NCBI GenBank assembly: GCA_018240325.1
Contig: JAFEFZ010000258.1
Span: 1-38,262, forward strand
Direction of reading: 5' to 3'
Length of the DNA: 38,262 bases
Origin: Pseudomonadota bacterium
GTDB lineage: Bacteria > Pseudomonadota > Gammaproteobacteria > Burkholderiales > Burkholderiaceae_C
The notes beneath the pieces are model-generated. The model saw nothing but the letters and a program-made list of their open reading frames with translations. It was not told the origin of the DNA and searched no databases. The translations under genes and the position numbers were made by a program. This document shows positions 1-38,262 of this stretch, one piece after another (the stretch's first letter is position 1; every line of letters starts with the position of its first letter).

Positions 1-284
1 GTGCCGTCGAGCGTGGTGCCCAGGTGGTTGGACTTCAGCTCGACGGTGGTGAAGCCGCCCGCGCCTTCGGGCAGGTTGAGCAGGCAGCCGTAGCCGCACA
101 TCGTGTCGGCCAGCGTGATCAGGCTGCCGGCGTGCAGGTAGCCGTTGGGCGCCATCAGCTGCGGCTGCACCGGCATCTCGGCGCGCATCTCGCCGGGCGT
201 GGCGAGCGTGACGACGATGCCCAGGTGCCCCGGCAGCTTGCCGGCGCCGCGCTGGTTGAACTCTTCGACGGTGACGATCGCCAT
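1..284 (-). CDS. PaaI-family (hotdog) thioesterase, 3' end missing
   Basis: The first 94 codons of a small hotdog-fold thioesterase; the gene runs off the left edge. The visible protein starts MAIVTVEEFNQ and contains the PaaI-type signature PNGYLHAGSLITLAD at about residues 50-64, followed by TMCGYGC. This stretch forms the hotdog helix and substrate pocket that hydrolyses acyl-CoA thioesters. The ATG overlaps the upstream stop as TGATG, so it is probably translationally coupled to the RidA-like gene and is the last visible cistron of the nucleoside-salvage operon. The family is clear but the substrate is not; a link to nucleoside catabolism is only positional. Confidence 0.85.
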   Translation of the reverse strand, partial: MAIVTVEEFNQRGAGKLPGHLGIVVTLATPGEMRAEMPVQPQLMAPNGYLHAGSLITLADTMCGYGCLLNLPEGAGGFTTVELKSNHLGTTLDG

Positions 285-730
285 CAGCTTCTCCTGCGGG
301 CGGTGACTTCGATCTCGATGCGCATGCGCGCGTCGAGCAGTGCGGCGCTGATCATCGTCGCCGCCGGCCGCACGCTGCCCAGGTGGCGCTGCAGCACCGG
401 CGCGCAGTGCGCGAAGTCGGCTGCCTGCGGCACGATGTAGCGCACGCGCACCACGTCGGCCAGCGTGGCGCCGGCCTCGCGCAGCACTGCGCCGATGTTG
501 GCGAAGCACTGCTCGGCCTGCGCGGCGATGTCGTCGGCGATCGTCATCGTCGCGTAGTCGAAGCCGGTGGTGCCGGCGACGAAGATCCAGTCGCCGTCGA
601 CGACCGCACGCGAGTAGGCAAACTGCGCCTCGTAGGGCGAGCCGGACGAGATCAGGCGGCGCGGCGCGGGCGCGCCGCTCGCCCGTCGTGCCGGCCGGGC
701 CGCGCGCGGCCCGGCTTTGGGAGCACTCAT
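284..730 (-). CDS. RidA/YjgF-family protein lacking the usual substrate arginine
   Basis: A 148-aa protein of the Rid (YjgF/YER057c/UK114) superfamily, preceded by an Ala/Pro/Arg-rich extension of about 25 residues. Family landmarks are the N-terminal RLISSGSPYEAQFAYSRAV strand, VAGTTGFD, the QAEQCFANI helix, RVRYIV and the terminal RIEIEVTA strand. Canonical RidA imine deaminases have a PARS-type motif whose Arg binds the substrate carboxylate. Here the position reads RPAAT, so the Arg is replaced by Ala, which argues against classical 2-aminoacrylate deaminase activity and for one of the divergent Rid subfamilies. The ATG overlaps the deoA stop (ATGA). Its place in a nucleoside operon suggests an accessory catabolic or damage-control role, which is an inference. 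Confidence 0.85.
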   Translation of the reverse strand: MSAPKAGPRAARPARRASGAPAPRRLISSGSPYEAQFAYSRAVVDGDWIFVAGTTGFDYATMTIADDIAAQAEQCFANIGAVLREAGATLADVVRVRYIVPQAADFAHCAPVLQRHLGSVRPAATMISAALLDARMRIEIEVTARRRS

Positions 731-2058
731 CGGCAGTCCTCCTCGGTGATGCGTGCGATCAGCAGCGGCGGCGGCACCGGCGGCTCGTCGCCGATGCGGA
801 TGCAGCGCTGCAGCGCGGCGGCGGCCGCCGCGGCAGCAGCCTCGTCGGCGGCGTGCACCCGCGCGAGCGGATCGCCGCGCTCGACGCGCTGGCCGATCGT
901 GACCACCTCGCTGAAGCCGACGCGGGGGTCGATGCGGTCGCCGGCCTTGCGCCGGCCGCCGCCGAGCTCGACCACCGCCAGGCCGATGGCGCGCGTGGCC
1001 TTCGACGCCACGAAGCCGGCACGCGGCGCCGGCACCGCGCGCTGCACCGGCGCGGACTGCAGGTACTGCCCGGTGCGGTCGCAGAAGTCGGCCGGGCCGC
1101 CGAGCGCCGCCACCATCCGCGCGAAATGTTCGAGCGCAGCGCCATCGGCCAGCACCGCATCGACGCGCGCCAGCGCCGCGGCCTCGCCGTCGGCCAGCCG
1201 GCCGAGCAGCAGCGCCTCGGCACACAGCAGCCGCGTCACCTGCAGCAGCCGCGGCGCCTGGTGCTCGCCGCGCAGGAAGGCGACCGCCTCCAGCACCTCG
1301 AGCACGTTGCCCGCGGCGTGGCCCAGCACCTGGTTCATGTCGGTGACGAGCGCGCGCGTCGGCAACCCGGCGCCGCCCGCCACCTCGACGATCGAGCGCG
1401 CCAGTTCCAGCGCCATCGCCGGCGTGTCGGCGAAGGCGCCGTTGCCGCACTTGACGTCCATCACCAGCCCCTGCAGCCCGGCGGCGAGCTTCTTCGACAG
1501 GATGCTGGCGGTGATCAGCGGGATCGATTCGACGGTGGCGGTCACGTCGCGGATCGCGTACAGCCGGCGGTCGGCCGGCGCCAGCTCGGCCGTCTGGCCG
1601 ATGACGGCGCAGCCGGCCGCACGCAGCGCCGCATGCAGTACGGGCAGCGACGGCGCGGTCCGGTAGCCGGGGATCGAATCGAACTTGTCGAGCGTGCCGC
1701 CGGTGTGGCCCAGGCCGCGGCCGCTGATCATCGGCACGATCGCGCCGCAGGCAGCCAAGATCGGCGCCAGCATCAGGCTGACCTTGTCGCCGACGCCGCC
1801 GGTGGAATGCTTGTCGAGCACCGGGCCGTGCCAGTCGGCCGCGGGCCAGGCGAGCACCTCGCCCGAACGGGTCATCGCCCGCGTCAGCGCCACCGTCTCG
1901 GCGCGGTCCATGCCCTGCAGGAACATCGCCATCGCCAGCGCCGCCGCCTGGCCTTCGCCCCAGCTGTGGTCCACCAGACCGGCGACGAAGGCCTCGATCT
2001 GCGCACCGGACAGCGCGCCGCCGTCGCGCTTGATGCGGATGATCTCCTGCGGCAGCAC
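727..2058 (-). CDS. deoA: Thymidine phosphorylase
   Basis: A 443-aa thymidine phosphorylase (E. coli DeoA is 440 aa). It reversibly cleaves thymidine or deoxyuridine with phosphate to give the base and 2-deoxyribose-1-phosphate. Visible family signatures are KHSTGGVGDKVSL (phosphate loop), SGRGLGHTGGTLDK, the VTATVESIPLITASILSKK stretch that contacts the base, and VMDVKCGNGAF. I chose the GTG at 2058, giving (M)LPQEIIRIKRDGG, which aligns with the E. coli start MFLAQEIIRKKRDG. It lies two bases past the deoC stop. The gene ends in an ATGA overlap with the ridA-like gene. It works with DeoC, PunA and Cdd in salvaging nucleosides for carbon. Confidence 0.96.
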   Translation of the reverse strand: MLPQEIIRIKRDGGALSGAQIEAFVAGLVDHSWGEGQAAALAMAMFLQGMDRAETVALTRAMTRSGEVLAWPAADWHGPVLDKHSTGGVGDKVSLMLAPILAACGAIVPMISGRGLGHTGGTLDKFDSIPGYRTAPSLPVLHAALRAAGCAVIGQTAELAPADRRLYAIRDVTATVESIPLITASILSKKLAAGLQGLVMDVKCGNGAFADTPAMALELARSIVEVAGGAGLPTRALVTDMNQVLGHAAGNVLEVLEAVAFLRGEHQAPRLLQVTRLLCAEALLLGRLADGEAAALARVDAVLADGAALEHFARMVAALGGPADFCDRTGQYLQSAPVQRAVPAPRAGFVASKATRAIGLAVVELGGGRRKAGDRIDPRVGFSEVVTIGQRVERGDPLARVHAADEAAAAAAAAALQRCIRIGDEPPVPPPLLIARITEEDCR

Positions 2059-2060
2059 GC

Positions 2061-2843
2061 TCAGTACCCGCCTTGCGGCGCGGTCGCGCCCGCGGCGGCG
2101 CCGCCCAGCACGGCCTCGATGTCGTCGAGCAGGCTGCTGGCGCCGATGCGCAGCCGCTGCGGCTGCAGCGCGGCCTCGCCCAGTTCGCGTGCCGCCAGCT
2201 CGAGATAGGGCAGCACATCGGCCACGCGCCGCAGCCCGCCCGCGAGCTTCAGCCCCACGCGGCCGCGCGCCCGGGGGTCGGCCGCGATCGCGCGCAGCAT
2301 CGCCGCCGCGGCCGGCACCGTGGCGCCCACCGCCACCTTGCCGGTGCTGGTCTTCAGGAAGTCGGCGCCGACGGCGATCGCCAGCCGCGCGGCGTGTTCG
2401 ATCAGCGCCGGCTCGTGCAGCTCGCCGGTCTCGAGAATCACCTTCAGCGCGAGCCCGGGGCAGGCGGCACGCACCGCGGCCAGCAGCCGGCGCGCTGCCG
2501 CGTCGTCGCCGGCCTGCAGCGCGCGCCAGGGCAGCACCACGTCGACCTCCTGCGCACCGGCGGCGACGATCGCCTGCACGTCGCACAGCGCCGCGGCTGC
2601 ATCGGCACCGCCGGCCGGGAAGTTGGCGACCGCAGCGACGCCGATCGAAGCCGGCAGCCGCGAGCGCGCCAGCGCCGCGAAGCGCGGCCACACGCACACC
2701 GCAGCCACCGGGCCGAACGGCGTCTGCGCCCGCGCACACAGCCGCCCGACGTCGGCCGCGGTGTCGGCATCGCCGAGGCTGGTCAGGTCCAGGCAGCGCA
2801 GCGCGATGGCGGCAGCCGCGGGCAGATCGCGGTGCCGGGTCAT
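2061..2843 (-). CDS. deoC: Deoxyribose-phosphate aldolase
   Basis: A 260-aa class I aldolase that splits 2-deoxyribose-5-phosphate into glyceraldehyde-3-phosphate and acetaldehyde. The Schiff-base lysine lies in DFLKTSTGKV, the second (proton-relay) lysine in LKLAGGLR (E. coli has FKPAGGVR), and the active-site Asp in EVDVVLPW. The protein begins MTRHRDLPAAAAIALRCLDLTSL. The ATG overlaps the stop of the 45-aa small ORF as ATGA, and the stop is followed after two bases by the deoA start. No phosphopentomutase gene (deoB) is visible; it may lie outside the window. Confidence 0.96.
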   Translation of the reverse strand: MTRHRDLPAAAAIALRCLDLTSLGDADTAADVGRLCARAQTPFGPVAAVCVWPRFAALARSRLPASIGVAAVANFPAGGADAAAALCDVQAIVAAGAQEVDVVLPWRALQAGDDAAARRLLAAVRAACPGLALKVILETGELHEPALIEHAARLAIAVGADFLKTSTGKVAVGATVPAAAAMLRAIAADPRARGRVGLKLAGGLRRVADVLPYLELAARELGEAALQPQRLRIGASSLLDDIEAVLGGAAAGATAPQGGY

Positions 2844-2977
2844 GCGGCCCCCTTGGCCCTGCGGGCCGCGGCCCCGCGACGGCGCGCGCGGCTGCGCCGC
2901 GGCCGAACGGTGGTCGAAGGGCAACCTCCGCACTGCGCGCTGCGGTATTCGCCCTCGGGGTGGCCCGGCGGGCTCAT
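2840..2977 (-). CDS. Small ORF (45 aa) nested between punA and deoC
   Basis: A 45-codon reading frame whose ATG overlaps the punA stop (ATGA) and whose stop overlaps the deoC start (ATGA), so it fills the gap between the two enzymes exactly. The peptide begins MSPPGHPEGEYRSAQCGGCP and continues as a basic tail rich in Arg and Ala. I recognise no domain. The PEGEYRSAQ segment looks like a conserved sequence I vaguely associate with betaproteobacterial N-termini, but I cannot name a family. Two cysteines (CGGC) could bind metal or redox-react. The perfect double overlap is the same coupling used by every other gene of the operon, which is the main evidence that it is translated. It could instead be only a coupling leader for deoC. 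Confidence 0.55.
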   Translation of the reverse strand: MSPPGHPEGEYRSAQCGGCPSTTVRPRRSRARRRGAAARRAKGAA

Positions 2978-3786
2978 GCCGGCTCCGCGGCTGCGATCGC
3001 CCGCACCACCGCCGCCAGCAGCGCTTCGGCCCCGGCCGCCGCGGCCTCGGCCTGCGCCAGCGTGTGCGCATGGCTCAGCCGCTCGTGCGACAGCCCGGCG
3101 GCGAAGTTGGTGATCAGCGAGATCGCCAGCACGCGCAGGCCCAGCCAGCGCGCGGCGATGGTCTCGGGCACCGTGCTCATGCCCACCGCGTCGGCGCCCA
3201 GCGTGCGCAGCATGCGGATCTCGGCCGGCGTCTCGAACTGCGGCCCCAGCGCCCACGCATACACGCCTTCGCGCAGCGTGACGCCGGCATCCGCGGCGGC
3301 GCGGTGCGCCAGTGCGCGCAGGCCCGGGTCGTAGGCATCGGCCATCGCGACGAAGCGCGCGTCGCCCGATTCGCCGACCAGCGGCGAGCGCTGCGGCAGG
3401 TTCAGGTGGTCGGCCACCAGCATCAGGCTGCCCGGCGGCATGTCGGCGCGCAGGCTGCCGGCCGCGTTGGTCTGCACCAGCGCGCCGCAGCCCAGCGCGT
3501 GCAGCGCCGCGAGGGCCGTCTTCATGCCGTCGGCCTCGCCGCCCTCGTAGGCGTGGCGGCGCCCGGCCAGCACCGCGACCTCGGCCGGGCCCACCCGCCC
3601 GAGCCACAGCTCGCCCACATGGCCGGCGACGCCGGCCGGCGCGAAGCCGGGCAGGTCGGCGTAGCGGATGCGCACCGCCGCCTCGACGCGCGCGCTGAAG
3701 CCGCCCCAGCCCGAGCCCAGCAGCACGGCGATGCGCGGCCGCGCCTGCGGTGCGCGCGCGCGGATCGACTGCAGCGCCGCCTTCAT
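2974..3786 (-). CDS. punA: Purine-nucleoside phosphorylase, trimeric PNP type
   Basis: A 270-aa purine-nucleoside phosphorylase that phosphorolyses (deoxy)inosine or (deoxy)guanosine to the base and pentose-1-phosphate. Signatures of the trimeric PNP/MTAP family are the LLGSGWG phosphate loop, GRRHAYEGG, QTNAAGSL, the base-binding GPQFETPAEIRM (with the FET glutamate) and GADAVGMSTVPE, and SLITNFAAG carrying the Asn of 6-oxopurine-specific enzymes. It starts MKAALQSIRARAP with an ATGA overlap onto the cdd stop and ends with an ATGA overlap onto the 45-aa ORF. E. coli uses the hexameric DeoD instead; a trimeric PNP here is typical of many other bacteria. Confidence 0.94.
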   Translation of the reverse strand: MKAALQSIRARAPQARPRIAVLLGSGWGGFSARVEAAVRIRYADLPGFAPAGVAGHVGELWLGRVGPAEVAVLAGRRHAYEGGEADGMKTALAALHALGCGALVQTNAAGSLRADMPPGSLMLVADHLNLPQRSPLVGESGDARFVAMADAYDPGLRALAHRAAADAGVTLREGVYAWALGPQFETPAEIRMLRTLGADAVGMSTVPETIAARWLGLRVLAISLITNFAAGLSHERLSHAHTLAQAEAAAAGAEALLAAVVRAIAAAEPA

Positions 3787-4205
3787 CGGCCGCCGAGGTG
3801 GCCGGGGCCGAAGGCCTGCGGCAGCAGCTGGCCGAGCGTGAAACGTGCGCGCACGCCGCGGCCGTCGGCCACCAGCACCGGCGCGTCGTCGGCCGCGAAT
3901 TCGCGCAGCTTCTGGCGGCAGCCGCCGCAGGGCGTGACCAGCGGCTCGCCCTCGCCCAGCACCAACAGCGCCTGTGCGCGCCGGCCACCCGCCAGCACCA
4001 TCGCGCCCAATGCCAGCGCCTCGGCGCACAGCCCCAGCGGATGCGCGGCGTTCTCGACGTTGCAGCCGGCGTGCACGCGGCGCTGATCGTCGAGCACCGC
4101 GGCGCCGACGGCGAAGCGCGAATAGGGCGCATAGGCCCGCGCACGCGCCGCCCGCGCCGCGTCGAGCAGCGCCTGCACCGTTGCGGCATCGAGCTCGTCG
4201 TCCAC
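3783..4205 (-). CDS. cdd: Cytidine deaminase
   Basis: A 140-aa homotetrameric-type cytidine deaminase converting (deoxy)cytidine to (deoxy)uridine, which feeds DeoA and related phosphorylases. Zinc and catalytic motifs are visible: CAE (C60, catalytic E62) in GLCAEALALG, and PCGGC (C93, C96). The N-terminal YAPYSRFAVGAAV and CNVENAA form the substrate pocket. The start is GTG at 4205, supported by a GAAGGAG ribosome-binding site eight bases upstream. It is the first gene of the operon, and its stop overlaps the punA ATG (ATGA). The 290 bases upstream hold a 13-bp tandem repeat but no recognisable operator. Confidence 0.95.
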   Translation of the reverse strand: MDDELDAATVQALLDAARAARARAYAPYSRFAVGAAVLDDQRRVHAGCNVENAAHPLGLCAEALALGAMVLAGGRRAQALLVLGEGEPLVTPCGGCRQKLREFAADDAPVLVADGRGVRARFTLGQLLPQAFGPGHLGGR

Positions 4206-4373
4206 TGCTGCGGCTCCTTCGATCCGGCCGGCTGCCAGGGGCGGCAGCCGCGCCAGCGTCGGCTTCGGGCGGGATTCTGCGCCAAGGCCCGGCGCGTCTT
4301 CGGCCGCGCGCGGCCGCGGCGGGCGGCAGTCGCCGGTCAGCGATCAGCGGCCACCCCGGACGGCGCCAGGGCG

Positions 4374-4464
4374 GACCGTGCTGTAGGCCCGTGTTATCGG
4401 CCCGTGCTCTCGGCCAGTGCTTTCGGCCCGTGCTGTCGGCCCGAGCTGCCGGCACGCGCAGTCG
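4374..4464. repeat. 13-bp tandem repeat, seven degenerate copies
   Basis: Seven consecutive 13-bp units with consensus GCCCGTGCTNTCG begin at 4374, 4387, 4400, 4413, 4426, 4439 and 4452. The central units (4387-4438) are the best conserved and the outer ones carry two to four changes. The array lies in the intergenic space upstream of cdd and downstream of the small lipoprotein gene. Thirteen is not a multiple of three, so the repeat does not encode a regular peptide. No individual unit is palindromic. I see no protein-coding role. Confidence 0.85.
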
Positions 4465-4496
4465 GCACGGCCGACCCACCCGCACGCGACGGCGCG

Positions 4497-4745
4497 TCAG
4501 TCGCCCGCGCTCGCGGCCCGGTCGGGTCCGGCGCCCTGCAGCGCCTTGAACTGTTCGACCACCTGCGCCTGCTGCTGCTGCACCTGCTTCGCCTGGGTCG
4601 CGGCCAATCCGGCCGCAGTGGCCGCGGTGCCGGCGACTTCGGCACCGCAGCCGGTGATCGCCGCGGCTGCTGCGGCTGCTGCGGCCGACGCCGCCATGCG
4701 GGCGCAGAGCCGGTTGCGGCGGGCTTCGGGCTCGATCGGTTGCAT
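4497..4745 (-). CDS. Small predicted lipoprotein
   Basis: Predicted 82-aa secreted lipoprotein. From the ATG at 4745 the protein has a basic N-region (EARRNRLCARM), an almost pure alanine hydrophobic core and a lipobox ending AITGC, so lipidation at that Cys is likely. The mature part is short: Ala/Thr-rich, then a glutamine-rich helix (QAKQVQQQQAQVVEQFKAL) that could form a coiled coil. I do not recognise a named family, although small lipoproteins of this layout are common in Burkholderiales. A shorter start at 4697 would lose the basic N-region, so I prefer 4745. It is divergent from the cupin gene and not obviously linked to the cdd operon. Confidence 0.6.
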   Translation of the reverse strand: MQPIEPEARRNRLCARMAASAAAAAAAAAITGCGAEVAGTAATAAGLAATQAKQVQQQQAQVVEQFKALQGAGPDRAASAGD

Positions 4746-5044
4746 GGCGGGCTGGGGTGCGCTGGGTTGCGCTGTGCATCGGCCGGCGGCAGCCGCGGCT
4801 GAACCCGGTGCCCGCCGGCAGCCGCGCGCAGCGTGCAATGTTGACGGGCTGGCGGCACTGCCGGCGGCCACGGCGCCACCCGGCCGGCACGGTGCGATCC
4901 GCCCAACTGCCGACAGGCCGCCCCGATCGCCCGTGCAGTGTTCGACGGAGCACTAGGGATGGCCGCACGATGGCGGCAAGGCCGATAGTGCACAGCCCGG
5001 GATTCCAGCGATCGGCGCTGGACGGCTATGCAACGGAGAGCACG

Positions 5045-5389
5045 ATGAGCCATGAACATGCGGCGCCCGAGACCCAGGGCGTGACGGTGCAGCCGCTGGC
5101 AACGGTGGACCTGGGCCCGGAGATCGACGGCATGGCCGGGCGCCACCTGCGCATGCGGCTGGTGACGATCGAACCGGGCGGCGTCTTCGGCCCGGTCCAC
5201 AGCCACGTGGATCGGCCCGGCGTCGTCTACATCCTGCAAGGCACGATCACCGACCACCGCAACGGCGCCGCCACCGACTACGGCCCCGGCGTGGGCTGGC
5301 CCGAAGACCACGACACCGTCCACTGGCTGGAGAACCGCGGGGCGATCGCGGCGGTGGAGATCTCCGTCGACATCGTGCGGCAGGCGTAG
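5045..5389 (+). CDS. Small single-domain cupin protein
   Basis: A 114-aa single-domain cupin. The first cupin motif is GVFGPVHSHVDRPGVVYILQG, with the HSH pair as likely metal ligands and an acidic/aromatic side. The second is represented by PGVGWPEDHDTVHWLENRG, with the H of DHDTVHW. The ATG at 5045 is preceded by GGAG six bases upstream. Such proteins range from isomerases and dioxygenases to sugar or metal sensors, and nothing here fixes the substrate. It stands alone on the plus strand between two minus-strand units, so the context gives no clue. The frame is open further upstream but without recognisable protein sequence. Confidence 0.85.
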   Translation: MSHEHAAPETQGVTVQPLATVDLGPEIDGMAGRHLRMRLVTIEPGGVFGPVHSHVDRPGVVYILQGTITDHRNGAATDYGPGVGWPEDHDTVHWLENRGAIAAVEISVDIVRQA

Positions 5390-5556
5390 CGCCAGGCATC
5401 GCGGCCACGCGAGCCGGCCACTGGCTGCAGCTGACCTTGCAAGGTACACATGCCGGCGACAGCATCGCCATCAGCGCTGCGGTGCCGGCGATCCATTGCA
5501 CGAGCGCGACCGGGCAATCAGCCACCCAGGCCATGCCCTCCAGCCGGAGCGCAGCA

Positions 5557-5952
5557 CTAACGGGACGCGGGCAGTACGGGCGCAGCGGGCGGCGCAGCGC
5601 CCGCCGGGTTGATCGTGATCCCGCGCCGGCCCAGTTCGGCGACGAGCGTGCGGGCGTTGGTGTTGCCGCTGTCTGCCAGGCGCTGCGTGTCCGCCGCGAC
5701 CGCGTCGAGCGACGCGCGCAGCTTGGCCGCGCTGTCGACAGCCGCCTGCTGGCCGGAGCGCGCTGCCTGCAATGCCTCGCGGCTGTCGATGAGTTGCAGG
5801 GTCTGGAACCCGAGCCAGACGAATATGGCAGCCAGCCCCAGCAACACCGGGACGAAGGCGCTGTGCGTCGCGCTCCGCGGTGCATCGTCGCTGCGAGGCG
5901 GCGGCACCTGTGCGTGCTGGAGGCTCGGGCCGCTGGAAGACTCGGCATTCAC
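5557..5952 (-). CDS. Single-pass membrane coiled-coil protein, second of a paralogous pair
   Basis: A 131-aa protein of unknown function. It has a polar N-terminal tail of about 32 residues, one transmembrane segment (FVPVLLGLAAIFVWLGFQTL, about 33-52) and a probably periplasmic helix rich in Ala/Gln/Asp (to about residue 100), followed by TLVAELGRRGITINPAG and a Pro/Ala tail. It starts with GTG at 5952, overlapping the upstream stop as GTGA, so the two genes are translationally coupled. The end resembles the upstream gene (TMLAGHGITYTVN with an Ala/Pro tail), which suggests the two arose by duplication. It is the last gene of the putative sigma-54 operon that contains the giant PEP-CTERM protein. 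A role in assembling or anchoring that protein is an inference from position only. Confidence 0.7.
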   Translation of the reverse strand: MNAESSSGPSLQHAQVPPPRSDDAPRSATHSAFVPVLLGLAAIFVWLGFQTLQLIDSREALQAARSGQQAAVDSAAKLRASLDAVAADTQRLADSGNTNARTLVAELGRRGITINPAGAAPPAAPVLPASR

Positions 5953-6278
5953 CGGCGCTTCCCCGCGCCGGCCGGTGGCATTGCGGACGCGGCCGGCGCG
6001 GCCGGGCTCGCGGCGACGTTGACGGTGTAGGTAATCCCATGCCCGGCGAGCATCGTCCGCACCTGTTCGTCGCTGCCGCGTGCGGCCAGCTCGGCGAGCG
6101 CGCGGACGAGTTCCCGATACAGCCCCTCCAGCTGAACCGACTGCTGCACGTACTGCTGCCGCGCATTGACTTCAGCCTGCGCGGCGAGGTTGGCGCGCGC
6201 CAGCACGAAGTTGGCGATCGCCAGCGCCAGGCAGGCTGCGCCGGCAGCGCTGGAAATCCAGAACTGCGCTCGGGTCAT
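5949..6278 (-). CDS. Single-pass membrane coiled-coil protein, first of a paralogous pair
   Basis: A 109-aa protein of unknown function. It has a short N-terminus (MTRAQFW), a transmembrane helix at about residues 8-27, then a long Gln/Ala/Glu-rich helix likely to form a coiled coil (NARQQYVQQSVQLEGLYREL). Next comes a segment QVRTMLAGHGITYTVNV and an Ala/Pro-rich end finishing in basic residues. It begins 21 bases after the stop of the giant PEP-CTERM gene and ends in a GTGA overlap with the next gene. The arrangement (one N-terminal anchor, periplasmic helix, short conserved end) fits a small periplasm-facing scaffold, but I recognise no named family. Confidence 0.72.
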   Translation of the reverse strand: MTRAQFWISSAAGAACLALAIANFVLARANLAAQAEVNARQQYVQQSVQLEGLYRELVRALAELAARGSDEQVRTMLAGHGITYTVNVAASPAAPAASAMPPAGAGKRR

Positions 6279-6299
6279 CGGCGGCCTGCCCGTCGAAGC

Positions 6300-9200
6300 T
6301 CAGTGCGCCATCCGCCGCCGCGTCGCGAGCGCAGCGATACCTGCCAACAGCAGCAGCGCCAGCGTGCCCGGCTCAGGCACCGAGCCCTGGCGGACTACGT
6401 TCGCCCGCAGATTTACGGTTATCGCGTCGAGCACCAGGTCCGACTGGGAGTCGTTGTGGCTGATCCCGTTGAAGGCGAAGCTGCCGGTGAACAGGCCCTC
6501 GTTCAACGCGTCGAAGCTCAGCGTCAGGCCGCCGAGCGTCGCACCCGCCGCGAGGTCGACCGCGCCGAACCCGCTGCCGAGGAAGTCGCCCAGGCCGGCG
6601 AGGTTGAAGCTGCCCATGAGGTCGTCGGCCGGGCCCGTCACGTCGTTGGTCAGTGCCAGGATCCCGGTGCTGCTGCCCGAGCCGATCAACAGGTTGCCGA
6701 AGTCCAGCGTGCAGACCAGCCCGAGGCAGCCGAAGCTTCCCGCGCCGCCGCTTTTGCTGAACAGCGCCTTGGCGATCTCGTTGACCTGCGCCGACAGCGT
6801 CACCTGTTCGCTGCCGAGGTCGAGGTCGGCCATGTCGGGGTTCTGGCTGACGAAGGCGACGGTGGCGCTGCCGTTGAACACGCCGGCACTGGCCGTGGAC
6901 AGCCCGACGACCAACGTCCCGCCGGCGTTGCTCTGCCCGGCACCGAGCCCCGCGGAGCTGCCGCCGGCGGTGAACGGGCCGACGGCGCCGCCGGCGCTGG
7001 CTTTCATCGTGTCGTTGAGCGCGGTCGCCGCGGCGGCGTTGGTCACCGTCACGTTCTGCGCCGCCACGACATCGCCCTTGCGGACGACGCCGAAGCTGAT
7101 CACCGGCGTGTTCAGCTGCGCGACGGCAGGCGTGTAGACCTTGCCGCTGACCGCGACGTCGGCCGACCCGATCGAGATCGCGCTGAAGCCGCTGGTGCCG
7201 GCGCCGTCGGATTCGAGCGCAACGTTGACGTTGCCGCCGAACGAACCGGCCGCAGCGGTCGACAGGCTGACCGTGCGCGATTCCGATCCCCCGGCGGCGA
7301 TCAGTCCGGTGGTGGCCGGCGGCGCGACCGTAAACCCGGCGGGTGCGGCGCCGATCGTGCCGCGCAGGCCCTCGCTGTAGCCGTCGTTGGCGGCGGTGTT
7401 GGCGATGTTCAGCGTGCCGGTCGCCGCAGCGTCGCCGACGCGGCGCGCGGCGAGGGCAACCGACGGCGTCACGCTGGCCTGCGCGAGCCGGTAGACCTCG
7501 GCGTTCATCGTCACCGACTGCGATGGCAGCGCAGTCGGCACGCCGCTGTTGAAGCTGCCGTCGGACTGGAAGTCGACCGTCACCGTCCCGCTCTTGGCGC
7601 CGGCGGTCGCGAGCCCGTTGAGCGTCGCGCTCATCGACGCGTTGTTCGACGCGCCCGCCGCAAGGCCGGCGATGCTGCCGCCGTTGTGGGTGGCGCCGCC
7701 GCTGGTGCCGCCGAAGGCGGCGTTCAGCCCTTCGGCCGGGCCGGCCGCGAGGTTGCTGATCGTCAACTGCTGCGTCTGGCTGCTGACCTGCCCCTCACGG
7801 AACTTGCCGAAGTTCACGCTCGTCGGCGCCAGGCCCGCGACCGCCAGGTTGCCGATCTGCGCCTGGATCGTCGCCAGCGACTGCAGGAACTCGCTCGGCA
7901 GGTTGAGGATGCCGAGCCCGCTGGTGGTGGCGCCGTTCGAGGCCAGCACCACCTCGACGCTGGCGTTGACGCTGCCCGCGGCACCGGTGTTGAGCGTGAC
8001 CTTCAGCGTGGTGTTGTCGCTGGCGCCGGCGGCGAGGTTGGTCAGCGAACCGGTGCCACTGAGCAGCCCCGCACCGGTGCCGGTGATCGCGCCGAAGCCG
8101 GCGTTCAGGCCCTCGCTGAACCCGTCGGCGAGCGCGTTGTTCGACACCGTGATGAAGCGCTCCTGGGTCGTACCGACGAGCACATTGCCGAAGTTCAGGT
8201 TGCCGATCACGGCCGGTGCGGCTACGCGGTAGCCGGTGGCGGTGAGCGCGATGTTCTGCTGGTTGGCATTGATCGTGCCGAAGCTGCCGTCGATCAGCTG
8301 GCCGTTGGTCGTGTACTGGATCGCCATCGAGCCGTTGTTCACGCCCGCCACGCCGCCGGCCACCGACGCGGTGATCGCGTTCGCCAGGCTGCTGCCCGGG
8401 TTCATGAAGCCGGCGCCGAGGTTGTTCACGGCGCTGAAGTTGCCGGTCATCGTCGGCGTCGCGGCGATGCCGAGGCGCTCGGCGCCGGCGCCGCTGGCCG
8501 TGTTCTGCACCGCGAAGTCCTGCGACGGCTGCGTGCCGCCGACGCGGAAGTTGCCCAGGTTCACCGGCCCCGGCGAAGGCGTGGCGTTGCCCTGGGCCAG
8601 CGTCGTGACCAGGCCGCTCAGGTTGATGAGCTGCGTCGGCACGTTCTCGAAGTTGCTGTAGACGGCGATCGTCTGGCCGGTGAGCGCGCCGCCGGTCGCG
8701 CCGCTCATCGTCACCGCCAGGTTGCCGGAGTTGCCGCCGGCGGCGATCGGGCCGAAGTTGCCGGCGGTGACGCCGCTGCCCGACAGCCGCGCGTCGGTGA
8801 TGTTGCCGCCGTTGGCCGCCGTCTGGATCGCTCCGCGGATGCTGGCGCCGGTGCCGTTGTTGGCGACCTGGTAGTTCACCGTCTTCGAACCGTTGCCGCG
8901 CACCGCGCCGATGTCGAGGGTGAAGGTGTTCGCGCCGGCCGGCGTCAGCGCGGCCGGGTTGCCGGTGGCGGTGATCGTCTGCGATGCGTTCAACCCCTGG
9001 ATCTGCCCGGCGCCGGTCACGCCGGCGCGGCGGTCGAAGGTGTTGCCGCTGGTGAAGCCGGTGTTGGTGTAGTCGCTGCCGACGATGATGTCGGCGGCGG
9101 CGGCGATGCTGCCGCCACTGCGGTTGAGGTTGCCGCTGATCGACAGCGGAGTCGCCGCTGCCACCGTCGTCGTGCCGCCGGAGAGGTTGTTCAGCGTGCC

Positions 9201-12200
9201 GGTCAAGGTGCGCGGCGCGCCGCCGCTGACGTTGAACTGCGCGTTGTTGTCGACGTTGGCGGTGATCGTCCCGCCGGAGTAGTTCAGCTTGTCGTTGTTG
9301 ATGATCAGCGGGGCAGTGAGCGCGCCGCCGGCGACGTTGAGCGTGCCGCTGGCGCTGTCGGCGTTCGGCCGGATGCCGATCGTTCCGGTCGAGACGAGGT
9401 TGCCGCCGTTCAGCTGGTAGACCCCGGTGCCGCCCGAGCCCTGCCCGAAGGTGGCGCCGCCGATCTGCATGAAGGTCGTGTTGTGCGTGCCGCCGTTCTG
9501 GACGAAGGTGCCGCTGCCGGCCAGGCCGACCCGCGTGCCGCCGTCGACGCCGTTGGTGTTGACGACGTTGAGTACGCCGTCGTGGAGCTGGTAGTTGCCG
9601 ATGCTGCCCGCGCCGGCGCCGACGCGAAGGCCGCCGGCGGTCACGGTCGTGCCGGCGCCGTTCTGGCCCATGAGGGCGCTGCCGAACTCGCCCAGCGTCA
9701 GGCGGTTATCGACCGCCAGCACGCCGGTGCCGAACACCGACACCGTCGCGGAGCCGCCGGCGAGCGCGCCGGCGATCAGGCTGCCGCCGCTGACGACGTT
9801 GAAGCTGCCGCCCGCGACGCCGAGGTTGCCGATGCCCTCGACGCCGAAGCGCGCCTGGCCGGCGATGTCGACGACACCGCCGCTGAGGTTGAAGTTGCCG
9901 ACCTTGCCCGGGTTCACGCCTGCGTCGAGCTTGATCGCTGCGGTCGAGCCGCCTTGTTGGGTGAAGGTGCCGGTGCCGTCGCGCGCGACGACGATGCCGG
10001 TCGAGCCGTTGACCTGGAGCTGGCCGCCGGTGATCTTGTAGCTGCCGACTTCGCCCGCAAGGTCGCCGACGAGCAGCCCGCCGCCGATCGTGTGCACCGA
10101 GGTGCCGTGCTGCTCGAACTCGCCGCCGCCGCCGTTGCCGATCGACACGTTGGCCGCCACGTCGAGCGTGGCGCCGCCCGACAGCGTGTACTTGCCGGCT
10201 TTGCCGACGAACAGGCCGAAGATCGGGTCGTTGACGAACACCTGCCCGCCGCTCTGGTCGACGCGGGCGTTGATCGCCGAAGCGCCGCCGCCGACCGACA
10301 GGTTGTTCGCGACGTTGATCGTTCCGGCGGTCATCGCCAGGATCGAATCGGCGCCGATGAAGATGCCAACGTTGAGGAAGTCGGTGTTGAAGGTGCCGCC
10401 GCTCTGGTTGAAGCGCGCGATTCCGCCCTCGCCGACATAGGCCACGCCCGACTGCAGTACGCCGGTGCCCGAGAGGTTGTAGGTGCCCGAGGCGTTGCCG
10501 CTGCCGATGAAGAGCTGCCCGGTGATGTGCGTGCCGCCGCTGTGGTTGAACACGCCGTTGGCTGGTGTCCCTAGGCCGGCCTCGCCGATGCGGGTCAGGC
10601 CGCTGACCGTCACGGTACCGGCGCTCATCGTGTAGGTGCCGGTGCCGCCGCCGATGTCGCCCCCACCGCCGACGATCAGGTTGCCGCCGACGAGCGCGGC
10701 CCCGCCGGTCTGGGTGAAGGTCCCGAGCCCGCCCGGTTCGCCGGCGAAGCCGTTGTTGCCGACGCCGATGACGACGTTGTTGCTCGCATCGAGCGTGCCG
10801 CCTGACAGGTTGTATTGGCCGAACCGCCGGGTCGGATCGGTGTTCGGGCCATCGCCGACACGCAGCTGGCCCGCGACGTTGACCGTGCCGTCGGCCTGGT
10901 TGAGGACGCCGCGGCCGAAGCCGCCGACCCAGAGGTCGTTGAAGCTGGCCACCGCAGTCGCGCCGCTGATGTTGTAGACGGTGTCGTAGTCGGATCCGCC
11001 GCTGTTGCCGACGATGAACAGGCCGGAGTTGGTGTGCGTGCCGCCGGTCTGGTCGAACAGGCTCTTGTTCGACATGCTGGCGAAGCTGCCGCTCGACAGG
11101 CTGCCGTCGTTCAGCGTGTAGCGGCTGGTCGCGCCGCCGGCGCCGTCGTCGACGCCGTCCTGATAGAAGGCGCCGTTGACGATCACCGCGCCGCCGTTCT
11201 GCACGAACGCGCCCTTGCCGGCCGCGCTCGGGAAGCCGAGCGTCGGGTCCGTGGTCCCGATGCCTAGGTCGCCGTTGATCGTCAGCGTTCCGGCGTCGAT
11301 CGTGTAGGTCCCTTGGCCGCCGCTTTGCGCGCCGAGCACCAGGGTCTGCAGATCGGCCGTGCCGTCAATGTGGTTGAAGGTGCCGACGCCGGCGTTGCCG
11401 ACGAACGTCGTCGGCGTGCCGCCGCTGACCGTGAGCGATCCGCCGCCGTCGAGGTTGTAGGTGCCGTCACCGGTCGCCTGGTTGCCGAGGATCAACTCGC
11501 CGGTCACGTTGTGCGTGAAGCCGTTGTTGTTGAACACGCCGGTGCCGGCGTCGCCGACGATCAGCTGGTCGTTCAGCGTGCCGCCGTTCAGGTCATAGGT
11601 GCCGAACCCGCCCGCGGCGCGACCGAGGACCAATTGGCCCGCAGAGACGTCTCCGCCATCCTGCGTGAATACGCCGGTGCCGGCGTCGCCGACGACCAGC
11701 GCGGCGGCGACGTTCAGCGTTCCGCCGACGAGCGAGTAACTGCCCAAAGCGCCGGCCTGCTCGCCGAGGATCAGGTCGCCACCGTCGCCGCCGACCTGCA
11801 CGACCGAATCGGCATGGTTCTGAACGATGCTGCCGGACGACCCGTCGAGCGCGCCCACGACGAGGCGCCCGCCGCTGCCGATCTGCAACTGCTGACCCAC
11901 GCCGAGCTGGTACGCAGCGGTCCCGGCGCTGCCGACGGTCATTTCCTGTACCGACAGCGCGCCGGTGTCCTGGTGGACGACCGTCACCCCATCGATCAGC
12001 AGCGTCTTGTAGTTCGGATTCGCGGTCTCGTTGTAGTCGACGGTGGTGACGCCGCCCAAGCCATCGGTCACCTCGACGTCGTAGTCGTCGGCCGGGACGC
12101 CGTTGTCCCAGTTCGAAGCGTTGCTCCAGTCCGAGTCCGCACCTTGCCACGAAGTCAACTGCGCCTGAGGCGCGCTCGTCATGCCCAGCGCGAAGATCGC

Positions 12201-12236
12201 GCAAGCGATACGGGTCAGCTTGGGACGGTAGGCCAT
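6300..12236 (-). CDS. Giant PEP-CTERM beta-repeat surface protein
   Basis: A 1978-aa predicted exported protein. The ATG at 12236 has an excellent GAGGAG ribosome-binding site and gives a signal peptide (MAYRPKLTRIACAIFALGM, likely cleaved after PQA). Residues of about 30-1050 consist of dozens of short degenerate repeats of the pattern G-x-[FY]-x-x-x-GG-x(4)-[LV]-x-[VI]-G, as in autotransporter-like beta-helix passengers. About 1080-1940 holds several repeats of 110-130 residues, each beginning near NFG-x-[LVF]-x-x-G and ending in an Ig-like beta pattern, similar to choice-of-anchor domains. The C-terminus is a textbook PEP-CTERM tripartite signal: VPEPGT, hydrophobic LALLLLAGIAALA, basic TRRRMAH. 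In this family exosortase recognises the signal and processes it at the inner membrane; no exosortase gene lies in the window. Probable role: cell-surface or extracellular-matrix structure. Confidence 0.9.
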   Translation of the reverse strand: MAYRPKLTRIACAIFALGMTSAPQAQLTSWQGADSDWSNASNWDNGVPADDYDVEVTDGLGGVTTVDYNETANPNYKTLLIDGVTVVHQDTGALSVQEMTVGSAGTAAYQLGVGQQLQIGSGGRLVVGALDGSSGSIVQNHADSVVQVGGDGGDLILGEQAGALGSYSLVGGTLNVAAALVVGDAGTGVFTQDGGDVSAGQLVLGRAAGGFGTYDLNGGTLNDQLIVGDAGTGVFNNNGFTHNVTGELILGNQATGDGTYNLDGGGSLTVSGGTPTTFVGNAGVGTFNHIDGTADLQTLVLGAQSGGQGTYTIDAGTLTINGDLGIGTTDPTLGFPSAAGKGAFVQNGGAVIVNGAFYQDGVDDGAGGATSRYTLNDGSLSSGSFASMSNKSLFDQTGGTHTNSGLFIVGNSGGSDYDTVYNISGATAVASFNDLWVGGFGRGVLNQADGTVNVAGQLRVGDGPNTDPTRRFGQYNLSGGTLDASNNVVIGVGNNGFAGEPGGLGTFTQTGGAALVGGNLIVGGGGDIGGGTGTYTMSAGTVTVSGLTRIGEAGLGTPANGVFNHSGGTHITGQLFIGSGNASGTYNLSGTGVLQSGVAYVGEGGIARFNQSGGTFNTDFLNVGIFIGADSILAMTAGTINVANNLSVGGGASAINARVDQSGGQVFVNDPIFGLFVGKAGKYTLSGGATLDVAANVSIGNGGGGEFEQHGTSVHTIGGGLLVGDLAGEVGSYKITGGQLQVNGSTGIVVARDGTGTFTQQGGSTAAIKLDAGVNPGKVGNFNLSGGVVDIAGQARFGVEGIGNLGVAGGSFNVVSGGSLIAGALAGGSATVSVFGTGVLAVDNRLTLGEFGSALMGQNGAGTTVTAGGLRVGAGAGSIGNYQLHDGVLNVVNTNGVDGGTRVGLAGSGTFVQNGGTHNTTFMQIGGATFGQGSGGTGVYQLNGGNLVSTGTIGIRPNADSASGTLNVAGGALTAPLIINNDKLNYSGGTITANVDNNAQFNVSGGAPRTLTGTLNNLSGGTTTVAAATPLSISGNLNRSGGSIAAAADIIVGSDYTNTGFTSGNTFDRRAGVTGAGQIQGLNASQTITATGNPAALTPAGANTFTLDIGAVRGNGSKTVNYQVANNGTGASIRGAIQTAANGGNITDARLSGSGVTAGNFGPIAAGGNSGNLAVTMSGATGGALTGQTIAVYSNFENVPTQLINLSGLVTTLAQGNATPSPGPVNLGNFRVGGTQPSQDFAVQNTASGAGAERLGIAATPTMTGNFSAVNNLGAGFMNPGSSLANAITASVAGGVAGVNNGSMAIQYTTNGQLIDGSFGTINANQQNIALTATGYRVAAPAVIGNLNFGNVLVGTTQERFITVSNNALADGFSEGLNAGFGAITGTGAGLLSGTGSLTNLAAGASDNTTLKVTLNTGAAGSVNASVEVVLASNGATTSGLGILNLPSEFLQSLATIQAQIGNLAVAGLAPTSVNFGKFREGQVSSQTQQLTISNLAAGPAEGLNAAFGGTSGGATHNGGSIAGLAAGASNNASMSATLNGLATAGAKSGTVTVDFQSDGSFNSGVPTALPSQSVTMNAEVYRLAQASVTPSVALAARRVGDAAATGTLNIANTAANDGYSEGLRGTIGAAPAGFTVAPPATTGLIAAGGSESRTVSLSTAAAGSFGGNVNVALESDGAGTSGFSAISIGSADVAVSGKVYTPAVAQLNTPVISFGVVRKGDVVAAQNVTVTNAAAATALNDTMKASAGGAVGPFTAGGSSAGLGAGQSNAGGTLVVGLSTASAGVFNGSATVAFVSQNPDMADLDLGSEQVTLSAQVNEIAKALFSKSGGAGSFGCLGLVCTLDFGNLLIGSGSSTGILALTNDVTGPADDLMGSFNLAGLGDFLGSGFGAVDLAAGATLGGLTLSFDALNEGLFTGSFAFNGISHNDSQSDLVLDAITVNLRANVVRQGSVPEPGTLALLLLAGIAALATRRRMAH

Positions 12237-12271
12237 GGTGATCTCCTCTTCTGCGGAATCGGTCGAGCCGA

Positions 12272-12691
12272 TCAGGGTTTGGCCGCCGGCGTCTTCTGCG
12301 CTTCGGCGATCAGTTGGGCGACCTTCGAGTCGGCTCCGACCGGCTCGATCATCAGGATGGTTCGGGCGTTGAGCACCATGTATCCGGGCGCGTGCCACTC
12401 GCGGCCGCGGCGGATCAGCACGCTGGTCGGCTGCTTGGTCTCGGGGTTGACCTGCTGCTGGACGTAGAACACGTCGTCGAGCCGCGGGTAGTCGGTACCG
12501 AGCGCGGACAACTTGCCGAAGAACACCTGGCCGTTGGCCAGGAACACCGCCTGATACTGGGAATCGAACTTCGGCGCCGACCCGCCGCCGCAACCGGCGA
12601 GCGAGATGGAGAACAACATCAGCGCAGCCACCCGTTGCAGGCGGCAGCTCAGGCTCGAACGGCGCCCCTCAGGAAGTTTGACGTGAATCAA
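12272..12691 (-). CDS. Predicted lipoprotein, first gene of the PEP-CTERM operon
   Basis: A 139-aa predicted lipoprotein. From the TTG at 12691 the N-region is MIHVKLPEGRRSSLSCRLQR, followed by a hydrophobic core and the lipobox LAGC (Cys 34). The mature protein is compact, with segments such as YQAVFLANGQVFFGKLS, YPRLDDVFYVQQQV and MVLNARTILMIEPV. This alternating beta pattern resembles a small beta-barrel domain of unknown function. The TTG is supported by GGGAG six bases upstream and by its distance from the sigma-54 site; a GTG at 12709 would lie almost at the predicted transcript start. The gene ends 35 bases before the giant PEP-CTERM gene, on the same strand and probably in the same transcript. 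Confidence 0.75.
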   Translation of the reverse strand: MIHVKLPEGRRSSLSCRLQRVAALMLFSISLAGCGGGSAPKFDSQYQAVFLANGQVFFGKLSALGTDYPRLDDVFYVQQQVNPETKQPTSVLIRRGREWHAPGYMVLNARTILMIEPVGADSKVAQLIAEAQKTPAAKP

Positions 12692-12697
12692 CAGATT

Positions 12698-12702
12698 CTC
12701 CC
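12698..12702 (-). promoter_or_regulatory. Ribosome-binding site deciding the TTG start of the lipoprotein
   Basis: Read on the minus strand this is GGGAG, six bases before the TTG at 12691. It favours that start over the GTG at 12709, which has no such site and would sit only a few bases from the predicted transcription start. Confidence 0.6.
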
Positions 12703-12726
12703 GATGCACTGACGCCCAGATACGAA

Positions 12727-12742
12727 TGCAAGGTTCGCGCCA
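12727..12742 (-). promoter_or_regulatory. Sigma-54 (RpoN) promoter of the PEP-CTERM operon
   Basis: On the minus strand the sequence reads TGGCGCGAACCTTGCA. It matches the sigma-54 consensus TGGCACG-N4-TTGCW with exact spacing and a single change (A to G within the -24 box). The invariant GG and GC are in place. Transcription would start near 12716, about 25 bases before the TTG start of the lipoprotein gene. RpoN control of PEP-CTERM genes, with a PrsK/PrsR-type two-component system, is described for other PEP-CTERM bacteria. No bacterial enhancer-binding protein is encoded in this window. Confidence 0.75.
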
Positions 12743-12758
12743 ACAACCTAAGTTGTTG
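12741..12758. repeat. Inverted repeat overlapping the -24 element
   Basis: CAACAAC-CTAA-GTTGTTG: perfect 7-bp arms with a 4-base spacer. The left arm touches the -24 box of the sigma-54 promoter. Its position makes it a candidate operator, but the arms are low in complexity. Confidence 0.5.
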
Positions 12759-12771
12759 ATTCTGAAAGTGG

Positions 12772-12799
12772 GCACCGAACGGGCTGTAAAGCGCACCGA
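12772..12799 (-). promoter_or_regulatory. Phased direct repeats upstream of the sigma-54 promoter
   Basis: The heptamer TCGGTGC (minus strand) occurs at 12772-12778 and 12793-12799, exactly 21 bp apart, so both copies face the same side of the helix. They lie about 30-57 bp upstream of the -24 element. This is close for an enhancer-type site but possible for an accessory regulator. Evidence is limited to spacing and identity. Confidence 0.3.
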
Positions 12800-13094
12800 C
12801 AGTCGGCGAGCGGCTCGCGCCCGGGCCCCGCTGCGACGGCGGTTTCGCGTTCCGGCCAACGCTCATGTGCCGCGGTGCGCGCAAACGCCAGCCTGCCCCG
12901 TTCGCGCGCCGCGCAACGTCCGAGCAGCCATGCCACGCACATCGGCCACGCGCGGCCGGCCGCGTGGCACGCCTTGTCAGCCCAGTGCGTGGCGGATGCG
13001 GCCGAACCCGTCGAGGCCGGAGGTGAACGAGGCCACCATCAGCGAAGCCCGAGTCCCTTCCAATGAGGTGCGAGCCTTGGGGCTGGGTTCGTGA

Positions 13095-13259
13095 TTCGAA
13101 CGACGAACGATGGCGCGCCAGATGGCGCGCGAGCCGATGGTGAAGGATGGCCGCTCGGGCGTGGTGCACGCCGACAGCGTGCACCACGGCGGCTTCGACC
13201 GCATCGGGGGGCTGTCCCGCCTCGACGCCGTCGACCGCGTCACCCAGTGGGAGCTCTCG
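13095..13259 (+). pseudogene. Probable DDE/integrase-core transposase remnant
   Basis: In one plus-strand frame a short stretch reads HADSVHHG, then twelve residues, then AVDRVTQWELS. This matches the first catalytic block of integrase-core transposases, typically (V)DTVHQG-x(12)-AVDxVTQWE, with identical spacing and the first catalytic Asp. The frame is closed upstream by a TGA at 13092-13094 and the similarity stops after ELS, so only a fragment of the catalytic domain is left. The second D and the E of the DDE triad are missing. The call rests on this single block; no terminal inverted repeats are visible around it. Confidence 0.45.
13161..13187. repeat. Perfect 11-bp stem hairpin
   Basis: GTGGTGCACGC-CGACA-GCGTGCACCAC: 11-bp perfect arms around a five-base loop. 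It lies inside the transposase-like fragment and there is no T-run after it on either strand. It may be a chance product of the coding pattern (VVHADSVHH) or a structured DNA/RNA element. Confidence 0.6.
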
Positions 13260-13466
13260 TGCCCACGGCCACGACGATTGCCCGCAGCCGCCGCCGCACC
13301 GCAACGGCAACGGCCAGGCCGGGACGAAGGACGGCGCGGTGTTGCCCAAGGTCCGCGCCTGCGCGTACATGCCCCGGCGTCACGCCGCCTACCGGCCCGG
13401 CGCCGAGCGAGCACCCGGCGCAGCCGGAGTGCGCGCGTCGCCGAGGCCGCCGCGCGCGCCGGCGCG

Positions 13467-14294
13467 TCAGCGCAGCGCGTCGCACAGCAGCGGGTTGACC
13501 ACCGCCGGCGCGTCGAGCTGCATCCAGTGCGACAAGCCGTCGAGCCGGACGAAGCGCCACGGCCCTTCGACCCAGTGCTCGGTATCGCGCATCTGCGCTT
13601 CGCAGAGGTAGCGGTCGCCGCTGCTCCAGATGCCGGTGACCGGCAGCGCGGGCTTCGGATAGCCCTTGGGCAGGACCAGGACGAGGTTCGCCCGGTACCA
13701 GTTGATCGCCGCGGTCAGCCGCCCGGGCCGCGACAGCTTGGCCTTCCAGCGTTCGACCTCCGGATGGTCGCGCGTGAACCAGCGGACGAAGCGCCAGTCG
13801 CGCGCCTTCATCACCCACTCGGCCACGCCGCGCAGCTGGAAGAACAGCACATACCAGGCCATCGCCTTCTGCTCCAGCGGAGCGCGCGTGTACGCGCTCA
13901 GGTGGCCGACCGACAGCGCGATGTACTTCGCCACGCGCTCGGGGTGGCGAAAGCACAGCCACCACGACAGCAGCGCGCCCCAGTCGTGGCCGACGAGGCG
14001 CACCCGGTCGATGCCGAGCGCGTCGAGGATCGCGACCAGGTCGCCGGCGAGCCGGTCGATGCGGTAGGCCGACACGTCGCGCGGCGCCTCGGTCAGACCG
14101 CAGCCGCGCATGTCGGGCGCGATCACGCGGTAGCCCGCCTGCACCAGCGCCGGGATTTGGTGGCGCCAGACCTCGTGGTCGTCGGGGAAGCCGTGCACCA
14201 GCAGCACGTCCGGGCCCTGCCCCGCGACGATCACGTGGTAGTCGAGGCCGTTGATGACCATGCGGCGTGACGGGAATTCCACGGCCCGCTCCAT
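13467..14294 (-). CDS. Alpha/beta hydrolase, epoxide-hydrolase-like
   Basis: A 275-aa alpha/beta-fold hydrolase. The oxyanion-hole motif LVHGFPDDHEVW and the nucleophile elbow GHDWGALLSWW, with Asp as nucleophile, are characteristic of the epoxide hydrolase/haloalkane dehalogenase branch. IAPDMRGCGLTEAP is also typical of that group. An acid (SSGDRYL) and the catalytic His (DGLSHWMQLD) follow near the C-terminus. No signal peptide is visible, so it should be cytoplasmic. The ATG overlaps the stop of the dehydrogenase gene by one base (TGATG), and it is the last gene of the five-gene operon. Epoxide hydrolase is the best guess, but an ester or dehalogenase substrate cannot be excluded. Confidence 0.88.
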   Translation of the reverse strand: MERAVEFPSRRMVINGLDYHVIVAGQGPDVLLVHGFPDDHEVWRHQIPALVQAGYRVIAPDMRGCGLTEAPRDVSAYRIDRLAGDLVAILDALGIDRVRLVGHDWGALLSWWLCFRHPERVAKYIALSVGHLSAYTRAPLEQKAMAWYVLFFQLRGVAEWVMKARDWRFVRWFTRDHPEVERWKAKLSRPGRLTAAINWYRANLVLVLPKGYPKPALPVTGIWSSGDRYLCEAQMRDTEHWVEGPWRFVRLDGLSHWMQLDAPAVVNPLLCDALR

Positions 14295-15454
14295 CAGGCC
14301 GGCTGCGCCGCCGCGCTGGCCGGATCGACCAGGATCTTCGCGTGGCGGTTCGGGTCGCGCAGCGCGTCGAATGCGGCACCCACGCCGGCCAGCCCGACCT
14401 CGCCGGTGACGAGCCCCTCGCAGCGCACCTTGCCCTCGGCCAGCATGTGCAGCGTGTCGCGGAACTCGAGCGGCGAGTAGCCGAGCACGAAGCGCAGCTC
14501 GACCTCCTTGTTGATCGCGATCGACGGCTCGATCGTGTCGGGCTGCATGCACACGCCGACGACGACGATGCGCGCCATCTCCGGCGCGCCGTCGATCACC
14601 TGCTGCAGCACGCCGGGCACGCCGACGCACTCGAAGATCACCGGGCGCTTGGGCTGCAAGCCCGCGGCCTCGGCGATGCGCCACACCTGCCACCACGGCA
14701 GCGGCAGCTTGCCGAGCTTCTCGCGCGTGCCCACCGACAGCTCGAGCAGCCCGGGCACGTCGGCGATGAAGCCATACTGCTCCCAGCTCGCATACGGCGA
14801 CTCCTGGGCCGGGTCGATCACGACGTGCGCGCCGCAGGCCTTGGCCAGGCTGCGCCGCGCCGGCGAGAAGTCGCTCGCCACGATGGTGCGCACGCCGCGC
14901 GCAGCGAGCATGCAGATCACCGCCAGCCCGACCGGGCCGCAGCCGATGACGACGGCGACCTCGCCCTTCTTGATCTCGCTCTTGCGCACCGCGTGCCAGC
15001 CGACCGCCATCGGCTCGGTGAGCGCGGCCGTCTCGGGCTTCAGGCCGTTGGGCACCGGCACCATCATCGATTCCTGGACCGCGATGCGCTCGGCGTAGGC
15101 GCCGGGGCTGCGCGCCGATAGGCCGATCAGGTCGATGTCGGCGCCGCGCCGGATCACCGGCACGACCGCGACCCGGGCGCCGGCCTTGAGCTTGCCGGTC
15201 GTCTTCGGGCCGTGCTCGAGAACCTCGCCGCTGAACTCGTGGCCGAAGACCACCGGCTGCGACGAGCTCGTCAGCTGCCTGTAGCCGCTGCGCGCGGCGA
15301 GCGCGCCCCAGTGGTCGCAGTGCTGGCGCACGTGCAGGTCCGATCCGCAGATGCCGCAGCGCAGCACCTTGACCAGGGTCTGGCCCTCTTCGAGAACGGG
15401 CTCGGGCAGCTCGGTGACCGAGAGTTGCTTGTCCTTGCAGACGACGGCTTTCAT
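14294..15454 (-). CDS. Zinc-dependent alcohol dehydrogenase family oxidoreductase
   Basis: A 386-aa medium-chain dehydrogenase. Catalytic zinc ligands are C33 (CGICGSDLH) and H72/E73 (GHEFSGEV), and the Rossmann motif is IGCGPVGLAV. The structural-zinc lobe with four cysteines is absent; the region reads VVPVIRRGADIDLIG. An insertion-like stretch (YASWEQYGFIADVPGL, then LPLPWWQVWRIAEAAG) lies in the coenzyme domain. The ATG follows a good AGGAG ribosome-binding site. Its gene is coupled by TGATG to the hydrolase. Oxidation of a secondary alcohol or diol from an epoxide hydrolase reaction would be a coherent pathway, but that is an inference. Confidence 0.88.
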   Translation of the reverse strand: MKAVVCKDKQLSVTELPEPVLEEGQTLVKVLRCGICGSDLHVRQHCDHWGALAARSGYRQLTSSSQPVVFGHEFSGEVLEHGPKTTGKLKAGARVAVVPVIRRGADIDLIGLSARSPGAYAERIAVQESMMVPVPNGLKPETAALTEPMAVGWHAVRKSEIKKGEVAVVIGCGPVGLAVICMLAARGVRTIVASDFSPARRSLAKACGAHVVIDPAQESPYASWEQYGFIADVPGLLELSVGTREKLGKLPLPWWQVWRIAEAAGLQPKRPVIFECVGVPGVLQQVIDGAPEMARIVVVGVCMQPDTIEPSIAINKEVELRFVLGYSPLEFRDTLHMLAEGKVRCEGLVTGEVGLAGVGAAFDALRDPNRHAKILVDPASAAAQPA

Positions 15455-15487
15455 GGATGTCTCCTGTAGCTGGGAATGGAATCGGGT

Positions 15488-16210
15488 TCAGTCCGGGCGG
15501 CGCGCGCTGCGCCACCAGCCGGCCGCGGCGAAGACGAGCAGCGCCAGCGCGGCGGCGGCCAGGCGCAGATCGGGCATCACCATGTCGACCTCGGTGGGCG
15601 CGAGCACCAGGTCGATCGACATGAGCTTGAACGGCGCGTGCTCGGCATAGGCCGGGTCGGCGACCAGTTCGAGGAAGGCGCGCCGGTTCGGGTAGCGGAT
15701 CACGAGCACGCGGCTCCAGTCGTCGACCGCCGCGGCGTGGCCGAAGATGTTGCGGCCGCGCATGTCGCCGGCATAGGGCACGGATCCGCCGATCTTCAGC
15801 AGCAGCGGCATCACGCCTTGCTCGTACTTCGCGTTCGCTTCGGCCGACGTGCCCTTGAATTCGGCAACGCCGGGCAGCGCCTTGGGGTTCTGGAAGTAGC
15901 GCATCACGTTGAGCATGTACAGCGGCTTGCCGTCGTCGGCCAGGCCGAAGGCGCGCAGGCGCGCGAGGATCTCGTCCTTCTGCTCCGGCGGCAGCGGCAC
16001 CTGGGCGGCGGCGCGGGCGACGTAGGCGTCGACCTCGGCGGCGCTCAGCTTGCCGCGCCACCAGCCGGGCGACTGCTGCAGGCACACCGCGGCGACGATC
16101 AGCGCGAGCACGAGGCCGAGGATCAGCCGGAAGCGGTCGAGGCGCCGGGCGCGGCCGGCCGCCCGGCCAACGAGGGGTGCCGCCGCGGCGGCTCGGGTGG
16201 AGGGAGTCAT
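15488..16210 (-). CDS. Membrane-anchored protein with DUF1330-like domain
   Basis: A 240-aa protein with a transmembrane helix near the N-terminus (LILGLVLALIVAAVCL, about 29-44) and a second near the C-terminus (LAAAALALLVFAAAGWW). The soluble middle has a helical part (AEVDAYVARAAAQVPLPPEQ) followed by a dimeric alpha/beta-barrel-like segment: PLYMLNVMRY near the start and VLVIRYPNRRAFLELVADPAY later, the pattern seen in DUF1330/EthD-type proteins. I recognise no enzyme motif. The start ATG at 16210 has GGAAC upstream. It sits between the small membrane protein and the dehydrogenase. Function unknown; a substrate-handling or scaffold role in the membrane is speculative. Confidence 0.7.
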   Translation of the reverse strand: MTPSTRAAAAAPLVGRAAGRARRLDRFRLILGLVLALIVAAVCLQQSPGWWRGKLSAAEVDAYVARAAAQVPLPPEQKDEILARLRAFGLADDGKPLYMLNVMRYFQNPKALPGVAEFKGTSAEANAKYEQGVMPLLLKIGGSVPYAGDMRGRNIFGHAAAVDDWSRVLVIRYPNRRAFLELVADPAYAEHAPFKLMSIDLVLAPTEVDMVMPDLRLAAAALALLVFAAAGWWRSARRPD

Positions 16211-16283
16211 CGGGTCGTTCCTTTCAGGTCGAGGCGGGGCACACCGCGGCCGTGCCGCGGTGCGTCGAGCCGGGTGAGGGGGA

Positions 16284-16625
16284 TCAGGCCGCCGCGCTCG
16301 CGTGCCGGTGCCGGCGCAACAGCCGCATCTGGCCGTAGACCACCGCGAAGGTGATCAAGAAGCTCGCCAGCGCGTAGCCGGCCGAGACCTCGTCGCCGTT
16401 CCACCAGCGCAGCCAGATCGGGTGCGGCTGGCGGTAGGCGTCGAAGTGCGGCGCGATCCCGGCCGCGGCGATGGCGCACGCGAGCAGCAGCCGCGTCGGC
16501 TCGCCGAGCACACGCGCGGTCCTGCGGAAGAACAGGACAGCCAGCGCGATGAACGGGATCGCCCAGAACAGCAGCACGCCGGCCATCAGCACGACGATGA
16601 CCAGATGGATCAGGAATTCCTGCAC
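16284..16625 (-). CDS. Small three-helix membrane protein
   Basis: A 113-aa protein with about three predicted transmembrane helices (LVIVVLMAGVLLFWAIPFIALAV split over two turns, LLLACAIAAAGIAP, and YALASFLITFAVVYGQM) and a basic C-terminus (RLLRRHRHAS). The GTG start at 16625 has AGGAG seven bases upstream. It begins 25 bases after the haem-propeller gene stop. I do not recognise the family. Membership of the operon suggests it assists the haem-motif protein or the dehydrogenase in the membrane. Confidence 0.7.
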   Translation of the reverse strand: MQEFLIHLVIVVLMAGVLLFWAIPFIALAVLFFRRTARVLGEPTRLLLACAIAAAGIAPHFDAYRQPHPIWLRWWNGDEVSAGYALASFLITFAVVYGQMRLLRRHRHASAAA

Positions 16626-16650
16626 GACATGTCTCCTTGGGACTCGGGGT

Positions 16651-18498
16651 TCACTTCTTCGCGACCTTCACCGGCGCGGCGATCGACGCGGCCGGCGCAT
16701 CGGCGGCCTTCGGCACCACGCCCTGCGGCTGTTCGCCGTCGGGGTACAGGCAGATGAACGACGCGCGGCCGCCCTCGATGCCGTAGGCCGGCAGGTTCGA
16801 CGAACTCGAGCAGATGCCGCCGTCCTTCGTGAACACCAGATCGCGCAGCCAGGTCACCCGCGTCGGCATCGCGTAGCTGACGAAGTCCTGCGTCTTCGGG
16901 TCGAAGCGGAACATGCGGTCGGACATGTTCGAGGTGATCCACACCTGTTGCGTCTTCGGGTGCACCGCGAGCGCGTAGGGCACCTCGTACTCGTTGTGCG
17001 CGAGCAACGGCAGCTTGAAGGTCTCGAAGCGCTGCGTCTTCGTGTCGAACTTCATCAGTCCCGACTCGTCGAAGGCCGGGATCCACAGGTTGCCCTGCGC
17101 GTCGAAGCGCAGCCGCCGCGGGCCCTTCAGCGGCGTGTCCCACTCGGTGACCTTCAGCGTCTTCGCATCGATGCGGCCGATCTTGTGCGCGTAGAGCTTG
17201 GCGTACCAGATCGAGCCGTCGACCGGGTTCACGTCGATGCCGTACGGGAAGGTGAAGGCCTCGCGGCCCAGGTCGGCCCACTTGTGGTGGCTCACCCCCA
17301 TCTGCAGGTTCTGCTTGGGGAACCAGGCAGCGATCTTCAGCAGGTACGGGAACGCGTATTCAGTGACGCCGCGCCAGAAGCCGTTCTTCGGCAGGTTGAC
17401 GATCGTGAACTTCTCGGTCTTCGGGTCGAAGCGGCCGACCTCGTTGGACACGACGATCGTGAACCAGACGATGCCGTCCTGGTCGATGCGGATCGTGTGC
17501 GGGTACAGGTGCGTGCGGCCGACGTCGTAGAGCTTGATCTTCTTGGTCACCGGGTCGAAGGAGCCGATCGTCGACGACAGCGCGTTCGTGAACCAGAAGC
17601 GGCCGTCCCTGGCCTGCGCCATGCTGTGCGGGCCGTGCTTGCCGGTGAACACGCCGATCGGCAGCTGCACGCCGGCAAACACGCCGCCTTCGGGCAGGTC
17701 GGAGTCGGGCAGCTTGTGCTGATCGATCTTGCCGGTCGTGCGGTCGAGTTCCCAGATCACGTCGTGGCCCTCGTCGACGCCGTAGAGCTTCTCGTCCTCG
17801 CCGACGTCGGCGTCGTGGATGAAGCTCAGCCCGTCGCCGACGACCCACTCCTTGACCAAGGCCCGCGCGACCACCGGGTCGAAGGGATGCTGCTGCACCG
17901 CGGCGACGGGCTTGCCGTCGAAGCCCTTGGCGAGCGTTGTCGTGATGTCCTTCGCCTCCTTGTTCGTCAGCAGCGCGAAGTAGCCCTCCATGCGGCGCAT
18001 CGTCTGGGCCCAGGCGCTCTCGTCCTTGACCGCGCGCGTCAATTCGTTGCCGACCTGGTGGCAGTAGTTGCACTGGCTGATGAAGGCGCTGCGCGAATCG
18101 TGGTTGGGGAAGCTGAGCTTGGTCAGCTGCGCCGACGCCGACAGGCTGGCCGACAGCTCGGCGGCGACGCTGTGGCGCGTCAGCGCGAAATCCAGCTCGT
18201 GTGCGCCGCTGCCGTCGCCGAGGTTCAGCGGCCGGACGTCGTCCTTGAAGTACGGCGCACGTGCACGCAGCGTCACCGGGCCCTTGAAGTCAGCCTGCAG
18301 CGTGTAGCGGCCCTGCGCGTCGGTGTAGACGGTGTCGCGCTGGTCTTGGGCGGCATCGATCGCGGTCACCATCGCGCCGGCGACCGGCTTGCCGCCGCTG
18401 GCGACGGTGCCGCTGAAGCTCGCGGCCAGCGCCAGCGGGCTCGCCAGCAACAACGCCGCACCGCGCAGCATGTGGTGTGTCCGGACGGTGTGGGGCAT
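16651..18498 (-). CDS. Exported haem-motif protein with streptogramin-lyase-like beta-propeller
   Basis: A 615-aa protein with a signal peptide (HMLRGAALLLASPLALAAS). From about residue 28 to 105 there is a carboxypeptidase-regulatory-like beta-sandwich (FSGTVASGGKPVAGAMVTA, TDAQGRYTL). A single c-type haem motif CNYCH lies at 143-147, within SAFISQCNYCHQVGNEL. From about 230 to the end repeated blades of the form [FL]DPxTxx[FI] and DGxxWFT make up a Vgb/SMP-30-like propeller (GRFDPKTEKFTIV, GRIDAKTLKVTEW, KFDTKTQRFETF). Virginiamycin B lyase has this fold, but the haem-binding motif suggests a periplasmic redox enzyme or electron-transfer protein. It is the first gene of the AraC-linked operon, with AGGAG before the ATG. 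Confidence 0.85.
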   Translation of the reverse strand: MPHTVRTHHMLRGAALLLASPLALAASFSGTVASGGKPVAGAMVTAIDAAQDQRDTVYTDAQGRYTLQADFKGPVTLRARAPYFKDDVRPLNLGDGSGAHELDFALTRHSVAAELSASLSASAQLTKLSFPNHDSRSAFISQCNYCHQVGNELTRAVKDESAWAQTMRRMEGYFALLTNKEAKDITTTLAKGFDGKPVAAVQQHPFDPVVARALVKEWVVGDGLSFIHDADVGEDEKLYGVDEGHDVIWELDRTTGKIDQHKLPDSDLPEGGVFAGVQLPIGVFTGKHGPHSMAQARDGRFWFTNALSSTIGSFDPVTKKIKLYDVGRTHLYPHTIRIDQDGIVWFTIVVSNEVGRFDPKTEKFTIVNLPKNGFWRGVTEYAFPYLLKIAAWFPKQNLQMGVSHHKWADLGREAFTFPYGIDVNPVDGSIWYAKLYAHKIGRIDAKTLKVTEWDTPLKGPRRLRFDAQGNLWIPAFDESGLMKFDTKTQRFETFKLPLLAHNEYEVPYALAVHPKTQQVWITSNMSDRMFRFDPKTQDFVSYAMPTRVTWLRDLVFTKDGGICSSSSNLPAYGIEGGRASFICLYPDGEQPQGVVPKAADAPAASIAAPVKVAKK

Positions 18499-18586
18499 CG
18501 GGGTCTCCTGTCGTGTCGCACTCGCGGCGGAATGCCGCGCCGGCGCTCTTGCAATCCCGCGATGCTCGCGGCCGCGGGCGGAGCGC

Positions 18587-18628
18587 ACAATGTCCGCCAC
18601 CGACAGCGGCCTGTCAGTTCCCGACAGC
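18587..18628 (-). promoter_or_regulatory. Direct repeats and candidate promoter between the AraC regulator and the operon
   Basis: The octamer CCGACAGC occurs at 18600-18607 and 18621-18628, exactly 21 bp apart. That is two helical turns and the usual spacing of AraC/XylS half-sites. Between them lies CTGTC, which makes a partial palindrome with the first copy. On the minus strand CTGACA (18617-18612) and CATTGT (18592-18587) could serve as weak -35 and -10 boxes with a 19-bp spacer. The adjacent AraC-type regulator is the natural candidate to bind here. Confidence 0.45.
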
Positions 18629-18712
18629 CAAGGGTTCCGGCTGACGCCGAGGCGGTGACCCGACCTGAGGCGCCGGCCCCGCAGCGCCCGCCGCGGTTAG
18701 GATGGCCTGGCG

Positions 18713-19789
18713 ATGAGTACGCCCGCCCCACGCGTCGCCGCCCGCTACTTCGTCCTGCTCGCCGACCTGCTGCGCGAGCAGGGGGCGGATGTCGACGCGA
18801 TCCTGAGGGCCGCCGGGCTCGACGCCGGGCGCCTGGGGCCGAGCGACGCCTGGCTGCAACCGGACGAAGTCGAGCGCCTGATCGCGGCGGCGCGGGCCGC
18901 GACCGGCCGCACCGACCTCGGTTTCGAGCTCGGCCGCCGCATCAAGATGACCTCGCACGACCTGCTCGGCTACGGCATGCTCAGCTGCCGCAGTTTCGAC
19001 GAGGTGTTGCGGCTGGTCGCGCGCCACTACCACCTGATGACCGAGACCTTCACGCTGCGCTACCAGCGCGCCGGCGCGGGTGTCGGCGAAGCGGTCTACG
19101 CGCCCGCGCTTGCGATGCCGGCCGGCGTGCTGCACTTCTACGAAGAGGTGCTGGCGATGGCGCACCACCACCAGGTCGGGCTGATGCTCGGCAGCGACGT
19201 GCCCGGGCACGACTACCACCTGTCGCTGCCTGAGCCGCCGCATGTCGCGCGCTATGCCTCGCTGGCCCCGGCGCGCTTCCATTTCGGCTCCGGCACACTG
19301 CCCGGCGTGCGCGTGGTGATGGGCGCCGACCTGCTCGACCGGCCGCTGCCGCTGGGCAATCCGCGGCTGATGCGGGAGATCGACGAGCGCTGCCGCGCGA
19401 TCGGGCGTCGGCCGCCGGCCGCCGACAGCGGCTGGGGCGAGTACGTGAAGATGATGCTGCGCGAGGCCCGCGGCGAGCTGTTGACGCTGGCCGAGCTGGC
19501 GCAGCGCGTGCGCGTCTCGGCGCGCACGATCGACCGCCACCTGAAGAAGGAGCAGCTTCAGTTTCGCAACCTGGCGCGGCAGGTGCAGATCGAGCGCGCC
19601 TGCGAATTGCTGGCCGCCCCGGGTACCACCGTCGCGCAGGTGGCGCTCGAGCTGGGCTACAGCGACGCGGCCAACTTCAGCCGCGCGTTCCGGCGCGAAC
19701 TGGGCATGCCGCCCGGCGACTACCAGCAGCAGCGGGCGGCTGCGCCGGCCGGCCGCGCGGCGGCCGACGCGCCGACCCCCACGCGCTGA
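18713..19789 (+). CDS. AraC-family regulator with arabinose-binding-type N-terminal domain
   Basis: A 358-aa transcription regulator. Residues of about 15-200 match the Arabinose_bd-type ligand domain found in regulators of lipid, alkane and aromatic catabolism (LGFELGRRIKMTSHDLLGYGML, FDEVLRLVARHYHLMTETF). The last 110 residues are the AraC double helix-turn-helix: LAQRVRVSARTIDRHLKKE as first reader helix and VAQVALELGYSDAANFSRAFRR as second, the canonical family signature. It is divergent from the five-gene operon across a 214-bp gap containing 21-bp-spaced direct repeats. It is therefore probably the operon's activator, responding to an unknown hydrophobic compound. Confidence 0.92.
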   Translation: MSTPAPRVAARYFVLLADLLREQGADVDAILRAAGLDAGRLGPSDAWLQPDEVERLIAAARAATGRTDLGFELGRRIKMTSHDLLGYGMLSCRSFDEVLRLVARHYHLMTETFTLRYQRAGAGVGEAVYAPALAMPAGVLHFYEEVLAMAHHHQVGLMLGSDVPGHDYHLSLPEPPHVARYASLAPARFHFGSGTLPGVRVVMGADLLDRPLPLGNPRLMREIDERCRAIGRRPPAADSGWGEYVKMMLREARGELLTLAELAQRVRVSARTIDRHLKKEQLQFRNLARQVQIERACELLAAPGTTVAQVALELGYSDAANFSRAFRRELGMPPGDYQQQRAAAPAGRAAADAPTPTR

Positions 19790-19881
19790 CCGGCGGAATT
19801 CGAGGATCGGCGGCGCATCGGGCGCAGCCTGCGACGAGAACAGCTCGGGCACGGTGGCGCCCGTCGCTTCTCAGCCAAGAT

Positions 19882-19901
19882 CCTTGATGACCCTTGATGA
19901 C
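19882..19901. repeat. 10-bp tandem duplication in a convergent intergenic gap
   Basis: CCTTGATGAC occurs twice in tandem. It lies in the 240-bp space between the AraC gene and the convergent acyl-CoA dehydrogenase gene. The rest of that space is G+C-rich, with CCGCCCG-type repeats near 19970 and an imperfect hairpin (GGCATCC/GGATGCC, about 19942-19963). No T-run terminator is present. Confidence 0.6.
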
Positions 19902-20029
19902 TGGTCAGCGATGCCGGCCGTGCCGCGGCCGTCTCCGGCCTTCGGCATCCGGCAGCCGGGATGCCGCAGCCGCCCGCCGCCCGCCGCCCGACACGAGCCG
20001 CGCGCCGCGCACGGCGGCGCGATGACCCT

Positions 20030-21160
20030 TCAGCCGAGCGCGCGCCCGATCAGGATCTTCTGCACTTCCGAGGTGCCTTCGTAGATCTGGGTCACGCGCA
20101 CGTCGCGGTAGATGCGCTCGACCGGGAAGTCGCTGACGTAGCCGTAGCCGCCGAAGACCTGGATCGCCGCCGAGCATACGGCTTCAGCCATCTCGCTGGC
20201 GAAGAGCTTGGCCATCGCCGCCTCTTTCAGGCAGGGCCGGCCGGCGTCCTTCAGGCTCGCGGCGTGGTGGATCAGCTGGCGCGCCGCCTCGATCTGCGTG
20301 GCCATCTCGGCCAGCTTGAACTGCAGCGCCTGGTGGTTGAAGATCGGCTGGCCGAAGGCCTGGCGCTCCTTGCTGTAGGCCAGCGCCGCGTCGAAGGCGG
20401 CGCGCGCCATGCCGACCGACTGCGACGCGATGCCGATGCGCCCGCCTTCCAGCCCCGACAGCGCGATCTTCAGCCCCAGGCCTTCCTCGACCAGCAGGTT
20501 CGCGGCCGGCACGCGGCAGTCCTCGAACAGGATCTGCGCGGTGTCGCTGGCGTGCTGGCCCATCTTGTCCTCGATGCGCGCCACCGTGTAGCCGGGCGTC
20601 GCGGTGGGCACGATGAAGGCGCTGATGCCGCGCTTGCCGGCGGCCTTGTCGGTGACCGCCATCACGATCGCCACGTCGCCGTTCTTGCCGCTGGTGATGA
20701 ACTGCTTGACGCCGTTGAGCACGTAGGCGTCGCCGTCGCGCACCGCGGTCGTGCGCAGGCCGCCGGCCTCGCTGCCCACGTGCGGCTCGGTCAGGCAGAA
20801 GGCGCCGAGCATGTCGCCGCGCGCCAGCGGCTTGAGGAAGCGCTCCTTCTGGTCGGCGTTGGCGAAGGCCATCAGGATCGAGCACACCGGGCAGTTGTTG
20901 ACGCTGACCACGGTGCTGGTGGCGCCGTCGCCGGCGGCGATCTCCTCGAGGATGATCGCCAGCGCCAGGTAGTCGAGCCCGGCGCCGTCCCACTCGGTGG
21001 GCACCGCCACGCCGTAACAGCCCAGGTCGGCCAGGCCGCGCAGCTCGGCCTTCGGGAAGTGGTGGTTCTTGTCCCAGGCCGCCGCCTTGGGCGCGATCTC
21101 GGCCTGCACAAAGGCGCGCACCGCGTCCTGCACGGCCACATGGTCTTCGCTGAGCAGCAT
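20030..21160 (-). CDS. Acyl-CoA dehydrogenase, short/branched-chain type
   Basis: A 376-aa FAD-dependent acyl-CoA dehydrogenase catalysing alpha,beta-dehydrogenation of acyl-CoA, the first step of beta-oxidation or branched amino-acid catabolism. Visible signatures are FCLTEPHVGSEAGGLRTTA and FITSGKNGDVAIVMAVTD (FAD and substrate domain), FGQPIFNHQALQFKLAEM, FGGYGYVSDFPVERIYRD and the C-terminal IYEGTSEVQ with the catalytic Glu. The ATG at 21160 has AAAGGA upstream and gives the normal family length. It follows the LysE-type exporter gene by 22 bases. The upstream thiolase gene, same strand, fits fatty or amino-acid degradation, although whether all three are co-transcribed is unclear. Confidence 0.95.
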   Translation of the reverse strand: MLLSEDHVAVQDAVRAFVQAEIAPKAAAWDKNHHFPKAELRGLADLGCYGVAVPTEWDGAGLDYLALAIILEEIAAGDGATSTVVSVNNCPVCSILMAFANADQKERFLKPLARGDMLGAFCLTEPHVGSEAGGLRTTAVRDGDAYVLNGVKQFITSGKNGDVAIVMAVTDKAAGKRGISAFIVPTATPGYTVARIEDKMGQHASDTAQILFEDCRVPAANLLVEEGLGLKIALSGLEGGRIGIASQSVGMARAAFDAALAYSKERQAFGQPIFNHQALQFKLAEMATQIEAARQLIHHAASLKDAGRPCLKEAAMAKLFASEMAEAVCSAAIQVFGGYGYVSDFPVERIYRDVRVTQIYEGTSEVQKILIGRALG

Positions 21161-21182
21161 CTTCAGTCCTTTCGTGACGGCT

Positions 21183-21842
21183 TCAGCCCTGCGGGTCGAG
21201 CCGGGTAAACGCCAGGCGCGCAGCCAGCGCGACGAACAACACCCCGCCGCCGGCCTGCAGCAGCCGCCCGCCGCGCGCCGGCATCTGCAGGCGCGCCACG
21301 CGCACGGTGACCTGCACCAGCACGAGCAGGAACAGCAGGCTCTGCAGCACGAACACCAGGCCGAGCGCGAGGAAGGCGAGCGTCGGGTGCGCACTGTGCG
21401 CGGGGATGAACTGCGGCACGAAGGCCAGCATGAACAGCGCCACCTTCGGGTTCAGCAGGTTCGACAGCAGCCCGCGGCGGAATTCGGCCGCCGCCGAGTA
21501 CGGCGCTGCGCCGGCCGCCGCGGCAGCGCCGGGCGCAGCGCCGCGCCAGGCGGCGCGCAGCATGCCGATGCCCAGCCACAGCAGGTAGGCCGCGCCCAGC
21601 CACTTGATCAGCGCGAAGGCGGCCGCCGACCAGGCGAGCAACGCCGCCAGCCCGAAGGCCGCCGCCAGCGTGTGCAGCGCGCAGCCGGCGCTGATGCCGA
21701 GCGCGGCCATCAGGCCGGCACGCGCGCCGCCCTGCGCGCTGCGCGCCACCGTCAGCAGCACGTCCACGCCGGGGGTGGCGTTGAGCACCAGCACCGCCGC
21801 CATGAACAGCGGCAGCTGCTGAGTCCAGGCGGCCTCGACCAT
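21183..21842 (-). CDS. LysE/RhtB-family amino-acid exporter
   Basis: A 219-aa inner-membrane protein with about six transmembrane helices. The N-terminal loop NATPGVDVLLTVARSAQGGARAGLMAALGI is the family signature (usually PGP near the first helix; here ATPGVD). KWLGAAYLLWLGIGMLRAAW and FRRGLLSNLLNPKVALFMLAFVPQF are also diagnostic for LysE/RhtB translocators. These export amino acids or derivatives such as homoserine, threonine or lysine. It lies between a thiolase and an acyl-CoA dehydrogenase gene. The ribosome-binding site is weak and the 194 bases upstream hold a tandem duplication. Confidence 0.92.
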   Translation of the reverse strand: MVEAAWTQQLPLFMAAVLVLNATPGVDVLLTVARSAQGGARAGLMAALGISAGCALHTLAAAFGLAALLAWSAAAFALIKWLGAAYLLWLGIGMLRAAWRGAAPGAAAAAGAAPYSAAAEFRRGLLSNLLNPKVALFMLAFVPQFIPAHSAHPTLAFLALGLVFVLQSLLFLLVLVQVTVRVARLQMPARGGRLLQAGGGVLFVALAARLAFTRLDPQG

Positions 21843-21969
21843 GCAGCGGCACCTGCAGCGTCACCGTGGCGCCGGCGCCGGCACCAGCCGCGCGCGACGG
21901 CGATTCACGCCGCCTCCCGCGCCGCTGCCGGCCGGCTGCCGTGCGGCTTCACGGCATCTCCGGCACCAC

Positions 21970-22057
21970 GGCCGACCGCCCGCCGCGCAGCTTCACAGCC
22001 GCTCCACGGCCAGGGCCGACCGCCCGCCGCGCAGCTTCACAGGAGCTCCACGGCCAG
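21970..22057. repeat. 44-bp tandem duplication across the thiolase 3' end
   Basis: Two adjacent 44-bp copies (21970-22013 and 22014-22057) differ only at two neighbouring bases (CC versus GA). The upstream-side copy contains the last seven codons and stop of the thiolase gene; the other repeats them just beyond the stop. A more degenerate third copy may precede it (about 21925-21969). Slippage or a short segmental duplication is the likely origin. Confidence 0.9.
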
Positions 22058-23215
22058 GGCGGTCGCTTCGCCGCCGCCGATGCACAGGCTTGCCACGCCG
22101 CGCTTGGCGCCGCGCTGCTTGAGCGCACCCAGCAGCGTGACGACGATGCGCGCGCCCGAAGCGCCGATCGGGTGGCCGAGCGCGACCGCGCCGCCGTGCA
22201 CGTTGACGATCTCGTGCGCCAGCTTGTACTCGGCCATCGCCGCCATCGTGACCGCGGCGAAGGCTTCGTTGACCTCCCACAAGTCCACGTCCTTCGCCTG
22301 CCAGCCGGCCTTGGCCAGCACCTTGGCGATAGCCCCGGCGGGCGCGGTCGCGAACCACTCCGGCGCCTGCGCGTGCACGCTGTGGGCGGCGATGCGCGCC
22401 ACCGGCTGCAGCTTCATCGCGCGCGCGGTGCTCTCGCGCACCAGCACCAGCGCGGCGGCGCCGTCGCTGATGCTGCTGGCGTTGGCCGCGGTGATGGTGC
22501 CGTCCTTCTTGAACGCCGGCCTGAGCCCCGGCACCTTGTCGAGCTTGGCCTTGAAGGGCTGCTCGTCGTGCCTGACCACCGTCTCGCCGCCCTTGCCCGC
22601 CAGCGTGACCGGCGCGATCTCCCAGGCGAAGCTGCCGTCCTCGTTGGCCGCCTTCGCGCGCTGCGTGCTGGCGATCGCGAAGGCGTCCTGCGCCTCGCGC
22701 GTGAAGCCGAACTTGGCCACGCAGCTTTCGGCGAACACGCCCATCGCCTTGCCGCGCTCGTAGGCGTCCTCCAGCCCGTCCATCGCCATGTGGTCGAAGA
22801 TCCGGTCGTGGCCGTAGCGGATGCCCTTGCGCGCGAACACCAGGTGCGGCGCGTTGGTCATGCTTTCCATGCCGCCGGCCACGATCACGTCGGCGCTGCC
22901 GGCGGCGAGCATGTCGTGCGCGAACATCATCGCGCGCATGCCGCTGCCGCACATCTTGCTCAGCGTGACCGCGCCGGCCGACTGCGGCAGCCCGGCGGCC
23001 AGCGTGGCCTGCCGCGCCGGCGCCTGGCCCTGCCCGGCCATCAGGCAGTTGCCCATCAGCACCTCGTTCACGGCGTCGCCGGGAACGCCGGCGCGCTCGA
23101 CCGCCGCGCGGATCGCGACGGCGCCGAGCTGCCACGCGGCGAGGGACGAGAAATCGCCGAGCATGCCGCCGATGGGCGTGCGCGCGGCGGAGACGATGAC
23201 GATCGGGTCGGCCAT
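22037..23215 (-). CDS. Acetyl-CoA acetyltransferase (thiolase)
   Basis: A 392-aa thiolase of the biosynthetic/acetoacetyl-CoA type. The nucleophile C89 lies in TLSKMCGSGMRAM. The catalytic H348 lies in NVHGGAVALGHPIGASG and the second cysteine C378 in SLCIGGGEA, the three hallmarks of the family. It begins MADPIVIVSAARTPIGGM. It condenses two acetyl-CoA or cleaves 3-ketoacyl-CoA, and so may serve PHB synthesis or beta-oxidation; no phbB or phbC is next to it. Its last codons are duplicated in tandem just after the stop. Name phaA/atoB cannot be settled from sequence alone. Confidence 0.95.
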   Translation of the reverse strand: MADPIVIVSAARTPIGGMLGDFSSLAAWQLGAVAIRAAVERAGVPGDAVNEVLMGNCLMAGQGQAPARQATLAAGLPQSAGAVTLSKMCGSGMRAMMFAHDMLAAGSADVIVAGGMESMTNAPHLVFARKGIRYGHDRIFDHMAMDGLEDAYERGKAMGVFAESCVAKFGFTREAQDAFAIASTQRAKAANEDGSFAWEIAPVTLAGKGGETVVRHDEQPFKAKLDKVPGLRPAFKKDGTITAANASSISDGAAALVLVRESTARAMKLQPVARIAAHSVHAQAPEWFATAPAGAIAKVLAKAGWQAKDVDLWEVNEAFAAVTMAAMAEYKLAHEIVNVHGGAVALGHPIGASGARIVVTLLGALKQRGAKRGVASLCIGGGEATALAVELL

Positions 23216-23332
23216 GTCGATTCTCCGGTTGGGCCAATCGGCGATTGGGCGATGCCGCGGCCGCCGATGCGCCGCAGCCCCGCAATATAGGCGCTGCGGG
23301 CCGGCGCCGTCAGGCCCCGCGCGCCCGCGCCG

Positions 23333-23986
23333 TCAGCCGCTGCGCGGGTAGCGCTTCAGCGCCGCGGCGAAGACCTCGACCACCGTGTCCGGCCGGTCCA
23401 TCGTCACCTGCAAGTCCTTCAGCAGGCCGTCCTTCAGCCCGTACACGTAGCCGTGCACCGCCACCGCCTGGCCGCGCGCCCACGCGTCCTGCAGCACGGT
23501 GGAGGTGGCGACGTGGCCGACCTGCTCGATCACGTTCATCTCGCACAGGATGTCCTCCTGCTCCTCGGGCGGCAGGTGGTCCAGCCGCTTGCGGTGGCGC
23601 AGGCGCACGTCCTGCACGTGCAGCAGCCAGTTGTCCGACAGGCCGATGCGCAGCCCGCGCATCGCCGCGCGCACGCCGGCGCAGCCGTAGTGGCCGACGA
23701 CGAAGATGTGCGCGACCTTCAGGTGCTCCACCGCGAACTGCACCGTCGACAGCGCGTTCAGGTCGCTGGGCACCACCACGTTGGCGACGTTGCGATGCAC
23801 GAACACCTCGCCCGGGTCCAGCCCCATGATCTCGTTGGCCGGCACGCGGCTGTCGGCGCAGCCGATCCACATGTAGCGCGGGCTCTGCTGCTGCGCCAGC
23901 CGCGTGAAGAAGCCGGGCTCGCGCGCCTCGGTGGCAGCGGCCCAGCGGCGGTTGCGCTCGAACAGGATCTCGATGTCGTCGTCCAT
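23333..23986 (-). CDS. Beta-class carbonic anhydrase
   Basis: A 217-aa beta-carbonic anhydrase interconverting CO2 and bicarbonate. Zinc ligands are C43, H99 and C102 (IGCADSRVPA and VGHYGCAG) and the catalytic D45/R47 pair is present. It resembles the E. coli Can group (FERNRRWA at the start, HVQDVRLRHRKRLDHL, the NVIEQVGHVATST helix). It is cytoplasmic and supplies bicarbonate for carboxylases. The start ATG at 23986 gives a normal length. It is divergent from the MBL-hydrolase gene across a repeat-rich 249-bp gap. Confidence 0.96.
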   Translation of the reverse strand: MDDDIEILFERNRRWAAATEAREPGFFTRLAQQQSPRYMWIGCADSRVPANEIMGLDPGEVFVHRNVANVVVPSDLNALSTVQFAVEHLKVAHIFVVGHYGCAGVRAAMRGLRIGLSDNWLLHVQDVRLRHRKRLDHLPPEEQEDILCEMNVIEQVGHVATSTVLQDAWARGQAVAVHGYVYGLKDGLLKDLQVTMDRPDTVVEVFAAALKRYPRSG

Positions 23987-24059
23987 GGCGCGAGTGTAGG
24001 CAAGCGCGGGCCTCGCGGCATCCTGCTGCCGGCTGCGTCCGTGAAGCGGCGGCAGCGGC

Positions 24060-24114
24060 GCGGCAACAGCGCGGCAGCAGCGCGGCAACAGCGCGGCAGC
24101 AGCGCGGCAGCAGC
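24060..24114. repeat. 11-bp tandem repeat, five copies
   Basis: Five perfect or near-perfect units GCGGCARCAGC at 24060, 24071, 24082, 24093 and 24104, alternating AAC and AGC in the first four so that a 22-bp higher-order period appears. Related G+C-rich sequence continues on both sides. The array lies between the carbonic anhydrase start and the plus-strand MBL gene, i.e. in a divergent promoter region. Confidence 0.88.
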
Positions 24115-24159
24115 GGCGCGGCACCGGCGCGGCAGCGTCGCCACGGCACCGGCGCAGCC

Positions 24160-24177
24160 GCGTCGCCGCGGCGACGC
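24160..24177. repeat. 18-bp perfect palindrome in a divergent promoter region
   Basis: GCGTCGCCGCGGCGACGC is identical to its own reverse complement. It ends 58 bp before the start of the MBL-hydrolase gene. It could be an operator or simply a consequence of the G+C-rich repeats around it. Confidence 0.6.
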
Positions 24178-24235
24178 AGCGCTCGGGCAAGGCCCTATAG
24201 ACTGGCCGCGCCCCAAGCAAACCCGCGCGCCGCCG

Positions 24236-25378
24236 ATGGCCAACGCCCAGGAAGACGAACTGCAGTACCCGCTCGGCGCGCGCGTGCCGGCACCGGCCGA
24301 AGTGCTCGAGGTGGCCGACGGCGTGCGCTGGCTGCGCCCGGCGCTGCCCTTCGCGCTGGACCACATCAACCTGTGGCTGCTGCGCGACCGCGAAGACGGC
24401 CCCGGCGGGCCGCGCGAAGGCTGGACGGTGGTCGACTGCGGGCTCGACAACCCGGGCACGCGCGCCGCGTGGGAGCGGGTGTTCGCCGAGGCGCTCGACG
24501 GCCTGCCGGTGCTGCGCGTCGTCTGCACGCACATGCACCCCGACCACATCGGCCTGGCGCACTGGCTGTGCGAACGCTGGCAGTGCCGGCTGTGGATCAG
24601 CGCGGCCGACTGGGCGATGGCGCGCGCCGTCACGCTGCAGTCGGGCGACGCGCACAGCGGCGACAGCGCCGCCGCCTTCTTCGCGCGCCACGGGCTGGCC
24701 GACCCCGATTCGCTGGCCAAGGTGCGCGCGCGCCGCAATTACTACGTGACGATGGTGCCGGCGGTGCCGCCGCGCTATCGGCGCCTGATGCACGGCATGG
24801 CGCTGCGCGTCGGCGCGCACGCCTGGCGCTGCCACGCCGGCTTCGGCCACGCGCCCGAGCACATGGCGCTGCACGCGCCCACCGTCGGCTGGCGCCACGG
24901 CGGCGGCGGCGCCAGCGGCGGCAGCGGCGTGCTGATCTCGGGCGACATGGTGCTGCCGCGGATCTCGACCAACGTCAGCGTGATGGAGTTCGAGCCCGAG
25001 GCCAACCCGCTGGCGCTGTACCTCGATTCGATCGCCGCGCTGCGCGCGCTGCCGGCGCACACCCTGGTGCTGCCGTCGCATGGCCGGCCTTTCGTCGGCC
25101 TGCATCGGCGCATCGACCAGCTCGGCGCGCACCACGCCGAACGCTTCGCGCAGGTGCTCGAGGCCTGTGCGCACGAGCCGCGCAGCGCGGCCGACCTGCT
25201 CGACGTGCTGTTCGCGCGCGCGCTCGACCTGCACCAGACCGTGTTCGCGCTCGGCGAATCGATCGCCCACGTGCACGCGCTGGCCGAGCGCGGCCAACTG
25301 CTGCCGGTGCCCGGCGCCGACGGCGTGCTGCGCTGGCGCAGCGCGGCCGGCGGCGATCCACAGGCGACCCACCGATGA
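24236..25378 (+). CDS. MBL-fold metallo-hydrolase
   Basis: A 380-aa metallo-beta-lactamase-fold hydrolase. The zinc motif THMHPDHIGLAHWL is at residues 98-111 (one His of the standard HxHxDH series is in place, M replacing a small residue). Later ligands are FGHAPEHMAL, ISGDMVLPRIS with Asp, and LPSHGRPF. The C-terminal part (HAERFAQVLEACAHEPRSAADLLDVLFARAL) matches the helical BLACT-like winged domain of this subgroup. Members act as thioesterases or lactonases. The ATG overlaps nothing upstream; the stop overlaps the next ATG (ATGA), so it is coupled to the M20 gene. The substrate is unknown. Confidence 0.9.
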   Translation: MANAQEDELQYPLGARVPAPAEVLEVADGVRWLRPALPFALDHINLWLLRDREDGPGGPREGWTVVDCGLDNPGTRAAWERVFAEALDGLPVLRVVCTHMHPDHIGLAHWLCERWQCRLWISAADWAMARAVTLQSGDAHSGDSAAAFFARHGLADPDSLAKVRARRNYYVTMVPAVPPRYRRLMHGMALRVGAHAWRCHAGFGHAPEHMALHAPTVGWRHGGGGASGGSGVLISGDMVLPRISTNVSVMEFEPEANPLALYLDSIAALRALPAHTLVLPSHGRPFVGLHRRIDQLGAHHAERFAQVLEACAHEPRSAADLLDVLFARALDLHQTVFALGESIAHVHALAERGQLLPVPGADGVLRWRSAAGGDPQATHR

Positions 25379-26541
25379 AGCTGCCCGACGAGTTCAGCGC
25401 GCTGCACGACCGGATGACCGGCTGGCGCCGCGACCTGCATGCGCATCCGGAACTCGGCTTCGAGGAGACGCGCACCGCGGCGCGGGTGGCCGAACTCCTG
25501 GAATCCTTCGGCATCGAGGTCCACCGCGGCGTCGGCCGCACCGGCGTCGTCGGGGTGCTGCGCGCCGGCTCGTCGGAGCGCAGCATCGGCTTGCGCGCCG
25601 ACATGGACGCGCTGCCGATCGCCGAGGCCAACGGCTTCGACCACCGCTCGCGCCATCCCGGGCGCATGCACGCCTGTGGCCACGACGGCCACACGGCGAT
25701 GCTGCTGGGCGCGGCGCAGCTGCTCGCGCAGACGCGCCGCTTCGACGGCACCGTGAACTTCATCTTCCAGCCCGCCGAGGAGGGCCTGGGCGGCGCGCGC
25801 GCGATGATCGACGACGGCCTGTTCCGGCGATTCCCGTGCTGGACGATCTTCGGCATGCACAACCGCCCGGGCCTGCCGGTGGGGCATTTCGCGGTGCGCA
25901 GCGGCGCGATGATGGCGGGCGGCGCCTTCTTCGACATCCGCGTCACCGGCAAGGGCACCCACGGCGCGCGGCCCGAGGCGGGGATCGACCCGGTGATCGT
26001 CGCCGCGCACATCGCGACCGCGCTGCAGACGATCGTCGCGCGCAACGTCGCGCCGCTCGAGACCGCGGTGCTGTCGATCACCCGCATCGCCGCGGGCGAC
26101 GCGTACAACGTGATCCCGCAGACCGCGACCCTGGGCGGCACGGTGCGCGCCTTCTCCGGCGCCGTGATGGCGCAGATCGACGCGGCGATCCGGCGGGTCG
26201 CCGCCGGCGTCGCCGCGGGGCTGGGCGCGAGCGCCGAGGTCGACTTCCGCACGCTGTTCGCGCCCACCGTCAACGATCCGGCCGAGGCCGATTTCGCCGC
26301 CGGCGTCTGCGCCGCGCTGGTCGGCGCCGACCGCGTCGAGCGCAATCCGCCGCTGATCATGGCGTCGGAAGACTTCTCGTTCATGCTCGAGCAGGTGCCC
26401 GGTTGCTATCTGAACATCGGCAACGGCGCGGGCGAAGGGGCCTGCGAGGTCCACAACCCGCGCTACGACTTCAACGACGCGGCGCTGCCGCTGGGCGCGG
26501 CCTTCTTCGTGGGCGCGGTGCAGGCCAAGCTCGTGCGCTGA
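25375..26541 (+). CDS. M20-family amidohydrolase (hippurate-hydrolase-like)
   Basis: A 388-aa M20D metallopeptidase/amidohydrolase. Metal-binding and catalytic motifs are DLHAHPELGFEE (start), RADMDALPI, HACGHDGHTAMLLG, FQPAEEGLGGA (catalytic Glu), the dimerisation-domain GKGTHGARPE, and MASEDFSFML (C-terminal ligand). Family members split N-acyl amino acids such as hippurate or N-acetyl amino acids. The start ATG overlaps the MBL-hydrolase stop by four bases. The pairing suggests sequential hydrolysis of a shared substrate, but nothing in the sequence identifies it. Confidence 0.92.
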   Translation: MKLPDEFSALHDRMTGWRRDLHAHPELGFEETRTAARVAELLESFGIEVHRGVGRTGVVGVLRAGSSERSIGLRADMDALPIAEANGFDHRSRHPGRMHACGHDGHTAMLLGAAQLLAQTRRFDGTVNFIFQPAEEGLGGARAMIDDGLFRRFPCWTIFGMHNRPGLPVGHFAVRSGAMMAGGAFFDIRVTGKGTHGARPEAGIDPVIVAAHIATALQTIVARNVAPLETAVLSITRIAAGDAYNVIPQTATLGGTVRAFSGAVMAQIDAAIRRVAAGVAAGLGASAEVDFRTLFAPTVNDPAEADFAAGVCAALVGADRVERNPPLIMASEDFSFMLEQVPGCYLNIGNGAGEGACEVHNPRYDFNDAALPLGAAFFVGAVQAKLVR

Positions 26542-26612
26542 GCGCCGCCGGCGCCGGGCTGCGCCGCGCGACGGCGTCGAGAAAGCTCCTGATCGGCAAC
26601 CGGCTGCAGCCG

Positions 26613-26629
26613 GGCTCATTCGGTGAGCC
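26613..26629. terminator. Possible hairpin downstream of the M20 gene
   Basis: GGCTCA-TTCGG-TGAGCC: 6-bp arms with a stable-type five-base loop, 72 bp past the amidohydrolase stop. No T-run follows, so it is at best a weak or factor-dependent end signal. The rest of 26542-26823 shows no gene. Confidence 0.3.
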
Positions 26630-26823
26630 GTCGAGGGCGCCCCACCCCGATCGACCGAAGCCATGCGACTGATCAGGCTGCGGGCCAGCACATCTTCTGG
26701 TTGGTGCCGTGCCTTGTGCCGCATCGACCCGGTCTGCGGCCTTGTGCCGATCGCGGGAAACACGCGGGCCAGCGACGTTGACAACCGTCATCAAGCTGTC
26801 GCAGGCCCCGCCGGATGCCGTGT

Positions 26824-27684
26824 TCAGCTGTGGCTGTGCAGCCACCTCACGACGTCGGCCGTGATCGCGCCGCGGTTGGTCTCGTTGAAGATCTCGTGGC
26901 GCGCATCCGGGTAGAGGTTGACGGTCACGTCGCGAAGGCCAGCGTCGCGGTAGCGCTGAGCCAGCAGCTGAATGAGCTGCCCGCCTCCGGCCAGCGGGTC
27001 GGCGGACCCCGATGCGATGAGCAGCGGCAGGTCCTTGCGGATGGCGGCCAGTGCCGAAGGGTCGCCCAGGCGGGGCGCTCCCGCGAACAGTTGCGGCACG
27101 GCCGTGTCCGGGAGCTCGAAACCGCACAGCGGGTCGGCGACGTAGGCGTCGACCTCGGCGGCGTCGCGCGAGAGCCACTCATAGCCGGTGCGGTGCTCGA
27201 AGCCGGCGTTGAAGGCCTCCAGACCCACGGGGCCCTGGCCCTTGGCCAGCTCCGCGGCAAGGACGTCGATCACAGTCGATCCCGACAGCACCACGCCGGC
27301 GTAGAGGTCCGAGCGGTCCAGGATCACCGTCTGGGCGGCGAACGAGCCCATCGAGTGCGCCACCAGGAACAGCGGCAGGCCCTTCGAGGCGTCGCGCAGC
27401 GAGGCCCCGAATGCGGCGACGTCGGCCACGAGCGCGCTGAAGTCGAAGTACCCGAGCCGGTCCGCTGAGCTCACCGAACGGCCGTGCCCACGGTGGTCGA
27501 CGGCCCGGACGACGTAGCCCGCCTCGACCAGTGCCCGGGCGAAGCGGTCGTAGCGCCGGCCGTGCTCGGCAAGGCCGTGGGCGATCTGGACGATGCCTCG
27601 CGGGTTGGCGATGTTCTCACCCCAGCCGTAGGTTGCGATCGCAGTGCCGTCGGAGGGTGAGGCGAAAGTGGTGGAGGTGGGCAA
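26824..27684 (-). CDS. Monoacylglycerol-lipase-like alpha/beta hydrolase
   Basis: A 286-aa serine hydrolase of the lysophospholipase/monoglyceride-lipase group (Hydrolase_4). Motifs are IVQIAHGLAEHGRRYDRFA (oxyanion hole, group-specific HGxxEH), VVRAVDHRGHGRS, VAHSMGSFAAQ with the nucleophilic Ser, SGSADPLAGGG with the acid and YPDARHEIFNE with the His. I chose TTG at 27684, which has GGAG six bases upstream and puts the start just before the first conserved strand. An ATG at 27720 would add 12 residues but has no ribosome-binding site. It is divergent from the SHOCT gene. It cleaves lipid esters by family analogy. Confidence 0.88.
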   Translation of the reverse strand: MPTSTTFASPSDGTAIATYGWGENIANPRGIVQIAHGLAEHGRRYDRFARALVEAGYVVRAVDHRGHGRSVSSADRLGYFDFSALVADVAAFGASLRDASKGLPLFLVAHSMGSFAAQTVILDRSDLYAGVVLSGSTVIDVLAAELAKGQGPVGLEAFNAGFEHRTGYEWLSRDAAEVDAYVADPLCGFELPDTAVPQLFAGAPRLGDPSALAAIRKDLPLLIASGSADPLAGGGQLIQLLAQRYRDAGLRDVTVNLYPDARHEIFNETNRGAITADVVRWLHSHS

Positions 27685-27989
27685 GTCGGTCTCCGTGGGC
27701 GGGGGGCGCCATGCTGCCATAGACGCCAGGTGAGTCATGCGCTGCGCAGCGCGCCGCTCCGGGATTCGCGCTTGGGAGCGGCCCGGCCCGCTCATGCCTC
27801 GTTTGGACAAGATGGGTCTCGACCGCGCATCGGAGGAGCCCGGCCGAGTCCAATCAGCAGGAAGCCGGCAGCGGCCCGCCGGGCTGAACTCTTCCGCGGC
27901 GCGCGGCATCCAAGCGCAGGCGGGTTGCCGGCGGGTGGAGCGCACCAAGCGCTGCACCTCGGCGCCGCCCGCGGCGGTGGTGGTGCACG
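27685..27989. other. Intergenic region between divergent hydrolase and SHOCT genes
   Basis: About 305 bases with no supported gene. They hold the upstream part of the hydrolase frame (a possible longer start at 27720 or 27738) and G+C-rich sequence with no clear sigma-70 or sigma-54 site. Confidence 0.5.
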
Positions 27990-28241
27990 ATGTGGCACGG
28001 CATGGCGGGTTGGTGGGACAACGGCTGGGGCGGCGGGCTCGCGTTCGGGGTGGCGCACCTGCTGTGGTGGGTGGCGCTGATCGTCGCGGTCGTGCTGATC
28101 GTGCGCTGGCTGGGCGGCGACCGGCGCAACCGGCACGGCCCGGCGCCGCAGGACCGCGCACTGTCGATCCTGAAGGAACGCTACGCTCGCGGCGAGATCG
28201 ACAAGGCCGAGTTCGACACCAAGCGCCGCGATCTCGAATGA
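27990..28241 (+). CDS. Small SHOCT-domain membrane protein
   Basis: An 83-aa protein. The N-terminal half is Trp/Gly-rich with one transmembrane helix (HLLWWVALIVAVVLIVRWL), followed by a short linker and a C-terminal SHOCT domain (RALSILKERYARGEIDKAEFDTKRRDL). The SHOCT motif is a short oligomerisation-type helix pair common at protein C-termini. It is close to the SDR gene (56 bases upstream) and may share its transcript. Function unknown; membrane-located by prediction. Confidence 0.85.
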   Translation: MWHGMAGWWDNGWGGGLAFGVAHLLWWVALIVAVVLIVRWLGGDRRNRHGPAPQDRALSILKERYARGEIDKAEFDTKRRDLE

Positions 28242-28297
28242 GGACGCCCGCACCCGCACGCCCTCGCCTTTCACCCGCACACGCAAGGAGTCTGTCG

Positions 28298-28897
28298 ATG
28301 CGCATCCTGGTCGTCGGTGCCACCGGCACCATCGGCAGCGCCGCCGTCGCGGCGCTGTCGGCGGGCAACGAGATCGTGCCCGCGAGCCGCAACAGCCGCG
28401 TCGCGGCGCTCGATCTGGCCGATGCGCAGAGCATCCGGGCGATGTACCGCAGGGTCGGCAAGCTCGACGCGGTCGTCTGCGCGGCGGGACTCGCCAGGTT
28501 CGCGCCGCTCGCGCAGTTGAGCGACGAGGACTATCGCTTCTGCCTCGACAACAAGCTGATGGGCCAGGTCAACCTGGTGCGCTTCGGCTTCGACCAGGTC
28601 GCCGACCACGGCTCGTTCACGCTGACCAGCGGTGTGCTCGCGCAGCAGCCGATGGCGGGCAGTGCGGCGATCAGCCTCGTCAACGCCGGCGTCGAGGGCT
28701 TCGCGCGTGCGGCCGCCCTCGAAGCGCCGCGCGGGATCCGCGTCAACGTCGTCAGCCCGCCCTGGGTGCGCGAGACCCTGGCGGCGCTGAAGATGGACCC
28801 GACGCCCGGCCTGCCGGCCGCCGTGGTCGCGCGCGCCTACCTGCGCAGCGTCACCGGCAGCGACAACGGGGCGGTCATCAGTCCGTCGGCACTCTGA
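28298..28897 (+). CDS. Short-chain dehydrogenase/reductase, compact form
   Basis: A 199-aa SDR, smaller than the classical 250. The dinucleotide-binding motif is GATGTIGSAAVAAL near the N-terminus, followed by RNSR and the VVCAAG strand. Ser lies in FTLTSGVLAQQP. The classical YxxxK is not obvious: SAAISLVNAGVEGF has no Tyr, as in the atypical compact SDRs. IRVNVVSPPWVRET is the usual post-catalytic segment. It starts with AAGGAG seven bases before ATG. Its 3' end overlaps the convergent FkbM gene by 20 bases. Confidence 0.9.
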   Translation: MRILVVGATGTIGSAAVAALSAGNEIVPASRNSRVAALDLADAQSIRAMYRRVGKLDAVVCAAGLARFAPLAQLSDEDYRFCLDNKLMGQVNLVRFGFDQVADHGSFTLTSGVLAQQPMAGSAAISLVNAGVEGFARAAALEAPRGIRVNVVSPPWVRETLAALKMDPTPGLPAAVVARAYLRSVTGSDNGAVISPSAL

Positions 28898-29576
28898 GGC
28901 CGCGCCGGTAGACGACGTCGTAGTACGCGCCCAGGCCGTCGCGGCCGGCGAAGCGGTGGCGGCGCAGTTCCACGAAGCCCTGCGCGCGCAGGAAGGCGTC
29001 CAGGTCGGCCAGGCGGCAGCCGCCGGCATAGGCCTCGAAGTCGGCGGCCTCGGTCTTGACGACGTCGATCCGGGGCAGCAGCGCGGCGGCGCCGCGCAGC
29101 ACCTGCAGCTCCGAGCCCTGGGTGTCCATCACCAGCGCGTTGAAGCCGTCGGCCGGCGCGATCGCGCCGTCGCGCACCAGCGCATCGAGCGTGGTGGTGC
29201 GCAGCGCCAGCGTGCGCCGGAAGTCGACGCCGGGCCACAGCTCGCGGTGCCCGGCCAGCTCGAGCATCGAGCTGGACAAGCCGTCGTTGCTGGCCACGTG
29301 GAACTCGACGCTGCGGCCCTCCGCATCGGCCACCAGCGCCTGCAGCGCGCGCTGCCCGGGCAGGCCGGCGATGTTGGCCTGCAGCTGCGCGAAGACTTCG
29401 GGGATCGGCTCGATCCACACCACCGGCAGCCGGTACTGGCGGTAGTGCGCGCGCTCCTGCCCGGTGTTGGCGCCGACGTGGATCACGCCGCGCACCCGGC
29501 GCATCCACGCGGCGTCGGCGTCGAGCCGCGCGCGGCGCAGCCCGCGCTGCCACAGGTTGCGCACCGACCCGAACAT
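28878..29576 (-). CDS. FkbM-family methyltransferase
   Basis: A 232-aa S-adenosylmethionine-dependent methyltransferase of the FkbM type. The SAM site is GVIHVGANTGQE, followed by VVWIEPIPEVFAQLQANIAG, then the family TLDALV, ALVMDTQGSELQVLRGA and IDVVKTEAADFEAY. Such enzymes O-methylate sugars or polyketides, often in polysaccharide loci. It lies downstream of the metallopeptidase gene with a 140-bp gap, so it may be a separate unit. The C-terminus overlaps the convergent SDR gene by 20 bp. Substrate unknown; a surface glycan is plausible next to the envelope genes. Confidence 0.9.
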   Translation of the reverse strand: MFGSVRNLWQRGLRRARLDADAAWMRRVRGVIHVGANTGQERAHYRQYRLPVVWIEPIPEVFAQLQANIAGLPGQRALQALVADAEGRSVEFHVASNDGLSSSMLELAGHRELWPGVDFRRTLALRTTTLDALVRDGAIAPADGFNALVMDTQGSELQVLRGAAALLPRIDVVKTEAADFEAYAGGCRLADLDAFLRAQGFVELRRHRFAGRDGLGAYYDVVYRRGLRVPTD

Positions 29577-29716
29577 CGCTTCAGCGGCGCCCGTGCGCGC
29601 GCAGGCGCCGGGCCTTCGTGGGGAGCTCGTGCTGGCGTTTCACCAGCAGCGCCCGGATGCGCGCAGCCGCCCAACGCTCCGGCGGGCAAACGGCGCAGGT
29701 GCGATCAGCCGTGCCA

Positions 29717-30625
29717 TCAGTCGAGCAGCGGCAACGCGCCGTCGCGCAAGGCGCCGCGCGCACGCTCGAGATCGGGGATCACGGTGCGCACCACCTCCCA
29801 GAAGCTCGGGCCGTGGTGCATCTCGCGCAGGTGGGCCAGCTCGTGCGCGACCACGTAGTCGATCACCGGCAGCGCGAAGTGCACCAGCCGCCAGTTCAGC
29901 CGGATCGAGCCGTCGGCGCTGGCGCTGCCCCAGCGCGTGCTGGCCGAGCTCAGCGCCAGCCGGCGCATGTGCACCTTCAGCCGCGGCGCGAAGTGCGCGC
30001 AGCGCTGCTCGAAGAGGCTGCGCGCCTGCCGCTGCAGCCAGGCCTGCACCGCGTCGCGGATCTGCGCCGGCGCGGCGTCGTGCGGCAGGCCCACGCGCAG
30101 CAGCCGGCGCGCGACGCCGGGCAGCGCGGCGGCATCGCCCCCGGGGTCGAGCGCGACGCCGTCCACGCGCGGGTCGAGCAGCACGATCACCGTCTCGCCC
30201 AGGTAGGGCACGCCGGCGCCTTCGCGCCAGTCGATGCGCGCGCGCTCGAGCCGCTGCGCGCGTTCGCGCTGCTCGTGCAGCTTGCGCAGCACCCAGTCGC
30301 CCTTGGCCTGGAGCGCCGCTTCGATCTCGCGGATGCCGACCCAGCGCGGCGCGCTGACCGTCAGGCCTTCGGTGCCGACGACGAAGCCGATGCTGCGCCG
30401 GCGCGCGTGCCGCAGCGCGTAGCCGACGTGGTGGCCGCGCAGCCGCATCTCGCGTTGCGCCTGCGGGTGCACGAAGCTCGTGGCCGGCGCCGGCGGCGGC
30501 TCGGGCCGGTCGGCGGGCCGGGCTTCGGCCGGGTGCGCGGCCGGCGGCACGGCCGCGCCGGGCAGCGGCGCCGGCCCGAACAGCGACAGCTGCTGCGGAT
30601 CGGCGGGGGCGCTCGGGCGCGGCAT
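29717..30625 (-). CDS. YgjP-like metallopeptidase (DUF45/SprT-like)
   Basis: A 302-aa cytoplasmic protein of the YgjP/DUF45 metal-dependent hydrolase group. The N-terminal 50 residues are Pro/Ala-rich. The core includes LRLRGHHVGYALRHARRRSIGFVV without the first residue, VSAPRWVGIREIEAAL and RKLHEQR. The gluzincin-like motif HELAHLREMHHG (261-272) provides three histidines and the catalytic Glu. RRLALSSASTRWGSASADGSI is the conserved strand before it. It follows plsC in a conserved Burkholderiales order. Proteolytic activity is assumed from the motif; YgjP itself is poorly characterised. Confidence 0.9.
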   Translation of the reverse strand: MPRPSAPADPQQLSLFGPAPLPGAAVPPAAHPAEARPADRPEPPPAPATSFVHPQAQREMRLRGHHVGYALRHARRRSIGFVVGTEGLTVSAPRWVGIREIEAALQAKGDWVLRKLHEQRERAQRLERARIDWREGAGVPYLGETVIVLLDPRVDGVALDPGGDAAALPGVARRLLRVGLPHDAAPAQIRDAVQAWLQRQARSLFEQRCAHFAPRLKVHMRRLALSSASTRWGSASADGSIRLNWRLVHFALPVIDYVVAHELAHLREMHHGPSFWEVVRTVIPDLERARGALRDGALPLLD

Positions 30626-30671
30626 GGCGCGCGATTCTAGGTGCGGGCACCGGGTGCGGCCCGGCGGGGGT

Positions 30672-31421
30672 TCAGCGGTACGCGTCGGGATCGATGCGGC
30701 GCATCTCGGCCTCGATCCAGGCCTCGACCTCGCGCATCAGTTCGTCGGCCCTGCGGCCCGCGGCGGCGATCGGCGGGCCGATCGAGATGTCGACCACGCC
30801 GGGGCGCAGCAGGAAGCTCTTGCCCGGCCAGCAGCGCGCCGAGGCCACGGCGATCGGCACGATCGGCGTGCCGGTCTCGACCGCCAGGCGCGCCGCGCCG
30901 TGCTTGTAGACGCCCTTGGCGCCGCGCGGGGTGCGCGTGCCCTCGGGGAACATGATCACCCAGTTGCCTTTGGCCATGAAGCGCCGGCCCTGATCGGCGA
31001 CGCGGGCCCAGGCCTCGGCGCCCCGGCTGCGGTCGATGTGGATCATGTCCAGCCGCCCGATCGCCCAGCCGAAGAAGGGGATCAGCAGCAGCTCTTTCTT
31101 GAACACGTAGCACAGCGGGTGCGGCATCAGCACCGGGTAGGCGAAGGTCTCCCACGCCGACTGGTGCTTGGACGCCAGGATCACCGCCGCCGTGCCGTCG
31201 GCCGCGCTGGGCACATGGTGCAGGCCCTGCACCCGATGGCGCACGCCGCAGATCCAGCGCCAGCCGAGCATCGCCAGCCAGACCCAGAACACCGCGATCC
31301 GGTACAGCGGCGTGCCCCGGACGAACACCGACGCCGCCACCAGCACCACCGCCACCGGCGCCACGGTGGCCAGCATCCACAGCACGAACAGCGCGGAGCG
31401 CAGCGCCCAGACGGCCCGCAT
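30672..31421 (-). CDS. plsC: 1-acyl-sn-glycerol-3-phosphate acyltransferase
   Basis: A 249-aa inner-membrane acyltransferase that converts lysophosphatidic to phosphatidic acid in phospholipid synthesis. There are one or two N-terminal hydrophobic segments, then the block I motif KHQSAWETF, in which the HX4D acid is Glu instead of Asp, FKKELLLIPFFGW, block III FPEGTRTPRG and IVPIAVASARCW. The Glu variant is found in some homologues, so I do not treat it as inactive. Starts 11 bases after the gmhB stop. One of several plsC-like genes expected in such a genome. Confidence 0.9.
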   Translation of the reverse strand: MRAVWALRSALFVLWMLATVAPVAVVLVAASVFVRGTPLYRIAVFWVWLAMLGWRWICGVRHRVQGLHHVPSAADGTAAVILASKHQSAWETFAYPVLMPHPLCYVFKKELLLIPFFGWAIGRLDMIHIDRSRGAEAWARVADQGRRFMAKGNWVIMFPEGTRTPRGAKGVYKHGAARLAVETGTPIVPIAVASARCWPGKSFLLRPGVVDISIGPPIAAAGRRADELMREVEAWIEAEMRRIDPDAYR

Positions 31422-31432
31422 CGCGCGACCCT

Positions 31433-32032
31433 TCAGCGCAGGGCGCCGGGTTGCGAATCCGGCTGGTGTTCGCGCTCGAGCAGGAAGGCGGCAAAGGCCG
31501 CGAGATCGGCGTGCACGTGCGCGCCGTCGACCTGCGCGAGCATCGCGGCCACCTGCGGCCCGTCCAGCGCCTGCGCCCGGCCGCTGCGCACCAGGTGCGG
31601 CTGGCAGCCCGCGGCCTGCGCCGCCTGCAGGTCGCGCAGGGTGTCGCCGACCATCGGCACCTGCGCCAGGTCCACGCCGTAGCGCCGGCCGATCTCGAGG
31701 ATCATGCCGGGCAGCGGCTTGCGGCAGGCGCACTGCACCTCGGGCGCGTGCGGGCACAGGAACACCGCGTCGATGCGCCCGCCCAGGGCCTGCAGCCGGC
31801 GCAGCATGTGGGCGTGCACCGCGTTGACGGCGGCCGTGTCGATCATGCCGCGGCCGATGCCCGACTGGTTGGTGGCGACCACCACGTGCCAGCCGGCATG
31901 GTTGAGCCGCGCCACCGCCTCGAGCGCACCCGGCAGCGCCACCCATTCCTCGGGCGCCTTGATGTGCTCTTCGTGGAATTCGTTGAGGATGCCGTCGCGG
32001 CCGAGGATGATCAGCTTCAGGATCGGCTGCAT
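31433..32032 (-). CDS. gmhB: GmhB-type heptose-bisphosphate phosphatase with nucleophile replaced
   Basis: A 199-aa HAD-family protein of the D-glycero-beta-D-manno-heptose 1,7-bisphosphate 7-phosphatase type (LPS-core heptose synthesis). Family features are VVVATNQSGIGRG, the zinc cluster CPHAPEVQCACRKP (C, H, C, C) and MVGDTLRDLQAAQAAG. The expected motif IxLDRDGxxN reads IILGRDGILNEF: the nucleophilic Asp (position 11) is Gly, while the second Asp (13) is kept. The codon is GGC where the family has GAC/GAT, so one base decides it. Either an error, an inactive enzyme or a lineage-specific variant. Same order, glyS-gmhB-plsC, as in other Burkholderiales. Confidence 0.88.
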   Translation of the reverse strand: MQPILKLIILGRDGILNEFHEEHIKAPEEWVALPGALEAVARLNHAGWHVVVATNQSGIGRGMIDTAAVNAVHAHMLRRLQALGGRIDAVFLCPHAPEVQCACRKPLPGMILEIGRRYGVDLAQVPMVGDTLRDLQAAQAAGCQPHLVRSGRAQALDGPQVAAMLAQVDGAHVHADLAAFAAFLLEREHQPDSQPGALR

Positions 32033-32056
32033 CGGCGGCTCCTGCGGCGCGTGCTC

Positions 32057-34186
32057 TCAGGCGGCCAGCCGCGACAGATCGGCCACGCGGTTCATCGCCG
32101 CGTGCAGTTGGGCCAGCAGCGCCAGCCGGTTGGCGCGCAGCGCCGGGTCTTCGGCGTTGACCATCACCTGGTCGAAGAAGGCGTCCACCGGCGCCTTCAG
32201 CACCGCCAGCGCCTGCAGCGAGCCGGCCAGGTCGCCGGCCTCGTAGGCGGCGCCGGCGCGCGCCGCCGCCTGCTGCAGCGCCTGGTGCAGCGCGGTCTCG
32301 GCGGGGTCGCGCAGCAGTGCCGCGCGCACGCCGTCGGCGGCCGGTACGGCGTCGGACTTCTTCAGGATGTTGCCCACGCGCTTGTTGGCCGCTGCCAGCG
32401 CCGGCGCCTCGGGCAGCTCGGCGAAGCGGCGCAGCGCCGCCAGCCGCGCCGGCAGCTCGGCCCAGCGCGCGCTGCGCCGCTCGAGCACCGCGTCGACCTC
32501 CTGCGCGCTCCAGCCCTGCTCGCGCAGGTAGCCGACCAGGCGCTCGCGCAGGAACAGGCCCACTTCGGCCTGCGCCTGGCCGTGCTCGGGGCCGAAGGCG
32601 GCGAAGGCCCAGCCGATCAGCTCGTCGGCATCCAGCGGCAGCGCGCGCTCGATCAGCATGCGGATCACGCCGAGCGCGTGGCGGCGCAGCGCGAACGGAT
32701 CCTTGTCGCCGCTGGGCAGCTGGCCGATGCCGAACAGGCCGGCCAACGTCTCGAGCTTGTCGGCCAGCGCCACCGCGACGCCGCAGGCGCCGCGCGGCAG
32801 CTCGTCGCCGGCGAAGCGCGGCCGGTAGTGGTCTTCGATCGCGAACGCGACCTCTTCGGTCTCGCCGTCGTGGCGCGCGTAGTAGCCGCCCATCACGCCC
32901 TGCAGCTCGGGGAACTCGCCGACCATGTCGGTCAGCAGGTCGGCCTTGGCCAGCAGCGCGGCGCGCTCGGCCGCCTGCGCCAGCGCCGGCCCGCCGATCG
33001 CGCCGCCGATGCGCGCCGCGAGCGCGCGCACCCGCTGCACCCGCTGGCCCTGCGTGCCGAGCTTGCCGTGGTAGACCACCTGGTCGAGCTGCGGCACGCG
33101 CGACGCGAGCGTGCGCCTGCGGTCCTGGTCGAAGAAGAAGCGCGCGTCGGCCAGCCGCGGGCGCACCACGCGCTCGTTGCCTTCGATCACGCGGCTCGGG
33201 TCTTCGGGGCGGATGTTGCTGACCACGAGGAAGCGGTGGGTCAGGCGGCCCGCGGCGTCGAGCAGCGGGAAGTACTTCTGGTTGGCCTTCATCGTCAGGA
33301 TCAGGCACTCCTGCGGCACCGCGAGGAATGCCTCGTCGAAGCGGCAGGCGAGCACGTTGGGCCGCTCGACCAGCGCGCTCACCTCGTCGAGCAGCGCGTC
33401 GTCGTCGATCGGCCGCAGGCCGCCGGCCGCCGCCTGCAACTGCTGCTCGATCTCGGCGCGGCGCTCGGCGAAGGAGGCGATCACCGCGCCTTCGTCGCGC
33501 AACTGCTGCGCGTAGTGGTCGGCGTCGCGCAGCTCGATCGGGTCGACCCGCGCCTCGAAGCGGTGGCCGCGCGTGCTGCGGCCGGCCTGCAGCCCGAGCA
33601 CCGACACCGGCACGACTTCGGCGCCGTGCAGCGCGACCAGCCCGTGCGCCGGGCGCACGAAGTGCACGCTCGTCCAGCCCGGCTGGAAGCCCTCGCCCTC
33701 GCCCTGGTGCAGCTGGTATTGCATCACCTTGGGGATCGGCAGCTTCGCCACTGCATCGGCCAGCGCCTGCTGCAGGCCCTCGGCCAGCGTGGCGCCGGCC
33801 ACCGTGCTGTGCAGGAACAGCGTCTCGGCCTTGCCCTCGCCCTGGCGCTGCAGCTGCGGCAGCACCGACGCATCGGCGCCGAGCGCGGCCAGCTTCTTGA
33901 GCAGCGCCGGCGTCGGCGCACCGGCGGCGTCGAGGCCGACCGCCGCCGGCATCAGCTTGCTCTGCACCTGGCGGTCGGCCGCGCGCGCCGCCACGCCGCG
34001 CACGTGCACTGCGAGCCGGCGCGGGCTGGCGTAGGCGGTCACCGCCGCGTCGGCCGCCGCCAGGCCCTGCGCGCGCAGGCCGGCGGCCAGCTCGTGCGCG
34101 AAGGCCTCGCCGAGCTTCTTCAGCGCCTTGGGCGGCAGCTCCTCGACGAAGAGCTCGACCAGCAGGTTGTTCATCAACGCATCCAT
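32057..34186 (-). CDS. glyS: Glycyl-tRNA synthetase beta subunit
   Basis: A 709-aa beta subunit of the heterotetrameric glycyl-tRNA synthetase. The N-terminus NNLLVELFVEELPPKALKKL is the family signature, followed by STRGHRF, MKANQKYFPLLD and DKLETLAGLFGIGQLPSGDKDPFALRR. The C-terminal anticodon-binding region ends NRLALLAQLHAAMNRVADLS. It charges tRNA-Gly together with GlyQ. The ATG at 34186 lies two bases after the glyQ stop; a second ATG at 34174 would remove four residues. The stop is 24 bases before gmhB. Confidence 0.98.
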   Translation of the reverse strand: MDALMNNLLVELFVEELPPKALKKLGEAFAHELAAGLRAQGLAAADAAVTAYASPRRLAVHVRGVAARAADRQVQSKLMPAAVGLDAAGAPTPALLKKLAALGADASVLPQLQRQGEGKAETLFLHSTVAGATLAEGLQQALADAVAKLPIPKVMQYQLHQGEGEGFQPGWTSVHFVRPAHGLVALHGAEVVPVSVLGLQAGRSTRGHRFEARVDPIELRDADHYAQQLRDEGAVIASFAERRAEIEQQLQAAAGGLRPIDDDALLDEVSALVERPNVLACRFDEAFLAVPQECLILTMKANQKYFPLLDAAGRLTHRFLVVSNIRPEDPSRVIEGNERVVRPRLADARFFFDQDRRRTLASRVPQLDQVVYHGKLGTQGQRVQRVRALAARIGGAIGGPALAQAAERAALLAKADLLTDMVGEFPELQGVMGGYYARHDGETEEVAFAIEDHYRPRFAGDELPRGACGVAVALADKLETLAGLFGIGQLPSGDKDPFALRRHALGVIRMLIERALPLDADELIGWAFAAFGPEHGQAQAEVGLFLRERLVGYLREQGWSAQEVDAVLERRSARWAELPARLAALRRFAELPEAPALAAANKRVGNILKKSDAVPAADGVRAALLRDPAETALHQALQQAAARAGAAYEAGDLAGSLQALAVLKAPVDAFFDQVMVNAEDPALRANRLALLAQLHAAMNRVADLSRLAA

Positions 34187-34188
34187 CG

Positions 34189-35118
<930 letters not shown>

Positions 35119-35228
35119 CGGGTTGGGCAGGCGGTGCGGATGCAAGGGCGCGATTCTACGAAGCGGGTGCCGCGGCACGGCTGCCCCGGATTGCGGCAGA
35201 TGCCGCGCCGGGTGCGGCGCTCAGCCTC

Positions 35229-36761
35229 TCAGCCGCTGCGGCGTGCGCACCAGCGGGCGCCGGCCGCCGCCGCGACGGCCAGCAGCACCCAGGGCCAGGC
35301 GCCGAATCGAGCGCTCCACCACGCATAGGGCGTCAGCCCCACGCGGCCCTGAACCGTGCCTTCGAGCACGCCCTGCGTATACGGCTTCAGCATCGCGTCG
35401 ACCCGGCCGCGGTCGTCGATGATCGCGGTGGCGCCGGTGTTGGTGGCGCGCAGCATCGGCCGCTGGAATTCGAGCGTGCGCATGCGCGAGATGTTCAGGT
35501 GCTGCGGCACCGCCACCGTGTCGCCGAACCAGCCGATGTTGCTGAGGTTGGCGAAGACCGTCGGCGCGCGCGCCGCATCGGCGAAGCGCGGCGCCAGTTC
35601 GTCGCCGAACAGGTCTTCGTAGCAGATGTTGGGCGCCACGCGCTGCGCGCCGACCGCGAACGACGGCGCGTTCAACGGCCCGCGCTCGAAGTCGCCCAGC
35701 GGGATGTTCATCAGTTCGGTGAACCAGCGGAAGCCCCGCGGGATGAACTCGCCGAAAGGCACCAGGTGCACCTTGTCGTAGCGGTAGGGCTCGCGCCCGG
35801 CGGTGGCGGCGTCCAGGCCCAGCACCGAGTTGGTGTAGCCGTGCTCGAAGTCGCCCAGCGGCACGCCGATCAGCGCCGCCTGGCGCGAGCGTTCGAAGTG
35901 CGCGCGCAGCCCGGCCCAGTAGCCGGGCGCGACGTCTTCGAGCTGCTGCGGCAGCAGCGGCACTGCGGTCTCGGGGGCGATCACCAGGTCGCCCCGCGCC
36001 TGCTGCAGGGTGCGGCCGACCCAGGCGAGCGCTTCGGGCATGTGCTCGGCCGCGAACTTCTCGTCCTGCGCGACGTTGCCCTGCAGCAGCGACACCCGCA
36101 GATCGCCTGCCGGCCGGGTGAAATCGGGCACCGCGGCAGCGCCGGCCAGGCCGAGCAGCGCCGCGGCCACGGCCAGCGGCGCGACGGCACGGCGCGGCGT
36201 GCGGCGCAGCCGCCAGGCCTGGCCGGCCAGCGCGGCGACGAAGGCGGCGGCCGCGCCGACGCCGGCCACGCCGGCGAAGGGCGCCAGCAGCGCCAGCGGG
36301 CCGTCGATCTGCGCATAGCCGCTGGCCAGCCACGGGAAGCCGGTGAACAGCCAGGTGCGCGCCTGTTCGGCCAGCGCCCACAGCGCGGCGAACAGCAGCG
36401 CGTCCACGAATGGGCGGCCGCAGCGCCAGCGCGCGTACAGGGCCATCGCCAGCCCCAGGTACAGCGCCAGCGCGCCGGCCAGCGCCGCCACCGCCGCCGC
36501 CGCCAGCGGCGCCGGCAGGCCACCGTAGCGGTGCATGCTGATGAACAGCCACCACACCCCGCCCGCGAGCCAGCCGCTGCCGTAGGCCCAGCCGTACAGC
36601 GCGGCGCGCCGGGGCGCAGCCTGCGCGACGGCGGCCGCCAGCACCGCCGCCGCGGCGATCGGCAGCAACCAGGCCGCCGTGTGCACGAACGCCAGCGTCT
36701 GCAGCGCGCCGAGCGCCGCCAGGCCGAGCGCGCGCCACGCGCTGCCGCGAGCGTGGCTCAA
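35229..36761 (-). CDS. lnt: Apolipoprotein N-acyltransferase
   Basis: A 510-aa inner-membrane enzyme that N-acylates lipoproteins as the last step of maturation. About six to seven N-terminal transmembrane helices are followed by a nitrilase-like periplasmic domain and a C-terminal helix (WPWVLLAVAAAAG). The catalytic Glu is in APETAVPLL, Lys in YDKVHLVPFGEF and Cys in NICYEDLFGDE. The start is TTG at 36761, overlapping the corC stop as TTGA, typical coupling in this operon. The lipoproteins predicted elsewhere in the window would be among its substrates. Confidence 0.96.
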   Translation of the reverse strand: MSHARGSAWRALGLAALGALQTLAFVHTAAWLLPIAAAAVLAAAVAQAAPRRAALYGWAYGSGWLAGGVWWLFISMHRYGGLPAPLAAAAVAALAGALALYLGLAMALYARWRCGRPFVDALLFAALWALAEQARTWLFTGFPWLASGYAQIDGPLALLAPFAGVAGVGAAAAFVAALAGQAWRLRRTPRRAVAPLAVAAALLGLAGAAAVPDFTRPAGDLRVSLLQGNVAQDEKFAAEHMPEALAWVGRTLQQARGDLVIAPETAVPLLPQQLEDVAPGYWAGLRAHFERSRQAALIGVPLGDFEHGYTNSVLGLDAATAGREPYRYDKVHLVPFGEFIPRGFRWFTELMNIPLGDFERGPLNAPSFAVGAQRVAPNICYEDLFGDELAPRFADAARAPTVFANLSNIGWFGDTVAVPQHLNISRMRTLEFQRPMLRATNTGATAIIDDRGRVDAMLKPYTQGVLEGTVQGRVGLTPYAWWSARFGAWPWVLLAVAAAAGARWCARRSG

Positions 36762-37624
36762 ACCTGCCCGGGCTTCGCGCCGCCGGCGCGCACCACGCGG
36801 AACCAGCGCACCGCACCGCCGCGCGCCAGCATCACCGACAGCCGCAGGCCGCCGACTTCGGCGGTCTCGCCGCGCCGCGGCACGTGGCCGATCTCGTCGG
36901 CGACGAGGCCGCCGATGGTTTCGAACTCGTCTTCGGGCAGGCGCACGCCGAAGGCCTGGTTGACGGCCGCCACCGTGGCGTCGCCGGCCACCCGGTGGCT
37001 GCCGTCGGCCAGCGTGTAGATGCCGCTGTACTCTTCGTCATCGTCGTCGAACTCGTCTTCGATCTCGCCGACGATCTCCTCGAGCACGTCCTCGATCGTG
37101 ATCAGGCCGGCGGTCTGGCCGAACTCGTCGATCACGATCGCCAGGTGGTTGCGGTTGCTGCGGAAGTCGCGCAGCAGCTCGTTCAGCCGCTTGCTCTCGG
37201 GCACGAACACCGCCGGGCGCAGCAGCGTGCGCAGGTTCAGACCGGGTGCGCGCTGCAGCTTCAGCAGATCCTTGGCCATCAGGATGCCGATGATGTTGTC
37301 GCGGGCGCCCTCGTGCACCGGGAAGCGCGAGTGCGCGGTGCGGATCACCGTCGCCAGCAGCTCGTCGTAGGGCGCATCGATCCCGAGCAGGTCCATCCGC
37401 GGCGCGGCCACCATCACGTCGCCGGCGGTCATGTCGGCGATGCGCAGCACGCCCTCGAGCATCTGGCGCGAATCGGGCTCGATCAGCTCGCGCTCTTCGG
37501 CCTCGGCCAGTGTTTCCAGCAATTCGGCGCGCGAATCGGGGCCCGGCGAGATGAACTCGACCAGCCGCTCGAGCAGCGATCGCTTGTCGGCCCCCGCTCG
37601 GGGCGGCCGGGGTGGGTCGGACAC
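36758..37624 (-). CDS. corC: CorC/HlyC-family transporter-associated protein (two CBS domains)
   Basis: A 288-aa cytoplasmic protein. The N-terminal tail is followed by paired CBS domains (VMVAAPRMDLLGIDAPYDELL and FVPESKRLNELLRDFRSNRNH, with VIDEFGQTAGLITIEDVLEEIVGEIEDEFD), then a CorC_HlyC domain (LADGSHRVAGDATVAAVNQAF). It has no transmembrane domain, as in CorC/YbeX rather than full-length hemolysin-C-like transporters. CorC is linked to magnesium/cobalt efflux. It starts with GTG at 37624 with no clear ribosome-binding site. It heads the corC-lnt pair. Confidence 0.95.
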   Translation of the reverse strand: MSDPPRPPRAGADKRSLLERLVEFISPGPDSRAELLETLAEAEERELIEPDSRQMLEGVLRIADMTAGDVMVAAPRMDLLGIDAPYDELLATVIRTAHSRFPVHEGARDNIIGILMAKDLLKLQRAPGLNLRTLLRPAVFVPESKRLNELLRDFRSNRNHLAIVIDEFGQTAGLITIEDVLEEIVGEIEDEFDDDDEEYSGIYTLADGSHRVAGDATVAAVNQAFGVRLPEDEFETIGGLVADEIGHVPRRGETAEVGGLRLSVMLARGGAVRWFRVVRAGGAKPGQV

Positions 37625-37745
37625 GGGGCGGGTGTCGGCAGTCAGGGCAGGCCGAGAATACCCCAGCGCTGCGGCGCCACGGTGCCGCAGCCCGGGTTTC
37701 GCCCTGCCGGCGGCACCTGCCGGCCGAACGCGGCATCATGCGTGC

Positions 37746-38105
37746 ATGCTTCGCCTGATCACGCCGGCTGCGGCGGCGCTCGCCGCGATCGCGGCATGCG
37801 CGACGCCGGCCGAGGCGCCGACGCTGGCCACGATGATCGACGCCGCGAAGGCCGATGCCGCGCGCCGCTTGCCGGCTGCGGCCGGCGCGCTGGAGCTGGT
37901 GCAGGCCCAGGCCGTGACCTGGAGCGACGGCGCGCTGGGTTGCCCCGAACCGGGCCGGGCCTATACGCAGGCGCTGGTCCCGGGTTGGCAGATCCGGCTG
38001 CGCGCCGGCACCGAAGTGCTGGACTACCATGCCAGCCGCGGCGGCGCGCTGCTGCTGTGCCCGCCCGGCCGGGCGGTGCTGCCGCCGGCCGGCGCGCGCT
38101 ACTAG
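37746..38105 (+). CDS. Small predicted lipoprotein
   Basis: A 119-aa predicted lipoprotein. MLRLITPAAAALAAIAAC gives a short signal peptide with the lipobox IAAC. The rest is Ala-rich with one disulfide-like pair (GCPEPGRAYTQALVPGWQ and LLCPPGR) and the motif WSDGALGCPEPGxxYxQxxxPGW. I believe this resembles proteins of a small conserved family in proteobacteria, but I cannot name it. It is divergent from corC. Its TAG stop lies two bases before a MITE-like element. Confidence 0.75.
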   Translation: MLRLITPAAAALAAIAACATPAEAPTLATMIDAAKADAARRLPAAAGALELVQAQAVTWSDGALGCPEPGRAYTQALVPGWQIRLRAGTEVLDYHASRGGALLLCPPGRAVLPPAGARY

Positions 38106-38107
38106 TG

Positions 38108-38262
38108 CAGTGTTCCACTCTGTGCCGCACTTAAGAAAGCCGATGGATTTGTCGTCCTGGCTAGGCGCAAACCGCAGCGATGCCCAGTGGCATCGCGAGG
38201 ATTTGCAACGACGCCAGGGCGGCAAAGGCGCGGTTTTATGTGCTGCATAGCGTGGAACACTG
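38108..38262. mobile_element. MITE-like element with terminal inverted repeats
   Basis: A 155-bp element bounded by perfect 11-bp inverted repeats, CAGTGTTCCAC on the left (38108-38118) and its complement at 38252-38262, which is the last base of the window. The match extends imperfectly to about 29 bases (about 24 identical). The interior has a nested hairpin GCGATGCC-CAGT-GGCATCGC (38177-38196) and a further pair TTTGTCGTCCTGGC / GCCAGGGCGGCAAA, so the whole element can fold as one long hairpin. It encodes no convincing protein. Such elements are moved by a transposase encoded elsewhere. That the window ends exactly at the repeat suggests a contig break in a multicopy sequence. Confidence 0.8.

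What the first reader, a model, noticed from the sequence alone, without database searches (positions are those of the whole stretch)
5557..12742. Sigma-54-driven operon: lipoprotein, giant PEP-CTERM beta-repeat protein, paralogous membrane pair
Four same-strand genes with short gaps (35 and 21 bp, then a 4-base overlap) follow one well-formed -24/-12 site. Seen: the promoter, the PEP-CTERM tail, the lipobox, the two single-pass proteins. Known: PEP-CTERM proteins depend on exosortase and are often under RpoN/PrsR control. Inferred: the lipoprotein and the membrane pair are dedicated partners for exporting, anchoring or assembling the 1978-aa protein, a set I do not know as a described system.
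Basis: partly seen in the sequence, partly recalled or inferred. Interest (0 to 1): 0.72.

Follow-up and report, generated by a model that had tools for sequence, protein, structure and literature searches.

The report
Helper genes for giant surface proteins
A bacterium related to Rubrivivax carries a tightly controlled operon that makes a very large surface-sorted protein together with three small, unnamed membrane or lipid-anchored proteins, whose relatives keep such surface proteins company in other bacteria and so look like helpers whose job has still to be tested.

Summary
The finding holds, on the minus strand. A TTG-started lipoprotein (LP), a 1978-aa PEP-CTERM protein and two single-pass membrane proteins (A, B) are spaced exactly as stated. 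The promoter is confirmed: the -24/-12 site lies 35 nt before LP, and a box of the kind reported for the activator PrsR lies 42 nt further up. An exact genome-wide scan finds that box only twice, both before a PEP-CTERM gene. The genome encodes exosortase A and PrsK-PrsR-PrsT.

A and B occur in the same 11 of 100 genomes, all with exosortase and a homologous giant. A profile scan found 42 loci; all have A then B, and 33 have the giant directly upstream. LP is a separate module: none in the other pair loci held, but beside PEP-CTERM or exosortase-A genes in 5 of 6 other genomes. Its model is an Sm-like barrel. None of the three matches a Pfam or NCBIfam family credibly.

Limits: six genomes have giants without the pair; five loci have the pair after a PpiC-type foldase instead; an exact box stands before only 2 of 22 relatives' giants; A-B paralogy is weak. 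That they fold, hold or hand over the giant is inference.

The parts
12785..12801 (-). PrsR-type box (Haft 'motif 1'), TGTCGGTGCGCTTTACA
   Evidence: Only match in the window with at most 1 mismatch; one of 2 exact matches of TGTCNNNNNNNTTTACA in the whole 4.18-Mb genome, the other also upstream of a PEP-CTERM gene; reversed-pattern control 0. The TTTACA end and 17-nt length come from PMC1569441 section 7; the TGTC half was read from this window.
12727..12743 (-). sigma-54 -24/-12 site TTGGCGCGAACCTTGCA, 42 nt after the box, 35 nt before the LP start
   Evidence: spacing inside the 32-92 nt range of PMC1569441
12272..12691 (-). LP: 139-aa lipoprotein (LAGC lipobox), predicted Sm-like beta barrel plus C-terminal helix
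   Evidence: mean pLDDT 78.5, 7 sequences; Foldseek: 3by7 and LSm/Sm chains, best E 1.8e-4
6300..12236 (-). Giant PEP-CTERM protein, 1978 aa: signal peptide, beta-rich repeats (both by inspection), six choice-of-anchor-D stretches, PEP-CTERM tail
6312..6380 (-). PEP-CTERM sorting signal of the giant (TIGR02595 match)
5949..6278 (-). A: 109-aa single-pass membrane protein, conserved QQ(Y/F)(V/I)QQS..LE..YR core and HGITYTVN end
5557..5952 (-). B: 131-aa single-pass membrane protein, long helix (33-94), short helix (98-109), conserved RGITIN end; GTG start overlapping A by 4 nt

Best explanation
This is an accessory-bearing operon of the exosortase A (XrtA)/PEP-CTERM system. Shown: a PrsR-type box and a -24/-12 site stand before a four-gene operon; the genome encodes PrsK-PrsR-PrsT and exosortase A; the A-B pair is a conserved two-gene unit that mostly sits next to PEP-CTERM giants with choice-of-anchor-D domains; the lipoprotein family sits next to PEP-CTERM or XrtA genes in other genera. 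Inferred: PrsK/PrsR and RpoN switch the operon on with exopolysaccharide production; the giant passes the inner membrane by Sec and is held there by its C-terminal helix until exosortase A cleaves it. A and B, each with one membrane helix and a helical periplasmic part ending in a conserved GIT strand-like motif, form a complex beside the giant that keeps its repeat region from misfolding or hands it to the exosortase. The Sm-fold lipoprotein acts later, probably at the outer membrane (Gly after the Cys), in anchoring or display. The product is likely a matrix or floc protein.
For: Promoter; own-genome XrtA, PrsK, PrsR and PrsT all above cut-off. Pair: A in 11 of 100 and B in the same 11 of 100 genomes; all 11 have exosortase (67 of 100) and the giant's C-half (17 of 100); chance of the latter 9e-11 ignoring kinship, 1e-7 within the 60 same-genus genomes. 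42 of 42 loci have A then B; giant immediately upstream in 33 of 42, downstream in 1. A and B distances correlate at r = 0.91, largest of 1000 permutations 0.38. LP: 3 of 6 other loci directly before a PEP-CTERM-type gene (one cut by the contig end, so its tail is unseen), 1 directly after one, 1 in an XrtA locus. The alternative neighbour of the pair is a PpiC/SurA-like foldase. Precedent: RpoN-dependent pepA involved in floc formation in Aquincola (PMC9850573, passages read).
Against: Six genomes have homologous PEP-CTERM giants and no pair, so the pair is not needed for every such giant. Five loci (L052, L056, L060, L062, L065) have the pair after a PpiC-type foldase and no giant beside it, and three of those genomes (G459-G461) show none at E <= 1e-6, nor does that of L068; L066 and the second pair of G004 (L047) also lack one next door. 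Giant distances follow those of A and B only loosely (r about 0.35, above the permutations, but partial 0.10 and 0.06). An exact PrsR-type box stands before only 2 of 22 relatives' giants (L061, L074; L046 with two mismatches), and only 1 of 9 mostly Rubrivivax-like giants has a good -24/-12 site, so the control seen here is not general for pair operons. No physical interaction or function is shown.
Confidence: 0.55

Rival explanations
1. A and B are a general envelope module (for example for periplasmic folding or cell-envelope biogenesis) that acts on many substrates and has only been captured by PEP-CTERM operons.
For: In five of 42 loci the pair follows a PpiC-type foldase instead of a giant (Pfam for L060; the same protein at 83-90% identity in L052, L056, L062, L065), and three of those genomes show no homologous giant. 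Weak matches to FtsL and T2SS GspM models. Giant sequences follow the pair only loosely.
Against: 34 of 42 loci have the giant next door, and 0 of the 83 genomes without a homologous giant (E <= 1e-10) among the 100 relatives has the pair.
Confidence: 0.22
2. A and B are a sensor or regulatory couple that reports on giant or matrix status to the cytoplasm through B's variable N-terminal tail.
For: B has a variable cytoplasmic tail, a membrane helix and a periplasmic helical part; three of 45 A proteins match a chemoreceptor ligand-domain model weakly (best E 0.0025).
Against: No kinase, anti-sigma or DNA-binding domain seen at a credible score; the B tail is not conserved; regulation is already accounted for by PrsK-PrsR.
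Confidence: 0.1
3. The genes merely share a transcript; the lipoprotein in particular is a passenger.
For: LP is missing from the other pair stretches held and from 392 of 399 genomes of the order.
Against: LP sits beside PEP-CTERM or XrtA genes in 5 of 6 other genomes, and L106 repeats the box (one mismatch), -24/-12, LP, repeat-protein order.
Confidence: 0.13

Closest known systems
PEP-CTERM/exosortase A (XrtA, EpsH) protein-sorting system
   Same: PEP-CTERM tail on the giant, exosortase A with XrtA-associated neighbours and PrsK-PrsR-PrsT in the genome, PrsR-type box plus sigma-54 site
   Different: PMC1569441 reports most PEP-CTERM genes as single-gene operons and names no such pair or lipoprotein in the parts read (abstract and other passages, section 7); here three small genes stand in one operon with the giant
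RpoN-dependent pepA of Aquincola tertiaricarbonis (floc formation)
   Same: PEP-CTERM gene behind a TGGCAC/CTGCTT sigma-54 promoter, with PrsK and PrsR found among the floc genes (PMC9850573, passages)
   Different: In the passages read a terminator separates pepA from the next gene, prsT; the window operon is a giant with three small neighbours
Bitopic FtsL/FtsB or T2SS GspM proteins
   Same: small, one membrane helix, helical periplasmic part
   Different: profile matches are few and weak: A, FtsL models 1 of 45 in Pfam and 1 of 45 in NCBIfam; B, ftsL_broad 3 of 45 and T2SSM 2 of 45
Sm/LSm-like barrels (3by7 and LSm rings)
   Same: predicted fold of LP
   Different: LP is a lipoprotein or membrane-anchored; identity 8-23% in the 50 listed hits; RNA binding not tested

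Membership tests
PEP-CTERM protein | C-terminal PEP motif, hydrophobic stretch, basic end above model cut-off | tested here: met
   TIGR02595 21.1 bits vs cut-off 16; Pfam PF07589 20.6 vs 20.7
PEP-CTERM protein | N-terminal signal peptide | tested here: inconclusive
   MAYRPKLTRIACAIFALGMTSAPQAQ looks like one by inspection; no signal-peptide program was available
Exosortase A system | exosortase A in the same genome | tested here: met
   TIGR03109 338.6 bits vs 208 in L090
PrsK-PrsR regulon | PrsK, PrsR, PrsT present | tested here: met
   792.4, 732.3 and 827.8 bits, in tandem in L122
PrsR/sigma-54 regulated gene | motif 1 and -24/-12 site at stated spacing | tested here: met
   the paper's logos are not held, TGTC half taken from the window
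PrsR/sigma-54 regulated gene | transcript start and dependence on rpoN | not testable with these tools
   needs the cell
Bacterial lipoprotein (LP) | lipobox with Cys after signal segment | tested here: met
   LAGC by inspection; three of the six homologues (L107, L110, L111) have no such Cys and look membrane-anchored
FtsL or GspM family (A, B) | credible match to the family model in most members | tested here: not met
A-B paralogy | significant profile similarity over most of the length | tested here: inconclusive
   hhalign 86% over 66 columns and 88% over 28 columns

The most novel reading that the evidence does not exclude
The A-B pair is an undescribed inner-membrane assembly complex of the PEP-CTERM/exosortase system: a heterodimer that holds giant repeat proteins at the periplasmic face during folding and exosortase transfer, with the Sm-fold lipoprotein as a second, separately exchanged partner. 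It would be a substrate-dedicated helper of a kind I do not know for this system.
Probability: 0.35. Interest if true: 0.68.

Novelty: new variant of a known kind. Interest (0 to 1): 0.52.

Why it matters
PEP-CTERM proteins are involved in floc formation of activated-sludge bacteria (PMC9850573, passages), yet to my knowledge (recalled, not searched exhaustively) how very large substrates are kept export-competent and handed to the exosortase is open. A small, conserved pair that travels with one class of giant substrates, in groups including Accumulibacter and Rubrivivax, makes that question testable by deleting two short genes.

Tried and rejected
Chance promoter: rejected, because the box plus -24/-12 combination recurs at a second PEP-CTERM gene of the same genome and the box matches exactly nowhere else in it; it also recurs in L061 and L074 (exact box, 98 and 87 nt before the site; 98 is just beyond the published 92) and L106 (one mismatch). 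It is not general: of the 9 other PEP-CTERM-scored places in the genome (one below cut-off) only that one shows it. L123 and L125-L131 show no box with at most two mismatches (L131 one with three), though the frame tested in L125 and L127 reached the end of the stretch held. The LP genes of L107, L108 and L109 show no box.

Four genes as one conserved set: rejected; in the other pair loci with a guessed giant start mostly 1-5 kb upstream of it was held, so an LP further off would be missed. Known names for A, B and LP: no credible family for A or B in Pfam or NCBIfam (the commonest hit is a coiled-coil toxin-subunit model in 6 of 45 B, best E 0.0003; the window's B scores 13.4 bits against its cut-off of 125); LP none in either for 7 of 7 members at E <= 0.01. 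Solved structures by sequence: for A mostly designed helical proteins (best E 4.6e-9, on an 18-residue stretch) and a ribosomal bL12 (0.07); for B an FtsB chain (0.36) and a receptor-lysozyme fusion (0.62). The model of B is a long helix and was not searched for folds. The large plus-strand frame 5880-10574 inside the giant is taken as a GC-rich antisense artefact by inspection. A sigma-54 start at Rubrivivax-like giants: mostly not found. Start codons there were guessed by a simple rule: 26 giants tried, window included; 3 (L063, L075, L079) gave none; of the other 22 relatives, 20 were used (L050, whose guess is probably wrong, and L068 left out); the window was compared at LP.

In print: searches (PMC open library) listed no paper that I could see to be on such a pair; (choice-of-anchor D with PEP-CTERM) listed none at all. 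From PMC1569441 I read section 7 and passages, from PMC9850573 and PMC12019908 passages, the rest only as listings with abstract starts.

Full report
What is there. The operon lies on the minus strand of a 38-kb contig (G000:C175) of a 4.18-Mb, 98.8% complete genome. By protein A the nearest named loci are Rubrivivax metagenome-assembled genomes and an Ideonella strain. Gene order is LP (12272-12691), giant (6300-12236), A (5949-6278), B (5557-5952), with gaps of 35 and 21 nt and a 4-nt overlap.

The promoter. PMC1569441 (section 7) describes, before 99 of 167 proteobacterial PEP-CTERM genes, a 17-nt motif 1 ending in TTTACA, a spacer of 32-92 nt, and a sigma-54 motif 2 averaging 71 nt (23-221) before the start codon. 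The window has TGTCGGTGCGCTTTACA, 42 nt, then the -24/-12 site, then 35 nt to the LP start. The -24/-12 site alone would not be convincing over 38 kb. The test that matters is the genome-wide one: TGTCNNNNNNNTTTACA occurs exactly twice in the genome, 0 times when read backwards, and the second place is also upstream of a PEP-CTERM gene (277 aa) with its own -24/-12 site 86 nt on and 38 nt before the ATG. The pattern was taken partly from the window, so the window's match is not independent; the second match is. The genome has PrsK, PrsR and PrsT in tandem and an exosortase A locus. In the ten Accumulibacter-type giants and the G087 giant, 7 of 11 have a -24/-12 score of at least 0.86, against 4% of 165 control genes in the same 20 loci, five of the seven 55-87 nt before the start; these loci are related to one another. 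In the nine other loci scored, mostly Rubrivivax-like, 1 of 9 does. Against generality: only 2 of 22 relatives' giants have an exact box in the scan.

The membrane pair. A and B were searched separately in the same 100 genomes (60 of the genus, own included, and 40 others of the order). Each hits 11, and they are the same 11; G004 has two copies. All 11 have exosortase (67 of 100) and all 11 have a homologue of the giant's C-terminal half at E <= 1e-10 (17 of 100). Six genomes have such giants and no pair (G003, G032, G038, G040, G044, G053), and a profile of A finds none there either. Of the nine giant loci fetched from them (L112-L120), six are whole frames and three (L114, L117, L119) are cut at the contig start; all nine end in what reads as a PEP-CTERM tail. 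A scan of the genome-contig collection (84,980 species) with the A profile gave 42 loci in Rubrivivax, Accumulibacter, other Betaproteobacteria, Lamprobacter and bins labelled Desulfovibrionales and Proteobacteria; the scan starts from two peptide patterns, so more distant relatives can be missed. Nine of the 42 are contigs already used for the profile (same lengths); 33 are new. B follows A in 42 of 42. The giant's C-half is immediately upstream in 33 of 42, downstream in 1 (L055), 3 are at a contig edge (L052, L068, L081), and 5 have none (L056, L060, L062, L065, L066). L068, though at an edge, has an 856-aa PEP-CTERM gene without choice-of-anchor-D directly downstream. In L060 the gene before A is a PpiC/SurA-like foldase by Pfam; the same protein stands there in L056, L062 and L065 (89-90% identity) and its last 60 residues in L052 (83%). 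So 5 of 42 loci have the foldase in the giant's place. Of ten genomes queried for giants, six have one (among them those of L052 and L065, on other contigs); G459, G460, G461 and G466 (L056, L060, L062, L068) show none at E <= 1e-6. Among the 11 other pair loci of the relatives, the window giant matches a frame upstream in 8, downstream in 1 (L042) and none in L045 (contig edge) and L047.

What the pair looks like. A has about 8 residues before its one membrane helix, then a conserved helical-looking stretch ending HGITYTVN; B has a variable N-terminal tail, one membrane helix, a helical stretch and RGITIN (topology by inspection). AlphaFold gives B as a helix from 33 to 94 and a short helix from 98 to 109 (mean pLDDT 81.3, pTM 0.43). 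A and B distances among 33 loci (window, L046, L055 and 30 of the 33 with a giant upstream; L059, L075 and L084 left out) correlate at 0.91, while each correlates with the giant at only 0.34-0.35, above 1000 permutations but near zero once the other partner is allowed for. So A and B behave as one co-inherited unit, most simply a complex, and the giants, which are repeat proteins, drift or recombine faster. Of five partner proteins scanned from other loci, four carry four to seven choice-of-anchor-D stretches and L068's does not; two of the four (L048, L067) gave no TIGR02595 hit at E <= 0.01, though L067's tail reads VPEPATM and L048's VPVPGTL.

The lipoprotein. LP was found in 1 of 100 relatives (its own) and 7 of 399 genomes of the order (own included). 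The six others come from four genera; L106, L107 and L110 share one. In them LP lies directly upstream of a repeat protein gene cut by the contig end (L106, TIGR04393 22.9 bits, cut-off 23), directly upstream of PEP-CTERM genes (L108, L109), directly after one (L107), inside an exosortase-A locus (L110; TIGR03097, TIGR03087, TIGR03099 above cut-off), or with only a distant PEP-CTERM frame about 7 kb off (L111). L106 repeats the window's layout including a box with one mismatch and a -24/-12 site. The LP model is an Sm-like barrel. L107, L110 and L111 lack the lipobox Cys and begin with what looks like a membrane helix.

Reading. The promoter elements, the PEP-CTERM nature, the exosortase A context and the two co-occurrence patterns are shown. 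That A and B form a complex is a fair inference. That this complex folds, holds or hands over the giant, and that LP helps anchor it, is inference from position, topology and the alternative foldase neighbour.

Novelty. None of A, B or LP has a credible match in Pfam or NCBIfam, and six literature searches listed no description. The system as a whole is the known PEP-CTERM/exosortase A system with an apparently undescribed accessory module.

Noticed in passing
window 12741-12758 (-): A 7-bp inverted repeat CAACAAC-TTAG-GTTGTTG overlaps the start of the -24 element; it could be a further regulator site.
   Followed up: no
L052, L056, L060, L062, L065 just before A: In these betaproteobacterial bins the A-B pair follows a PpiC/SurA-like foldase gene instead of a giant (Pfam for L060; homologues by tblastn); in L060 a gene that I recall as YciB-like lies further up.
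   Followed up: partly
G000:C28:1372-1388 (L132, L124): The only other exact PrsR-type box of the genome, before a 277-aa PEP-CTERM gene, with a -24/-12 site 86 nt downstream.
   Followed up: partly
L112-L120: Giant PEP-CTERM frames homologous to this one but without the pair; the longest open frame is 3444 residues (L116). In L112 the next frame begins like another such repeat protein.
   Followed up: no
window 16651-18600 (-): 649-aa frame with a virginiamycin B lyase-like propeller and a carboxypeptidase-regulatory-like domain.
   Followed up: no
L108:7412-8218 (-): A second PEP-CTERM gene lies directly upstream of LP in L108, so LP is sandwiched between two PEP-CTERM genes.
   Followed up: no
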